Source: Punctularia strigosozonata HHB-11173 SS5 (lineage: Eukaryota; Basidiomycota; Agaricomycetes; Corticiales; Punctulariaceae). From it: a stretch of DNA of 64,000 nucleotides. The notes below the pieces were generated by a model that was given only the letters and a program-made list of their open reading frames with translations, was not told where the DNA came from and did not search any database. Both the position numbers and the translations under genes were made by a program. Shown one piece after another: positions 1 through 64,000 of the stretch. The stretch is from contig NW_006767440.1 of assembly GCF_000264995.1 (NCBI RefSeq), positions 395,844 through 459,843 on the forward strand, given 5' to 3'. The first letter of the stretch is position 1; the number at the start of each line of letters is the position of its first letter.

Positions 1-383
1 CAGGCAAGTACCCTATATGTGCCACCCTTTCATCAAGGTCCTTACAACTGTCTCCAGGCTGCAGAACGGGGTTTGTATCAAGAATGCGGCTCGAAGATGG
101 ACTCGTGGATCGTCAGCCGCAACCCTATAGGGGTGTATGAACCCGCATCTTCACCATCCGAGAGTGCTTCCAAGGTTCGAACATAGATACCCTCGTACGA
201 ACTGCACATCTGACATCATATCAGGAATATACCTTCTTCTACAAGGCTCACATCTTCGCCGGCCAGGCTGTTACTGACAGCACGAGTATTTCAGACTTCG
301 CATGGCTGACGAAAGAAGAAATTGCGGATCGCGTGCAGAAGGAGTACTGGGATGGCGTCAAGGATATGCTTTCTGACTTCTAG
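1..383 (+). CDS. Mitochondrial large-subunit ribosomal protein mL46 (MRPL17-like), 3' end only
   Basis: This is the C-terminal part of a mitoribosomal protein; the gene begins before the window. Exons are about 58-174 and 225-383, with introns at about 8-57 and 175-224. The stop is TAG at 381-383. The product contains a conserved block WIVSRNPIGVYE and ends with FFYKAHIFAGQ, DFAWLTKEEI and YWDGVKDMLSDF. These are the hallmarks of the mL46 C-terminus, a Nudix-like fold in the central protuberance of the mitochondrial large subunit. Family assignment rests on this tail; the N-terminus and targeting peptide are not visible. Confidence 0.85.
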
Positions 384-1072
384 GTTACCGTATACTTGTG
401 CAATAATACTACTGCTTTCATCATTCCTCAACGACAGTCAGCTGGTTACATACAAACAAACAAGAAGTCGTCAATGCTCTGAATGGTTCATACACATCCA
501 CAAGGATACAACCCCATCGACCGCCCGTCAAGGGCGCGATTTCTCGAAATGATATACCGCACTCGATTGATTCCAGATGCTCTGTGAGACTACAGTCTAC
601 TAATCCTTACAAGATCAAGCTAACGTAGTGGAGAAAAACTCGCGAGGAGAGGCATATATACTATGGACCAATAGCGAAGGTCCATCGCCGGGCCTAACGT
701 GAGTGGATGAGAGAGATATGAGATATCTTTTGTGTAGTGCAACGAAGCGGCGCATTAATGACAAAAAGCGTAGAGAGAGATGATTGACGAGGATTGAAGC
801 AGTTAGTGGAAACGAGAGTTAGTTGTTTACTTAAGTGAGAAGCGCACGGAAATGGGCGGATGGAGACTTCGAGCAATCCAAAATTCACTGGTGGCAAGAG
901 AAGAGAAAGGTTCAAAGCACAATAGAACGATGTGTAGGGCGTGAGATGATGCACGATGGTAGAAGCGAACCGTTCCGAATGCCGGCCCCTCCTCCAATGC
1001 CGAACTGGGACCGATGCGGAGACCAGCTCTGGGAGGCTCGATAACTCACTGTTTGTTCGTCCTGTCTGTTCA
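384..1072. other. Intergenic, convergent 3' flanks
   Basis: This is the 3' flank of both the mL46 gene (+) and the RRM-R3H gene (-). I see no credible coding signal, repeat or RNA gene. Open frames here lack splice context and family motifs. Confidence 0.5.
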
Positions 1073-2887
1073 TCAGATCTCGAGCGGCTCATGGGTGCGC
1101 GCGTCAAGGCCCTCGCCGTGGACACGCTGCTCGCTCGGGCGCCTGTTCATGAAACCCGCCGCGCCAGGGCCCTTGGGCTGCCGCACGACAGTGCTGCTCG
1201 GGCTCTCAGCCGTCGGAGTCTGCGCGCCGACGGCGGCGACGCTGGCTGGGAGCGTCGGCACGGGTGGCACAGCACCGCCCCCACCGCCGAACGCGCCGTT
1301 GTTGAAGAGCGTGTTGAGCGTGCCGGTGTTGCTGCGGCGCGCGGGAGAGGCGATCGTCGCGTAGCCCTCGCGCATGTTGCCGTTCGACATGCGGGTATTG
1401 AGCCGCGGCGCCTGCGTGCGGAAGGATGAGATGTCGGGCATGGACTTCTTGGCGCGGAGCGCCGGCGCTTGCTGCGCGGCCTGCTGGAGGTGGTACGCGG
1501 ACGGCGCGCGGGAGAGCGCAGGAGCGGGTCGGTTCTGATGCAGGAGCCGGTGATGAGCAAACGGTGGAGCCACTGGCGAAGAAGGAGGACACGTACCAGC
1601 TCAGGGTTGATGCGGGTAACGACTGCGTACCTCTCTTCGCCTTCACCTACCGAGTAGTGGTAGACGCCAAGCTTCTGGGCGACGAGGTGGACCACCCTCC
1701 TCTGTTTGGCGGACAGCGTCCTCGAGAAAGCCAGCTCGTCGCGCATGGGGTCGTCCTTGAAGAGCAAGATGCGAGAGTAAATCTCGAGCGTCGCGGGGTC
1801 GTTCAGATCCAACTCGTTCGACGAGCTGGTCTTGGCCGAACCGCCGGGGGTGCCGGCAGGAAGAGGAGGCGTGCCCATCAGGCCGCTATACTGCTGCTGG
1901 AGGTTGGGCATCGGCGGCACGCGCGGAGGCGAGTACTGCTGCTGGCCTTGGAAAGGCACGCCGGAGAACGACCTGGAGGGCGTGAAGGCGGGCGGGACTG
2001 GCGGGGAACCGTAGTCCTCGTACGGCGACTGCACCGAAATGTGCTCCTTCTCGAGTTGCATGGACCGCATCCGGCGGAGCGCCTTTTCACGCTCGATACG
2101 CTCCTTCTCGCCGGCCTGCAGCACCTTTTTGTACTCGACGCGCAGCTTGCGACCCTGAACGTCGAATCCGTTGAGCGCGACGACGACCGCGTCGGCGTCG
2201 GCCGGCTGGCGGAAGTTAGCGAAAGCAAGGCCGCGGAAGGCTCCAGATTGGTCCAGGTGATAGTTGAAGGCGTAAGGAGTAGGAATAGACAACGATGTCT
2301 GGTGGGACGTGAGTTAAGACCTGCAGCCCACGCGCGACTAGCGACGGGCACAACTCACGATGATATCGAGGAGAGTCTCCTTTTTCACGTTGAAGGGAAT
2401 GTTCTTGATGACGATCGCAGTTGGTATGATCTCGTCGTCGCCGATACCGCCCACCGGAGGGGTGGAGATGCCAGGCGGTGCCATCATGTGCCCCATAGGC
2501 GGGGGCGACCCGCTCGAGGACAGGTCAGAGCTGTTGTGCGGCGACAGCGAGCGCTGGTCCGCCATCCCGCCTGCGTCGGCCATCCACGACTGATGGGCAG
2601 CGCGAAACGTCTCAGCGCCATCGGGGTCGTCCGGGGAATCAAGCGCGACTTACGTTGGGCAAGCCTCCCCGCACGGGTGGCCGGTTCTTCAGCGGCGACT
2701 GACCAAAGTTTCCGTACGGCGACTGGGCGGGCGCGGAGAGGCCGTGGCTTGGCGCGAAGTAGTGCTGTTGCTGCTGCTGAGGCTTGCCGTTGGTGGACCC
2801 TTCATAGTCGTAACTGTCGTAAGGGCGTTGCTGCGGAGGCGAAGAGATGGACAGGGACGAGATGTCAGGGGTGGGGGAACTAGTCAT
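1073..2887 (-). CDS. RRM and R3H RNA-binding protein, Pin4/Cip1-Cip2 type
   Basis: Four exons: 2887-2654, 2589-2359, 2298-1597 and 1534-1073, giving 542 residues. The N-terminus is rich in Ser, Pro and Gln. An RRM at about residues 125-215 has RNP2-like IVIKNIPF and RNP1-like FRGLAFANF, with an intron splitting the domain. It is followed by a basic helix with the GRKLRVEYKKVL motif typical of budding-yeast Pin4 and fission-yeast Cip1/Cip2. Further on, an R3H module carries RRVVH (the Arg-x3-His signature) and EERYAVVTRI. The C-terminal tail is low complexity with poly-Gly. Known relatives bind stress-response or cell-cycle mRNAs, so a cytoplasmic post-transcriptional role is inferred. The last intron (1535-1596) was placed to join R3H to the conserved tail. 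Confidence 0.85.
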
Positions 2888-3794
2888 GATGTCCTGAGAT
2901 CTACAATGCGGGTCGTTCGTAACAGAGAGCAGACAAGAGACGTGCAGAGAATATGGGAAAGGTGGACTGACAACGTTGCCTCAATTTGAATCAAGGCGGT
3001 CCCTTCTTGCCAGTGACCCTGTTATCGAGGATTACATACACAGTCACTCCACGAGGCGTTTCATGAATTCATCCAAACAAATCGTCCATCTAACGTATCG
3101 ATCTCTACGATGTACTACCCAGACGATCTCGCATGTGCATCTGCTCGAGGAGCAACGAGAAAAATATGACTGGACTCGACCGGCAGCCAACGATTTGTTG
3201 CTGTCGATGCAATCGACGACGGAAGCATTTGTCGCCTGCGTTGTCCCTCATTGCGACCGGTTTTACTCACCTGATTGGCGAGAACCGTAATCGCTAACAG
3301 TAAAGGTGCACCTCGTGTTCAAAACCTTGAGGCAGCCTCCGTATGGGTGACGAGCTGTTCAGCCATCGTCGGTCACAACTCAGATTTGTCCTTAGGATAT
3401 GATTAGAGGTAGATGGACGTGGTGCATGATTCAAACATCCGCAACTTGCCAATGGCATCATAAACGAGGGCCGTAGGCTGTCGGAAGTCTATCGTGCGTG
3501 TAAAACCCAGAGACAGCCCTGGGATTCAGAAGGTAAGGTGTCTAAGTTGCGCCATCAAGGGGGGGAGGGGGGGGGATTATCGAATAGAAAGCAGAAATAA
3601 GGGTGCTGGCCGTAGCGCTATGAGTTGCACCTTCTGACATTGGAGGCCAATACGCAGTGAAGCTCGTTTCCACATCGGACGGTCGGAGGACAAGAGGACG
3701 AAACATGTGACCGCGCCGCGCTTTCTTCCGTCTCCGGCAGGTCTTCCGCGGGTCCAAGATTTCTGCAGCCGTCCTTTTACCAAACCTCACGTCC
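2888..3794. other. Divergent intergenic region
   Basis: This gap lies between the RRM-R3H gene (-) and the nuclease gene (+), so it should hold both promoters. The only clear structure is a G-rich run at about 3562-3575. No coding exon or RNA gene was recognised. Confidence 0.5.
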
Positions 3795-5247
3795 ATGCCC
3801 AGCACAAGCATCATCCATGCCGCGTTCTTTGCTGTCGGCGCAGTTGTTGGCGGAGGCGTCGCTGCCGCCGTCACCAGTAGCAAGCGGCGCGACACGAGTC
3901 TGCCTTCTTCCTCCAATGCAGCACAGACCGTACCTGCGCCTACCATGGGCGCGAAAACGGTCGCCATAACGCCACCTGTGGTGAGCGTTGGACCTACAGG
4001 TAGCGCGAAGATCTTGAACGCAGGGGCCGCTGCTGGTATCCTAGAGCCCGTCTTGAAGTACGGGAACCCAGGTACGCTTCTACATTTACATTCCCGGAAG
4101 ATATGAGGAATTGATGCTATATTATGTAGGCCCCATATCCGACCAGCTCATACGCAAAGCGTACGTTGCTGCGTATGACAGAAGACTCCGGCATCCGGCA
4201 TGGGTATGGATTCCTACTCGCCTTCATGGCCAACCGAACTTCACTGACGTTTATCGACTTTTCAGACTGCTGAGCATCTTACCTTAGCGTCCCTAGGCAA
4301 GTCCCTCGTGGACGGGCCAATCGCGGACTCGGAAACAGGAGACCGCTCGCGATCTGTATTCAAGGAGGACGAGTCAATACCCAGCGCTTTCCGCGCGAAA
4401 CTCTCGGATTACTTCAGGAGCGGCTACGACCGGGGTCATATGTCAGTCCCGAGCCCCAATCCGTTTCAACCACACAACACGCTCACCACCGCGCATCTCA
4501 TTCAGGGTCCCTGCTGCAGACGCTAAAATATCGCAAGAGGCTATGGACGAAACCTTCTTGCTCACCAACATCGCCCCGCAAGTCGGCGCTGGTTTCAACA
4601 GGCACTGTAAGCTGCGCTTCGACGTATGTCCCTCGTTGTTTTCTGACACTGCGGTCAGATTGGGCATATCTAGAGGACTGGTGTCGTAGGCTGACGACAT
4701 CGTTCGCCGACGTCTACGTGTTCACCGTACCGCTTTACCTCCCCAAACTTGATCCGGACGGCAAATGGCGTGTGGTAAACATTCGTCGCTCTTTCAGGTT
4801 CGTACCCACATCTGACAGTGACCATTTTTTGAAAGCACCACGAAGTGATCGGCTCTCCACCGAACGTCGCCGTGCCCACGCACTTCGCCAAGGTAGTCCT
4901 CACCACTAAGCCCTCCTCTCCCGCGACCCCGGACGTTCTGGACGTGTCGACGGGCGCATTTGTCCTGCCCAACGCCGAAATACCAGATTCCGCGCCTTTA
5001 CAGAGTTTCGTCATGCCTGGTCAGCAATTTGTTTCTCTCGCCGAAGCTCGCGACCCGTTTAACATTGATGACGGATCATGCAGTCGAAGCGGTCGAGCGC
5101 GCCGCCGGACTAACGCTATTCTCCGACGAGATCAAAAAGGAGGCGAAGCACATCTGCAAGACGACGCAGTGCTCGGTCATTGTCAGGCGGTTCGACGATG
5201 CGCAGAAAAGGCCGGATATCAAACGGGCCATATCGTCGCCTCGGTAG
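3795..5247 (+). CDS. NUC1: Mitochondrial DNA/RNA non-specific nuclease (NUC1/EndoG family)
   Basis: Seven exons: 3795-4071, 4130-4203, 4266-4441, 4506-4606, 4659-4774, 4836-5019 and 5084-5247, giving 363 residues. The first ~30 residues form an Ala/Gly/Val-rich hydrophobic segment followed by basic residues, as expected for a mitochondrial inner-membrane signal anchor. The beta-beta-alpha-metal nuclease motif DRGHM lies at residues 172-176; His175 is the predicted general base, and VPAADAK follows across an intron. The metal-site Asn is expected in the NIAPQ segment. The C-terminus has the family ERAAGL block. EndoG/NUC1 enzymes cleave DNA and RNA in mitochondria and in the nucleus during cell death. 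The active-site motif is split by the intron 4442-4505. Confidence 0.93.
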
Positions 5248-5664
5248 CCTCTGTTACTCCCTAACACGACGACGACGACGACGACGACATGTTCCGAACG
5301 AGGGGCCCCGATGGCGAACGTCTGTATCTACCTCACAGCGGCCCTTCCTGATAGTGGCACCAAAGGTCATAACCGGCCCTACGTGCACATCAAGTGAGAA
5401 CTTTGCGAACAAGGGGTTTCTTGCGAGCTATGTTTCCCCCACGAAGCAAGACCTTGTTCGTACGGCCAGCTCCAGTCATGTTTGCGTTCGTTGTTTCGAT
5501 TTTTGGTTGATTTTGGTTCTACGCTACATTGCTTTTTCATACATAATCCGGATCATTATAAGGAAGAGACACGAGAGGCACTGAGGGAATCCGGGGGCCA
5601 ATGGGAAATGTTGCTAAAGTCTAGGGCGTACGACAGAGGCACCTTGTTCGTTCCATGAAGCACA
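5248..5664. other. Intergenic, convergent 3' flanks with (ACG)n tract
   Basis: This is the shared 3' flank of NUC1 (+) and the next gene (-). A short (ACG)n microsatellite sits at about 5266-5288. Nothing else was recognised. Confidence 0.5.
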
Positions 5665-7334
5665 CTAGCGCCACTGCAGGGGGTGCTTGAGCTGCGTCTT
5701 GCCCGAGCGCGCCGAAGGCGTGACGGGGACAATCGACGAGCGACGAGAGGGAGACCGCACCGAGGTTTGTTGGAACTTGGCGTTTTCGCCCGGTGGGCAG
5801 GATAGCTTGCGAGGGGACGCGGACACAGCGCGTGTCTTATCCGCCTGCACAGAGGGCCGAGGAGTATGTGTCGCTGGCGATCGTGAAGCATTCCGCTGCA
5901 GGATCACCTTGGCGAGAGGAGGAGGACGGGGAGCGGTGAGGTGAGTCCTAAGAGGAGTCGCCGCCTTGGCCTGAGCCGGGGAGGGAAGCTTTGGCTCTCG
6001 ATCAACAGGCAGGGAGCTAGGCCGAGGACGGGTCTCCTTCTTGAGCGCGAGCGGTGTCGCGAGCACGTCCGAGTGGGGCCACTGAGGCTTGACAGGGACG
6101 CGCGGTTGGACCAAGCGGGATCGCGAAAGCGAGTAAGGCGTAGGCTTCGCCGCGACCAGGGCCGAGACAAGGTCCAATGGGGAAGGCGCGGGCGGCTTGA
6201 CCGCCGACCCTGGCGATGGTACAAGGAGCAGCGAGATGCAGGAGAAGCTCTCCGTAAGCGCGGCAGCGGGGTCGTTCCATTGGCCGGCTTCAGCGGAAAG
6301 GGTAGATGCAGACGCGAAGAGCGAAGCATGGATCGCCACGATGTCGTCGACGGAGGTCGTGTTCTCTGGAAGCACGGCAGAGGGGGTAGACCACTGGCCG
6401 AATTCGGCAGAAAACGAGACAGATATGGCGATCTGAGCGATAGATGAGCAGCTTTCTGGGAGGGCGGCAGCGGGATTGGTCCACTGGCCGACTTCGGCAA
6501 AGGGCGTGAACAGAGTATGGTGGATAGCCGAGATGTCCTCGCAGGCGGCACTGAAGGAAGCGCTGGCGCCCAGGAGTGTATCCATACATTCAGATTTCAC
6601 GATGGTTTTCTCCGTGGAGGACGGAGACATCGGCGACCCGCCGCTGTGCGGGGCCGGGAGGCTGGTTTCGGAAGCATGAGCGACGAACGATCGGAAAGAA
6701 CGCGAACATACCCAATGGCCTCAATCGTAACGACCTTGCATACCTTCTCTCCGGCTGCAGTGCGCTTTGCAGGGAGCTCGAGGCTTGAAGCCTTGTGGGC
6801 GTTGAAGTCGCCATCGAAGACGTAGTTGGGCTCGAAGACATGATCTTCGTCGTCGGTGCTCGCGTCCGCGTTCCGGAACAGATGACCAAATTCAGTGTCG
6901 ACACTCTCGGATGCACCGATTTCTTTAGGAATCGGGATCAGGGAAGCGCGGTGAGCGGCCATCTTCGCGAGCTACAAGAGGTGGTTAAGCACATCCGGTG
7001 AACGTGAATGATGTGTGAATGGATTACTGACCATTTCAACAACTTTCTCGTCGTCAACGTATGACAGACGGCTAGGTCCGGCGGTGACACTCTCTGGAGC
7101 GGCGATGGCCGACAGAGGAGTGCGGGGTCGGGTGGCCAGTGCATCGTCGTCCATAGAGATCAGGTCGACATGATGTTCGTCGGACCCGATGGAGCTAAAA
7201 GACTCGAGAATATCGGCATCATCCTCTGTAGCGTTGGTAACAGAAGCTGTAACCGAAAGTACCCTGGCGCAGAAGCCAAGGACGCGACGGCCGAAGGCAG
7301 CGGTGGGCTGGGCCATGAAGAGAGAGAAAGACAT
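5665..7334 (-). CDS. Hypothetical protein with three internal GQW repeats
   Basis: Three exons: 7334-7032, 6971-6712 and 6661-5665, giving 519 residues. Both introns have good GT-AG borders (60 and 50 nt). The family was not recognised. The N-terminal third is acidic and Asp/Ser-rich. The middle carries three related units of roughly 35-45 residues, each with a core like FAEVGQW, FSAEFGQW or LSAEAGQW followed by x-x-P-x-A-x-L-x-E. The last ~200 residues are basic, Pro/Ser/Arg-rich and probably disordered, with RSPSRR-like stretches. No signal peptide or transmembrane helix is obvious. Splicing that keeps frame across 1,560 nt supports a real gene; function is unknown. Confidence 0.65.
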
Positions 7335-8361
7335 CGCGTGATATAGAGAGTAGAGAGCGTCGCGGCAAGCGAATGTGGTTAGAACAAAGGCTCTGAGGAT
7401 ACGAATGAGCGGACTGACCTTGGTCTTATAGATATCGGACGACCCCTAACTCCTTTGTTGCGGAATAACTGGAAGAGGATTGACGAAGATTAACGAGGAC
7501 GCGACTGCGTCACGCACTTCGAGAAATCACATCACGTGCACTCTTTCTCACAGCTCCCCTCGGTTTCACCTATTGAATAGTATTGAATACTATTGCTCGC
7601 TCTGCCCTACCTGAGATGCGCTACAGGCCTGCTAAGCTGTATAAATATGACCATTACTCTGCTCTGCTCATTCTGTTTCTTCCATCATTGGTGAAACTCT
7701 AGAGCATCGTGCGCGTACCGCAGCAGGTTATGCACAACCCTCGGTCGCGTTCTGTTTGCCATCTAGTGTGCTTGTCGTACTCCAGTGCTTGGTAACTTGG
7801 GCATGAACACTTCCATAACTGCCTTTTTGGTCGCCGGCTACGGTATTTGTGCTGAGCCACGGGTTTACATTGCTGGCGCTCCGTCGCGGGCCTCAATACT
7901 GCACCGGCCGCATAGTTGCTGAGATCGGAAGGGCACTGTAGAAGCGCTCGCGAGGCATAGAGAAGCGAAAACTTGTGTAAACTCGTGTGCTGCGGCTTCT
8001 ACGAAGGTAACTGGTAAGTGTTGTCGCTGGATACTCTGATGCTCCGCCATCGCTGACGCGTTCATTTGACCCAATCGCCCGTCACACCAATCGCGTCGTT
8101 TTTGCTCTCGCTCTGACACCGTGTTTTTTTGTATCCTGCTTTGGATGCTATCGGACTCAACAAAACCGTCTGGCCAATTCATTGCCTTTCAATTTGTGCT
8201 CGTATAGTTGCTTGACTACGATCCAAAATGTGACTGTCTCGTCTCTGTATTGTTCTGATATTATCCCTTTGGTGAGAGTCACATTTCAAGCCTTAGTCTG
8301 ATAGCGGCGTCGACTAATGTCATTTTTTAACGTTTGCTTGCACTCTGGGACAAAGACCTCC
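7335..8361. other. Intergenic region carrying dispersed repeat copy A
   Basis: This lies upstream of the gene at 5665-7334 and downstream of the secreted-protein gene. It contains a repeat shared with 10370-10506 (see separate entry) and a TATAAATA-like string near 7639. No coding exon was recognised. Confidence 0.5.
7512..7632. repeat. Dispersed repeat copy A
   Basis: About 120 bp that aligns with 10370-10506. Shared blocks include an ACTTCGAGA-type start, TCACGTGC (a CACGTG core), a pyrimidine-rich CACAGCTC stretch, an AT-rich TTGA-type inverted motif, GCTC(C)GC-TCYGCCCT and CTACAGGCCTGCT. No open frame spans it. Each copy lies 5' of a minus-strand gene, so it may be a short transposable element or a duplicated promoter module. 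Confidence 0.65.
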
Positions 8362-8667
8362 TCAGCAAGTGATCTGTATCGACTGCTCCGACCCGTTGCT
8401 ACTGAAGCACCCCTCCCCGACCGCACCTGTGGAACTTCCACTGCATCCAGCTCCAGAGAATGCGGCGAGCGTGCAGCCCATGATTTCCGAAACAGCGATG
8501 GACCCGGTGGCGGGCACGTGTATGCAGATGTCCGACTCAAAGATGAGCGTCGAGGCGAGGCCGGTGCAACCTGGCCTGCCGAACTGCGATATTTCGACGG
8601 AGCCGGCGAGGGCACCAGGCGCGACGAGGGCGGCGAGGCAGGCGAGCATTGATAGTTTCGCGATCAT
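8362..8667 (-). CDS. Small secreted cysteine-rich protein
   Basis: A single-exon gene of 101 residues. Residues 1-21 form a classic signal peptide with a basic start, a hydrophobic Leu/Ala core and a likely cleavage after GALA. The mature chain of about 80 residues has six cysteines, an even number consistent with three disulfides, and is Gly/Ser/Ile-rich with no transmembrane segment. It ends on a cysteine (QITC). Secreted six-cysteine proteins of this size are common in Agaricomycete secretomes. I do not recognise a named family, and neither effector nor structural function can be assigned. Confidence 0.75.
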   Translation of the reverse strand: MIAKLSMLACLAALVAPGALAGSVEISQFGRPGCTGLASTLIFESDICIHVPATGSIAVSEIMGCTLAAFSGAGCSGSSTGAVGEGCFSSNGSEQSIQITC

Positions 8668-9543
8668 TTCGTAAGGCTATAGCAGTCGGTCACTGCTGTT
8701 TCTGTTGCATCAAGTCACGTTGCCGAACTCACCAGCCGAGTTCACGGTTCAGTAAGCAGGATGAACGTTCTGAAGTGATGGATGACCTGCTCATTCGCTC
8801 AGCCTTTTATGCATGGTGCAGGGGTTGATATCTACTGCATGTTGCCGGTCGTCCGCGCACAACGGGACGGCGAACGTGCATGCAGTGCTACGTTTATTCA
8901 AAAGGCACGGAGCTTTCAAGCCGGCTTCATAACAATCAGGTCCAGAGCTTACGCGGGTGATGGTATATACCCGGCGACCCTTATCATGGTTGAATTTGAA
9001 TGTGGCACCTAGTATTAGTGTCTTGCCTAGTTAGGATGCTTCCAGACGATCCTACTGCAGAGTGACTTCGCATGTGGACACGACTATGAACTACTCACTT
9101 CAACGAATGATCTGCATAGTATATGCTGCGCTTCACATCCGGCTAATGTGGATCTGTTCAATAACCTATTACCTATCACGTTCACCGTCAACTGCGGAAG
9201 CGACCAGTGCGGCTGTTATGCTATTCGAGTGGACCTGCGCGGATATCGATGACTTGGTGCTCGCATTCTGGTCATGAGGTGGGGAGGTATGCAGGCTCTG
9301 CGCAACATAGCATGCCAATCCCACACTGGAAACGGTCGCGAGCGCCGAGCGCCGAAATGCGTGACAATCCACTTGGTATGGAGAGGTCTTCGCCGCGATT
9401 CCCACCCTGAAGCAGTCGAGGCACTCCCTCGAACGGACCATAATTCCAGTTCGCACCCCCATGAAGGATGACAATCTTCCTTTGATTTCCCAGAGTATAT
9501 GCTGGTAAAATACTGAATCCATTGCTACAACAATGCAAGTATC
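8668..9543. other. Intergenic region, nothing recognised
   Basis: Upstream region of the secreted-protein gene (-) and 3' flank of the next minus-strand gene. Open frames on both strands are short and overlap each other, with no family motif. Confidence 0.45.
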
Positions 9544-10086
9544 TCAGCGAGTCGGGCCGACAGTTAGCGCTGCAGGGGCGGGCGCGGCCAACAACGCGTC
9601 AACGTCCACTTGGAAGGGGATGCTGCTCGAGTGATCCCAGGGTCCGCGTATCGCACGTGTCTGTCTCGCGGCTGGAGAGGCCGGGGTCGAGCTCGTCGAG
9701 GATATCGAAGACGACGAGCGCGAGTGGCGCAGACGAGAGTCGTCGGCCGAGATGGGCGACGCGCCGGCCGGAAAGGCCAATGCCGCAGGTACGGAGGTGT
9801 CGATGGCGAGGACGGGTGCGTCGCGGCTGGCTCGTGGTTTCTCGCGCAGACGGGTTTCTGCGGTGGGGTAGAACGCGGGCATCGGGAGTGAGGGCAGCGT
9901 ATGCCGCGGTTTGCTGCGAGGTGGCAGCGGGCCGGCAACGAGGCGGAGAGAGGTGGGCGGCGGGCGGCGGGGCATGATGATGGTTGCTGGTGCTGAGTGT
10001 CTACGTCGCAGCGAAGGAAACGTGGAGAATTCTAATGAGTGGCAGCAGACCAGCTGAGGTTCTGAACCGGAGTCAGCTGCTGGCAC
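9544..10086 (-). CDS. Hypothetical Ser/Pro-rich protein
   Basis: An uninterrupted frame of 180 codons; an internal ATG at 9975 would give 143 residues starting MPRRPPP. The product has basic proline-rich segments, a run of serine and threonine (RSSSSISSTSSTP) and a conserved-looking end with GPWDHSSSIPFQVDVDALL. It is probably largely disordered. No domain was recognised. Dispersed repeat copy B lies about 280 bp upstream of the longer start. The coding claim rests on frame length and non-random composition only; the start is uncertain. Confidence 0.45.
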   Translation of the reverse strand: MPAADSGSEPQLVCCHSLEFSTFPSLRRRHSAPATIIMPRRPPPTSLRLVAGPLPPRSKPRHTLPSLPMPAFYPTAETRLREKPRASRDAPVLAIDTSVPAALAFPAGASPISADDSRLRHSRSSSSISSTSSTPASPAARQTRAIRGPWDHSSSIPFQVDVDALLAAPAPAALTVGPTR

Positions 10087-10639
10087 ACATAGAGGTACTC
10101 AAGACACGTACTCTGTTCTTGAACTTGCAAGCAAAGTGGATTGAGCGAGAACAACGACCACGAGCAGCGAGCGCGTCTACTAGGTCGGGTGAAAGGATCG
10201 GTTCAACCGACACAAGGCTCCTCGGGGTTGATGCAGGAAGAAAGAGGTTGTTGCGAGCAGACAGAGGGTGATATGCGGCTCGAATGTGGAACCAGAGCAA
10301 CCAGGAATTCGGAAGCGGCCACCGTTGCCAACGACGGACGGATGATGGATCGCGGAGGTGGCTGTCTCGACGTACTTCGAGATATCTTGTCACGTGCTTT
10401 CTTTTCACAGCTCGGACTCCTTGGACCTTCCCGGGATTGTTGCATTTGAGTATACTCAAATTTGCTCCGCTCCGCCCTGCCTGGGGACGCGCTATACAGG
10501 CCTGCTTGCGATTATGCTGACGTTGAGCATACGACGCGTACACGAACGTTGTGGTCTAGCTGCTCTTCCTGGCACAAAAACTTATGAACTGAGATCCAAA
10601 TGTGCACCACCCTTAAGCTTACGTCGCCTTTTCGCGCCC
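10087..10639. other. Intergenic region carrying dispersed repeat copy B
   Basis: A divergent gap between the Ser/Pro-rich gene (-) and the F-box gene (+). It contains repeat copy B at 10370-10506. Any upstream 5' exon of the F-box gene would lie here, but I could not place one. Confidence 0.45.
10370..10506. repeat. Dispersed repeat copy B
   Basis: About 137 bp homologous to 7512-7632, with the same block order. It has small indels around the centre, where copy B reads TTTGAGTATACTCAAA (a short palindrome). CACGTG is retained. Confidence 0.65.
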
Positions 10640-12215
10640 ACTTTTCTGACATTTGAACTCTCCACAGATTCAAATCTGAAGCCTCGATTGCCAGGGGTGC
10701 CGTTTATTCCTTAGCAACGCCAGCTTTTGAACAAAGTCATAAGGATGCTACGGATCGGCCAGGATGGTACAACCAGCTGGCGTCCGTATCTCATCTTCCC
10801 CAAGAAATTATATCGATGATTTTCTACCACTGCCTGCCCGATCCAGGCTCGGATCGTTTCTTTAAATCTCCAAAGCATCATCTCTACCCATACAGTCATA
10901 CCTTCATGGATGTATGCCACCGCTGGAGAGATATCGCACTTCACTCTCCTGCTCTTTGGACCATCTTACCTCGCGACACGCCAGAGCTGACGCAGGTATT
11001 TGTGTTGCGGTCGAAGGAAGCGCCGCTTTCCATCACCCGGCTGTATCACGATGCGGCCCGAGTTTCAGCTCTTTGCCATCTTCATCGCACGAATAGCTTG
11101 TCCCTTCACTATCACCAACGTCATGCTGTCCGGTCCCGCTTCTCGGGCGGTGTTCGATATCGGGGTCGAGTTCGTGTCAGCTCTTGGACAATTTCATGGA
11201 CTTGTATGTGCCTCGTCTCCGTCACCTTGAATTCTGCGATCTTGCTTTTAGCTGGGGCGTACTCCGCCATCCCACGCTTATCGGCGGCTTGACGAGACTT
11301 GAACTACGGCGCCTGCCCATGGATTCTCCTCCCCGTGGCGAGGTCACCGCTCTAAATGCGATGCCTCGTCTGCAGACTCTCGTAATTGACGCGGATTCGA
11401 GACCGGCATACACATCGACATCCGGATCCCTCGAAGCGCCCAAATACATTGCGATCTTGAACCAACTAGAGCTCATGGAACTGTCCGCCCCTGCACCATA
11501 CATATCCCACTGGACAAACCAGATCACAGTTCCGTCCACCGCTGCTTCGGCTTTCTCCTGCCAGTACGGCGCATCGTACGACTTGAGTCCGTTGGCGAAT
11601 CTGCTCCGGAGCCACGGCACATGTCGGGATGATGGTCCTCCTATCCGGATGCTCTTTCTTGGGGAGTGTACTTCGTGTACGCTCCATGCGTATGAGTCAG
11701 TCAGTTCCTGGGGCAGTGAATCAGAAAAACCATCTTTGTTTCTCTCCATGGAGACGAAATGGAGTTACGTTCGTGACGCCGTCTTCGGCATGCGACTCGC
11801 CCATCTCCAAGTCCTCCGCCTCAGCGTGATGGGTGATGTCTCTCACGAATCGATCCTGTCGGACGTCCTCGCTCATTCCAAGGCGGCATCGGAGCTACAC
11901 ATAACGTGCTTTCCGATCCTCATGCTATCAATGAAAAAGATCGAGGAGGTCGGAAACCCGGAGGGACTGCTTCCCAAGTTGCGAAGGATCTGTATGGACC
12001 TGGAGGGTGACAAGATGCATGCCGACTCCATTGTCATCTGGCGAAAGCTCCTACGGCGTTATAGGGCATCGAAAACTACGCTGGAGGTGGTGTTCACTGG
12101 TACTGGTGAACGTTCACTTCCCCCGAAGGTGCTGCGGGAACTTCGCGCAGCTGCAGGGTCGAATATCACCATAGCGGTGGATAAACGTCCAGCTTACGGA
12201 TCCGGTGAAATGTGA
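10640..12215 (+). CDS. F-box / LRR-like protein, frame-damaged
   Basis: The F-box is seen as LPQEIISMIFYHCLPDP with FMDVCHRWRDIA and LHSPALWTIL, followed by RSKEAPLSI, a pattern of Agaricomycete F-box proteins that recruit substrates to SCF E3 ligases. Beyond it are LRR-like stretches (VPRLRHLEFC, GGLTRLELRRL, ARLAHLQVLRL-type spacing). The long 3' frame at 11184-12215 is clean. Between about 11055 and 11185 homology-like sequence passes through all three frames in order, implying two single-base shifts. GT-AG introns at 10996-11068 and 11120-11180 could also join the frames, but would delete the RSKEAPLSI segment. No ATG lies in frame before the F-box, so a 5' exon is missing or the gene is decaying. 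The 5' limit is approximate. Confidence 0.6.
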
Positions 12216-12551
12216 TGAGGGGGTCGTAGAGGGCAAACGCGAAGCGAAAAGGGAGGTTGTGCCTCGGATACGTTTGTGCCAGAAGAAATGCCCATAGAAC
12301 TCACGTATCTATCATCAGCATCGTACCAGTCTCATGAAGCAGCGAGTTCGGCGAGATCACTGCAGCAATCGACGCAGATTCTGAGTCCTCCATAGGCTGG
12401 GATGATTGATGGCTATGGCAAAAACGTGTTGGAATGTATACATTATACCTTACGAACATGAGAGATACAACATGAGAAAACATAAAAGGACTCGGAGGGG
12501 ACAGCGAGGCGGCGACAACGGATCACGACGTGGTGCGAAGAGAAGCTGCGT
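12216..12551. other. Convergent 3' flanks
   Basis: The gap between the F-box gene (+) and the E2 gene (-). Nothing was recognised. Confidence 0.5.
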
Positions 12552-13521
12552 TCAGGACGAGTCGCCGATGGGGCGGTAGAACTTCATGAGCTGCACCTTG
12601 TACTCTGCAGAACAGGGCGCATCAATGGGTTAACGACGAGAGGTTGGGGGAAAAAACCGGACGCACGTTCAGGGTCGTCCCAGAGCTGTCTGGAGAGCGG
12701 ACGACGAGGTGGTTAATGACCAGTTTTTTTTTAAACGAAGCATAAATACGGAGAAAAAACGACTTACGCCGCGTCCGGGTTCAGCGGGGAGGCGTTGTTC
12801 GGTTCTGTTTAGGGCGCACGTCAGCCTTGCCGTCGAGTCGGTACTATGGGCATGTGCGAACCTCCGAGCAGCGACTGCAGGGAGAGTAAGATCGTCTGCA
12901 CGCTATACACGGCGGACCATTTGTCCTAGACGGGCGCACGAGGGTCATTTTTACCAGCTCCACAGGGAACGCACGGAGTCCGTACCTGCAAAATGTCCAA
13001 GCAGATTGCACCACCGGTGATGTCCACGTTCGGGTGATAACACGGCGTGTCGAACTTGATCGTCGGCGCGACATACGGATAATTCGGAGGGAACAGTATT
13101 GAGATTTTGAAGGTCAAACCGGAATATATCTGCGGAGCTTGATTAGAACTATGTCCTATGCATGTTAATCATGTCCCGACGGTACTCACTGTTCCTGGTG
13201 CTCCCTCAATGGTCCCCGCCCATTCGAAGAGGTTCGCGTCCGACTTCGGGAAAGCAGACTGTAAGAGCAATTCGGTATGAATGCGTGTCGGCGATGCAAG
13301 CGCACGACAACTCACGATTCCCGGCGAGGACGACATCATCAGAGCCATGAGCTCGTTACTGAGCCTGTTTCTCGGGCGTTAGCCAAAACCGCTCGCGAAC
13401 TTGCCGCGACCCAAGCGCACCGCTTCGTCACATTCTGAGGACCCTCATTCGCCGCCCCGGAGAGAGAGCTTTTGCCGCTGGCAGAGCGCGGTGGTGCAAG
13501 CGGCGACGTAATCTGGTCCAT
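12552..13521 (-). CDS. Ubiquitin-conjugating enzyme E2, UBE2C/Ubc11 type
   Basis: Eight exons: 13521-13421, 13364-13316, 13258-13190, 13129-12986, 12925-12862, 12804-12768, 12689-12667 and 12604-12552, giving 179 residues. The UBC fold is complete: SNELMALMMSS near residue 37, FEWAGTIEGAPGT, then PPNYPYVAPTIKF, the HPN motif at 105-107 and the catalytic Cys116 in AICLDILQ, followed by KWSAVYSVQTILLSLQSLLG and PNNASPLNPDA. The TPCYHPNVD and ELMxLMMS signatures point to UBE2C (UbcH10; fission yeast Ubc11/UbcP4), the E2 that starts ubiquitin chains for the anaphase-promoting complex. Exons of 23, 37 and 49 nt make it invisible to simple frame scanning. Confidence 0.93.
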
Positions 13522-13960
13522 GACGCTGCTTATCGAACGTGTATACGGACAGGAAAGCGGGCGAGGGGGTAACGAGTACAAGGGAAACACGAAACGCGTC
13601 CTTCGCGCAGGGTTTGAACAGTCATCACGTGATGTATGTATGTGGCTGTACCGCCTGGCTTCCGCGAGATTCCGCGTCCGGGCCACCGCCCACCGGTTAC
13701 GTGAGTGCAAGGCGATTCACAGGCGCTTGAATTTCGTACAATGCGGTCCAACGACGGTATGAATGAGATCCGCCAGACAAACCGCGAGACACGAGGGTAT
13801 CATACTCTTCCACTTGGAAACCGGTAAGGGTTCATCTAAGCGGGGGAGGGTTGCATGATATTCAGATGACGCGTAAACGGGGCCTGCGCATCACCCACGC
13901 GGGACTTCCCTGCACTCCCTTCCTTCTATTCCCCCACTTTACCTTATTCGCGGACGCTCG
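13522..13960. other. Divergent promoter region
   Basis: A 439-bp gap between the start codons of the E2 gene (-) and the EDE1-like gene (+). It includes CACGTGAT at about 13625. No coding signal was seen. Confidence 0.5.
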
Positions 13961-16900
13961 ATGTCCAGCAGCTTTTCGCCGACGGCGGGCGAGCTCGCGC
14001 TCGTCAACGCCATCTTCGCCCGCGCCGACCCCCAGAAGCTGGGCATCATCACCGGCGATGCCGCCGTGGACGCCTTCAGCGGCTCCCAGCTCTCGCCGAC
14101 CCTCCTCGGCGAGATATGGGGGCTCGCCGACAGGGACAACAAGGGCTTCCTCACGCGCAAGCAGGTCGCGATCGTCGTGCGCCTCATGGGCTGGGCGCAG
14201 AAGGGCGAGCCGTTGAGCGAGAGCCTGATCAGCAAGCGTACGTCGGTTCGCTGGCACAAGCGCTGGCCAGCATGCATTTACTGAATGCTCGTGAACCAGC
14301 TGGCCCTTTGCCGAGGCTTGAAGGCATCGCATCCCCTGTCGTCCAGCAAGGTACTGGGAGCGCAACCCCACGATCGCCTGCACCGAAGACGGTCAACGTA
14401 CCTCCGCCATTGACACCCCAAGACAAGGCAAAGTTTATGAAACTGTTCGTCAGCTGCGGTCCCGTCAATGGACTCCTTAGTGGTACGTGCTCAGCGCATA
14501 CCAAATCGTCCCGTAAACGGACCATTCGCCAGGCGACAAGGCTCGTGACGTATTCATGAAATCCAAGCTTCCGGTCGACAAGCTCTCCCAAATATGGTAC
14601 GCAACTCGTTAGCTTTTCCCTCACCAATCTCGCTCAATCGTACTGTCCAGGTTCCTCGCAGATACCCAGAAACGCGGCTCGCTCGATTCCACCGATTTCA
14701 CCATCGGGATGTACCTAATCCAGGCGTGCATGTCTGGCCAACTCTCCTTCGTACCCACCAGCCTACCTCCGGGCCTATACGAACAAGCGGGCGGCGGCAA
14801 GGGCCCGGACGGCGGCGTCGCGACGCACAACACCGGCAGCAGCGGGTTCTCCAGCCCCGGCGTCAACGGCGGCTTCCCGGGGCGAAGCCCCAGCGCCATC
14901 CAACCCCAGACCACCGGCCAAATCCAGTCGATACTGCAGCCTCAACATACCGGGCAGATCTCGTCCTCGATATTGCAGCCTCAGTACACCGGCCAGCCGC
15001 TCCACCCACAGCAGACCGCCTCCGGGCTGCAGCAGCGGCCCGCGCCCGCCGCATTGGGGAGCAGCGCGTTTGGGCTGCCGGCGACCAGTGCTCCGGCCGC
15101 GTTACCCTGGGACGTGACGCCTCAGGAGAAGGCGGCTGCGGACCAGTTCTTCGATACGCTCGACACGCAGAAGAAAGGGTTCATCGAAGGAGATGTCGCG
15201 GTGCCGTTCTTCCTGCAATCGCAGCTGCCCGGGGATGTGCTAGCGCAAGTCTGGTAAGTACATACTCAGTATACAGCTTGATGTCCGTTGCTGAGGGGGA
15301 TGTTTCGCAGGGACTTGGCTGATATGAATGATGACGGCCGGTTGACCCGTGACGGCTTCGCCGTCGCGATGCACCTCATCCAAGGGAAGCTCGCTGGAAA
15401 GGACATTCCCACCACGCTCCCTCCAACGCTAATCCCACCTTCGATGCGCGGGACTGCCGCCGCCGCCCCGGCGCCAGCTCCGCAGGTTCCGGAGGCTATC
15501 CGAGATTTACTCTGGGACGATACACCTCCACCGTCCGCGCAAACTACATCTCCGCCCCTGCAACCCCAACAAACGGGCGTCTTATCTCCGTCCGCCCGGC
15601 CGACCTCTCCACCGCAGCCTGCCCGTGCTCCGGTAGATCCGTTCGGTTCTTCATCGTTCGTAGCTCAAACGTGTAAGCAATCATCTATCTTGCCTTTGCC
15701 GAAGGAGGTGACCGAGCCGACTGTCCTCTAGCGTTCCACCAAGACTTGCTCGGCGACGATGAGGGTGACCAAAACAAGCTTCACGAGCAGGCCGCCGAGA
15801 TCGGTAACATCAAGAACCAGCTCGGGTCCACCAACCGCTCGCTCGAGGCGGCCCAGAAAGAGCGCCAGCATATGGAACAAACCCTCGCGAACCAGGCCGC
15901 CGAGCTATCGAGCCTCCAGACGCAGCTCTCGTCCGCCAAAGCCGCGTACGAGACGGAGAGCCGGGTGCTGCAAGGGATCAAGGACCGTTTCGCGGCGCAG
16001 GCGGCGGATATACAGAAGGCGCGAGAGGAGCTCATCCGTGCCGAGAGCGACCTGAGCGCGCTCCGCGTGGAGAAGGCTGAGGTCGAGGGCGCGCTGCTGC
16101 GCGACAAGGAGGAGGTGCGCGGCCTACAGCGGCGCATGGCCGAGGTCGGGACCGAGGTCGAGATGATCAAGCAGGAGATCGAGAGGGCGCGGAAGGAGGC
16201 TAAGCTGCAGAAGGGCAAGCTCGCGGTCGCGAAGAAGCAGCTGCTGACGCGCGAGAACGAGCGGGAGAAGATCGCGGCGGAGGAGCGCGAGGCGCACGAG
16301 GAGGCGCGCCAGGCGGCGGAGGAGCTCGCGCGTGCGCAGGCGGAGCTTGCCAAGGAACCCGAGCCCGTGCCGGCCAGCGTCACGAACGGGCATGCGGTAG
16401 TGGCCTCGCCGCCCGCGGTGCCGGATACGTTCGCCCCAGGCTCGCCGGACTCGCTCGCGCTCGCTGCTGCCCAGCCGCTCCCCCTCACGCCCGACGTCAC
16501 CGGCTCGCGCGTGACGAGCCCCGCACCGAGCGGGAAGAGCAACAACCCCTTCGAGCGCCTTGCGATGGGCGGCGGCTCGCGGTCCCAGTCGCCCTTCTTG
16601 CCGTTCACGAATGCGGATGTGCCGACCCCCACCGCCGCTCCCGCCGAGCATTCCGCACCTGCACCTGCTGCAGCGGCCAGCTCCGAGGATCCGTTCGGAT
16701 TCTCCGACGCTTTCGGCACGCTGGAGACATCGCCTGCTGAGACCGCCGCCCAAGCCGTTGCTGAGGCTTCAAAAGAGACCCAACCCATTGCAACGCTGAC
16801 CCCGCAGGCTCCTCCGGACCTTGCCGCCATGTCCCCAATCTCAACCACCGGAACTGATGAGTTCATGACACCTCCTTCGACCGCGACGGCACCGCAGCAT

Positions 16901-18455
16901 AGCACTCCTTTCGTAGAAGAGAGTGCCCCGAAGGTCGAGTCTGCTCCGCCCACTCCGCCTGGACTAGACACGGTCGCGCCTGCCGCCCAAGAGCCAGAAC
17001 ACAAAGAGGTCAAAGAAGACCTGGAGTCTCTCCACGAGCACGAAGCCGAAGATACCGACAGCAGCGACGACGAGGAAGGTCCTCAGTCCATGCCTGGTGC
17101 GCTTGACTTCAACCCGCCCACCACGGAAGCGGCTCCTTCGTCGGAGACCCCTAAAGCGCCCGAACCAGTTCCTGCGGCCAACGGACTCTCTGCCTTCGAC
17201 GATTCTTTCGGCATCTCCACCCCCACGACGGCCGCGACCACGACCGGTTTCCCGCCAGCTTCGCCAGCGCCCGCTCCAAAATCGCCCGAGGTACTTGGAG
17301 TGAGCGCTGCTGATCCCTTCGGGGCGCCGTTCGCGCCGGCGACCGAGGTGCCGAAGGCGGATACCAGCGCGTTTGATGAAGCGATGGGCACCATCGCAAC
17401 CCCCTCAAAGGCGAACTCCGATGTCCCCGCTGCCGCTCCGTTCACTTTTGACACCGCGTTCGAGGACAATTTCGACTTCTCTACCGTCGGAGCGGAGACA
17501 TCCTTTATCCCGTCTCCACAGCCGGTCGCGACGGCGACAGCGACGGAGCCCGCTCCATCCACATCTACCACCGGCGGTGGATTCGATGACGTCTTCGGGT
17601 TCAAAGCCAATGGCACTGCTGCCTCTCCGCCGGAGGCGAAGCCACAGATTCCGGAGGCGAAACCCTCGATCTCGTTCGACGACGCCTTCGGAGTGGCAGA
17701 CGCCTCAACGCAACCTTCGAGCCTTTCGGCCAGTCAGACGACCTCAACATGGCCCTCGAGCAGCCATCCCTCCGCCCCGAATGGATCCAGCAACGGGATC
17801 TCTTTCGACGACGCGTTCGGAGGGGTAGGTGGAACCCAGGCTCTCGCCCTCAACAACTTTGGCACGGCGTCCTCCAAGGCGTCGGCAGCTTCTCGGTTGC
17901 AGTCTCCGGGCTCTGCCACGTCCTTCCCGAGGACGTCGCCGCCGTCCTCGCCTCAAAGGAGCTCCACTTATGGCTCCCTCACAGGCCGCTCAGCGTCTCC
18001 TTCATCCAGGGCTGTGTCGCCCCCACCTCGCCACAGCTCGCCAAAACCGCGACCGTCTACCGCCTCCTCCGGCAAAGAATCGTCTTCCGATCATGCTCCC
18101 AAAGGGAAGGAAGTTACACCGAGGCATTCCCGCCTGAGCGTCAGTACCGTTCAACTCTTTTCGTCCCTTTGTCTTGACTGCTTATCACTCCCAGCAGATT
18201 CGCCTACCATTCGGAAAGAAGAAGAAGGACAAGCTCGAACAGCTCCCTCCCATGCCCGGCGCATCTCAATCTCATCTCGCTGCACCCATAGTAGAAGAAC
18301 CCAACTCAGGAACGGCTACGCCAATGGCCGACGACGACGTCGAGCCCGTCAAGGTGCTGTGTGGAATGGGCTTCAGCCGCACTCAAGCCGTAGAAGCCTT
18401 GGAGAAACACGGATACGACGTGCCGAGAGCTTTGAATAGCCTGCTGGGTCAATGA
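13961..18455 (+). CDS. EDE1: EH-domain endocytic scaffold protein (Ede1/Eps15-like)
   Basis: Seven exons: 13961-14237, 14300-14482, 14533-14596, 14651-15253, 15311-15672, 15732-18139 and 18198-18455 (acceptor could be 18195), giving about 1,384 residues. Three EH domains lie at roughly 1-95, 125-215 and 330-425, each ending with a calcium-binding-like EF loop ([33 protein letters not shown]). A coiled coil at ~510-730 is followed by a long Pro/Ser/Thr-rich region with an NPF motif and many FDD(A/S/V)FG repeats. A C-terminal UBA domain has [18 protein letters not shown]. This EH3-coiled coil-UBA order is that of Ede1, an early clathrin-endocytosis factor that binds NPF adaptors and ubiquitinated cargo. 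Confidence 0.95.
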
Positions 18456-18971
18456 ACGGTATTTGTATAAAGGCCCTTGTTCTCGACACGACGGACACGC
18501 TCTTTAGCTTCCCCATTTTTTCCTTAACGTATGCTATCCCCTTCGTTGCAATAAGAATATCCTTGTCTCGTTCCTCTCACCTCCGTGCTCGTCGCCTGCA
18601 GCTTCATACGTTAATGAACGTTCGTTGTGCTTACTTTCGGGTCCTTGCCTTCTTCCTGAGAGCTGCATCTATCGGAAAGCCGACGCAGGGAGGCGTAAAG
18701 TCATCCTCAACTCAGCTCATGCCTCGGAAGTCGGCGCATCATCCGAGATCATTGTCCTCGCGATGCGCGTGGGCAGCGCAGCGTGGCATCTCATCTTTGT
18801 GACCGGACGAGTGTTTGGCTCCATCGCTCCTTGTCTGCCCTCGTCGTCCGCCCAAATCCCAAAGGCAATTGTCAGGCCTCGCGGCCCACAGTCTATGATC
18901 CAGCTACAGAGGGGGTATAAAGCACGTCAGCGGTGGTATCGGTAGTCGACCGCTCTGTGCTTTGTTGCTTC
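18456..18971. other. Intergenic region
   Basis: 3' flank of EDE1 and promoter of the phosphodiesterase gene. The only element noted is the TATA box at 18916-18921. Confidence 0.5.
18916..18921 (+). promoter_or_regulatory. TATA box of the phosphodiesterase gene
   Basis: TATAAA 51 bp before the ATG at 18972, a spacing that leaves room for a short 5' UTR. Confidence 0.45.
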
Positions 18972-20364
18972 ATGCCTACGTTCGAGCTGTTGGTCGTCGG
19001 TTGCGGAGGCGGCCCATACGAGACAAATCTATCTTCGTCGGTTATATGCGCTATCTCGACATTGTCAACTCTGATCTGATGTGTCCCCCAAGATATCTCC
19101 TAAAGCCTTGTGACCGGCGATGGGATGAGCCACAGGGCATCGTCTCGCTGGAGGCAGGCTCAGGGGTCGGTGCTTTGGACCTCATCCTCAAGTCAAAACC
19201 TGGTCTGTTGGGAACGACTGTCTCTGCTGGCCAAGTATATGCTTCCGTGAAGTGCGTATATGACGCCGATCCCTGGTTTCACCTTCATCTAACCGATTCC
19301 AGGTGCTATTTGATAACGCACGCCCACCTTGACCACGTCGCCAGCCTGGTCATCTCTGCGGGATCGCTCTTGGGTTGCCAGAAACGCGTATACGGTCACA
19401 AGGACGTCCTCGTAGATCTGGAGAACGTGTTTTCGGATCGTCTCTGGCCGGCCCTCGCCACTCGGGATGAAAACGACGAGCAACATAAGCTGCTCCTTAC
19501 CATGTGAGTGCGGGCACTTAAGACTCGTGTTCAGGGCTTTACGATTGTCTTCTCCAGAATCGAGGCTGATAATCAATATAAGAGCATATGTAACGATATA
19601 TCCACGCGTATAATGCCCGTGAGCCATGGAAAGAATGACACAATTGGTGAGCAAATGTTCACGGGCGGCTGGCGCCGTTGTCCAATGCGGGCACTGACGC
19701 ATCGTTCAGGTGTCTACGAATCGAGCGCGTACTTTATACGGCATGACCCCTCCGGCCAAGAGATCCTATTCTTCGGCGACGTTGAGCCGAGCAGCGTCTC
19801 GCACAACGATCTCAATACGCAAATATGGCGCGCGGCGGCTAAGAAGATCCCCGCCTCGCTCTCGTCTATATTCATCGAATGTTCTTGGCCATCCGGAAGG
19901 AAGGACGAGGAGTTGTATGGACACATGACGCCCGAGCACCTCGCCGACGAGCTCGCCATCCTCGCTGGCGAGGTCGTCAAAGCCAGGAAGTCCGCTGGAG
20001 CGAGCACGGGCGCTGATCCGGTGCGCAAGAAACGGAAGCCCAACCGGGCGGCTGCTGCCCACAACGAACTGCGAGGTAGTCTGGAGGGCGTCGCCGTGTA
20101 CATCATGCGTACGTCTTCTTTCCGGATGGCTTGCCACATTCAGTCCCTGATTTCCCTTTCCAGATTGCAAGGACGATTTGGAGGGTCGGTTCAGCGAGCC
20201 CGTCAACCAGGTCATCGCCTCCCAGGTGAGGGCACTTGTCGAGGCGAAAGGACTCGGCGCTGTTGTGATCGCCTTGGAACAAGGCGCACGTATTTGTGAG
20301 TACCAACAAACGCTCGTTGGCACCCACCTTCGCTCACGGCGGCCTACCCTGCGCAGTTATCTGA
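18972..20364 (+). CDS. Class II 3',5'-cyclic-nucleotide phosphodiesterase (PDE1-like)
   Basis: Seven exons: 18972-19036, 19093-19251, 19303-19503, 19558-19646, 19710-20108, 20164-20295 and 20357-20364, giving 350 residues. It has a metallo-beta-lactamase fold: N-terminal ELLVVGCGGGP and NLSSYLLKP, then the class II signature THAHLDHVASLVISAG with metal ligands His81, His83, Asp85 and His86. FFGDVEP and IFIECSWPSGR follow, with HMTPEHL after them. A lysine-rich insert (VRKKRKPNR) near 260 resembles a nuclear-localisation signal. The enzyme hydrolyses cAMP to 5'-AMP and would restrain PKA signalling. The intron 19252-19302 is a multiple of three and falls just before the active-site motif, so retaining it keeps the frame open. 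The last coding exon is 8 nt. Confidence 0.92.
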
Positions 20365-20781
20365 TAAACAGAACGGGAATATACGGAGGTCTATACCCAC
20401 CCCGAATGTATCATAACCTCTTCGTTGCATGTAGCATTACCGCGTCTTCCAGTGCCCCTCCGGGGACCGTGCACTCTCCCAACGTTCATGACCGGACTTA
20501 AGATATACAGCGAAAAGTATAATATGCGAGCGAGATCCTTCCGCCATCGAAATTACGTGCGATCCCTCCGTGAAGAGGACAGAAAGCGAACAATGTAGGT
20601 ATAGCTGGAGCGCGCGCGCCGGCACAGGGGTACGAATGCGGTGGGTACAGGCCATTCCGGGTTGAGGAGGAAGTCAAAGCGTAGACAACAAGAGGCGTCG
20701 TGCGAGGTGAGAGAGAGAGAAAAAGACATGGAAAAATGGTGTATTTTAGATGATGATAACGGGTGGAGAATCATGCCGGGA
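20365..20781. other. Convergent 3' flanks
   Basis: The gap between the phosphodiesterase (+) and striatin (-) genes. Nothing was recognised. Confidence 0.5.
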
Positions 20782-23661
20782 TCAGCCGTACAGCTTGACC
20801 ACGCCGTCCGCGCCAGCGCTGGCCATGAACGGCAGCGAAGGGTGGAACTGGACGTCGAGTACGCCTTCGCGCGCCTTCTCGCGGTGACTTGTGATCTCCT
20901 GCACGCACGTCTTGGAGCCCAGCAGGTCCCAGAAGCGCACGGAGCAATCGTGGCTGCCGGAGACTAGCGAGAAGCCGGCCGCGTCGATCGAAAGCGAGGT
21001 GACGCCATCCAGGTGGGCGAGCATCGAGTGCGTACATTGCCCTACATTAGCCATGGGAGTTAAGACCCATATCGCATAGACAGTACGAGGTAGAGAAAAC
21101 ACGTACCTGTGGAAATATCGAAGATGCGAATATATTTATCCTCATGCGCGGTAACCAAAAGTGGCATCGTCGGATGCGAAGCAAGGCTGTTGACCTGCGT
21201 TTCGGGAGTGTTATCTGCCATAAAGGTGAGCCTAAGTACGGCAATCTTCGGTGCAATCAATGACTAACCTTGACCAGGCACGCTCTGTAACCGGAGGACC
21301 TCCTTCCCTGTCTGCACGTCGAAGATCTTGATCACCGCCGTCTGGTACGCGACCGCGACCTTCTTCAGATCCGTCTTGATGGCCTCCACCGCCGTCGCGC
21401 CCGGCGCATCCCCGCCCTCGCCCTCGGCTCCCTCTCCCTCCTTCTCGCGCTCGAGGCCGTAGTACCCCCACGTGAGCATCAAGCTCCCACCGCCACTCGG
21501 CCCGCTCACGTCCCACACCTTCACCGCGCCCTCGGCACCGCAGCTGACGAGCGTGCCCTCGTCACGCACAAGCGCGAGATCCCATACGGCATCCGTGTGC
21601 CCGACGAGCTCGCCCCGAGCGCGCGTGTGGTCGTACGGCGCGTACGTGGTGTGCCCGTGCGCGGGAAGCGCCCATACACGGATAGACGAGTCAAGCGAGG
21701 CCGAGTAGAGCAGGCCCTTCGAGGGCGCGTGAAGTAGGCGCGTGATCGCGGCCGAGTGCCCGCGGAGCGTGAGCTGCGGCTCGACCTCGGTCGTGGGCCG
21801 CGCGCTGCGGACGGATGCATCGGTCAGACTGGTGCATATACAAGGGTGGAAACCGGCGTACGTCGATGAGGTAAGGTCCGAGACGTTCATCCGCCATATC
21901 TTGACCGTGCAGTCGTCGCTGCCCGTCGCGAGACACAGCTCGGTCGGGTGGAACGCGATCGCGCGCACGGCGTCAAGGTGACTACTCGACAAAGGTCAGC
22001 ATCGGTCTCATAGGAGCAGCACAAAGAACCGGCGGATTCCTTACTTTCTCAACGTCCTCTTCGCCTTCCACACTTTCGTGCCCTCGCCCTCACCTACGAC
22101 CGCCTCGTCTTCCTCCGCCTCCGCCTCTTCCTCCTCCTTCTCATCCTCATCCCGCCCGTCCTGCTCCCAGCCCGCCGCCCGCTCCCTCTCGAGCCGCGCC
22201 TGCTCGCTCGCCTCATGCGCGAGCCGCAGCTTCTCCTTCCACTCGCCTGCGTCGTCTGGCCTGAATATCGCCGTCAGTTGCCTCGCCTCCTCCCCGTCCT
22301 CCTTCCTCTCCTGCTGCTGCGGTGGTTGCTGCTGTGTCGCGGGAGGTTGCGGAGGCGGCGGCTGGTGGAGCGGCCCGCCGAATGCCGATGCGCCGTTCGA
22401 GGGCGGTTGCTGCTGCTGCTGCTGCTGTTGCTGCAACAGCGAGCCCGGAGCCTGATTCTGCAGCAATCCGCTCCCGAGGTTACCCCTCTCCAGCAGCGGG
22501 ATCTGCGGCCCGCTGGACGCCGGCGCCGAGGGTGGACCGGACATGAGACTCGCGCCATTCAGCATGCTACCAGAGAAGCCCGGGGCGGCACCGTCCTTGC
22601 TGACGTCGGGCATCACCTTGCGTGGGCGCGAGTTGAGCGCCATTTGTTCGAAGGAAGGCACGTTCGGCAGCGCAAGGGGAAGCGAACTCGAATTGAGAAG
22701 CGGCCGGTTCGGGAGCGGATTGATGGCCTGCGGCGACGTGAGGTAGGAGACCTCTTGCAGGCACCTGTGAAGAAGATATGTGAGGATGAGGTACGGAAAC
22801 GCGAGAGGAGGGACCGGCGCACTGTTTCAAGAAGTCACGACTGCGTGCCCGGCTCTTGGGATCACGGCCAGTAGCAGGCTTCGCGAGGGCTTGAGCGGCA
22901 CCACCGGGCGCGTTGGCCCAGCTGCTTGTGCCCCAGGTCGCGGCCCGTCCATTTTCGCTCCGCGTCGCGATACCGTTCGGAACCCTGGCGTCTGGTGGAA
23001 GCGGCGAGTCTGGAAGGATATGGAGCTCAACGGCGTGTTCAGAACGAGAGGGGCAGGAGAGCGTCGCGTACCCTCGCTCCGAGGTGAGCTACCGCCGCTG
23101 GCGTCCTTATGGCTGCCCGCGTCGTCCTTGAGCGACGTGCCCGCCGAGCCGGTCTGCAGTGCCGCGAGCTTGGAGGGGGGTATAGACGCCGGTGCGGGCT
23201 GCGCGAGTTGTTTGGAGCTGAGGGAGGCAGGAGGGACGAGGGGCCGTGAGCGTGGGTCGTCGACGCGTCGCTAGGCCCAGAAAACGTACCGCTCCATGCG
23301 TAGCGCGTACTCGAGCATTTTGATCCGGCGCATGAGGTCGAGCTTGACATTGTCAAAGGAGCGCCGCTCGCCCTCGAGCAGCGCTATGCGGGCCTGCCGA
23401 CGCACGGAACCGTGAGCATGCGTTGGGTCCCCTCCGCCTCGCGTGCGAGACGAACGACGAACGACGACCGACTAGACACGCACCCGCATCTCGGCCCGCT
23501 CGATCTCCCACTCGTTCCTGTCGCGCTCGTACCGCCGCCATTCCGTCTGGAGGAAGTGGAGCACGCTGCTGAGCGTAAAGTCTTGCCCGCTCTGCGGCGG
23601 CGGCGGCGGGATCTGGCTGCCCTGCCCCGGCCCGCCTTGCTGCTGCTGTTGTTGCTGCTGT

Positions 23662-23693
<32 letters not shown>

Positions 23694-24071
23694 TTGCTGC
23701 TGGTGGCCGGGCGGAAGGCCCTGGAGCGGCCCGAGCATGGGGAGCTTGATAGTGTCGCGGAGGAGGTGACGGTTTGTTGACGGTGGTGGTGGTGGCGGCT
23801 GGATCAGAGGTTCTCGCGCGTCGCCCGTGGCCGTCCTCATCGTCAGGCTGCTGCCCCGCGCCCGCCCGCGTCTCGCCTGTACGCCTGCCGCTGGCGCCGC
23901 CAATATTTCTAGCTGCAAAGGCCCGTTCGAGGAGCCGGAGTTCGGAGGGAGGAACGCAGCGCAAGCGGCCCCGCGTCTCTCATGTTTTTTTTTCTCGTTG
24001 CCAATTTCCCCATCCGACTCGCCGCCTGGCGCGGGCTCTTCCCGATCACGCACCGCTCTGGCCTCGGACAT
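20782..24071 (-). CDS. Striatin-family WD40 protein (STRIPAK scaffold)
   Basis: Nine exons: 24071-23484, 23393-23290, 23217-22984, 22921-22823, 22764-22045, 21981-21862, 21804-21269, 21214-21107 and 21041-20782, giving 922 residues. The striatin N-terminal domain is clear: [19 protein letters not shown], then a coiled coil with [17 protein letters not shown] and [18 protein letters not shown] central block [20 protein letters not shown] is conserved in striatins. The last ~340 residues hold WD40 repeats (DCTVKIW, SSIRVW, AVKVWDV, IKIFDV, IRIFDI, SVRFWDL, VVKLYG). Two poly-Gln tracts occur (23638-23703 and about 22405-22440). Striatin scaffolds PP2A and GCK kinases in STRIPAK, which in fungi controls hyphal fusion and fruiting. 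The start is the first ATG; the region before residue ~100 is weakly supported. Confidence 0.92.
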
Positions 24072-24407
24072 GAGGACGCGGCCCTGAGCAAGCCCTCGGA
24101 CATCTCACAGCGTTGCCCCTTACGTTACGACCCACGACGGTAGATACTTGTTGCAAATGTCCTAACGATAGGACGGTACAGAGCAGAAAATCTGAGGCGA
24201 TATGTATGTGCATGGTTTCGCAGAGCTCTGGAGGATGTGTAACATTCGGCATAGGATACCGCGTAGATGCCGTGCCCATACGTGGTGCGGGAGACTCGAA
24301 GCGTTCGAGCGGGATGCCAGGTGGTCCACACGAAGATGTGATATGCTGGCCGATGCATCTGTGAACGGGCACTTCACTGAGGGTAGCGAGCTGAGGGAAA
24401 GGGGCGT
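24072..24407. other. Intergenic region
   Basis: Between the TMA7 3' end and the striatin start, both minus strand, so it should carry the striatin promoter. Nothing specific was recognised. Confidence 0.5.
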
Positions 24408-24776
24408 CTATTTCTTCCCCGACCTATATGCAAGCATTGAGCACATTCGGGCCATGCACCAGCAAAGAACGTGACGTACTTCTTAATCCCGCCAGTCCCG
24501 CCCAATGGACCGCCCTTCAGCGCTGAATATCATGCACACCATGAACTCCAGATTCCAGATTGCGGATTTTTTTTCAGTCTACTCACCCCGCTCCTTTGCG
24601 GCCTTCATTGCCTCCTGCTCCTGCTTCTTGCGCTCCTTGAATGCCTTGTCATCCTCGTCCTCGTCCTTCTTGTCCTTCTTCGGAGCCTTATATCTTTGTC
24701 AGTGTGTCGAACGAGACTACTTAGATAGTCAACAGACCTTCAGAGGCTTGAGCTTGCCGCCTTGACGTCCGCTCAT
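24408..24776 (-). CDS. TMA7: Translation machinery-associated protein TMA7
   Basis: Four tiny exons: 24776-24738, 24686-24587, 24522-24480 and 24423-24408, giving 65 residues. The product begins MSGRQGGKLKPLKAPKK, continues with an acidic and then Lys/Glu-rich helix (DKAFKERKKQEQEAMKAAKER) and ends GPLGGTGGIKKSGKK. This matches TMA7/CCDC72 (64 residues in yeast) end to end. TMA7 is a small cytoplasmic protein associated with ribosomes; its exact role is unsettled. No exon exceeds 100 nt and the last carries only KSGKK and the stop, so frame-based gene finders will miss it. Confidence 0.93.
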
Positions 24777-25523
24777 CTCGACAGTGATAGGGGACACCGA
24801 TGTGGTCAACGACCAGGATAGAAGAGACACGCCTCTGTATCGATGCAGGAAGCAGCACTGCCACTTGCCACGCATCTGCTCCCCTATTTGTACCAGTGCT
24901 GAAGCGGTGTGTCGGCTGTTATACAGCTCACGGGAACCGTGGATGCACTGTGTGCGCAAAGCCGCACGTACTGGCGTGCGGTGCGGCAACCGGTTGTTCC
25001 GCTATTGGGACCGCGCCGGAAATATACCTACCTACCTACCTACCCTCCGCCGATTTTGGCCATCAACCAGTGGCAATTCAAGCTTCAAGGGGGGGATCGG
25101 ACCTACAATACCCGTTACAGATATCGTTATAGCGCAATGTTAAGTTATATCTCGTTGGATTTCACAAGGTCACCATGAATGAGAGATCATATATCACTCA
25201 TAGTCGGTAAAAAGTGCGCGCTGATGAGGATGGAGTAGCTCGGTGAGCTGCTATCGTATCGTAGCAATGTCGCTGTATGCGGCGCGGTGAGTCGCGCGAC
25301 ATGTCGGTGGTCTTGCGAGGCTTGAATCTATCCCATCATCCGTCATAATACGATTGTGTCAATTCCAGCAGCCTCATAGAGCTTGTACAGTTGTATAATG
25401 TTTCGGCATTTACTTGCTCTGTCCCCGCAAATTTAAATTTCACTGAAGCGTTTGAGGCGTGGTACCGACGGAGCAGGTTCTGGCAGGCGATAACCAACGC
25501 GATAGGAGTGGCGGGCTCGGATC
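24777..25523. other. Intergenic region with (TACC)n tract
   Basis: Promoter side of TMA7 and 3' flank of the dioxygenase gene. A short TACC microsatellite lies at about 25025-25045. No coding exon was seen. Confidence 0.5.
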
Positions 25524-26763
25524 TCAGACGCCGAACGCAACCGTATGCGCGCCGTAGATCGCGGAAAGGACTCGCGCCTCCTCGCGGCCATCCTCGTCGC
25601 CCGCGCCGGCGGCGACGTACAGAGGGACGAAGTGCTCCTCGCGCGGGTGGGTCGCGCGGAAGCCTGGGTGCTTTGGCAGGTCGAGCAGCGCCCGCTTGCG
25701 CTCTGTAGGCTAGCATGCGTACCCATACGGTCAGCAGGATGGCAAACGAGAGGACGATGGAGGGACTCACGTTGGGGGTGGCCATTGCGACAGTGACGGT
25801 GTTGTTGAAGGCCTTGACGGCCGAGGACGCCGTGCTGGGCGAGAAGCAGTCGATATCTTGCAGATTGTGCACTGTCAGACCGCCGGAGAGGATGAGCACG
25901 CCCTCCTCCCTGTCCGATCGCCGTCAGCGTCGTCTGATCTCGTCAAAGGTCAGAGGAAGAGAAGAAGGAGGCGATACCTGAGCTGGCGTATCGCCTTGCC
26001 GACGGCCCAGTTCTTCTCCGGAGAGAGGCTCGCGTCGATAGAGACCTCAACGATAGGCAGGTCGTCCGGAAGCGCATCACCAAACATGATTCGAAAGGGA
26101 ATGAAGACTCCATGGTCGAGGCCAGGGCCCATAAAGCCGCGACCGTCGTGACCACGGGGCTCCTTCTTGGTTGTCTTGCGCGCCAGTTGACTGCCCTACG
26201 AGTGATGATCGATTAATATAGTGGGGAAAGAAGGATGAGGGTTGGCTTGCCTCCTTATACAGCTCGACGATGCGCTGTGCGAGGGCGGCGTCACCGCGGG
26301 ACTTGAACTGAAGCTCGAAGAGCTCCGGATGAAAACCGTCAAAGTCGTACAGCAACGGGTTTTCGTCCCCATAGTCAGTCACTAGGGACGAAACATCATC
26401 AGGGGATCCTGCTTGGTAAAGCAGGGCGTGACTCCATCACCCACCCACGCGCTCGCCTGCCGTCTCCCAGTGCGCGCTGAACACGACGATCGCCTTGGGG
26501 TTATACTTGCTTAGCAGCGTGGAGCCGAAGTCCCGCAGGAACTTTGCAAGGGGGCCCGAGGGCCCCACCTCCTCGATCGCGGAATCACTGCCGCCGCGAT
26601 CCGCGAACTGGGACTGGTCGAGCTGCACGGCAAGCAAGGGCGAGCCGTGGGCGAAGAAGAAGGCGGGGATCTTGTGCGGGTTGGCGGGGAGCGCATCAAG
26701 CGCGGCTTGCCACTCAGCCTGCGTGGTAGGAAATCCTGAGGTGATGGAGATGGGGATGGTCAT
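25524..26763 (-). CDS. LigB-type extradiol aromatic dioxygenase (DODA family), copy 1
   Basis: Five exons: 26763-26445, 26381-26251, 26195-25978, 25909-25771 and 25709-25524, giving 330 residues. LigB-superfamily metal-site motifs are present: FFFAHGSP, VVFSAHWET and GLDHGVFIPF, plus LSPEKNWAVGKAI and the C-terminal HPREEHFVPLYVAAGA. Relatives (YgiD, plant DODA) cleave catechol rings such as DOPA with Fe/Zn and O2. The substrate here is unknown. Intron 26196-26250 has a GC donor (GAG|GCAAGC). There is no targeting peptide, so a cytosolic location is likely. Exons 2-5 have exactly the same lengths as in the paralogue at 56155-57657, which shows recent common ancestry of the two genes. Confidence 0.92.
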
Positions 26764-27631
26764 TGGGGTTACAGGTTGTGATAGAAATTTTGATGGCTGG
26801 CACTACAATCGAGACGCGTTCAGTCTACGACAGGTGAGGTGCGTAGATAGCGGCACCCGATGCAAGAGACGGTTATTTATGTTCTTGGAAAAGGGCGACG
26901 GTGGAAGCCAGATTCCGCTGACGCAGGTGAGCAGCTGAACCGTTTAAACTCCCGCTCGACAGGGAACGAGCGGCAAACTTCGACTCGATCCGTCAAAGGA
27001 AGGATGAGGGCCTCTCTGCTGTATTCTTCAAAGAAGCACGGGGACTAGCGTTGAGTCCCCGAGTCGCGCCCGAAAGCAACCGTCAGAATGTGCGGCGGAT
27101 ATACCATCGCAACCCCATAAAGCTTGGCATGAGTCTGAGAAGCCGGAGACACGAACCCAAAAGACACGAACCCAAAAGACACGAACCCAAAAGACACGAA
27201 CCGTTCGTCGGTCGACCATAAAGTCGATCGTATACGTACTGAGACATGGACGAAAAGGCGCCAACGCCGCCGCCGCGATGAGCGGACCACCGATCTGGGA
27301 AATTGCAAGAACAATTGCGGGAGCTCTGCGAGATCGGCCGCCGTCGGTTGAGCAAACGACACGTTAAAGCCGTTGCCAGCGCGCGCTACAGAGTAGCCGC
27401 GGCTCAAGGGCTCGCTTCAGATTGTCGTCCGGCGTCCAGCAAAGGCTCCGGGGTTGACGTTACCCTCCGATCGTCGATCGCGGGCGTTGTTGTGCAGAAA
27501 CTTGGAAGGACCAGGCGAAGTCCGTTGGTTCTGTCTACTGCATCGGAGGCATTTCGTCTACTGCCATTCGAGGGCCCGCCAAGGCGAATGAATGGGGGTG
27601 AATCAGACTGACGTAGAAATACATGGGCGCA
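26764..27631. other. Intergenic region with 15-bp tandem repeat
   Basis: The gap between the dioxygenase start (-) and the haem-lyase 3' end (-). It contains the tandem array at 27145-27201. Frames here are short and show no family signal. Confidence 0.5.
27145..27201. repeat. 15-bp tandem repeat, nearly four copies
   Basis: The unit GACACGAACCCAAAA is repeated three times in full, with a fourth unit broken after GACACGAACC. The units look identical, suggesting a young array. Confidence 0.8.
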
Positions 27632-28409
27632 CTACGAGGAAGGTCTGGTCTGTCGAGGCGGAGACGACGGGGTCTGTAAAGTTGGACCGAACCAGCTCTC
27701 CAAAGCGGCACCTATGCGCATCTTCACGCCTTCCCAGTTATCGAGAGCGGGGCGAACGTCTAGATAGAACGACGGGGCCTGAGCAGGGCCGAGGGACCGA
27801 CCGGTGTAGAAGTCGATGATATATCGCGTTCGGACGCCGCACCGATCCACAAGCCAGTCGTGGCGGTCGAATGGTTTCGTATAGCTATTGCCACACGTTA
27901 GTCGCTCGAGGCCCCTCCAACACCTCGGAAGAGATTGGTGCTTACCCGAGGATGGATTTCCACCGAGCCTTGGGGCTGAGGTCGCCAGGCCGTCCCTTGA
28001 AACTGACCAGTTTGATCCCGCCACAGGCCTCCCCGCCCTTTCCCTGCTCCCACTTCAGTATCTCCTGCCACGCGCGTTCGTTGACGGCGTTGTGTATCGG
28101 CACGATGGTGCGCATATCAGATTCGTGCGGGTTGTGGTTCTTCCTTGCCATCGCCGCAAAAAACTGCGCTTCAGAGGGGTACACCCAGTTCTCGCCCTTC
28201 GCATTCGGGATGGAGGACACCTCTCGAGAATTGGAGAGCGAAGACGGGCCCGGCTCCGGTGCCGGTGCTGGTTTAGAGGACGACGGTTTGTTAAAGGAGA
28301 AGAAGGAGGTCCACGATGATCGAGCGCTATGATCTACTGGACATTCTGCGCTGTTCACCGGCTGCGGCAGCGATCCGTGGTCTACTGGGCATTTTGGTGC
28401 GTCTGCCAT
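27632..28409 (-). CDS. CYC3: Holocytochrome c synthase (cytochrome c haem lyase)
   Basis: Two exons, 28409-27946 and 27884-27632, giving 238 residues. The N-terminal region has two CPVDH motifs (residues 7-11 and 23-27), the haem-regulatory CP motifs typical of this family. The catalytic domain shows WVYPSEAQFFAAMARK, VPIHNAVNERAW (with the haem-ligand His), ILKWE, CGGIKLVSFKGRPGDLSPKAR, FDRHDWLVDRCG and VRTRYIIDFY. The enzyme acts in the mitochondrial intermembrane space and attaches haem covalently to apocytochrome c. The ATG at 28409 is preferred over upstream in-frame codons because conservation starts with the first CP motif. It shares a 245-bp divergent promoter with the nitronate monooxygenase gene. 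Confidence 0.95.
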
Positions 28410-28654
28410 GGCTGCGTTGCGGGCTGAGCAAGAGAGCGGCCGAGCCCGAGGAAGTCGGAAGGGCGCTACCCTCGTGAAGAGGCACGAGAGACAGTGAATA
28501 TGGGCGACAAACCGCGTGACCGGCATAACCGGCGCTCGGTTATTCGTCCACCCGCGTTTTACCCCGCATTCCCTCTTAACCGCAGTTCCAGGGCAGGGAT
28601 AGGGGAACCCAGCGTTTCTCCAGCCCACATCGTTGCTACGAGCGATACGACACC

Positions 28655-30454
28655 ATGCCATCCTCTAATTCCGTTTTCTCCACACCGCTGACCCGCTTGT
28701 TCGGGATCAACCACCCGGTCATGCTGGCTGGTATGAATGTTGCTGCCGGCCCGAGGCTCGCCGCAGCGGTCACCAACGCGGGTAAGTCGACCAATGACTA
28801 CGCTTGCATGCCGGGACGCTGAAAGCGTATCTAGGCGGCATCGGCGTTATAGGCGGCCTGAGGCAAACACCCAAAGTGCTGCAAGAGTCTATCAATGAGA
28901 TCAAGGTTACTAGTTGCCGTATTCTGTTGCAATGGTGGCGCATTAGGCTGATCGGCTACGACAGGCCAATCTTGAGGATAAGAACGCCCCTTTTGGTGTT
29001 GATCTCCTGATACCGCAAGTTGGCGGCAACGCTCGAAAGACCAATGTATGAGTCACGCTACCGAATATCGATGCCCTTCCGCCTAATGTATCGATTCTTG
29101 GGATACTCCTGCAGTATGACTACACAAAAGGGCAGCTTCCTGAACTCACGGACGTTATCATCAAGAACAAGGCTGCGCTGTTTGTTTGCGCCGTGGGTGT
29201 ACCCCCGAAGGAGATGGTCGACAAGCTCCACGCCGCTAAGATCCCGGTCATGAAGTGAGTCTTCTCGGCGTCGATATTCCTCTCACACTTTATTGAAGGA
29301 TGTGTCAGCATGGTAGGACACCCAAAGGTTAGATCTTACCCACTGTGCTTCTATGCACACTTATCGAATCCCGTCGCGCAGCACGTCAAGAAGGCATTAG
29401 ATCAAGGTGGGTAGACCCCTTGAAGCCTAAGTCGCTGAGTTCACGCCTTCATCTCCAGGTGTTGATATCATCTGCGCGCAAGGAGGCGAAGGTGGCGGAC
29501 ATACGGTGAGGGATCAATATCCTGAACCGATTCGATCCTTGACTAATCGCATTTGGCGGCGCCCATCTCACAGGGGTACCGAGGCTTATTGCTGTGTCCA
29601 TGATCAGCACTGACGGCATGGTCTCCCGCACAGTAACATCGCCTTCTCGATCCTCATCCCGGCCTGCGTCGACATTTGCAAAGCGCACAAGTCGCCGCTC
29701 ACGGGCGAGCCCGTGATGGTCATCGCCGCGGGCGGCATCGCCGACGGTCGCGGTCTCGCCGCCGCTCTGTCCTACGGCGCCGCCGGCGTGTGGGTCGGAA
29801 CGCGCTTCGTTGCCAGCGTCGAGGCGGGCGCCCCCAAGATGCACAAAGAGCTCGTGCTTAGCGCGGGGTACGACGACACCGTCAAGACGCTCGTGTATTC
29901 TGGCAGGCCGATGCACGTTCGGAAGACGGCGTATGTGGCGGAGTGGTGAACATTTTCCCTTTCGCATGTATCCTTGGAGTCAACATTGACCGTGATTGCG
30001 TGCGTGATTGAACTATGATAGGGAGGATAAGCGACAGAATGAGATACGCGAGCTGACGTCCAAGGGCAAGATTCCGCACGAGGCGGAGCTCGAGAAGCAT
30101 CCTGAAAGATCTATCGAGGGTCGCATGTGTAAGACCGTGTACGATATCTGTGTTGAGGATGAGAGCACTAAACAAAAAATGTCTTCTTGCAGGGCTCATG
30201 GGACAAGTAGCTGGATCCGTTCATGTGAGTTGCCGTGCTGCACCCCTGTGACAGGAACGCGGACTGACTTGCCACCGCGCGAAAAGGAGGTCAAACCTGC
30301 GAAGGAGATGTGAGCCGATGGTATTATACTTTCGCGGTGAATTGCCGACTGACACCCTCCATAATGCAGCGTCGATGAAATTATAACGACAGCTGCTCAA
30401 AGTTTGCAAGCCGCTGCCAGCCACATTATTAACCCAACGAAAGCTAAACTTTGA
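28655..30454 (+). CDS. Nitronate monooxygenase (2-nitropropane dioxygenase family)
   Basis: Thirteen exons: 28655-28781, 28835-28905, 28965-29045, 29115-29254, 29309-29327, 29382-29406, 29459-29505, 29574-29575, 29634-29945, 30022-30128, 30193-30224, 30287-30309 and 30370-30454, giving 356 residues. The FMN TIM barrel has GINHPVMLAGMN, GGIGVIGG, FGVDLLIPQVGG, AQGGEGGGHTG, VMVIAAGGIADGRGLAAAL and GVWVGTRFVASVE. The family oxidises alkyl nitronates using FMN and O2, detoxifying compounds such as propionate-3-nitronate. No signal peptide is seen. The exon 29574-29575 is only two bases; without it the frame stops at once, and with it the conserved Gly of GHTG is completed. Other small exons are 19, 23, 25 and 32 nt. 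Confidence 0.92.
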
Positions 30455-30966
30455 GATTTCAAAAGCTAGTGGAGAAGTGGCGGAACGTCCACCGGATCGC
30501 GCGGAAGTTGTGTCCTAACTGCATGTAATATAGTTCGCTTTAACGATGACACTCGGATGAGTTTGCCCTTGCCCAACGGTGCTGACGCGCGCAAAGTCAA
30601 TCTTCGCGCAGTCGCGGGCAGGAGGGAATGTGGATCTCTATGTACCTGCCTTGGCGTGGGTATCGGTGGCGTACACAGTCGTTGAACAAGCTTGAATTAC
30701 GACCAAAGTAGCGCCTTTGACATCTGTAGCCATCGTCCTTAAATGAAATGAGAACATAACGCTCCCGGCGAGTGCATACCCACGAGGTCTTTAACAAGGC
30801 CTTCCCGCGCGTACGGCATCATCGCAAGTATGGCTAGTATGGATCCTTATTCATCGAACAGAAAACCTTCCGGGCAGTCCCTGGCCATTGCAAATTTCCA
30901 GCTGGCTCGAACAGTGAGGAGTGCGGCCGTCCACTGACGCCCAGCTCAGAAGACTGAATTGGACCC
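30455..30966. other. Convergent 3' flanks
   Basis: The gap between the nitronate monooxygenase (+) and WD40 (-) genes. Nothing was recognised. Confidence 0.5.
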
Positions 30967-32738
30967 TCAATCTTCGTCCATCAATTCTGCAAGCTCGCGT
31001 TCCTCTTCCTCTGTCAGTCCCGATTCAGTGATGGACATCGCTGGCTCCGGAGCCTGCGTTTTGGGCGGAGGTCGCGTGGGTTTGAGCAGCTCTAGGGAAT
31101 GGGTCGCGGAGTGAGATAATGTAGAAGAAACCTGCAACGTTATGTAACGCACCGCTCAATTTCCACTTTCTTATCGTGCTGTCCAGGCTCGTGCTCACGA
31201 TCCAGGGCTCGACCATCGTCCTTCCATCTTCGTTCGTCGTCTTTCGCATCCAAAGACGAAGCGCGATAACGTCATGCCAGTGCGCGTCCACCTCACTCAG
31301 CAGTTCTGCCTCGACTTTGGGGGAGACCTGGGAAGAGGTGGATGATAGGCCGGAGAGGTCGGAGAGGTCATAGGCGCGGATTGTGTCTCCAGAGCCGGTG
31401 ATGAGGTAGGGCTCGCCGAGCGGTGTGCACGTGAGCGGGAGGAAACAGCGGACGGCGAGAGGATGGCTAATAGTCACGAGCGGTTTTGGAGGTGAAGGTG
31501 GTGCTGTAGCTAGTGACGAGGGCGGTGGGTACTGTGTGACTTGAATGGTTTCGTCCGAGGACGCTGGATCGTGGTATCAGGGTATTAGGAAACGTGCACT
31601 AGACAATCAAGAAGTCCGGCGCGAACCTGTCCATAAAAGCCCCTCCGCATAGGCCATGTCGTTGATCCGCGTCCTATGGTTGTTCAACTCCGCCTTCTCT
31701 ATCGTGCGCCAGCGTCCGTCAGGTTCACGGCTCAATTGCCAGGCTCGAACGACGCCCATGGTATCCCCGGTAAACAGGGTCGCTGACGTAGGGGAAAGAA
31801 CGTGAACCGCGAGAGCCTCGACAGGACGCGTGTGGGCAGAGATGGAGGATACACATTGCAAAGGTTTGTCGGAGGGCAGTGTCGACAGGTCCCTATGCCA
31901 TTTCAAGTCAGACACTATCAGTATGAAGAGGCAAGCTTGAGCGTACCATAGGCGCACAATCTTGTCTGAGCTCCCGGAAACTAAGATTTTCAGCTGCGGG
32001 ATAACCGTGAGGGTCTTGACAAAATCTGCGTGAGCATTGACTGTCGTCGATACCACTTCTTTCGTCTATATGTTTTTCCATTCCACAATCAGCTATACAG
32101 CTCGAGAATCCAGGTCGTGAACACGCACTGCTGGTTTCCAGACTTTGATCGATTTGTCCCATGAGCCGGTGATCATGAGCTCTGTCGGCCCTACTTCTCC
32201 ATCGACGCCGGCTTCGTAATACGCAACAGAGGTAACAGGCGCAGTGTGACCCCGATACAACGCTGCCGTCTTCCCCGTCTGATGCATCGGGTCAATATTA
32301 TTCAATAATTCTGAAGATGGGGACGGGTGTACCTCCAGATCCACTTTCCGCATCACCGTCGTATTTTCGGCAATGTACGCATAGCTGCCCTTGATCACAA
32401 TATCGAGGGCTTTCCCGGCGAGTTCAATGGGTTCACCAAGATGCTTGATGCGCTCTGCCTTCTCTTTCCTGGTCTTTCGGGACCGTAATCGTAGCACACA
32501 GTGGCGGAGCAGCTTCTCAGACAAGCATTCTTCGCTGACGCTACGAGAGGCGACACACTTGGGTGAGGAGGAGCTCAGCCTCCGCACGGAGGAGGTTGGA
32601 TGTGTCCCCCGCCTGCATGGTGCGCCGCTCGACCGTCGACGAAGAAGGGAGAGATCTGAGAGAGTCTGTCTGAGTGGCAGTGAACAGAAATGACGTCGTC
32701 TTGGCCTTCGCGCTCATCGTCTGCGACAGCGACGACAC
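30967..32738 (-). CDS. WD40-repeat protein
   Basis: Six exons: 32738-32559, 32515-32129, 32065-31947, 31892-31618, 31563-31153 and 31091-30967, giving 498 residues; an alternative ATG lies at 32717. WD repeats are visible as GSWDKSIKVW, SGSSDKIVRLW, TGDTMGVVRAWQL, a divergent TQY blade, GSGDTIRAYDL and STSLDSTIRKWKL. The protein ends with an acidic tail GLTEEEERELAELMDED. A basic stretch (RLRSRKTRKEKAERIKHL) precedes the first repeat. This is a beta-propeller interaction protein; I cannot name the subfamily with confidence. The first intron (32516-32558) is 43 nt with a GAG acceptor. Only 68 bp separate its start from the divergent gene at 32807. Confidence 0.85.
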
Positions 32739-32806
32739 TACAGGACACTACTCACTTACCCTACCTCTACAGGGTACCATAGTTCTGTCCTCTTCTGCAA
32801 ATTGAC
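32739..32806. promoter_or_regulatory. 68-bp divergent promoter interval
   Basis: The start codons of the WD40 gene (-) and the small membrane-protein gene (+) are 68 bp apart, so the two genes must share control sequence or have overlapping 5' ends. Confidence 0.6.
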
Positions 32807-33543
32807 ATGACAGAACTTCTTGCGGCGGCGCGCTCCGCAGACACCGAGTTCCTCGTGCGACGTGCATCTACAAAGGGCTACGAATGGGCGTCGCTCATAA
32901 CTCCTCCAGGTACCCAGGCGCGAAGGGTACCATGCGTATAAGCTGATGATAGTCTCTAGCATATGTAGCATACGTGCTTGCTAGGAAGGGACGCGCTCAA
33001 TTATCTGTCAATCGCGTTCTACGTGCCACCTGGGTGGGAGGTGCTGCCGGTGCGCATATAGCTCCTCTGATGTATGCGTATTAATTCGATGCCGCCGAGC
33101 CGCAGGTGTGGCAGGAGGAGCTGCAACGGGGTACGCGACCTGCGCATGGTCAACTGAAGTTGACATTCGAAAACGGCGGATACGGGCCGCATACGACGTG
33201 CGTTTTATCTTTTTACAGTCCTTCATGCTGAACTGACCGGTGTATGTCATGCTCCACAACAGACTGACAGCATCCGTGTAGATGATCATTCCACCATCGG
33301 TGGCTTACTCGGCGCCGTCTTGACCCCCGCGATATTGTGGAAAAGGGCACGTTTGGCGCATTGTAAGTTCCGGCATCTTATGCGCAGACCTATCTCGTAT
33401 CTCATGCTGTGTTCTGGGCAGTGATACTCGGAGGCGCTGGTTTCGGGTCCGCGGTCGGTCTCCTGACGCATTACGGACGGTCCCTGACCGGCGACCACCC
33501 ACCACCAACGAATCTACCAGAGATTCCCATACCCGCAGCTTGA
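32807..33543 (+). CDS. Conserved-looking small glycine-rich membrane protein
   Basis: Five exons: 32807-32909, 32960-33049, 33106-33197, 33263-33362 and 33422-33543, giving 168 residues. All introns are GT-AG (50-65 nt) and the frame closes cleanly. Two Gly/Ala-rich hydrophobic segments are seen: WVGGAAGVAGGAATGYATCAW near residue 60 and STIGGLLGAVLTPAIL then LILGGAGFGSAVGLL near 110-145. Both have glycine-zipper spacing expected for paired membrane helices. The C-terminus is Pro-rich (PTNLPEIPIPAA). Composition and size resemble small mitochondrial inner-membrane proteins. I do not recognise the family and assign no function. Confidence 0.7.
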
Positions 33544-33916
33544 GGGTTATAATGCGGCTTTTGTCGACTCCAAAGATGATATTCCGGGTCGGGTGAGGAT
33601 TCGTATGGAAACGCCGTGCAGCATCATGCACCTTCGAGAACCACATCGTCTTGTTTTGACTAGCCAAAATCGCTCCGTAGAACCGCTCGCTCACGTATTA
33701 CGACGCGGCCAACTCCTCCAAATTCAGCCGGCCTTGAGGGGAGTTCCATCTCGTGGGGTCCACAACGCACATGCCGTATCTCTAAACTACGGGCTGCGTT
33801 GTATCTTTTGATAGGCACCAGGACCATCCAGGTGCAACGAGTCGACCCAGCAATGATAGCTTATCTGCGACTGAATCCACAGAAACCTCTCAACTCAAGC
33901 AACGTCCGAACTCAAG
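33544..33916. other. Convergent 3' flanks
   Basis: The gap between the small membrane-protein gene (+) and the phosphoesterase gene (-). Nothing was recognised. Confidence 0.5.
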
Positions 33917-36600
33917 TCACTTGCGTCCGACGTCCTCCAACCTCCCATCTACCTCCGGCGTGATCACCAACAAATCCTCCTCGTTCTGACCGGCAGAGCC
34001 CGCGCCAGCCTCCGCTAGCCCCTCCCCTCCCCTCGTCTTCGCCCCGTCGAAGCAGTCCACGCCGCTCATGTGCTCCTTCGTCGCGACGCTCATGTGGTCT
34101 CGGTAATGACTCGCTCGGCGCGTCCGGTGCAGCGCGAGCGACGCCGCGTGCTGCCACGCGATCGCCGCCCACGAGTGGGTGTCCGCCTTCTTGTACTTCT
34201 TCGCCCGCTCGAGCTCGCGCGAGACAATGTCGTGCGTACGCCGGTCGAGACACGTCGTCCGCGGTGCTTGCTTCGACAGGCGAGCCATTTTATGGATGTA
34301 CTGCGAGCCTGGCGGTTCGGCGCGTCATCAGTCACTGGAAGGGGAGGGAAAACTCTCCGAGACAGCCTACCCAGCAGATACCGCCTCACGACCGAACTAG
34401 TGATTTGCCCGCTCTCGTCGTCCACGAGGTATTTCTGGCCTTTGAGCGGCGTGAAGCCGTCGTGCCCCTGTGCCATGTACTCCCTAGACACCATCGCGTA
34501 CGTCCGCCCTCCCTTCGCCCTCGGGATCGGCTCCCCGTTCTCGCCGTGCACGTCCGGCTTGGAGAGCCAGACGCCGAGGACGCGTTGTCCTGGCGGTTTG
34601 CGCGAGTCCCAGGATACGCGGAATCCTGAAATCACCGGAAACCGGCTGCGCACAGTCAAAAGGGAGCCTCCTTTCGAGCATGAGAACATAGGCGTCATAC
34701 CCTTCCTGCGCTGGCCATGTCTCGAGGGATGCCTCCAACGCGGCCCAGATCGTCTCTCCGTCTAACTCGAGCACGATTAGGGGGTCGTCGAATGGCAGGA
34801 TCTCGAGGATGTTTCCGAGTGTGACGTCCCCCGGTCCGTACACGGAGTCACCCCTGAGCGTGCCGGCGCAGATGAACACACCGTCGGCACCGCCCCGGCT
34901 TTTGACGCCGGGCGCATCGTCATATGTGTGCCGCAGGATGTCGGCGAACCAGTTACTGGACGCCATCTGCTCGACGACAATGAAGAGCAATGCAACAGGG
35001 AGAAGTAACGTCTGCGTACCTCCTGCGTCCGGATGAGATTGGACCGGAGGTCGAGCTCGACGGTTGTTCTGCACAGCGGCGCGCTTAGGGAATCCGACAC
35101 CGACCCTAGCAGCTCTTTTATCAGTGCTTGCAGCTTTTCAGATCGTCGGGATCCGGGTTGGGTGCAATGGTGCTTCCCTAGTAAGGTTGCTGGGATGAAC
35201 ACATGCCACACAGAAAGGCGTCGAGACCCACCCTTGATACTTTTGATGACCTTCCTTCTGACGCTGCCCTCCGGCATATCCTCCAGTTCGAGCTCAAACT
35301 CGCTGAGGTCCCTGAAGTCAGTGCCGCTTTTGACGACCAAGACATCCCCTTTGTCTGCCTCGGCACCTAGGACTTCCTGGTTAACGTCGTACCCTTCCCA
35401 GGCGGTTACGCCGCGGGATATATAGTACAGGTGATCGTGGCCGCCTAGAAGAATGTCGACGCCGTGGGTGGAAGCAAAGGGTTCATCGAGAGACTTCTGC
35501 CCATCTGGTGAGAGGGCGAAGAGGGCCTTGGCGAGGGCGAGATCCTGATATAAAGCTGATTAACGTTCGGCATTATTGGTGATGAATACGACCGACGTTT
35601 GGTACCCTGACGATACGAATGAGTACAAAAGGGAAGAGCGGGTACTGGTGGGAGAGGGTACCTCGAGTGGGTTAGGGCGATGATGATGTCGCAGTTTTCG
35701 CCATTCGGGTCCCGCAGCTTCCTGGACAGTTTCTGGCCCACCTCCGCCATGTCTTGGTACTTGAAATTGGCTGGCCAGGATGAAACAGTACCAATCCATT
35801 CCCTACAGAAACATTATTAGATAATATGCGCAGATAGAAAACGAGAACGACTTCACTTCTCCACGAGGCCAATGACGCCGATCCGTACCCCAACACGCTC
35901 AATAACGTAGTACTCGAGGAGATGTCCTGGGACTTTGGATGTTTCAATGTCCACGATGTTCGACAGTACCCATGGCTAGGAATGAATGCAAATCAACGGT
36001 CAATCACGGTCCACCATCCAAAGTTCACCGTACGAAATTGGTCCCTTGGATGAGCTTGCAGAGGTGAGGATAGCCTAAGTGGATATGGGTCAACATGACA
36101 GCTCGGCTTGTACATATCATCCGAAGGTACCCCAGTCGAAGTCATGGTTCCCTGCGACATCGGTTGAGTGCATTTATGCTAGTATATCGTGGGATGTGCT
36201 GTACCTGTGAGCGAAACGTTCGGGCGTAGCTCGTTCATGACTGGTACCTATAACTAGACATTGGCATCCCTCTCTTAATTGAGAAGGTGTACTCGCCATG
36301 TGGCTTCCACGGGTGACCGAACTCTCTACCGAGGGTGAAAACACGTCGCCAGAGAACAGGACCAGCCCTTCGCGTTCTGTCTCTGTTCCCTCACGCAGAG
36401 ACCATTTATCGCGAATGTCATCCAGCATAGATGCGAATTGGCAAACATCGATGGTTTCCGGTCGCGTTGGTTCGAGCTTGAACGGATTGACTGTGGTTGT
36501 TGGCTGTCACGATCCTGGACCCGAGCGTAATTCCATACAGTGCCACGTTGTACGTACCCCGATACACGTCGTTGAAGTGGAGAATGGGCAGCCGTGTCAT
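33917..36600 (-). CDS. 5'-nucleotidase / UshA-type metallophosphoesterase
   Basis: Thirteen exons: 36600-36558, 36490-36297, 36247-36205, 36151-36131, 36074-36034, 35975-35857, 35802-35662, 35606-35597, 35544-35232, 35177-35020, 34966-34701, 34645-34371 and 34308-33917, giving 671 residues. The N-terminal calcineurin-like domain has all metal motifs: ILHFNDVYR (Asp11), LFSGDVFSP, LTGNHDFDWG, IIALTHS and LLGGHDH. The C-terminal 5'-nucleotidase domain follows (VELDLRSNLIRTQE, NWFADILRHTYDD, FICAGTLRGD, TLGNILEILPFDD). There is no signal peptide or GPI signal, so it is probably intracellular. Intron 36248-36296 has a GC donor. Exon 35606-35597 is 10 nt and supplies R-V-P-N between the THS motif and the next helix. 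Substrate is unknown; nucleoside monophosphates or UDP-sugars are likely. Confidence 0.92.
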
Positions 36601-36824
36601 GTTGTGGTCACTGGGTAAGAGCGGGTTCTAGTGTCCATAATTATCTCGTCAGTGGCCATCGCCAATCGCGTCTGATCCGGACGTAAGCTGACGAGCGCGA
36701 ATGACGGTTTGCGCGTCCGTCACGGGATAATTCTCACGTTTCCCCGCATCGAGTGATCGCAGCCCGGAGCTTCAGCATAGGCCTTCGCGTACTTAACCTC
36801 CATCTCCTGCTTTCTTGGTTCACC

Positions 36825-38111
36825 ATGCGTCCCAGCTTCAGGTGCTTGCAAGTATTACATAGCGCCTCTCCGAGGGCGAAGAGCGTTAGCTTCATCGGGC
36901 TCGGCCACATGGGCCGCGAGATGGCGTTCAACCTGTTCTCCAAGCAGCTCGCGCTGGAGCCCGAGACGTCTCGCTTTGTAGTCTGCGATGCCATCCCAGA
37001 GGCAGCCCAAGCCTTCCAAAGGAACTTTGAGATTCACTTTCCCGGATCTAAGATCACAATTGCGAAGACGCCAGCAGAGTACGCTCTTCGTCTCATTCAT
37101 ATCTATCTACGACGCCTGAGCCTGATCCCTTGGGCACCGTGTACTGAAGGGCTGCTTTGGCTTCGCAGACGGTGATCACGATGCTCCCTTCTTCCCCACA
37201 CGTGCAACAGGTCTACACCCAGCCCGATTCCGGCATCCTACCCGCCCTGCGCACCCTCTCCGAGGAGCAGGCGGAAGACAGTCTGTTCATCGACTCTACT
37301 ACCCTCGATGTCCGGGTGGCTCAAGACGTCGCCGAGCTTGTAGCTAGAACAGGTGGACAGATGGTCGATGCTCCGGTCTCTGGAGGTCCGGGATGACTAT
37401 GCGGTCTTCTTCATCTACAACTTGCTGAATACATGCACATGATAGGTGTGGTCGGAGCGAAGGCGGGAACACTGTCATTCTTGGTCGGGGGCACAGAGGA
37501 AGCGTACCACCTCGCGTCGCCCTTACTCGCGCGTATGGGGCAGCGGATCATCCACTGCGGTCCGTCGGGTTCAGGTCTGGCTGCGAAGATATGCAACAAC
37601 CTCGTTCTCGGGATCCAGGTCTGTATTGCCCCTACCGAAAGGTGACTCTGTTCCTGATCATTACACCCACCGTTACGCAGCAAATAGCCATCTCCGAGGC
37701 GATGTTGCTCGGGCAAGGGTTGGGGCTGGACCCCGCGGTTCTGGCCGGGGTCGTCAACAGCTCGACGGGCAACTGCTGGGCATCCAACACGAACAATCCG
37801 GTTCCGGGTGCCTTGCCGGAGAAATCGCCACCCTGCGAGAGGGATTACGAAGGAGGATTCGCTACGGCGCTCATGCTGAAGGTCCGTGTGGATGACGACG
37901 TGCCTACGGTAACAAGTCATGCTCAAATTTCTACGGAATTTAGGATCTGGGGCTCGCCTCGTCGATCGCCAAGGCCCGAAACAGTCCGCTTCCCCTCGGA
38001 GAGGTGGCGGAGAAGATATACGCGCAGGTCATCGACAGCAACGAGTCGTTGATACGAAAAGATTTCTCCAGTGTCTACTTGCATCTCAGAGATCAGATGG
38101 AGCGGAGGTAG
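36825..38111 (+). CDS. 3-hydroxyisobutyrate dehydrogenase, mitochondrial
   Basis: Five exons: 36825-37078, 37150-37385, 37446-37618, 37681-37881 and 37944-38111, giving 343 residues. The first ~18 residues are basic and hydroxylated, as in a mitochondrial presequence. The NAD-binding turn GLGHMG is at 25-30. The substrate motif DAPVSGGVVGAKAGTLSF, the catalytic-Lys block GSGLAAKICNN and the specificity block STGNCWASNTNNPVPG are all intact. It oxidises 3-hydroxyisobutyrate to methylmalonate semialdehyde in valine breakdown. It is divergently paired with the phosphoesterase gene across 224 bp. Confidence 0.95.
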
Positions 38112-38635
38112 CAGTAGTTTTTTTGTATGCCTGCAAAATGAAGGTTTCCGACGCATCGGGAACCGGAGCCCAGGGACGGCAGTTGCAATGCTGAGCTGAT
38201 CTCGACGCGGAGAGGTCATGGAAGCCGTTAACGTCTCGAATACGACCGCCGCGGGCATTTGAGGGTTTTTGCTTCGCGACGTGTCCGGGGTTGGAGATTC
38301 GACGCTGGCAGTTGCTACATCGCTTGCACGGTGTGCCTTTGTCGGAACCGGGAGACGTGGCAGAGCAAATCGTCCGGGAAGAGACCAAAAAAGGATATAT
38401 GAGGGCGCCGTGAGGCTACCTGACGCGCTCGCACGCCCCGCGAAACTGCGAGCGGCGCGCCAAGTCGGAGTCCCTTTTTCGTTGATTGACCGTGCCACAC
38501 TTACTTATATACTTAGCCTGCACAGCACTTTGTAAACACACTTTGATATACCCTTCCACCCCTCCCTCTCGCCTTTTCTTCTCTTTCGGATCCCTCCGCA
38601 ATCTCCGGCCCGTCCCCAGAAATTGATACGACGCG
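38112..38635. other. Intergenic region
   Basis: 3' flank of the dehydrogenase gene and promoter of the epimerase-like gene. A pyrimidine-rich stretch runs from about 38550 to 38590. No coding signal was seen. Confidence 0.5.
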
Positions 38636-40468
38636 ATGGGCTCGAAACCGAACGTGATCATCCTTGGTGCGATATTCAGCTGAACGTATTGCTTGATCGA
38701 TCACTGACGAGTTGGCGTTATTGGTGTGTCATGTATGTGTAGGCGGGGTCAACACATGCTCTAGGGCGTTGGCCGCGCTGCTTGTGCCATTAGAAGGGGA
38801 GCCGCTGGTTGGAGTGCGCATTGGTTTCTCTACTGCCGTGACGGAAGGGCATCGTTTCTCATTGTCTCCCAGCATCTCCGAATCGTGGACAAGTTCTCCG
38901 TCGCTCCACCCACAACGTAGGCCCTCGCAATGCTGCCCTCCTCCCGCGCATCGCTGTGTCTGACCCCCCTTCGGTTCTTAGGTACATCGGTTCCGAGTTT
39001 CCCAAGATACTGGAGAAGCCAAATGTAGAGTACCGTCAGGCCAACTTGACGGTTGCTGGTGCGTGTGCATTCTTGTCCTGATGAGGAATGGTCTCCGACA
39101 TTGCGACCAGCCGCCGTTGCGACCGCGTTTGACCCTCCGGAGGGGCAGGCCCCGTATGAGTACGTGTTCGACTTGACGGGCGAAACGCGACATGACCGAC
39201 CGGAAGGAGTGCGTAGTCGCGCAGCGTCGGAAGTCTCTTTGCCCAGGTTTTACTGAACTTGACACGATCGTAGGTGCAACTCATGCACACGTTCAACATC
39301 TCGCGCTTGGTGGGTCTCGAGGCGGCGAAGCGCAAGGTCAAGGCATACGTGCGGCTTCAACATCCGTTCTACGAATCGTCCGAAAAGGGTTCGCATGAAG
39401 AGAAGGAAGACGTCAAGCCGGACGGAATTAGAGGGATTTGGTGGCACGAAACGCTGCGCATGTTGGCTGCTATCGAAGGGTAGGTCTCACATTTCTCTCT
39501 CCTTGAACCAGCTAACCTCACCTGCGACAGGTTGAACCTGGTCGTTCTCCGCATTGGATACGTGTACGGCCCATATACGGACTTCGGCCGCAGTACGTCA
39601 CGTTCCTGACTTTGCCATCTCGAGACGATCATAACACGAGGGCACAGTCTGCACTTTCATCACCGTGGCCGCTGTCTATGGATACATGAAGAAGCCCATG
39701 AAGGCCCTGTACGTCTTTCCCCTCATCTGCGCCTTTTCCGCCTAACCCTTCTTTATCAGACACCCGCCGGGAAAGCATCCCACCAATACCGTACACGTCG
39801 ATGACGTTGCGGGAGGCTTGTGGGCTGCTGCTCTTTGGATAGCCGGCATCGGACGCAAGGAAGCGGATGTTATTGCTGGCGAGGAGCTCAGGTTCCATAA
39901 TGAGAAGAGTAAGGTTAATGACGTTGATGGGATGCTGCCGCATGATGCGAAGGCGATTGCACCCCTCTTCAACCTGGTATGTGACCCGATGAAGTACGGC
40001 ATACGGTTTCTAACGCCGATGGGTTAAGGTCGACGACAATGAAACGACTCTCCTCAAGGCAGGTCAGACGGCCACGGCGTTCTTCGGCACCACCTTCGAC
40101 TTCTACAACTTCGTGATGAACACCATGGCGAAAGTGAGTCTGTCCCATATACAGCATGCAGTCCCTTCCTTTGACGCGACGTGCCCCAGTTCCGCCTCGA
40201 AGACGTCGTCGAGGAGATCAACGAACATCATGTCGGCGGGTGGACGGAGATGATCCAGAAGTCGGATCCGCCCATCACGAATACCCCGCTCACGGGATAC
40301 ATGAGCACGGACGACCTCCAGAAGCACGTCGTGGCGTATAGCAACGCCAAGTTCAAGAAAGTCGTCGGCTACACCGTCAAGCACCCGCACATGGGACCTC
40401 CAGAACTGAGCGACATGATCGACAAGTGGAAGGCGGACCACGTCTGGCCGAACGTCCCCCAGCAATGA
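38636..40468 (+). CDS. NAD-dependent epimerase/dehydratase-like short-chain dehydrogenase
   Basis: Eleven exons: 38636-38666, 38743-38807, 38873-38916, 38982-39058, 39111-39208, 39274-39479, 39531-39592, 39648-39708, 39760-39976, 40029-40133 and 40190-40468, giving 414 residues. The Rossmann start VIILGGVNTCSRALAALLVP carries the dinucleotide loop. LRIVDKFS, FDLTGETR and NISRLVGLEAAKR follow, then VLRIGYVYGPYTDFG and VHVDDVAGGLWAA, which are extended-SDR landmarks. The family in fungi is usually annotated only as NAD-binding epimerase, so reaction and substrate are not assigned. The usual YxxxK pair is not evident in textbook form. No targeting signal is seen. Confidence 0.85.
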
Positions 40469-40948
40469 TAACGAGCGAACGCCAGAACCACGGGAATCTC
40501 TCATCTAATACAGTAACTTTGTTTTCTTCTTCTTTCTCTTCCTGAGTTATTGTTGCCGTTTTGTTTCTTGCTTGTGTATCTCTCTCTCGGGACCCGCAGA
40601 AATCGGTAAAGTTTTCCGTACTAGCTTTAATCATCTACACCTAATCGTCACTGTCGTTAATAAAATAAAATGCTGTTGCCTTCATCCTTGAACACCTCCA
40701 AAGAACGATGTCGACATATCGGGCTCACCGCATTGGCCCGCCGGTCCACGTGGCGACGTCATCGAGATTCCAGCCCGCCGTGCGCGCGATCCGTACCCGC
40801 GGTTCTCTCGGAGCTGCTCGCCGGTTCTCAAGCTGATATGCCGCCCCTGCTTGTCCACGTACGCGCGCAGGACCAGGCTTGATTCACGTTCTCAGGCGCG
40901 GCCGCACCGTCTTATAAAGCGGACGTCGCGACGTCGATCCCGACTATC
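40469..40948. other. Intergenic region
   Basis: 3' flank of the epimerase-like gene and promoter of the cytochrome b561 gene. The TATA box at 40913-40918 is the only element noted. Confidence 0.5.
40913..40918 (+). promoter_or_regulatory. TATA box of the cytochrome b561 gene
   Basis: TATAAA, 30 bp before the ATG at 40949. The transcript start would lie very close to the start codon. Confidence 0.45.
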
Positions 40949-42103
40949 ATGTCCGCTCAGGTCGCTGTCGACAACGACTACCAACCTATTCCTGCGGAGA
41001 ACGAAGCTGGGGAACCGCTGATGGGACGAGAAGAACAGACCGTCAAGCCGGAGGGACGGGCGGGAGATGGACTGTGGAGGACGGTCGCTCTAGTGTGTAG
41101 ACTCGTTGATTCGGAGTGGAAGCGAGGTACTGACTAGCAATACGGATAGATCTCGGTTATTGTGGGTTCTTTCGGAGAGCATTCACGAACATAAGTACCT
41201 GGGTCGCTGATACGCCGCTATTGCGCAGGGGCTGACAGTGACGACCTGGTTGCTCGTTATCTTCAACGACCCGAGTTCTGTGGGCTGGTTTGCCCTGCAC
41301 CCGCCTTTACAGACGTTTGCTCTGGCAGCCTTTACGCTGGGTACGGCCGCACGTTTAAATTAAGTTTTGCACTAAGTTGCAGTCGTCTTGTAGGTATCCT
41401 GACCCTGCAGCCGACTTCCCAGCCCAAGACGAAGGCCGCGGGTCTTGCGAGGCACCAAGTCATTCAGCTGGTCGGAATTGCGGCAGTCGTAATGGGAACC
41501 TGGTTTATGATCTATAATAAGGTATCGTCCCCATGCACCATCCGTATCCTGCTCTCATCATTCATGCTGGTTTAGATCACTCATGGTGCCGCACATTTCA
41601 CCACCTGGCATGGAACGTTCGGTATCATCACCACCGTATTACTGGTAGCTCAGGTTCTCATCGGAGGAGGTAAGCGCCGGCCTCATATAAACTTCATTTT
41701 TCGCAGCGAAAGCTAATGACGAGATTAGCAAGCGTGTGGTTCGGCGGCGCTGCCTTCGGAGGAGGCATGAAAGCAAAATCTGTTTGGAAATGTTAGTCCA
41801 AGGGCCTTATATGCCATGAATGTCAATAGCTCATGCAGACACCGTTGGATGAATTACAGATCATCGCCTTCTCGGATACGTCATCTATCCGTTGATGTTA
41901 TTTACCGTCTACCTCGCGGGTGAATGGGCGACTTGGGTCGTCGCACACACCACATGGATTGTGCGCTTCCTTGCCTATACCGTTGCCCCTGTTGCCCTAC
42001 TTGTAGGCATATACGGCAGAGTCAGGTATGCATATCCCCCCGTACATCTCTGGAGCTCTTCCTCACTAGTATATCAGGACATCCAAGATGAAATTCTTCT
42101 GAA
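40949..42103 (+). CDS. Cytochrome b561 / ferric-reductase transmembrane protein
   Basis: Eight exons: 40949-41092, 41150-41165, 41239-41340, 41394-41521, 41576-41669, 41729-41791, 41860-42025 and 42079-42103, giving 245 residues. After a hydrophilic N-terminus come about five to six membrane helices with the b561 histidines in ARHQVIQLVG, ITHGAAHFTTWHGTFG and WKYHRLLGYV, which ligate two haem b groups. The protein would pass electrons across a membrane, commonly from ascorbate-like donors to ferric iron or monodehydroascorbate. No DOMON domain is attached. Exon 2 is 16 nt and encodes part of the first helix; its borders were chosen to keep that helix hydrophobic. The protein ends RTSKMKFF. 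Confidence 0.9.
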
Positions 42104-42492
42104 CATCTCGCGGGACTGGGGATTGATCATGGCTGCGGTGGTGATATTAGTGACTTCTTGCTTGGATGTATACGCCTACTCTCTCGACTGCTTCCCTCAA
42201 CGGATACTATCAAAGTTACTGTTGCTATCGCTGTATGAAGTTGCCTTGGGGGTTATGCCGATTCGGAATGTCATTGACTCACGTGGTACTTTCAATGAAA
42301 GAGTCTGGGCTACTTGTACCTCCGATCGCTGCACTACGTGTCTGGTAAACTTTGGTCGTCCCTGTGTTCGTCTATATATTGGACGCGTCTGTCGCGTGTC
42401 CTCGCTCATAAACTGCTCGGCTGGTCGTTGCTTCTCTCAAATTGCGCCAGTGTACTTGCTTGGGAGAGAAATCCGCCATTTAGGACTTGGCC
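42104..42492. other. Intergenic region
   Basis: 3' flank of cytochrome b561 and promoter of the ARF-GEF gene. Nothing specific was seen. Confidence 0.5.
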
Positions 42493-45400
42493 ATGGGCAG
42501 TGTATCCTACCGGCACATAATATGTGCTGAGATCGTCTCCGTCACTACGGTGATGCGGAGGAACTCCAGATGGGCCAACACTACCGTGACGCTAAGTGGA
42601 TACGACTCCGCCCTCGCGAGTAGCTTGGGGCTGCGGATAGCCGGACCTTCGCATCCCATCCAGCCCAGCGGGAGGGGAGGTCGCGAGAGGGACCTGATGT
42701 CTGGCTTCCAGGTTCTCAAGAGGACTGTACAAGACGCAGATGGTGAGTGACTGTGACCTTAGGAAACCAGAAGATATCTTGACTGCGTATACGCGTCGAC
42801 AGATGTCCTAGCGCTCCCGCTAACGACCGTACTCGCTCCCTTCCTGGCCATCATTCGCTCGCCTCTCTCAACGGGACCTATCACTTCTGCTGCACTTTCT
42901 TCTGTCCACGCGTTCTTCCAATGCGAGCTCATACGTCCGGAGGCCCCGGGGTTAGAGCCGGCGCTCGCGGAGATGAGCAATACCGTCTCGAATTGCAAGT
43001 TCGAGGCAAGCGATTCTTCGGGAGACGAGGCCGTGCTGCTCAAGATCATGTCTGTCATCGAAGATTGCATGTGTGGCAATGTCGGGCGGCGACTAGGAGA
43101 TGTCGAGGTGTGCGAGATGCTTGAGACCGTGTTGACTACCTGCTGCCAGATGCGGCTTAGCGGTATGGTTCGAACGTCAACTCTGCGCACCAATAGGTCT
43201 CACGTATGCATACAGAGATCCTGCGGAGGTCCGCGGAACTCACCATACACAACATCGTGCGCAAGCTCTTTGGACGGTTACAGGAGCTAGATCCGGAGAT
43301 CGAGGAGGAGAAATTGCAACAAGTCAAGATGACGGTCCAGACAGACGTGCGGCCATCGGGAGACGGAGGGTCCGAGGCTCATTCAGACGTACCCGCCGAT
43401 GCTTCTTCCGCCAGTGCTGCTCCTACGCCGGAGTTGCAGGTCGATGCGCCATATCAACAGACGCCCGAATGTGAGTGTTCGTTGGTACTCCTGACAGAAT
43501 CTGCTAGTTAAACCATTATTCCAGATGGGCTACCCGCCATTGTCGAGCTCATGCGCGTGCTTGTCAACATCCTCGATCCCAATGACAAGCTGCATACGGA
43601 CTCCACTCGTCTCGTCTCGCTGCGCATCCTCAATGAAGCCTTCGAGACCTCAGGGACGCAGATTGGTCAATTCCCCTCCCTCTCAGCGCTCGTCGTAGAC
43701 CACGGGTGCAAATACCTCTTCCAACTCGCCCGGTCCGATAACACAACCGTGCTCCACTTTGCCCTCCGGACCATCAGCGTCATGTTCCAAACCATGCCCA
43801 CGAAATTGAAGCTTCAGCAGGAGCTCTTCCTAGCCTTCACCATCGATCGCCTCGCGCCGCCTATACCGCCAGGCTTCAAACCGACTCGCGCGAACAGCGC
43901 TAACGCCGTTTCCAGGGTCCCGTCCCGGCCGGGAACTCCACAGGTTGCCCAGCCTTCAGACGGTGTAGAAGATGCCGGCTCCGTCCCGGCCAGGCCCGCT
44001 GTCGCCCCTGCTCGAGGCGAGACGCGCGAGCTGATGCTGGAGACGCTGAGCCAAATTGCCCGCCAGCCGAGTCTTATGGTGGACCTGTATACCAATTATG
44101 ACTGCGACATCAACTGCGAGAACTTGTTCTCAAGATTGATCGACTTCCTCGTCAAGGTGATCCGCGGAGCTGTAATTAATTCGCTGTGAGGCTGACGATA
44201 CGCCGATCTCAGGGTGTCTATCCATCGCCTTATTCAGGACCGCAGGAGCCTTTCCAGCGCAATGCTCAGTTCATCTGCCTCGAAGTGCTACTTGCGTTCG
44301 TAAATCATATGACCGTACGCGCACATACGGTTCGTCTTACAATTCTTTGCATGCGTGCAGTTGACCGACACCGTAACAATACAGACAGCGGAACCATGGC
44401 CATCGGTCTGTCGAGCGGATATATACTATTTGTGACGGGGTGCTCATCGCCGAATAGAACTGGCCCACACCGGAAGAACTCAAGGGGAACAAGTCGCGCA
44501 AGAACCTAGTTATGGCGGGTGCTGCACGATTCAACCAAAAGCCGAAAGCCGGTCTCGCGTTCCTGGAAGAAAATGGCCTCATTTATGCCGACCTCGGGCC
44601 GGACGTGACTAAGGCGCAGAGCTTGGCCAGGTTTCTCAAGAGCTGTACTAGGATAGACAAACGGTTGTTGGGCGACTTCATCTCGAAACCGGACAACATC
44701 GAGATCCTCAAAGCATTTATCGGCCTTTTTGACTTTAAGGGTGTACGTGACCCTGGTGCTGGATAACGGTAGGCGTTGCTGATGCATAATGCTCAGAAAC
44801 CGATTGCGGAAGCCTTGAGGGAAATGTTGGAGACCTTTCGGCTCCCCGGAGAATCACAACAAATATCCCGTATCACCGAGACGTTCGCTGAGATATACTT
44901 TGCTTCGGGTCCGGGTAAGCTTGCTTCGCTTGCATTTATGACCTCGTCACTCATACATACTCTCAGCTGAGATAAAAAACCAGGATGCGGTCTATGTCTT
45001 GTCGTACTCGGTGATCATGCTGAATACTGACCTCCATAACCCGCAAATCCGGGTAAGCATCCGACCTTCCCTCTGATCAAAATGCTCTCTTACTATGGCT
45101 GTGCAGAAACGCATGTCATTTGAGGATTACCAGCGTAACTTGCGCGGCGTCAACGACGGCGCCAACTTCTCTGACGAGTTCCTGGTAATGTCCTCCTCTG
45201 ACGATGCGGTCTCGGCGGTTCACTGACAACGTGTGTAGCATGACATCTATAACTCTATCCGCAAGAGGGAAATTGTCATGCCAGAGGAACACACTGGGCA
45301 GCTCGGTTTCGAGTACGCGTGGAAGGAGCTCCTCACACGCTCTCGACAAGCTGGTATGCGAGCCGCCGTTGACACCAAGGATCAATTTGACAGACATGCC

Positions 45401-48085
45401 CTATCTAGGTGACCTCATGATGTGCAATACTTCACAGTTCGATGCCGACATGTTCAAGGCGGTCTGGACCCCGGTCATCTCCGCCATCGCGCATGCCTTC
45501 ATCACTTTCGACGATGACTATGTCATCGAACGTGCGATATCGGGATTCAGGCAGTGCGCCACGCTCGCCGGACATTTCCAAATGCCCGACGTGTTCGATT
45601 ACATTGTCGTCTCACTTTCCCCAGCGACGAACCTCGTATCGGACGGGGTACCGGCGAAGCTACCGAACTACGCGGTGGTCGATGTAGACGGGCAACAGGT
45701 CACCGTGTCCTCGTTGTCTGTTGAGTTCGGCACGAACGTCAAGGCACAACTTGCTGCGGTTGTCTTGTTCAACATAGTCAACGGCAACGGCAATGCCTTA
45801 AGGGAAGGTTGGACTCAGGTGAGTATACCGGCGAACAACCAAATCCATTTTCGCTCAAGGTTGCTACGCAGATCTTCGAGATGTTCCAGACCCTGTTCTT
45901 GCATACGCTGCTACCCAAACGCATGCTCCACATGGAGGACTTCCTTGGCGGAACCACCATGATACCCCTCCGAGGCAGTCAACCTGCGCGCCCCGCACCT
46001 AGGAATGAGGGTGGCTTGCTTTCGGCGTTATCGTCGTATCTGATGACACCTTATGGTGCCAGTTCGGAGGATCTCGTTCCGGAGGCCAGCGAGACCGACA
46101 TCGAGAACACGCTTTCCACGATCGACTGCATCGCGGCATGCAGGTTGGACGAGCTTTACGGACAGATCACGTCAGTTCCTTGGTGTCAGCGTAATGACCA
46201 TGACTGACCGCCGCCTTCAGACAATTAAACGTGGACGCCCTTGTAGCGGCCTTGAAAGCGCTCGAGGCGTTAGCCCACGAACGGACCGTTGCCCGCTTGA
46301 AGCAAGAGTCGGACGAAGTCGGCTCCGTCTCACCCGCGCTTGATGGATGGCAGCACGTGCTGCCCTATGATCCTGCTTCGGTGTTCCTGCTCGAGACGAT
46401 GGTCAGCATCGCATCTCAAACGCCGCAGCACATCGAGGAAACATGGTATTTCCGTTTTGCCTTGCTCCGTTGCACCCGCTGACTTCTGAACAGGTCGATC
46501 ATTGTCGAGCACATAACGCTCCTGTTGTCCAATCCGACACAGTACAGCATCTTACTGATCGAACGCGCGGTTCTTGGCCTGCTGCGCATGTGTCGACTGC
46601 TCGCAGCCAAGGTCAACACGCTTTGTATTCGGTGATTGTACGAATGCTGATGCCGTTATACAGCCTTCCTTACGCGACCAAATATACGTCTCGTTTGACT
46701 TACTTGCTCGACTGCCGCGGACAATCACAAGCGCGGTCGCCGAACAGGGAATCATTGGGCTGTCGCTGATCATCAAGGAGCACCCCACGATCATTCGGTA
46801 ATCGGGCCGTCTGCTACTGCGCTCGCGTATTCGATCTTACACGTTCGTAGATCGCATACCGAGTGGAATATCGCGTTCGCCCTACTCCGCTCTATGATGA
46901 CCAACATGGAAGCCTCTCGCTTGGGATTCGACTTCCTGACCAAGCTCGTCTCTGACGACATGGTCACCCAGGACAACCTCGAGGGACTGGCGAGTGTCTT
47001 TCGGCGAATGTGCTTATGCCCGTCGCTGACAGGAAGCTTCAGGTAACGGCGCTGGAAGACTTTGCTAACAGGGCGGGCATGGTCACATTGGACCACCAAA
47101 GACAAGGCGGTCGGCACACGCCACTAACGTCCGCAGAGTGCGCGTGACATCACCGCCCTCGCAACGATGTACTTCTGACACTGAAAATCGCAGCTCACCA
47201 ATAATGGAACGAGGACTTAAGGCCATCGACCAGCTGGTCGAACTGAAGAAGGCTATTTCATCGCTCGCGCAAGCCGGCCTGGCCACTGACCAAGGTACGC
47301 CACTCTTGCAATACCCCCTTCGGATCCGGGTGCTGGTAGCGTGCTTACGCACTCAACTCCCGCTGGAACAGTTTGGCCGACACTCGCCCTCCCTCTCCTC
47401 GCCTGCCTGGCGCGCCAAGGCGCGAACCCCGCGCGCGAGATCCGGCAGGCGGCGCTAGCGCAGCTACAGCGGCTACTGCTCGGCCCGCAGCTCGGACTCG
47501 CTCAGGGAGAGCAGGTCGAGCAAGTGTTCGACGCGGTTGTGTTCCCGCTGCTCGAGCGCCTGCTGGACCCGGACACGCTCCGTGCAGATCCACAAGGCAT
47601 GCCGGAGACGCGGCTGCGCGTGAGCAATCTTTTGTGCAAGGCGTTCATGCAGTTCGAGGTACGCGACGGCAAACCGACGGCGGATGTGAAGCGGATATGG
47701 ATCCAAATACTAGACTTGTTAGACCGGATGATGAACGTGGACAAAAAGGATCAGCTGGTGAATACCTCTCTTATCTGTGACCGTCATGGGGACGCTGACG
47801 CTCGACGTGTTGTAGCACGAGGCGGTACCGGAAACATTGAAGAATGTCCTGCTCGTAATGCACGCAGCGGGTGTGCTCGCACCGCCGACGCTGGAGGACA
47901 CGAGGGATGAGCGTCAGCGGGCCTTCTGGGAGGTAACGCAGGAGCGTGTCGATCGGTTCCTGCCGGGCATGATCGACGAGCTCTTCCCACCGCCGCCTCC
48001 ACCCCAAGAGCCTGCCACTGCCGATCCAGCTACCCCGCACCCGGCCGAGTTCCGAAGTGCCGAGGTGCCAGCCGCGGGACCATGA
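42493..48085 (+). CDS. GEA1: Golgi ARF guanine-nucleotide exchange factor, Gea/GBF1 type (Sec7 domain)
   Basis: Twenty-one exons: 42493-42742, 42803-43162, 43216-43470, 43525-44156, 44213-44314, 44361-44405, 44458-44742, 44797-44914, 44967-45052, 45107-45184, 45239-45353, 45394-45818, 45872-46170, 46221-46445, 46494-46611, 46664-46797, 46851-46995, 47043-47137, 47194-47294, 47372-47757 and 47816-48085, giving 1,507 residues. The N-terminal DCB region has STGPITSAALSSVHAFF. HUS follows, then Sec7 at about 560-760 with the catalytic Glu662 in FRLPGESQ and the groove motif YVLSYSVIMLNTDLHNPQ. HDS repeats and a proline-rich tail complete the order. It loads GTP on Arf1 at the Golgi to drive COPI coat assembly. 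The exon 44361-44405 and the 40-nt and 47-nt introns at 45354-45393 and 46996-47042 are the least certain joins. Confidence 0.93.
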
Positions 48086-48654
48086 GATCTTGCTGATCGT
48101 TTTCTCTGCACGTCTGCTCACACGGTGGTTCTGATTCAATAAAATATACTGTGCTCAGTTGCATGTAATCTGTATGAATGGGAAACCTCATGACCGAACC
48201 GGACGCCCCACGATCACACGAGAGTATACGAACATTGAACCATGAGATAAGACGACAATGAGCAGTGATATAGTTAACATCATGATGTACTGGCGTTTTT
48301 TGAGGACTTTTGTTGCTTCGTATCGATTCGAAATCTGCGAAGAGATCATACTTCAGTAATAACAACGTCAGACAATCCTCAAATGGGTTGCTGACGACCG
48401 GAAAAAATCGATGCAGCATTTATGCAACTCTACTCTTATGTTGTATGAGAACAGTTTCGAAACACGGTGCACAGTACGGTACACAATTCAAGACGATTGC
48501 ACCGTGATGTGTCTACCAAAATGCGTGTCTCCTACCTGTAACGCGCACGTGGCAACTCTCAACTCGAAACCCTAGCTTCCTGTCGTATCGAAAGCCACGC
48601 CGATCCCGCTGCCGCCAGTAAAACCCGTCCAACGACCTCACGACCCACCGTGAC
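48086..48654. other. 3' flank of the ARF-GEF gene, duplicated downstream
   Basis: The first ~210 bp (to about 48297) are the source homologue of the duplicated block at 50040-50656. The rest shows no recognisable feature up to the FunK1 fragment. Confidence 0.6.
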
Positions 48655-49608
48655 ATGGATGCTCAGGATCCTCTGCAGAAGGGCGACTCCTCTCTTGCGA
48701 TCGAACACGGGGACATCAGTCTCAACAACCTAGCCGTGGATCCGAATACTCTCGGCGGTGTTCTTCGGGACTTTGACCTTTCTCGGATCCGCGACAAGAA
48801 CGTGGATTCTGCACCGCAGGGCACGGAGAGGACAGGGACGGTGCCTTTCATGGCACTGGATCTACTCTGCGACGAATATTGGGAAGGGAAGATCGAGCGT
48901 CTTTACCGTCACGACGTGGAGTCATTCGCTTGGGTCATCATGTACCTCGGCTATACCAACGACGAGACACTCGAACCGCTACCGGTGGTCGACTGGTACA
49001 CGTCTGATTACGAGGATTGCCGCCGCGGGAAGCATAGTTTCTTGTTCAGATCGAGGAAGATGGTGAAAGACTGTAACGTTCGGATGAAAACTGGAACAGG
49101 CTGGACTCGCACCAACCTAGCCACTCGACTAGAGTGTCCCGGTTAACCTTCACGTTACATTACTCTTATCCTCAACCTAAACCTCAACCTCAGGGGGGAC
49201 CAGGCCCATCTTGGTCATCTTGGTTACTCGGTATTTTGGATCTGTAAGGGTTTTAACCCTAACCCTTACAAAGACTCCGCGCATATGGTTTACGGACCGC
49301 AACCGTGGCGTTTGGCGAGGGTGCTCGTGGGCTGGGTCATCGCCGTGGAAGCCGGTATGACGCTAGACCAAGCGATGCAACTTGGGAGCACAACGACAAT
49401 AGCTGACAATTCCCGGGAGGATATGGAGGCGGACGGAGCGCGAGAATGCACGGAGTTGTTGAACGTATTCGCAAAGCACTTCATGGAACACCTGGACCTG
49501 CGGTCGGAGCAAGCTTTCAATGAGTGGCTCAAGTTACCTGCCGACGACGCCTGCAGGCGGTTCCACCAGGATCGAGAAGCTAAGCAGCTACGGGGCATGA
49601 AGAAGTAG
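48655..49608 (+). pseudogene. Truncated FunK1-type protein kinase with an inserted element
   Basis: The C-lobe of a fungal FunK1 kinase. It has the catalytic loop IEHGDISLNNL, the metal loop DFDLS, TGTVPFMALDLL in place of the APE region, HDVESFAWVIMYLG, and the family tail SREDMEADGA ... FNEWLKLPADDA. The N-lobe with its ATP site is absent. The frame is interrupted by a 197-bp insertion at 49073-49269; before it the frame would stop at 49144. Removing 49073-49273 as a GT-AG intron restores the frame exactly, giving D-Y-S-A-H where the sister copy at 58273-59115 reads D-S-A-H. It may be transcribed and spliced, or simply dead. Confidence 0.75.
49073..49269. mobile_element. 197-bp MITE-like (possibly introner-like) insertion
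   Basis: Flanked by a 7-bp direct repeat AAAGACT (49066-49072 and 49270-49276). The ends are imperfect inverted repeats: the left end starts GTAACGTTCGGATGAAAAC and the reverse complement of the right end starts GTAAGGGTTAGGGTTAAAAC. The right end contains CCCTAACCCTTAC, which looks telomeric but also provides a CTAAC branch site. The pre-insertion sequence is seen in the sister FunK1 copy. A donor GTAACG lies at the left edge and an AG lies in the right target duplication. No coding capacity. Confidence 0.75.
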
Positions 49609-50039
49609 GGAAGCAGAGGGGACTACTTTCCTTTCGCGCACGGTTACACTCCGACGTAGTCGACGTATACCGTTCACCACCGCGTTTCAATGAGAATTCG
49701 TAATATCGGACGGCTCGGAGAGTTTAGAGCTGGCAGGATGGGACGTGAGAGTTATCGAAATCGAGAAACGATTTCGACGCAGATGACTGGACTTCTGCCA
49801 GACGCCTTCCCCGAAATCGAAGCCCGCTGACCGCAAGCGCAAGCGGAGAACCCCGCCCAAACAAGCGCCTCTATCCCTTCTTCCAGAAAGAGTACCCCTG
49901 CGCCAAATAATACCATCATGTCCGCTCACCTCTCTACGCGTGTTTAAAGCCGCACCATCTCGTGCTACCCGAATTTCCTCCCCGAATTTCCTCCCTGCTA
50001 CGAACCACCCCCTGGCGATCACGTCCACCCGGGCTCGCG
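49609..50039. other. Intergenic region between FunK1 fragment and Gea-tail duplicate
   Basis: No coding motif or repeat was recognised. It includes a repeated CCCGAATTTCCTCC pair at about 49968-49994. Confidence 0.45.
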
Positions 50040-50432
50040 CCGACGGCGGATTTGAAGCGGATATGGATCCACATTTTGGACCTGCTCGACCGGAAGATGA
50101 ACGTGGATCGACTGGTGAACGTATCTCTTTAATCTGCGACCGTCATAGGCACGCTGACGCTCAACATATTGTAGCACGAGGCCATCCCGGAAACATCGAA
50201 GAATGTCCAGCTCGTGATGCACGCAGCGGATGTGCTCGCACCGCGGATGCTGGAGGACGCGAAGAATGAGCGTCGGCGGGCCTTCTGTCACGCAGGAGCG
50301 TGTCGATAGGTCCTTGCCGGGCATGATTGACGAGCTCTTCCCACCGCCGCCTCCATCTCCACCGCCCCTGCCGATCCAGCTACTCCGCACCTGATTGAGG
50401 TCCAAAGTGCCGAAGTGCCAGCCGCGGGGCCG
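50040..50432 (+). pseudogene. Decayed duplicate of the Gea/GBF1 3' end
   Basis: Matches the last two exons of the ARF-GEF (from about 47674) including the intron between them, so it arose by DNA duplication, not through RNA. Recognisable matches include GCGGATATGGATCCA, TTGTAGCACGAGG, GAATGTCC(T/A)GCTCGT and TTCCCACCGCCGCCTCCA. Compared with the source it has many substitutions, several small deletions (for example where the source reads GAGGTAACGCAGG) and in-frame stops. It lacks everything upstream and cannot encode a Sec7 protein. Confidence 0.85.
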
Positions 50433-50656
50433 TGAGGTCTTGCTGATCGTTTTCTCTGCACGTCTGCTCACGCGTCGGTTCTGGATCGATAAAATATACT
50501 GTGCTCAGTAGCATGTCTGTATGAATAGGATACCTCATGACCGAACAAGACGCCAGTTTGGTACATCTCCCACCATCACACGAGAGCAAGCAGGTATTCG
50601 AACATTGATCCATGAGATGAGACGACAATGGGCAGTGATATAGGTAACATCTACTG
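50040..50656 (+). repeat. Direct duplicate of 47674-48297
   Basis: About 617 bp in the same orientation as the source, covering the Gea-tail pseudogene plus copied 3' flank (shared blocks ATAAAATATACTGTGCTCAGT, CCTCATGACCGAAC, GACAATG(A/G)GCAGTGATATAG). Homology runs to ACTGG at about 50656, a few bases inside the last exon of the proteasome gene. Confidence 0.85.
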
Positions 50657-51890
50657 GCCAGTGGGCGTCCCCGTGCCAGATCCTTCTGCTCGTTGGCCCA
50701 TCGCCGCCTGTCGCGCAGCCGTCGCAGCCAGCCGATTGCGTTTCCTCTCCGCCTCTGAAAGACGAGACCGACAACAATGAGTCGCGGACAAAACGGAAGT
50801 GGAAAAGGGACGCACCGGCTTCCTTCTCGCGCTCAATCTCGCTCACGATCGCCTCGATTTCTTCAAGCTTGAGAGTCTGACGTGTCGCAGAGCACCATAT
50901 CAGCACAGTGGAACGCGCAGGAAGGGACGAGGCGGAGAAGGAGAGAGACGCACAGTGATCTTGCCGTAGCCCTCCATGACCGCAAGCTCGATGTTCTTCG
51001 CGCCGGTCTGGACGACTTCCAGCAGGCTCTTGACGGTGAGCTTCACCGCCTCGTCCCGGCCCATGTCATCCTTGTGGTTTTTCTCCAGGAACTCACGCAC
51101 GGTCTTGGACGAGCGTCCGATCGCGTTCGCCTTCCAAGCCGAGTAGATCCCGGACGGCTCGGTCTGGTACAGGCGGGGGATAGACGAGTGCGGATCGAAT
51201 CCAACAATGAGGGTCGAAATACCGAAGGGTCGGACACCACCGGATTGGGTGTAGCGCTGCGGGGATATATTAGCAGCGAAACCGATGGTAGGAGAATCGG
51301 GGACGTGCCTGTTGGATGCCGGCTATGTGACGGGTAATGTACTCGACGGAGACGGGATCTTCAACAGTTAACCGGTGGCTCTGACATTCTATCCGTGCCT
51401 TGTCGATCAGAACGCGTCCATCGGCATGCAGACCTGTACATTTCGCAGTCGATCTCTTCTTCGAATCACTTCGTATAAGCTGCGGCACGTACCCGCAAAG
51501 GCGAGACAGATATGATCGTCCAGCATGACGACTTTCCGGACGGTGCGGGGGTCTTGGAGCTGGAGGACGGACTTCTTCTCGATGCCCAGGACGACGACGT
51601 CTTTACCCCGGACGCCCACCTGCGAGTCGCCATGAGGATCTCTCATTCTGAAGAGTGAAGTAGATGCTCACGGCACATGTTCCCCTTCTTACTGCCTCGA
51701 GCGCATATTCGACCTACGTTAATCGCATGGGATGCGTCAGTCCATGGATCTACGCTTGCGTTTGTCCAGTAACGCACCTGGAAGAGATGGCCGTCGGGGG
51801 AGAAGACGGTAAGAGCTATTGGATGTCGTTGAATATCACTCAGACGACTCAATCAATGGCAAACGTACCGCGATCGTAAGACCTAGACAT
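50651..51890 (-). CDS. PRE6: 20S proteasome subunit alpha4 (Pre6/PSMA7)
   Basis: Eight exons: 51890-51869, 51815-51778, 51713-51672, 51619-51493, 51433-51309, 51256-50954, 50876-50816 and 50754-50651, giving 273 residues. The alpha-subunit N-terminal gate helix is present: [59 protein letters not shown] and [17 protein letters not shown] are core alpha motifs. [17 protein letters not shown] is diagnostic for alpha4. The subunit builds the outer ring of the 20S core in nucleus and cytosol. Intron 51257-51308 starts with GC (CAG|GCACGT). The tail after residue ~240 is longer and more basic than in yeast. The stop lies at the edge of the duplicated Gea flank. Confidence 0.95.
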
Positions 51891-52067
51891 CGTTTAGCTG
51901 GGAGAAACAGAGAGAGTGCACGCCGGCACTACGCCTGACGCGCGTTCTCGAAACGCGTACGTGCTCCTAACTTAGGGTCCGGATAGGGGCTACTGCTTTA
52001 TCCTGTCCGCCACTGCAATCGGTGGTGGCGACTCTACCCTCTCCTCTAATCCCAGAGAACGTGTGGT

Positions 52068-54244
52068 ATGGCGAGCGGCAGTTCGATAACAGCTCATCCC
52101 TCGAGGATTGGCGGAGGGTACGCTGTAGACGACGACATCGAGATTCTGGAATCGCCGTGCGTTCGTGTGCATATATGCGTCCCCTGCCATCCGACTCGAC
52201 GTTTTGCGCCAGGCAGACCGGCGTGAACTACGGCGATGACCCCGACAGATGCCAGATATGCTCTGTAGACTTGAGCAAGAAGCGGCTGCACGAGCGGCAG
52301 GCGCACTACGAAACACACTTTGGTGACGAGTCGCAGCGAAAACGGCGTGCGTCCGCCCATGCTCTCTCATTCGGTCATCGGGCTCACGTTCTTCCCCCCC
52401 AGCGCGCGGATTCAAACCCATCGGCGCGGGCTCTACTCCCCGCAAACGCAAGGCACACGCCAATTCACCCCCCGCTTCCGACTCTAGGTCGAAACCCCCT
52501 GGTCATACACCGACGATAACGACGAAGAGCGTGATGCCTCCGTTTCTTCGGCCGCATGACCCCACGAAGGAGAACGTGTTCTGGTACCCCGCACACTCGC
52601 GCTCGCCGCCGCCTAACTTCACCCCGGGGCTCATCCCGGTACTGAAGCGCGCGTTGCTGAAGAGCCACGCGCAGGGCAAAACACAGCGCGCGGTGCTGTG
52701 CTACGAGCGCGCGGTGCACGTTGCGACGGAGAACTGGGACATGGGATGGGGGTGCGGGTGCGTTCGGTTTTTTATCTCCCTCTTTCTTTCGTTTCCCTTC
52801 CATATATGCTCCACGATATGCGGCGGTAAGCTGATCTGCAGACCGAACGACATGCAGGTACCGGAACTTCTTGATGGCCTGCGCGGCGCTCATGGACCAA
52901 CCATTTCAACAACTTTACTGGCCGATCATCGACGCAGAACCCTCTCCCGGGGTTCGCAACTTGCAAACATGGATCGAGGCTGCATGGAAGCAAGGTACGT
53001 TGTTTTTGCTCCTCGCATCGCACGAACTGCTGTTGAAATCAGCTGGTTTACCAGGATATGACGCAGACGGTGCTGACCAGCTCAAGCACAAGCTCGTAGG
53101 AACCAGCAAATGGATCGGCACGGCAGGTTGGTAACCTCCGCCCCTCACTCTTCACCCCGCCTGATCCTGACGCATCCCTGCACAGAATTATACGTAGCCC
53201 TCATCTCCCGCGGCATTCCGTAAGTACTCTGTCCTCTCTCCGCTCTTTATCGTCCGCGGAGTGACGTTATCAACCGCCTTGCTCTAGCGCCCAGCTCGTC
53301 GACTTTGACCTGACCACCACCCCGCGCGGCGTCTCCGCGCTTCTCGACTGGATCCAATCCTACTTCACCCCGCCGGCGCTGCCCGCAAACACCGACGGAA
53401 CCGCGAACGTGGCGGACGCCCTCCGGGGCGCGGCGCCGGTCGTGTGCACGGACCGGATGCCGCTCGTGCTCCAGCACGCGGGCCATTCGCGCACGGTCGT
53501 CGGGTACGAGCTCGCGCGCGGCGGCGAGGTGCGCCTCCTCATCTTCGATCCGTCGAGGTCAGCACACCTCTTTTTTCTCCTCCTCGTTCCCTGAGCTCGA
53601 GCTGTCACGTGAGCAGGAAACCGAAGAGGGAGCTCCGCCAGGCGGGCCTGGAATCCGTCCCGCCGCGCGACGCGCTGGCAGCAGCAGCAGCCGGGCGCGC
53701 CGTTCCTCCTCCTCCGACGACGACGACCGGCACGACGCAGACCGGGGCGCCGTCGAGCAGCAAGGGTGGCGGCAAGCGACGGCACATCGGCGAGCTGATG
53801 CAGATGGCGCTCCACCCGTTGCGGGGCGCGAAGAAACCGCGGACCGCCGGATCCGGCGGCGGGTCGACGGGCGCGGGCATGCACGACGCGATCGTGGTGG
53901 ACGCGAGCGACGGCGAGGATATCGAGGAGGTGGTGGAGGAGGAGGAGGAGGAGGAGGTGCAATTTGTCGGAAGCGGCGCGAGCGGGGCGAGGCTCGTCGC
54001 GGGCGGGAGGGCGGCGGTGGACGCGCTCGAGCCGGCGAAGGTGCTGAACATGTTCCGGTTCGGGGCGAAGGACCTCAGGCGAGTCGTTGTCATGTTTTGC
54101 GTTGCTGTTTGTCGCGGTTGCTGACGCGCGCGCGTGTGTAGGAAGAAGAACAAGTATCAGGTACTGTACTTCCCGATGACGGACCCGCTGGACGAGCGCG
54201 CGAGGAAGGCGCGGAGGGTGATCACCAGCGAGGTCGGATGCTGA
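52068..54244 (+). CDS. ZUFSP/Mug105-type deubiquitinase (peptidase family C78)
   Basis: Nine exons: 52068-52156, 52213-52322, 52403-52757, 52858-52994, 53055-53126, 53186-53219, 53288-53557, 53617-54078 and 54142-54244, giving 543 residues. A C2H2 zinc finger (CQIC ... H-x-x-x-H, residues ~43-66) precedes the peptidase domain. The catalytic Cys184 lies in DMGWGCGYRNFLMAC, split by intron 52758-52857. The catalytic His is in QHAGHSRTVVGYE and the Asp in LIFDPS. A long acidic and low-complexity insert separates this from the end (NKYQVLYFPMTDPL). Relatives cleave K63-linked ubiquitin chains in genome maintenance. Intron 54079-54141 uses a GC donor. It is divergently paired with proteasome alpha4 across 177 bp. 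Confidence 0.92.
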
Positions 54245-54419
54245 TCGACGCTATCGTCCCACACACGGCATAACATCCAGTTCTGACATTGGCGTCACTA
54301 AACTACCTTACATATTACCTCTCATCAGGGACATAATATATGCCTGCTCTCTATCGTATACTCCGACGATGTATATAATACACGAGAAAATGAAGTTTAC
54401 TATTAGAAGTCTACGCTGT

Positions 54420-55857
54420 TCACGCAGACGCCATCACGACGTCCCCGCCTTTATCCACCCCCACCCCTACCACCGCCCCCTTCCCGTCCGCGAGCCCGCT
54501 CAACGGGAGCACGTCGAGGCCCGCGACCGCGCTCCGCACCGCGCGCTCCCAAGCTTCCTCGACGCGGTACCCGCCCGCGCGCATGACGCCGTCGCGGTCG
54601 CGCCGGACGGGCTCGCTCCACGGATCGTCGTACGCGGGCAGGAGCGCGTACCGGTCGTCGTACGCGTCATACGCGTCCTGCAGCGGGACGTGCGGCGCGT
54701 CCGGCACCGCCGCGCGCCGTCCCAACAGCCTGCTCCGGCTCTGGCTCTGCTGTTGGAGTTGGAGTTGTTGTTGTTGCTGCTGTTGGAGGGCGTGGGCGCG
54801 CTTGAGCTTTTCGACGGCGCGGACGGCCTCGTCGGCGTCCTGCGCGCCGGCGAGGGTGTCGATGAGCGAGGTGCGCTCGCGCTCGCGCGCGGCTTTGAGC
54901 GACTGGTCTTCGGAGGCGAGCGCGCGGGCGCGGAGGAGGCGTTCTTGCCGGGCGAGGTCTTCGGACTCGCGCAGGGCTTGGGCGGCGGCGGATTCGAGGG
55001 CGGCGTTGGAGGCGGTGAGGGCGGCGTTGGCGGCGCGGTAGGCGGCGATGCGCGCTTCGGTGCCGGGGAGGTCGATGTCGTTGATGAGGTTGAAGGCTGT
55101 TTGTTTGTTTGGTATCGGGTGAGGGGATGTTAGGGGGGGTGGGGGGAAGATGGGGGAGGGTGACGCACTGATGTCTTCGACTTCTTCGAGGTAGTCGTTG
55201 TAGGCGCGGAGAGAGTCGAAGTCTTCGCGGCGCTTGTTGAACCTGCACGAAGGGACGTGAGCAGGGCGGAGGGATGAGGACGAGTAGTCGCGCGCGCGCA
55301 CTCTTTTGCGATGCGCCGCCGGATGGCGACCTCCTTCTCGACGCCGAGGTCTTCGAACGTTTGCGGCATGAACGCGAGCTTGCGCAAGACCTTGTTGCAG
55401 ATCGGGCACGGCGCAGGGCCGAGCGTGAACAGCCGGTCGATGCACGATTCACACCTGGTCGATCGCGCGCTCTCGGTCAGTACGCGGTGAGGTCGGCGAC
55501 AACGTGAAACGTACGACACACATTTTGTGGTAGCACGAGCTGACGAGCAGGCGCAGCTTCGGGTTGAGGTAGCGGTCCGACTTGCAGACCGGACACTGGT
55601 CGTCCATCGCCTGGCGTCGGTTCGCGGTCGGTCAGTTTGACGGAGCTTTATGCCTCGGCAGGTGCGAGACTGACGAAGTACTCGGCGGTGCGCCCGGACG
55701 GATCCTTCACCCCGCCCGCGAACACGCCCGTCGATCCGGTGTTCTGCACGCTCGGCGTATGCGACCGCGAGCTCGAGGCCGTGCTCGCGGTCCCGCCTGC
55801 GCCCTTGCGCACCGTCGTGCCCTTCAGCCATCCCCCGACGTTCGGCCGCGCCGCCAT
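54420..55857 (-). CDS. TFB3: TFIIH subunit Tfb3 / CDK-activating kinase assembly factor MAT1
   Basis: Five exons: 55857-55675, 55610-55522, 55454-55302, 55242-55169 and 55096-54420, giving 391 residues. After ~60 Gly/Ser/Thr-rich residues comes a C3HC4 RING (CPVCKSDRYLNPKLRLLVSSC, CYHKMCESCIDRLF, PCPICNKVLRKLAF). The MAT1 helical block follows (GVEKEVAIRRRIAKEFNKRREDF, LRAYNDYLEEVEDITFNLIND). A coiled coil rich in Ala/Arg/Glu and a poly-Gln tract precede a variable C-terminus. MAT1 stabilises the CDK7-cyclin H kinase and anchors it to TFIIH for transcription and DNA repair. The RING is cut by an intron within its middle Cys-His pair (55455-55521). Confidence 0.93.
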
Positions 55858-56116
55858 GGCTGTCGGTCGTCAGCAACCTCCGCTTCTCCGCCCCTGAGTA
55901 GTACAAAGCACCAAATCTCTGAGTCAGTCAACCAGGTGTGTGCGAGCAAGCTTTCAGGAAAAGGAGGACGAGAGCGTAAGTGCGCTTGACTCCGAGCCGA
56001 CGGTGTAATGCGCCTGCGAACGCGTTCCCAGGACATTTCCTTATTAAGCGAGAGATTAGATAACCGCCGTCATCCGCTTTACGCGCCCCGCGTCAGCACC
56101 GTCGCCTCCTCGTGCG

Positions 56117-56124
56117 CTATATAA
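56117..56124 (+). promoter_or_regulatory. TATA-like box of dioxygenase copy 2
   Basis: CTATATAA lies 31 bp before the first ATG (56155) and 136 bp before the second in-frame ATG (56260). If used, transcription would start near 56150, so the first ATG might be skipped. Confidence 0.45.
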
Positions 56125-56154
56125 CCTTCCGTCCTCAGCCATGGGTAGCATTCC

Positions 56155-57657
56155 ATGCACAGCACCTGGCGCACCATCACCGCCTCCCTCGTCCTAGCGC
56201 TCTCCATCGCCATCCTGTTCCCCCGCATCCAACGCCTCACCCTCCCCCTCCTGCGCACCATGTCCACCACCACCACCACCAACACCACCGCCGCGAAGCT
56301 GCCCACCACCCAGCCCGAATGGCAGGCCGCGCTCGACGCGCTCCCCGCGAACCCGCCCAAGATCCCCGCCTTCTTCTTCGGCCACGGCTCGCCGATGCTC
56401 GCGATGCGCCCGGACCCGCGCCAGTTCGGGGCGCGCGGCGGCGGGGACGCCGTCATGGACGCCATGGGGCCCGCCGGCCCGCTCGCGGCCTTCCTGCGCG
56501 ACTTTGGTCCGGCGCTGCTCAAGAAGTACAACCCCCGCGCGATCGTCGTGTTCAGCGCGCACTGGGAGACCGCCGGCGAGCGCGTCGGTACGTCCTTATA
56601 ATCTATGCAACGACGAGAACGACGCGCTGAGAATGGCGGCGCCCCCCCCCCCTTCCCCTTGTCCGCGCTTAGTGACCGACTACGGGGACGAGAACCCGCT
56701 GCTATACGACTACTACGGCTTCCAGCCCGAGCTGTACGAGCTCAAATTCAAATCGCGCGGCGACGCCGCCCTCGCGAAGCGCATCGTCGAGCTCTACAAA
56801 GAGGTTCGCCTCTCCCATTTTGTTTCCCACCTCGTTTTTCTACTCGCACTCACTTCCGCTTTTTTTATTATTATTGTTGTTTGCGTACGTGCGTAAATAA
56901 GGCGGGCCAGCTGGCGCGGACGACGAGCAAGCTCGAGTCGCGGGGGCACGACGGGCGCGGGTTCAACGGCCCCGGACTCGACCACGGCGTCTTCGTCCCC
57001 TTCCGGCTCATGTTCGGCGAGTCGCTCCCGGACAGCGTCCCCGTCGTCCAGGTCTCGATCGACTCCACCCTCTCGCCGGAGAAGAACTGGGCCGTCGGCA
57101 AAGCCGTCCGCCAGCTCAGGTACGCGCCGCTCCTCCTCCTCCTCTTCTGCTCTTCGTCGAACGAAATGGACCGCTGACGAGTGCGATGGTGCGAAAAAAA
57201 AACAACAGGGAGGAGGGCGTGCTCGTCCTCTCCGGCGGACTGACGGTCCACAACCTCCGCGACTTCTCCTCCTTCTCCCCGGCCACGGCATCCTCGTCCG
57301 TCAAGGCCTTCAACGACGCCGTCACCGCCGCCATAGCCACCGAAGACGTGAGTGGATCCTCCCCCCCTCCCTTCCTCCTCCTCCTCCTCCTCCTCCTCCC
57401 TCTCACCACCCATGTTAATACCCCGCTGAACCGAGAATGAACAACGTGTTTTTTTTTTGGTTTTTTTTTAGCCCGCGACACGCAAGCGCGCGCTGCTCGA
57501 CCTGCCGAAGCACCCGGGCTTCCGCGGCGCGCACCCGCGCGAGGAACACTTCGTGCCGCTGTACGTCGCCGCCGGCGCGGGCGACGAGGACGGGCGCGAG
57601 AAGGCGCGCGTGCTCTCCGCGATCTACGGCGCCCAGACCGTCGCGTTCGGCGTCTGA
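56155..57657 (+). CDS. LigB-type extradiol aromatic dioxygenase (DODA family), copy 2
   Basis: Five exons: 56155-56587, 56673-56803, 56902-57119, 57209-57347 and 57472-57657, giving 368 residues. Exons 2-5 are 131, 218, 139 and 186 nt, identical to copy 1 at 25524-26763. The metal-site motifs FFFGHGSP, VVFSAHWET and GLDHGVFVPF are conserved, as is HPREEHFVPLYVAAGA. It differs by a 35-residue N-terminal extension with a hydrophobic helix (ITASLVLALSIAILF), which would act as a signal anchor if the first ATG is used; the ATG at 56260 matches the start of copy 1. Codon third positions are far more GC-rich than in copy 1. The equivalent of the copy 1 GC donor is GT here. Confidence 0.92.
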
Positions 57658-58272
57658 AACGGCCGTCGTTTTTTCTTGAGCGAATTCAAAGGGGGGAGAA
57701 AGGGGAGGAGGGGAAGGAGGGGAGGGAGGGACTGCGCCGCGTTGAAGATGTTGTTTAGTTGTACCCCGATTTTGCCTTCGCGGCTCGTCTTCGTGAGATG
57801 TATGATTACTGCCGAGGAACCGTATTTCGTGTTGCCGCGATCATCGTCGTACGGTATTTGCTTCGGAGTGGTTGTGCCCGAGTCCTAGCACCACTCCAGT
57901 ACGTAGTCAATATTTGGGGACCATACGGACCGTGGTGCTCATGCGTGCATGCTGCTAGTATATTGGGCTCGACCAGGTAGCGTTTGACCACGAGATCGAT
58001 CGATCGATTGAACTCACGATCGTAAAAGTACAGTAAGATCCCAAGCCTTGTCCGTCCATCTCGTCCTGCGATCATGGCTCCTTTGCCTGGCCCTTAGTGT
58101 AGTGTTGCTAGTCACTAGTATTGAGTATGTCTATCGTACATGGACTCCCCGAGATTGCTCTGAAGCTAGGCAGAAGGAGATAGGGTTTCATTTCTCTACT
58201 ATATCGGTTGATGTGTGCGTGCGGTCTACGTCGGCTCCTTCTTCTTCCTCCTTTTTCTTGACCTCCCGCTGC
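57658..58272. other. Intergenic region
   Basis: 3' flank of dioxygenase copy 2 and of the FunK1 fragment on the minus strand. A purine-rich G tract lies at about 57690-57730 and a GATC tetranucleotide run near 57990-58005. Nothing else was recognised. Confidence 0.5.
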
Positions 58273-59115
58273 TCAGTCGGCCGATCCTGGTGTAACCGCC
58301 CGGCAGGCGTCGTCGGCAGGTAACTTGAGCCACTCATTGAAAGCTTGCCCCGATCGCAGGTCCAGGTGTTCCATGAAGTGCTTTGCAAATACGTTCAACA
58401 ACTCCGTGCGTTCTCGCGCTCCGTCCGCCTCCATATCCTCCCGGGAATCGTCAGCTATTGCCATTGTGCTCCTAAGTTGCATCAGTTGGTCTCGCGTCCT
58501 CTTGATTTCCACGGCAATGACCCAGTCCATGAGCTCCATCGCCAAAAGCCACGGCTGTTGCGACCCGTACACAATGTGCGCGGAGTCTGTCACCGTCCGC
58601 ATTGATCTGAACAAGAAATCACGCTTCCTGCGGCGGCACTCCTCGTAATCAGACGTGTACCAGTCGACCACCGGTAGCGGTTTGAGCGTCTCGTCGTTGG
58701 TATAGCCGAGGTATATGATGACCCACGCGAATGACTCCAAGTCATGACGGTAAACACGCTCGATTTTCCCTTCCCAGTACTCCTCGCAGAGTAGATCCAG
58801 TGCCATGAAAGGGACCGTCCCCGTCCTCCCCGTACCCTGCGGTACAGATTCCTCATTTTTGTCGCTGATCCGAGGGAGGTCAAAGTCCGGAAGGACGCCG
58901 CCGAGAGTATGGGGATCCACCGTTAGGTTGTTTAGACTGGTGTCCCCGTGTTCGATCGTATGAGAGTCACCCTTGCACAGCAGGGGGTGACCTGTTGCGA
59001 GATCAGAAGGATGAACCATGGACGTCAACAGGCTCTCAAGCGAGCACTGCTCGTGTTGGCGGAGGTCGGTCGATACGCCTTGTCGGATGTCCCTCCGTCT
59101 ATTGAGATCCGTCAA
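58273..59115 (-). CDS. FunK1-type protein kinase, C-lobe only
   Basis: A continuous 280-residue frame. The catalytic loop reads IEHGDTSLNNL, the metal loop DFDLPRI, then TGTVPFMALDLL, HDLESFAWVIIYLG, VVDWYTSDYEECRR and the tail SREDMEADGARERTELL and FNEWLKLPADDACR. FunK1 kinases are a fungus-specific expanded family of unknown targets. The N-lobe with its Gly-rich loop and Lys is not present upstream, so this is either the 3' exon of a split gene or a truncated copy. It is closely related to 48655-49608 but lacks the 197-bp insertion there. The catalytic loop has Thr where the sister has Ile. Confidence 0.6.
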   Translation of the reverse strand: MTDLNRRRDIRQGVSTDLRQHEQCSLESLLTSMVHPSDLATGHPLLCKGDSHTIEHGDTSLNNLTVDPHTLGGVLPDFDLPRISDKNEESVPQGTGRTGTVPFMALDLLCEEYWEGKIERVYRHDLESFAWVIIYLGYTNDETLKPLPVVDWYTSDYEECRRRKRDFLFRSMRTVTDSAHIVYGSQQPWLLAMELMDWVIAVEIKRTRDQLMQLRSTMAIADDSREDMEADGARERTELLNVFAKHFMEHLDLRSGQAFNEWLKLPADDACRAVTPGSAD

Positions 59116-59881
59116 TGGTAGATACGTTTATTAAACACAGAGTTCATACGTGCCTTTGCTTCAAATCCACGGATTGTCCTTGCGATTCCTCTGAAGTGCC
59201 ATGATTGGACGTGGTGCTCATCGCCCACAATGGGAACGTTTGAAGATCACATACGTGGGGGTATGGCGCGCCATGAGCGCGCCGGTCCGACTCCCCATTT
59301 GACCATTTGACCAGGCTCGAGAGGAATACTCTCCGATCTATACTACAGGTAGGCGGCTACCGGGTGCCCGCAAAAAGAGCATTCATGGGTGTATTACAGG
59401 AGCGGAACCGACCCTCATCCACTACAAAAAATGGGAGATGGACCGGTGTCGGATCTCAGCCGGTCAGATACTTCGGTAGCGTATCATTGTATGGCCGCCG
59501 TCCATCGTGGAGTCACGGCGGTTTTGGTCAGGGAAGTTTCTAGGATTCATTTCCGGTTGTAGACGTGCGGATGGGTGCAACTAAGGCATTTAACGTATTA
59601 TCACATCACGGCAATTACAGTGCACTGGTAGTGATATATCAAGTAACAAGAACAGTGGATGACTATCCGTAAGATCTGGAGCGACAGAAACACAGAATAA
59701 ACACTTCAAACCCCGACCTGTAGGATATGCTGTAATTTTATGCTCCCGTACGGCACTGCAAGCGTGGGGTGGAAACAGGCATATAAACCGCGGAGGTCCG
59801 TTGAGAAGAGCCGAACAGCGAATGAGAGGGCGGGAAAGTCACGTGCATGACAAATTCAAGTCTGTAAACGGGCATTCTGGT

Positions 59882-59911
59882 CTGGAAGGGGGGGTCGACC
59901 CCCCTCTCCAG
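59882..59911. other. GC-rich palindrome
   Basis: CTGGA, a G run, a central GTCGAC, a C run and TCCAG form an almost perfect 30-bp inverted repeat able to fold into a hairpin. It is not next to a convincing gene end. Confidence 0.55.
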
Positions 59912-60042
59912 ATTAAAGGTCTGTACGACGTCCCCTGTATTCCGACAAATTGGCTCGACAATGCCGAATAATCGGCATGGCTCGCTTAGTGGATTTGTAA
60001 GCAAAATCTATTCTATTCGGCCTTACAGATCCTTACGGATAG

Positions 60043-60513
60043 TCACCCAGTCACCAATATGATGTTGAGCGAAATCTGAGAAGAACCGTTCTGCTTGATC
60101 CACATATTCGTCGTAAACTCAACCATAGAGATAGTCTCCTTCAGGTTGCCCTCGAAGGACATGAGCGATGACAGCTTGAAGTCCGGTGTAGATTGGAAGA
60201 GTGACTGTCCCGGAGGCATTAGCATTGAATGGAGACCATGAGAATCGCTCACGGTGATTTTTGTTTCCTGAATCGTACATCTTACCGAGCAAAGCCATGA
60301 AGCGGTTGAATTCAAAAGACAGGCCTATTCCTTTAACACCCCGAATGGAAAACCCTGACTGACCCAATGATCGGCCGACGTTTCCGACATATTCTTCTTG
60401 AATAGGTACGATAATCCAAAATAGGGCGGGAGTCCGTGACAGCGGTGATAAACGGGGGCAGAGTTTGGACATCGCCACATGTTACGAAACATCACGCTCG
60501 AATCACGATTCAA
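60043..60513 (-). other. Possible hypothetical coding segment
   Basis: Three overlapping minus-strand frames. The one at 60043-60315 ends with a beta-rich-looking segment (KITVSDSHGLHSMLM, SMVEFTTNMWIKQN, ISLNIILVTG). The one at 60119-60478 has GFSIRGVKGIGLSFEFNRFM. They may be exons of one small gene, but I found no satisfactory splice join and no family. Confidence 0.25.
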
Positions 60514-60632
60514 TCACGTTTTGGCGGCAGTCACAGTGTGGTCACAGAGAGTCACAATCTTCCAGGAGCTCGCCAAATCCCACCTGTTAACCAACTCCAA
60601 CCTCCGCAAGCTCCGGGGGAGTCGGAAATGCT

Positions 60633-62073
60633 ATGTACTGCAGCCACTTCTCCATCACCGCTGCGGTTCCTGCCTTCGAGGTTTTGACGATCTCCAAATT
60701 TGATGTGTCAATATACCTCTACTACGTACGCTGTTGCGTTCGGGTAACAGCACTTGTCGATGGAGGATGCACACAAGAGTTCGACGTTGCAGGCGCACAT
60801 AGTAGATTCTTTGGACCAGGCGAGTCTCGAGCCGCCGCCCTTGCGAGCTGCCAGCGACTGATGTTCGCAATGCTACAGCACCTCGATTCCATCAAGCAGA
60901 ACGATCGGGGCTACCGTTCGTCGTTGCACGAGCTAAGCCGGCTGTGCGGAGAAACGGGGTTGCTGCCTACTTCGTACGCGTTGTCGGGTCTGGTCAAATC
61001 AGACGATGAAGAGCCCTGCTCTTCCGGCGGCTTTGCGGATGTATGGAGAGGCATGCACAACGGAGTTCCGGTGGCTTCGAAGATTTTGAAGATTGTGCGT
61101 TTGCATGCGCAGGATCGGGCAAAGTACAAGAGGGTAACGTCCAATCCTGAGTAACCTGCGGTTTGGCTAGGCTTTCTGCAAGGAGGCCGTCTTCTGGAAG
61201 CGTCTCGTTCACGAGAACATCGTGCCCTTCCTCAGCGTGTCCCCGCGGCACCACTTGTTCATCGTGTCGGAATGGATGGAACATGGAGACATCATGTCGT
61301 ATCTGGACTATTTCCCCCGGGCCGACCGCAGGCAGCCCGTGCGTATGATTCTACTACAACGCCATCTGTTCTGACGTGAGCTGTAGATGATCGACGTCGC
61401 GAGCGGTTTGGACTATATGCACTCGAACGGCGTGGTACACGGCGATCTGAAAGGCGTAAGCAGCCAATCTTCGAACCGCAGTGCATATGTTCAGCCATCA
61501 TAGCGCAACATCCTCGTGGACAGTGTGGGTTGCGCCTGTCTCAGCGACTTCGGGTTGGCCACGACAGTCATTGGGACCGGCTCCATCGCAGTGCTCTCGG
61601 GATCGTCTACCAATTGGGGTACGTGGCGATACATGGCACCGGAGTTGGCTGATTCTATGGCAGAGATCAAGACTCTGACCCCGATGTCGGATGTTTATGG
61701 GTTTGCAATGACCTGCTGGGAGGTGATTCGGAATCCCCCCTCTCGCCGATCTGGCACATGCGCTCATGCCCTTAGCAGATGTTCGATGGAAGAGTGCCCT
61801 TCCCCGACATCCGCCTCGATTACACCGTGCTTTTGAAGGTGAATGAAGGCGCGAGGCCACTGCAGTCTGCATACGCACAGCGGCTCGTCCTTGATTGACC
61901 ACATTTGGGCGTTGATGGAGGTTTGCTGGGATGCTGATCCGTCTTGGCGACCGTCGATGCCGGAGGCCCCGAGGCGTCTCATGATCGATCAAATTGTCGT
62001 CACTAAAGTTGTCGTCACAACCTCCGACATTCGTGAGTCTGTGCCATATCCTCATCTCGACTTCGGTGGCTGA
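60633..62073 (+). pseudogene. Tyrosine-kinase-like protein kinase domain, damaged
   Basis: Exons: about 60633-61133, 61171-61338, 61387-61455, 61504-61722 and from 61779. Introns are 37-56 nt. Motifs: SSGGFADVWRG (Gly loop), VASKILKI (Lys), LVHENIVPFL, VSEWMEHGDIMSYL, HSNGVVHGDLKGRNILV (catalytic loop), SDFGLAT, GTWRYMAPEL, DVYGFAMTCWE and MEVCWDADPSWRPSM. This is the Agaricomycete TKL architecture with an upstream helix (LHELSRLCGETGLLPTSY). The reading frame shifts by one base between about 61840 and 61900, and a TGA at 62071-62073 then separates it from an in-frame WD40 region. The 5' start is uncertain; an ATG at 60861 is an alternative. Confidence 0.7.
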
Positions 62074-62982
62074 TGTCAACGGTCAGGGGCGCCGTTGACT
62101 CTGTTACTGCGCGGGCACACCGAAGCCGTTGTTGCCCTCGCGAATTTGCCGGATGGACTACGAATCGCCTCGGGCTCGATGGATGGCACGATCAGACTAT
62201 GGGACACCAGCATGGGCCGATCGGTCTTGGAGCCGCTTCGAGGGCATACGCTCAGGGTCAGGTCGGTCGTGTTCTCGCAGGACGGGAAGTGTCTTGCCTC
62301 CGGCTCAAGCGACCGCACGATCTGCATATGCTACGCAGAAACAGGCAAACAGTTTGGCGCGCCACTACAGGGACACAAGGACTATGTGCTTTGCATGGCC
62401 TTCTCTCCCAACGGCGGATAATACGCCTCAGGATCAGAGGACCGCACGTTGCGGCTCTGGGAGATCGGGAAAGGGAGCGGGATGGCCGTAGGTTGGCACT
62501 TCTGCCTCGTCTTCTTTGTGGCGTACTGCAAGTCTCGCTACGGGAAACGCGTCCTTTCCGGCTCTCACTACGACAGAACCTACGAGTGGGATGAGAAAAA
62601 CGGCCGATCGTCGCTGATCTGTCGTGACGGGACAGTGCATGTGTACGCGTGCATGCCAGACGGTAAGCGCGTTGTCTCGGGATTTGGAGATGGCTCGATC
62701 CGAGTGTGGAACATGAAGGGGGAGATAGTGCTAGGTCCGCTGAGAAGGCACGCGGCCACCGTGAGCACGCTCGCGGTCTCCGCCGACGGGCGTCGGATCG
62801 TGTCCGGCTCACGCGACTGCACTGTCCGGGTGTGGGACCCGGAGACAGGGGACCCGGTGGGGCAACCGTCCGAAGGGCATCCATGTGCAATCTGTACCGT
62901 GGCATTTTCGCCCGATGGCAAGCACGTTGCCTCTGGTGGGGACGACCATTTGGTGTTGGTCTGGGACGTGGAAGAGACATAG
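62074..62982 (+). pseudogene. WD40-repeat region in frame with the upstream kinase
   Basis: WD repeats are seen as LRGHTEAVVALANLPDG with SMDGTIRLWDT, GSSDRTICICYAETG, GSEDRTLRLWEIG, FGDGSIRVWNM, GSRDCTVRVWDPETG and GGDDHLVLVWDVEET, ending with TAG at 62980. One TAA at 62419-62421 interrupts the frame between SPNGG and YASGSEDRT, inside a repeat. It has no start codon near its beginning and continues the kinase frame directly past the TGA at 62071. It therefore looks like the C-terminal half of a kinase-WD40 fusion. Confidence 0.7.
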
Positions 62983-63505
62983 TGCTGTTCTGTGTGTTGA
63001 ACACAACGCACAGTAAGATATGCTCGGTTGCTGTCTCCGCTGGCGCAGCATGGGCACTCAGTCCGTCAAATCGAATTCGAAGCAGCAGCAACGATCTGTT
63101 TGGAAACCAGGGGAGGTGGGTGTACTCTTTCTCACACGGTTAAGAAGGCTTTATTGTTTACGTTCTCAACGTACCTGCTCTCTCTGCTTCCTACTCGGCG
63201 TCTTCAGCTCTTCGTCCTGTATGGATCTGCCTATCCTTTAACCTGTCCCTGAATATCCTCCGAGAAAAGCATTGCGTAGGGTACCATCTCCTTTTGGATG
63301 ATATAAGTACTACTTACAGGTGGTTCACGAGCTCGTTACTGTTGAAGCGGTGAGCGAGGGTCAGCGATTGCGGGTCGACCGAAGACCAGAGAGATTCAAT
63401 GCAGAAGGGTATAAGTGCATCTTGGCTCTCAGTCCGCTGGCATTGTTCTGGCAAGGCATCCCGCGTACCAGAATATCTAAAGCTTAACATACAGCTGATA
63501 CAAGG

Positions 63506-63637
63506 TCTTGGGTCGTCGTCCTGTTCAAAGCCGTTCTGAGAGCAGTCGACGTTCTCCTGTGGTGTGGGTGAAAGGCGATCGGCCCCGAGAGGCCGATAAC
63601 CTTGGGCGCAATCCGAGGGCGAGCCCGGAGGCTTGCC
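63506..63637. repeat. Direct repeat, copy 1
   Basis: Nearly identical to 63843-63973 (a few mismatches or one-base indels over ~131 bp), 337 bp apart. The block includes CAAAGCCGTTCTGAGAGCAG, GGTGTGGGTGAAAGGCGATC and GGCGCAATCCGAGGGCGAGC. Confidence 0.85.
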
Positions 63638-63842
63638 CCGGCTTGCTGGAGGAATGTCTCGGTTTTTAGCATGTATTCTCTACCGAATGTATACAGGATG
63701 CGGGCGGGCGGGCGCTGAAGCTACTACTCGCTGTCTCTAGCTGCTAGTGGGTTCTGAGGGAGAGAGGCGCGACACGCGTCAGAGTTTCAAAGTTCCTCCC
63801 TCGAGCCCAAGACGGCGCACCGAGCTTCGCTCGGTGCTCGCT

Positions 63843-63973
63843 TCTTGGGTCGTCGTCCGGTTCAAAGCCGTTCTGAGAGCAGTCGACGTCTCCTGTGGTG
63901 TGGGTGAAAGGCGATCGGCCCCGAGAGGCCGATAACCTTGGGCGCAATCCGAGGGCGAGCCCGGAGGCTCGCC
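63843..63973. repeat. Direct repeat, copy 2
   Basis: Second copy of the block at 63506-63637, ending 27 bp before the window edge. It may be part of a larger dispersed element continuing outside. Confidence 0.85.
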
Positions 63974-64000
63974 CAAACCGCCCACCAGCCGCGGACGAGG

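Follow-up and report, generated by a model that had tools for sequence, protein, structure and literature searches.

The nitronate monooxygenase (NMO) gene carried in the window (the whole stretch of 64,000 nucleotides analysed here, from contig NW_006767440.1 of Punctularia strigosozonata HHB-11173 SS5) probably contains, to judge from the DNA itself, a real and functional coding exon of only two nucleotides. Very likely, this exon (exon 8, GG) is constitutive and is flanked by two ordinary short U2-type introns, which would be recognised by intron definition and removed successively. What was directly established for this explanation comprises the sequence, the reading frame, the ranking of splice models by score and the alignment with a paralogue. 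The gene runs from its start at 28655 to a stop codon ending at 30454 (Table 1). Its coding exons measure 127, 71, 81, 140, 19, 25, 47, 2, 312, 107, 32, 23, and 85 nt, and it is thus rich in very short ones (19, 25, 47, 2, 32, and 23 nt). The last intron (30310-30369) was placed by hand, having been overlooked by the gene finder, which ended the gene at 30313. The predicted product belongs to the NMO family, since it matched the Pfam profile PF03060 with 181.8 bits (E 3.1e-53), above the profile cut-off of 28. Divergently from the NMO gene, a minus-strand frame with two CPVDH motifs (27942-28664) matched cytochrome c heme lyase (PF01265, E 1.3e-24).

Table 1. Coordinates of the NMO gene and of the exons and introns around exon 8 (window positions).
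Feature	Start	End	Strand	Length	Remarks
NMO gene	28655	30454	+		13 coding exons, 12 introns, 356 aa
Exon 7	29459	29505	+	47 nt	ends ...GGGHT, GGA CAT ACG, phase 0
Intron 7	29506	29573	+	68 nt	GTGAGG...CACAG; candidate branch point CTTGAC, A at 29542
Exon 8	29574	29575	+	2 nt	GG, bases 1-2 of Gly codon GG/T
Intron 8	29576	29633	+	58 nt	weak donor GTACCG, acceptor CACAG; candidate branch point ACTGAC, A at 29613
Exon 9	29634	29945	+	312 nt	begins T/AAC ATC GCC = (G)-N-I-A-F-S-I-L-I-P

The site reads ACG/GTGAGG...CACAG/GG/GTACCG...CACAG/TAAC, so that splicing joins ACG-GG-T and yields GHT-G-N-IAFSILIP. Both the coordinates and the letters of two introns separated by only GG, as proposed in the first-pass annotation, were confirmed, and translation bore out its further statements that the GG completes the Gly of the GHTG motif, keeps a 356-residue protein intact, and cannot be skipped without running immediately into a TAA. 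When exon 8 is included, the NMO frame is intact. When 29505 is joined to 29634 instead, translation ends at GHT-stop (170 aa), and a stop is reached after 220 aa if intron 7 is retained, after 179 aa if intron 8 is retained, and after 205 aa if both are. Inclusion of exon 8 is therefore needed for the reading frame, one of the properties by which it was judged as an ultra-small exon.

Exactly these two introns were called by a gene finder self-trained, with no protein input, on codon usage, splice-site and branch-point matrices and intron lengths. The genome sampled comprised about 33.6 Mb in 32 contigs, and the training DNA (the window plus 200 kb from the same genome) yielded 77 genes and 352 introns. 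The matrices were built from the 279 introns having exons of at least 40 nt on both sides, a rule that left introns 7 and 8 outside the splice-site training set; the NMO codons were inside the codon table. Training introns ranged from 45 nt to no more than 122 nt, and many introns in the genes of the sampled genome were around 60 nt long. Of the training introns, 44% have C at donor position +4 and 38% have A, GTRCGT being about as common as GTRAGT.

Splice-site quality was ranked against 275 reference introns outside the NMO gene, which are predictions and not transcript-verified. Intron 7 was average, with its total score at the 48.7th percentile, its donor at the 26.2nd and its acceptor at the 93.5th, and intron 8 was weak (total 7.3rd percentile, donor GTACCG 1.5th, acceptor 30.2nd, branch point 68.4th). 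C was found at donor +5 in 11 of the 352 predicted introns. The description of both introns as textbook thus applied to intron 7 and failed for intron 8. Other introns of the NMO gene also scored under the median. Recognisable spliceosomal introns consequently border exon 8 on both sides, the downstream one weakly.

The gene finder can yield false tiny exons, and its call is by itself no proof of exon 8, because the other two-nucleotide exon that it predicted (AC) sits in a gene for which a Pfam search matched no family. This AC exon (G000:C2:500001-700000, reverse-strand position 96801), which is followed by a weak intron (total -0.37), is probably a false prediction; together with one 3-nt exon, it completes the exons of this size class besides exon 8 among 276 predicted internal exons. 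After simulated deletions of 1-2 nt beside other introns, an exon of no more than 2 nt was invented by the gene finder in 9 of 536 cases. A predicted 12-nt exon was also seen in a predicted HisG (ATP phosphoribosyltransferase) gene (E 1.7e-46) of the same 200-kb stretch, at its reverse-strand positions 164757-165818 (within L028-L047).

A chance control was run on 4000 shuffles, in which the outer six and nine bases were held and the interior was dinucleotide-shuffled. Some frame-preserving two-intron solution arose in 973/4000, and 42/4000 scored at least as high as the real site; 5/4000 did so with a two-nucleotide exon and 2/4000 with a two-nucleotide exon completing the Gly. By score alone, this control reaches only about 1%, which counts against exon 8.

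All models across the site with up to two introns, each of 30-200 nt and bordered by GT/GC-AG or AT-AC, were enumerated. The frame was preserved and free of stops in 28 one-intron and 521 two-intron models, and the two-nucleotide exon scored best of all, at -2.70, the two models ranked after it reaching -6.77 and -7.92. It was the only enumerated model to give GHTG followed directly by NIAFSILIP, and its whole-protein score against the Pfam NMO profile was 181.8 bits versus 180.2 and 173.6 for two rival models. The runner-up at -6.77 loses IAFSILIP. A single conventional intron at the site was rejected: the best of the 28 that keeps GGGHT and IAFSILIP, a GC-AG intron that inserts extra residues and lacks the Gly, scored -9.92.

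The model at -7.92 has a middle exon of 20 nt (29574-29593) and a second intron of 40 nt (29594-29633), and adds six residues (GHTGYRGLLLNIAF). It is in frame and stop-free, and its Pfam NMO score of 180.2 bits is just 1.6 under that of the best model; however, its total falls well behind -2.70, its donor GTGTCC stands at the 0.7th percentile, its 40-nt intron is shorter than all 279 training introns, and the six-residue insertion is absent from the paralogue and from the measurable bacterial stretches (77/80). We therefore consider the 20-nt exon improbable, and the two-nucleotide exon is preferred.

The homologues across the site are consistent with the two-nucleotide exon. The sole close paralogue found in the genome, L025, is identical at 245 of 352 aligned residues (70%), and the alignment is gap-free from residue 6 to about residue 225, which covers the site; the gaps are confined to regions near the ends and to a doubtful six-residue stretch in the automatic L025 model. 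In L025, GGGHTGDI is contiguous, introns 7 and 8 are both absent, and the nearest intron lies five codons upstream. Both paralogues have an intron after V-M-N (window 29255-29308, L025 1176-1238), with borders one base apart (phase 2 versus phase 0); the intron may have moved slightly, or one border may have been called wrongly. Five alignments to PDB sequences (out of 37 sequences matched) were compared, three of them of nearly the same protein, and all five have Gly at this place; four are gap-free at the site and the fifth, 4iql, has a two-residue insertion. The bacterial comparison used 80 loci out of 477 relatives reported, and these 80 were all intronless. The spacing pattern was matched in 77/80 loci and unmatched in 3, with a spacing of 20 residues, as in the window, in 57, of 21 in 13, and of 18 in 7, the last being artificial, since an earlier Pro had ended the match. 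With a stricter pattern, matched in 58/80, Gly was found at this place in 32/58 stretches. The Gly of the motif that had been called conserved is thus common but not invariant: the paralogue and the five PDB alignments share it, and not all the bacterial stretches do. A search for relatives among viral contigs found none.

In the case of an assembly or sequencing error, the true structure would be a single intron of about 128 nt, next to which two exon bases had been lost. The outer sites of a lone intron 29506-29633 are indeed acceptable. Against this, such an intron would exceed all 279 training introns (none longer than 122 nt), an acceptor at the 93.5th percentile and a donor lie inside the 128 nt at precisely the places required, and shuffled sequences equalled the real site by score in only 42/4000 cases. 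We give this error a slim chance. Two ideas on how the intron pair arose were also rejected: that one intron is a recent copy of the other, as their local score of 18.0 was reached in 473/1000 shuffles, and that the pair has a repeated or introner-like origin, as a search of the same genome with the 128-nt stretch (common words skipped) gave no match other than the stretch itself.

Regarding the mechanism, the footprint of U1 pairing at a donor extends from -3 to +6. At intron 8 this footprint would overlap the AG of the intron 7 acceptor by its last G. Because of this overlap the two introns could hardly be recognised together, and they would be removed in succession. Intron 7 would most likely leave first, since its sites are stronger and are transcribed earlier, and intron 8 would follow; on paper, taking out intron 8 first works equally well. 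In vivo, exon 8 would then be spliced in constitutively, with splice sites pairing across each short intron (intron definition). Such pairing has been reported for ascomycetes and fission yeast (PMC6616335). If it operates here, the limit for exon definition, which the first-pass annotation had brought up, would be of little weight.

That annotation had also suggested a recursive splice site; in the strict form of this reading, the GG would act as a ratchet point at which a donor is regenerated. Acceptor and donor do lie 2 nt apart, and the joining of ACG to GG leaves GGG/GTACCG. Yet at a ratchet point AG abuts GT and no bases are kept, whereas here GG stands between them and is kept, and needed, in the product. 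Neither does the first reaction create the second donor, whose bases -3 to +6 read GGG/GTACCG whether intron 7 is still present or already gone; nothing is regenerated, because GTACCG is there in full at the outset and GGG occupies -3 to -1 throughout. Strict recursive splicing is accordingly very hard to credit. Equally remote is a decaying locus in which the fit of the GG is coincidental, as the weak intron 8 donor and the other below-median introns might hint, since the 13 exons together encode an uninterrupted protein of 356 aa with 70% identity (245/352) to the paralogue.

The successive removal of two introns around a constitutive GG exon remains the preferred explanation. A bolder version, which we advance tentatively and regard as rather doubtful, is that of a constitutive two-nucleotide exon in a fungus with an acceptor and a donor sharing bases, a fixed splicing order, and a premature stop after every failure, whether skipping or any retention. 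If this holds, an organism that relies on intron definition would have at this site an inherent check on how faithfully, and in what order, introns are spliced. The gene offers a natural substrate for studying the order of intron removal when splice sites overlap, and it would be broken by annotation tools that impose a minimum exon length. A self-trained gene finder and a paralogue suffice to find exons of this kind in a single genome.

Ultra-small exons are a rare but known oddity, easily overlooked by annotation software, and the literature searched for a two-nucleotide exon gave no clear report of one. The closest likeness is to CYP621A of Fusarium, whose 1-nt exon, inside a Gly codon, was presented as the first such case among fungal genes (PMC12940212). 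Both are fungal enzyme genes with an ultra-small exon of G between AG and GT that gives part of a Gly codon within a conserved motif, and in both the whole interruption is about twice as long as a usual intron; CYP621A differs in its exon of 1 nt, its P450 product and its ascomycete host, and in the 20 orthologues and 18 RNA reads shown for it (PMC12940212). APC11 of Arabidopsis likewise has a constitutive ultra-small exon (1 nt) required for the frame, and its authors favour intron definition with the introns taken out one by one, as proposed here for NMO; it is, however, a plant gene, and its case was proved with GFP fusions (PMC4674806). A 1-nt exon has also been published for plant VPS55, and plant microexons of 1-15 nt (APC11, VPS55) resemble that of NMO in being tiny exons overlooked by annotation, differing from it in their land-plant-wide conservation and RNA-seq support (PMC8831610). 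Stwintrons, like the NMO pair, consist of two closely packed short fungal introns that are excised consecutively, but they leave no exon between their parts, one intron splitting a splicing element of the other, be it donor, branch point or acceptor (PMC6616335). Neither feature applies to NMO, and a stwintron was rejected for it, as exon 7 joined straight to exon 9 runs at once into TAA. Among basidiomycetes, the P450 genes of P. chrysosporium also have very short exons, with introns of 45-55 bp, 6 bp being the shortest exon described in that work (PMC1184071). NMO would thus be the second fungal gene, after Fusarium CYP621A, on a very short list of exons below 3 nt, in an unrelated enzyme and, as in CYP621A, with the exon once more part of a Gly codon and G-rich splice sites on either side.
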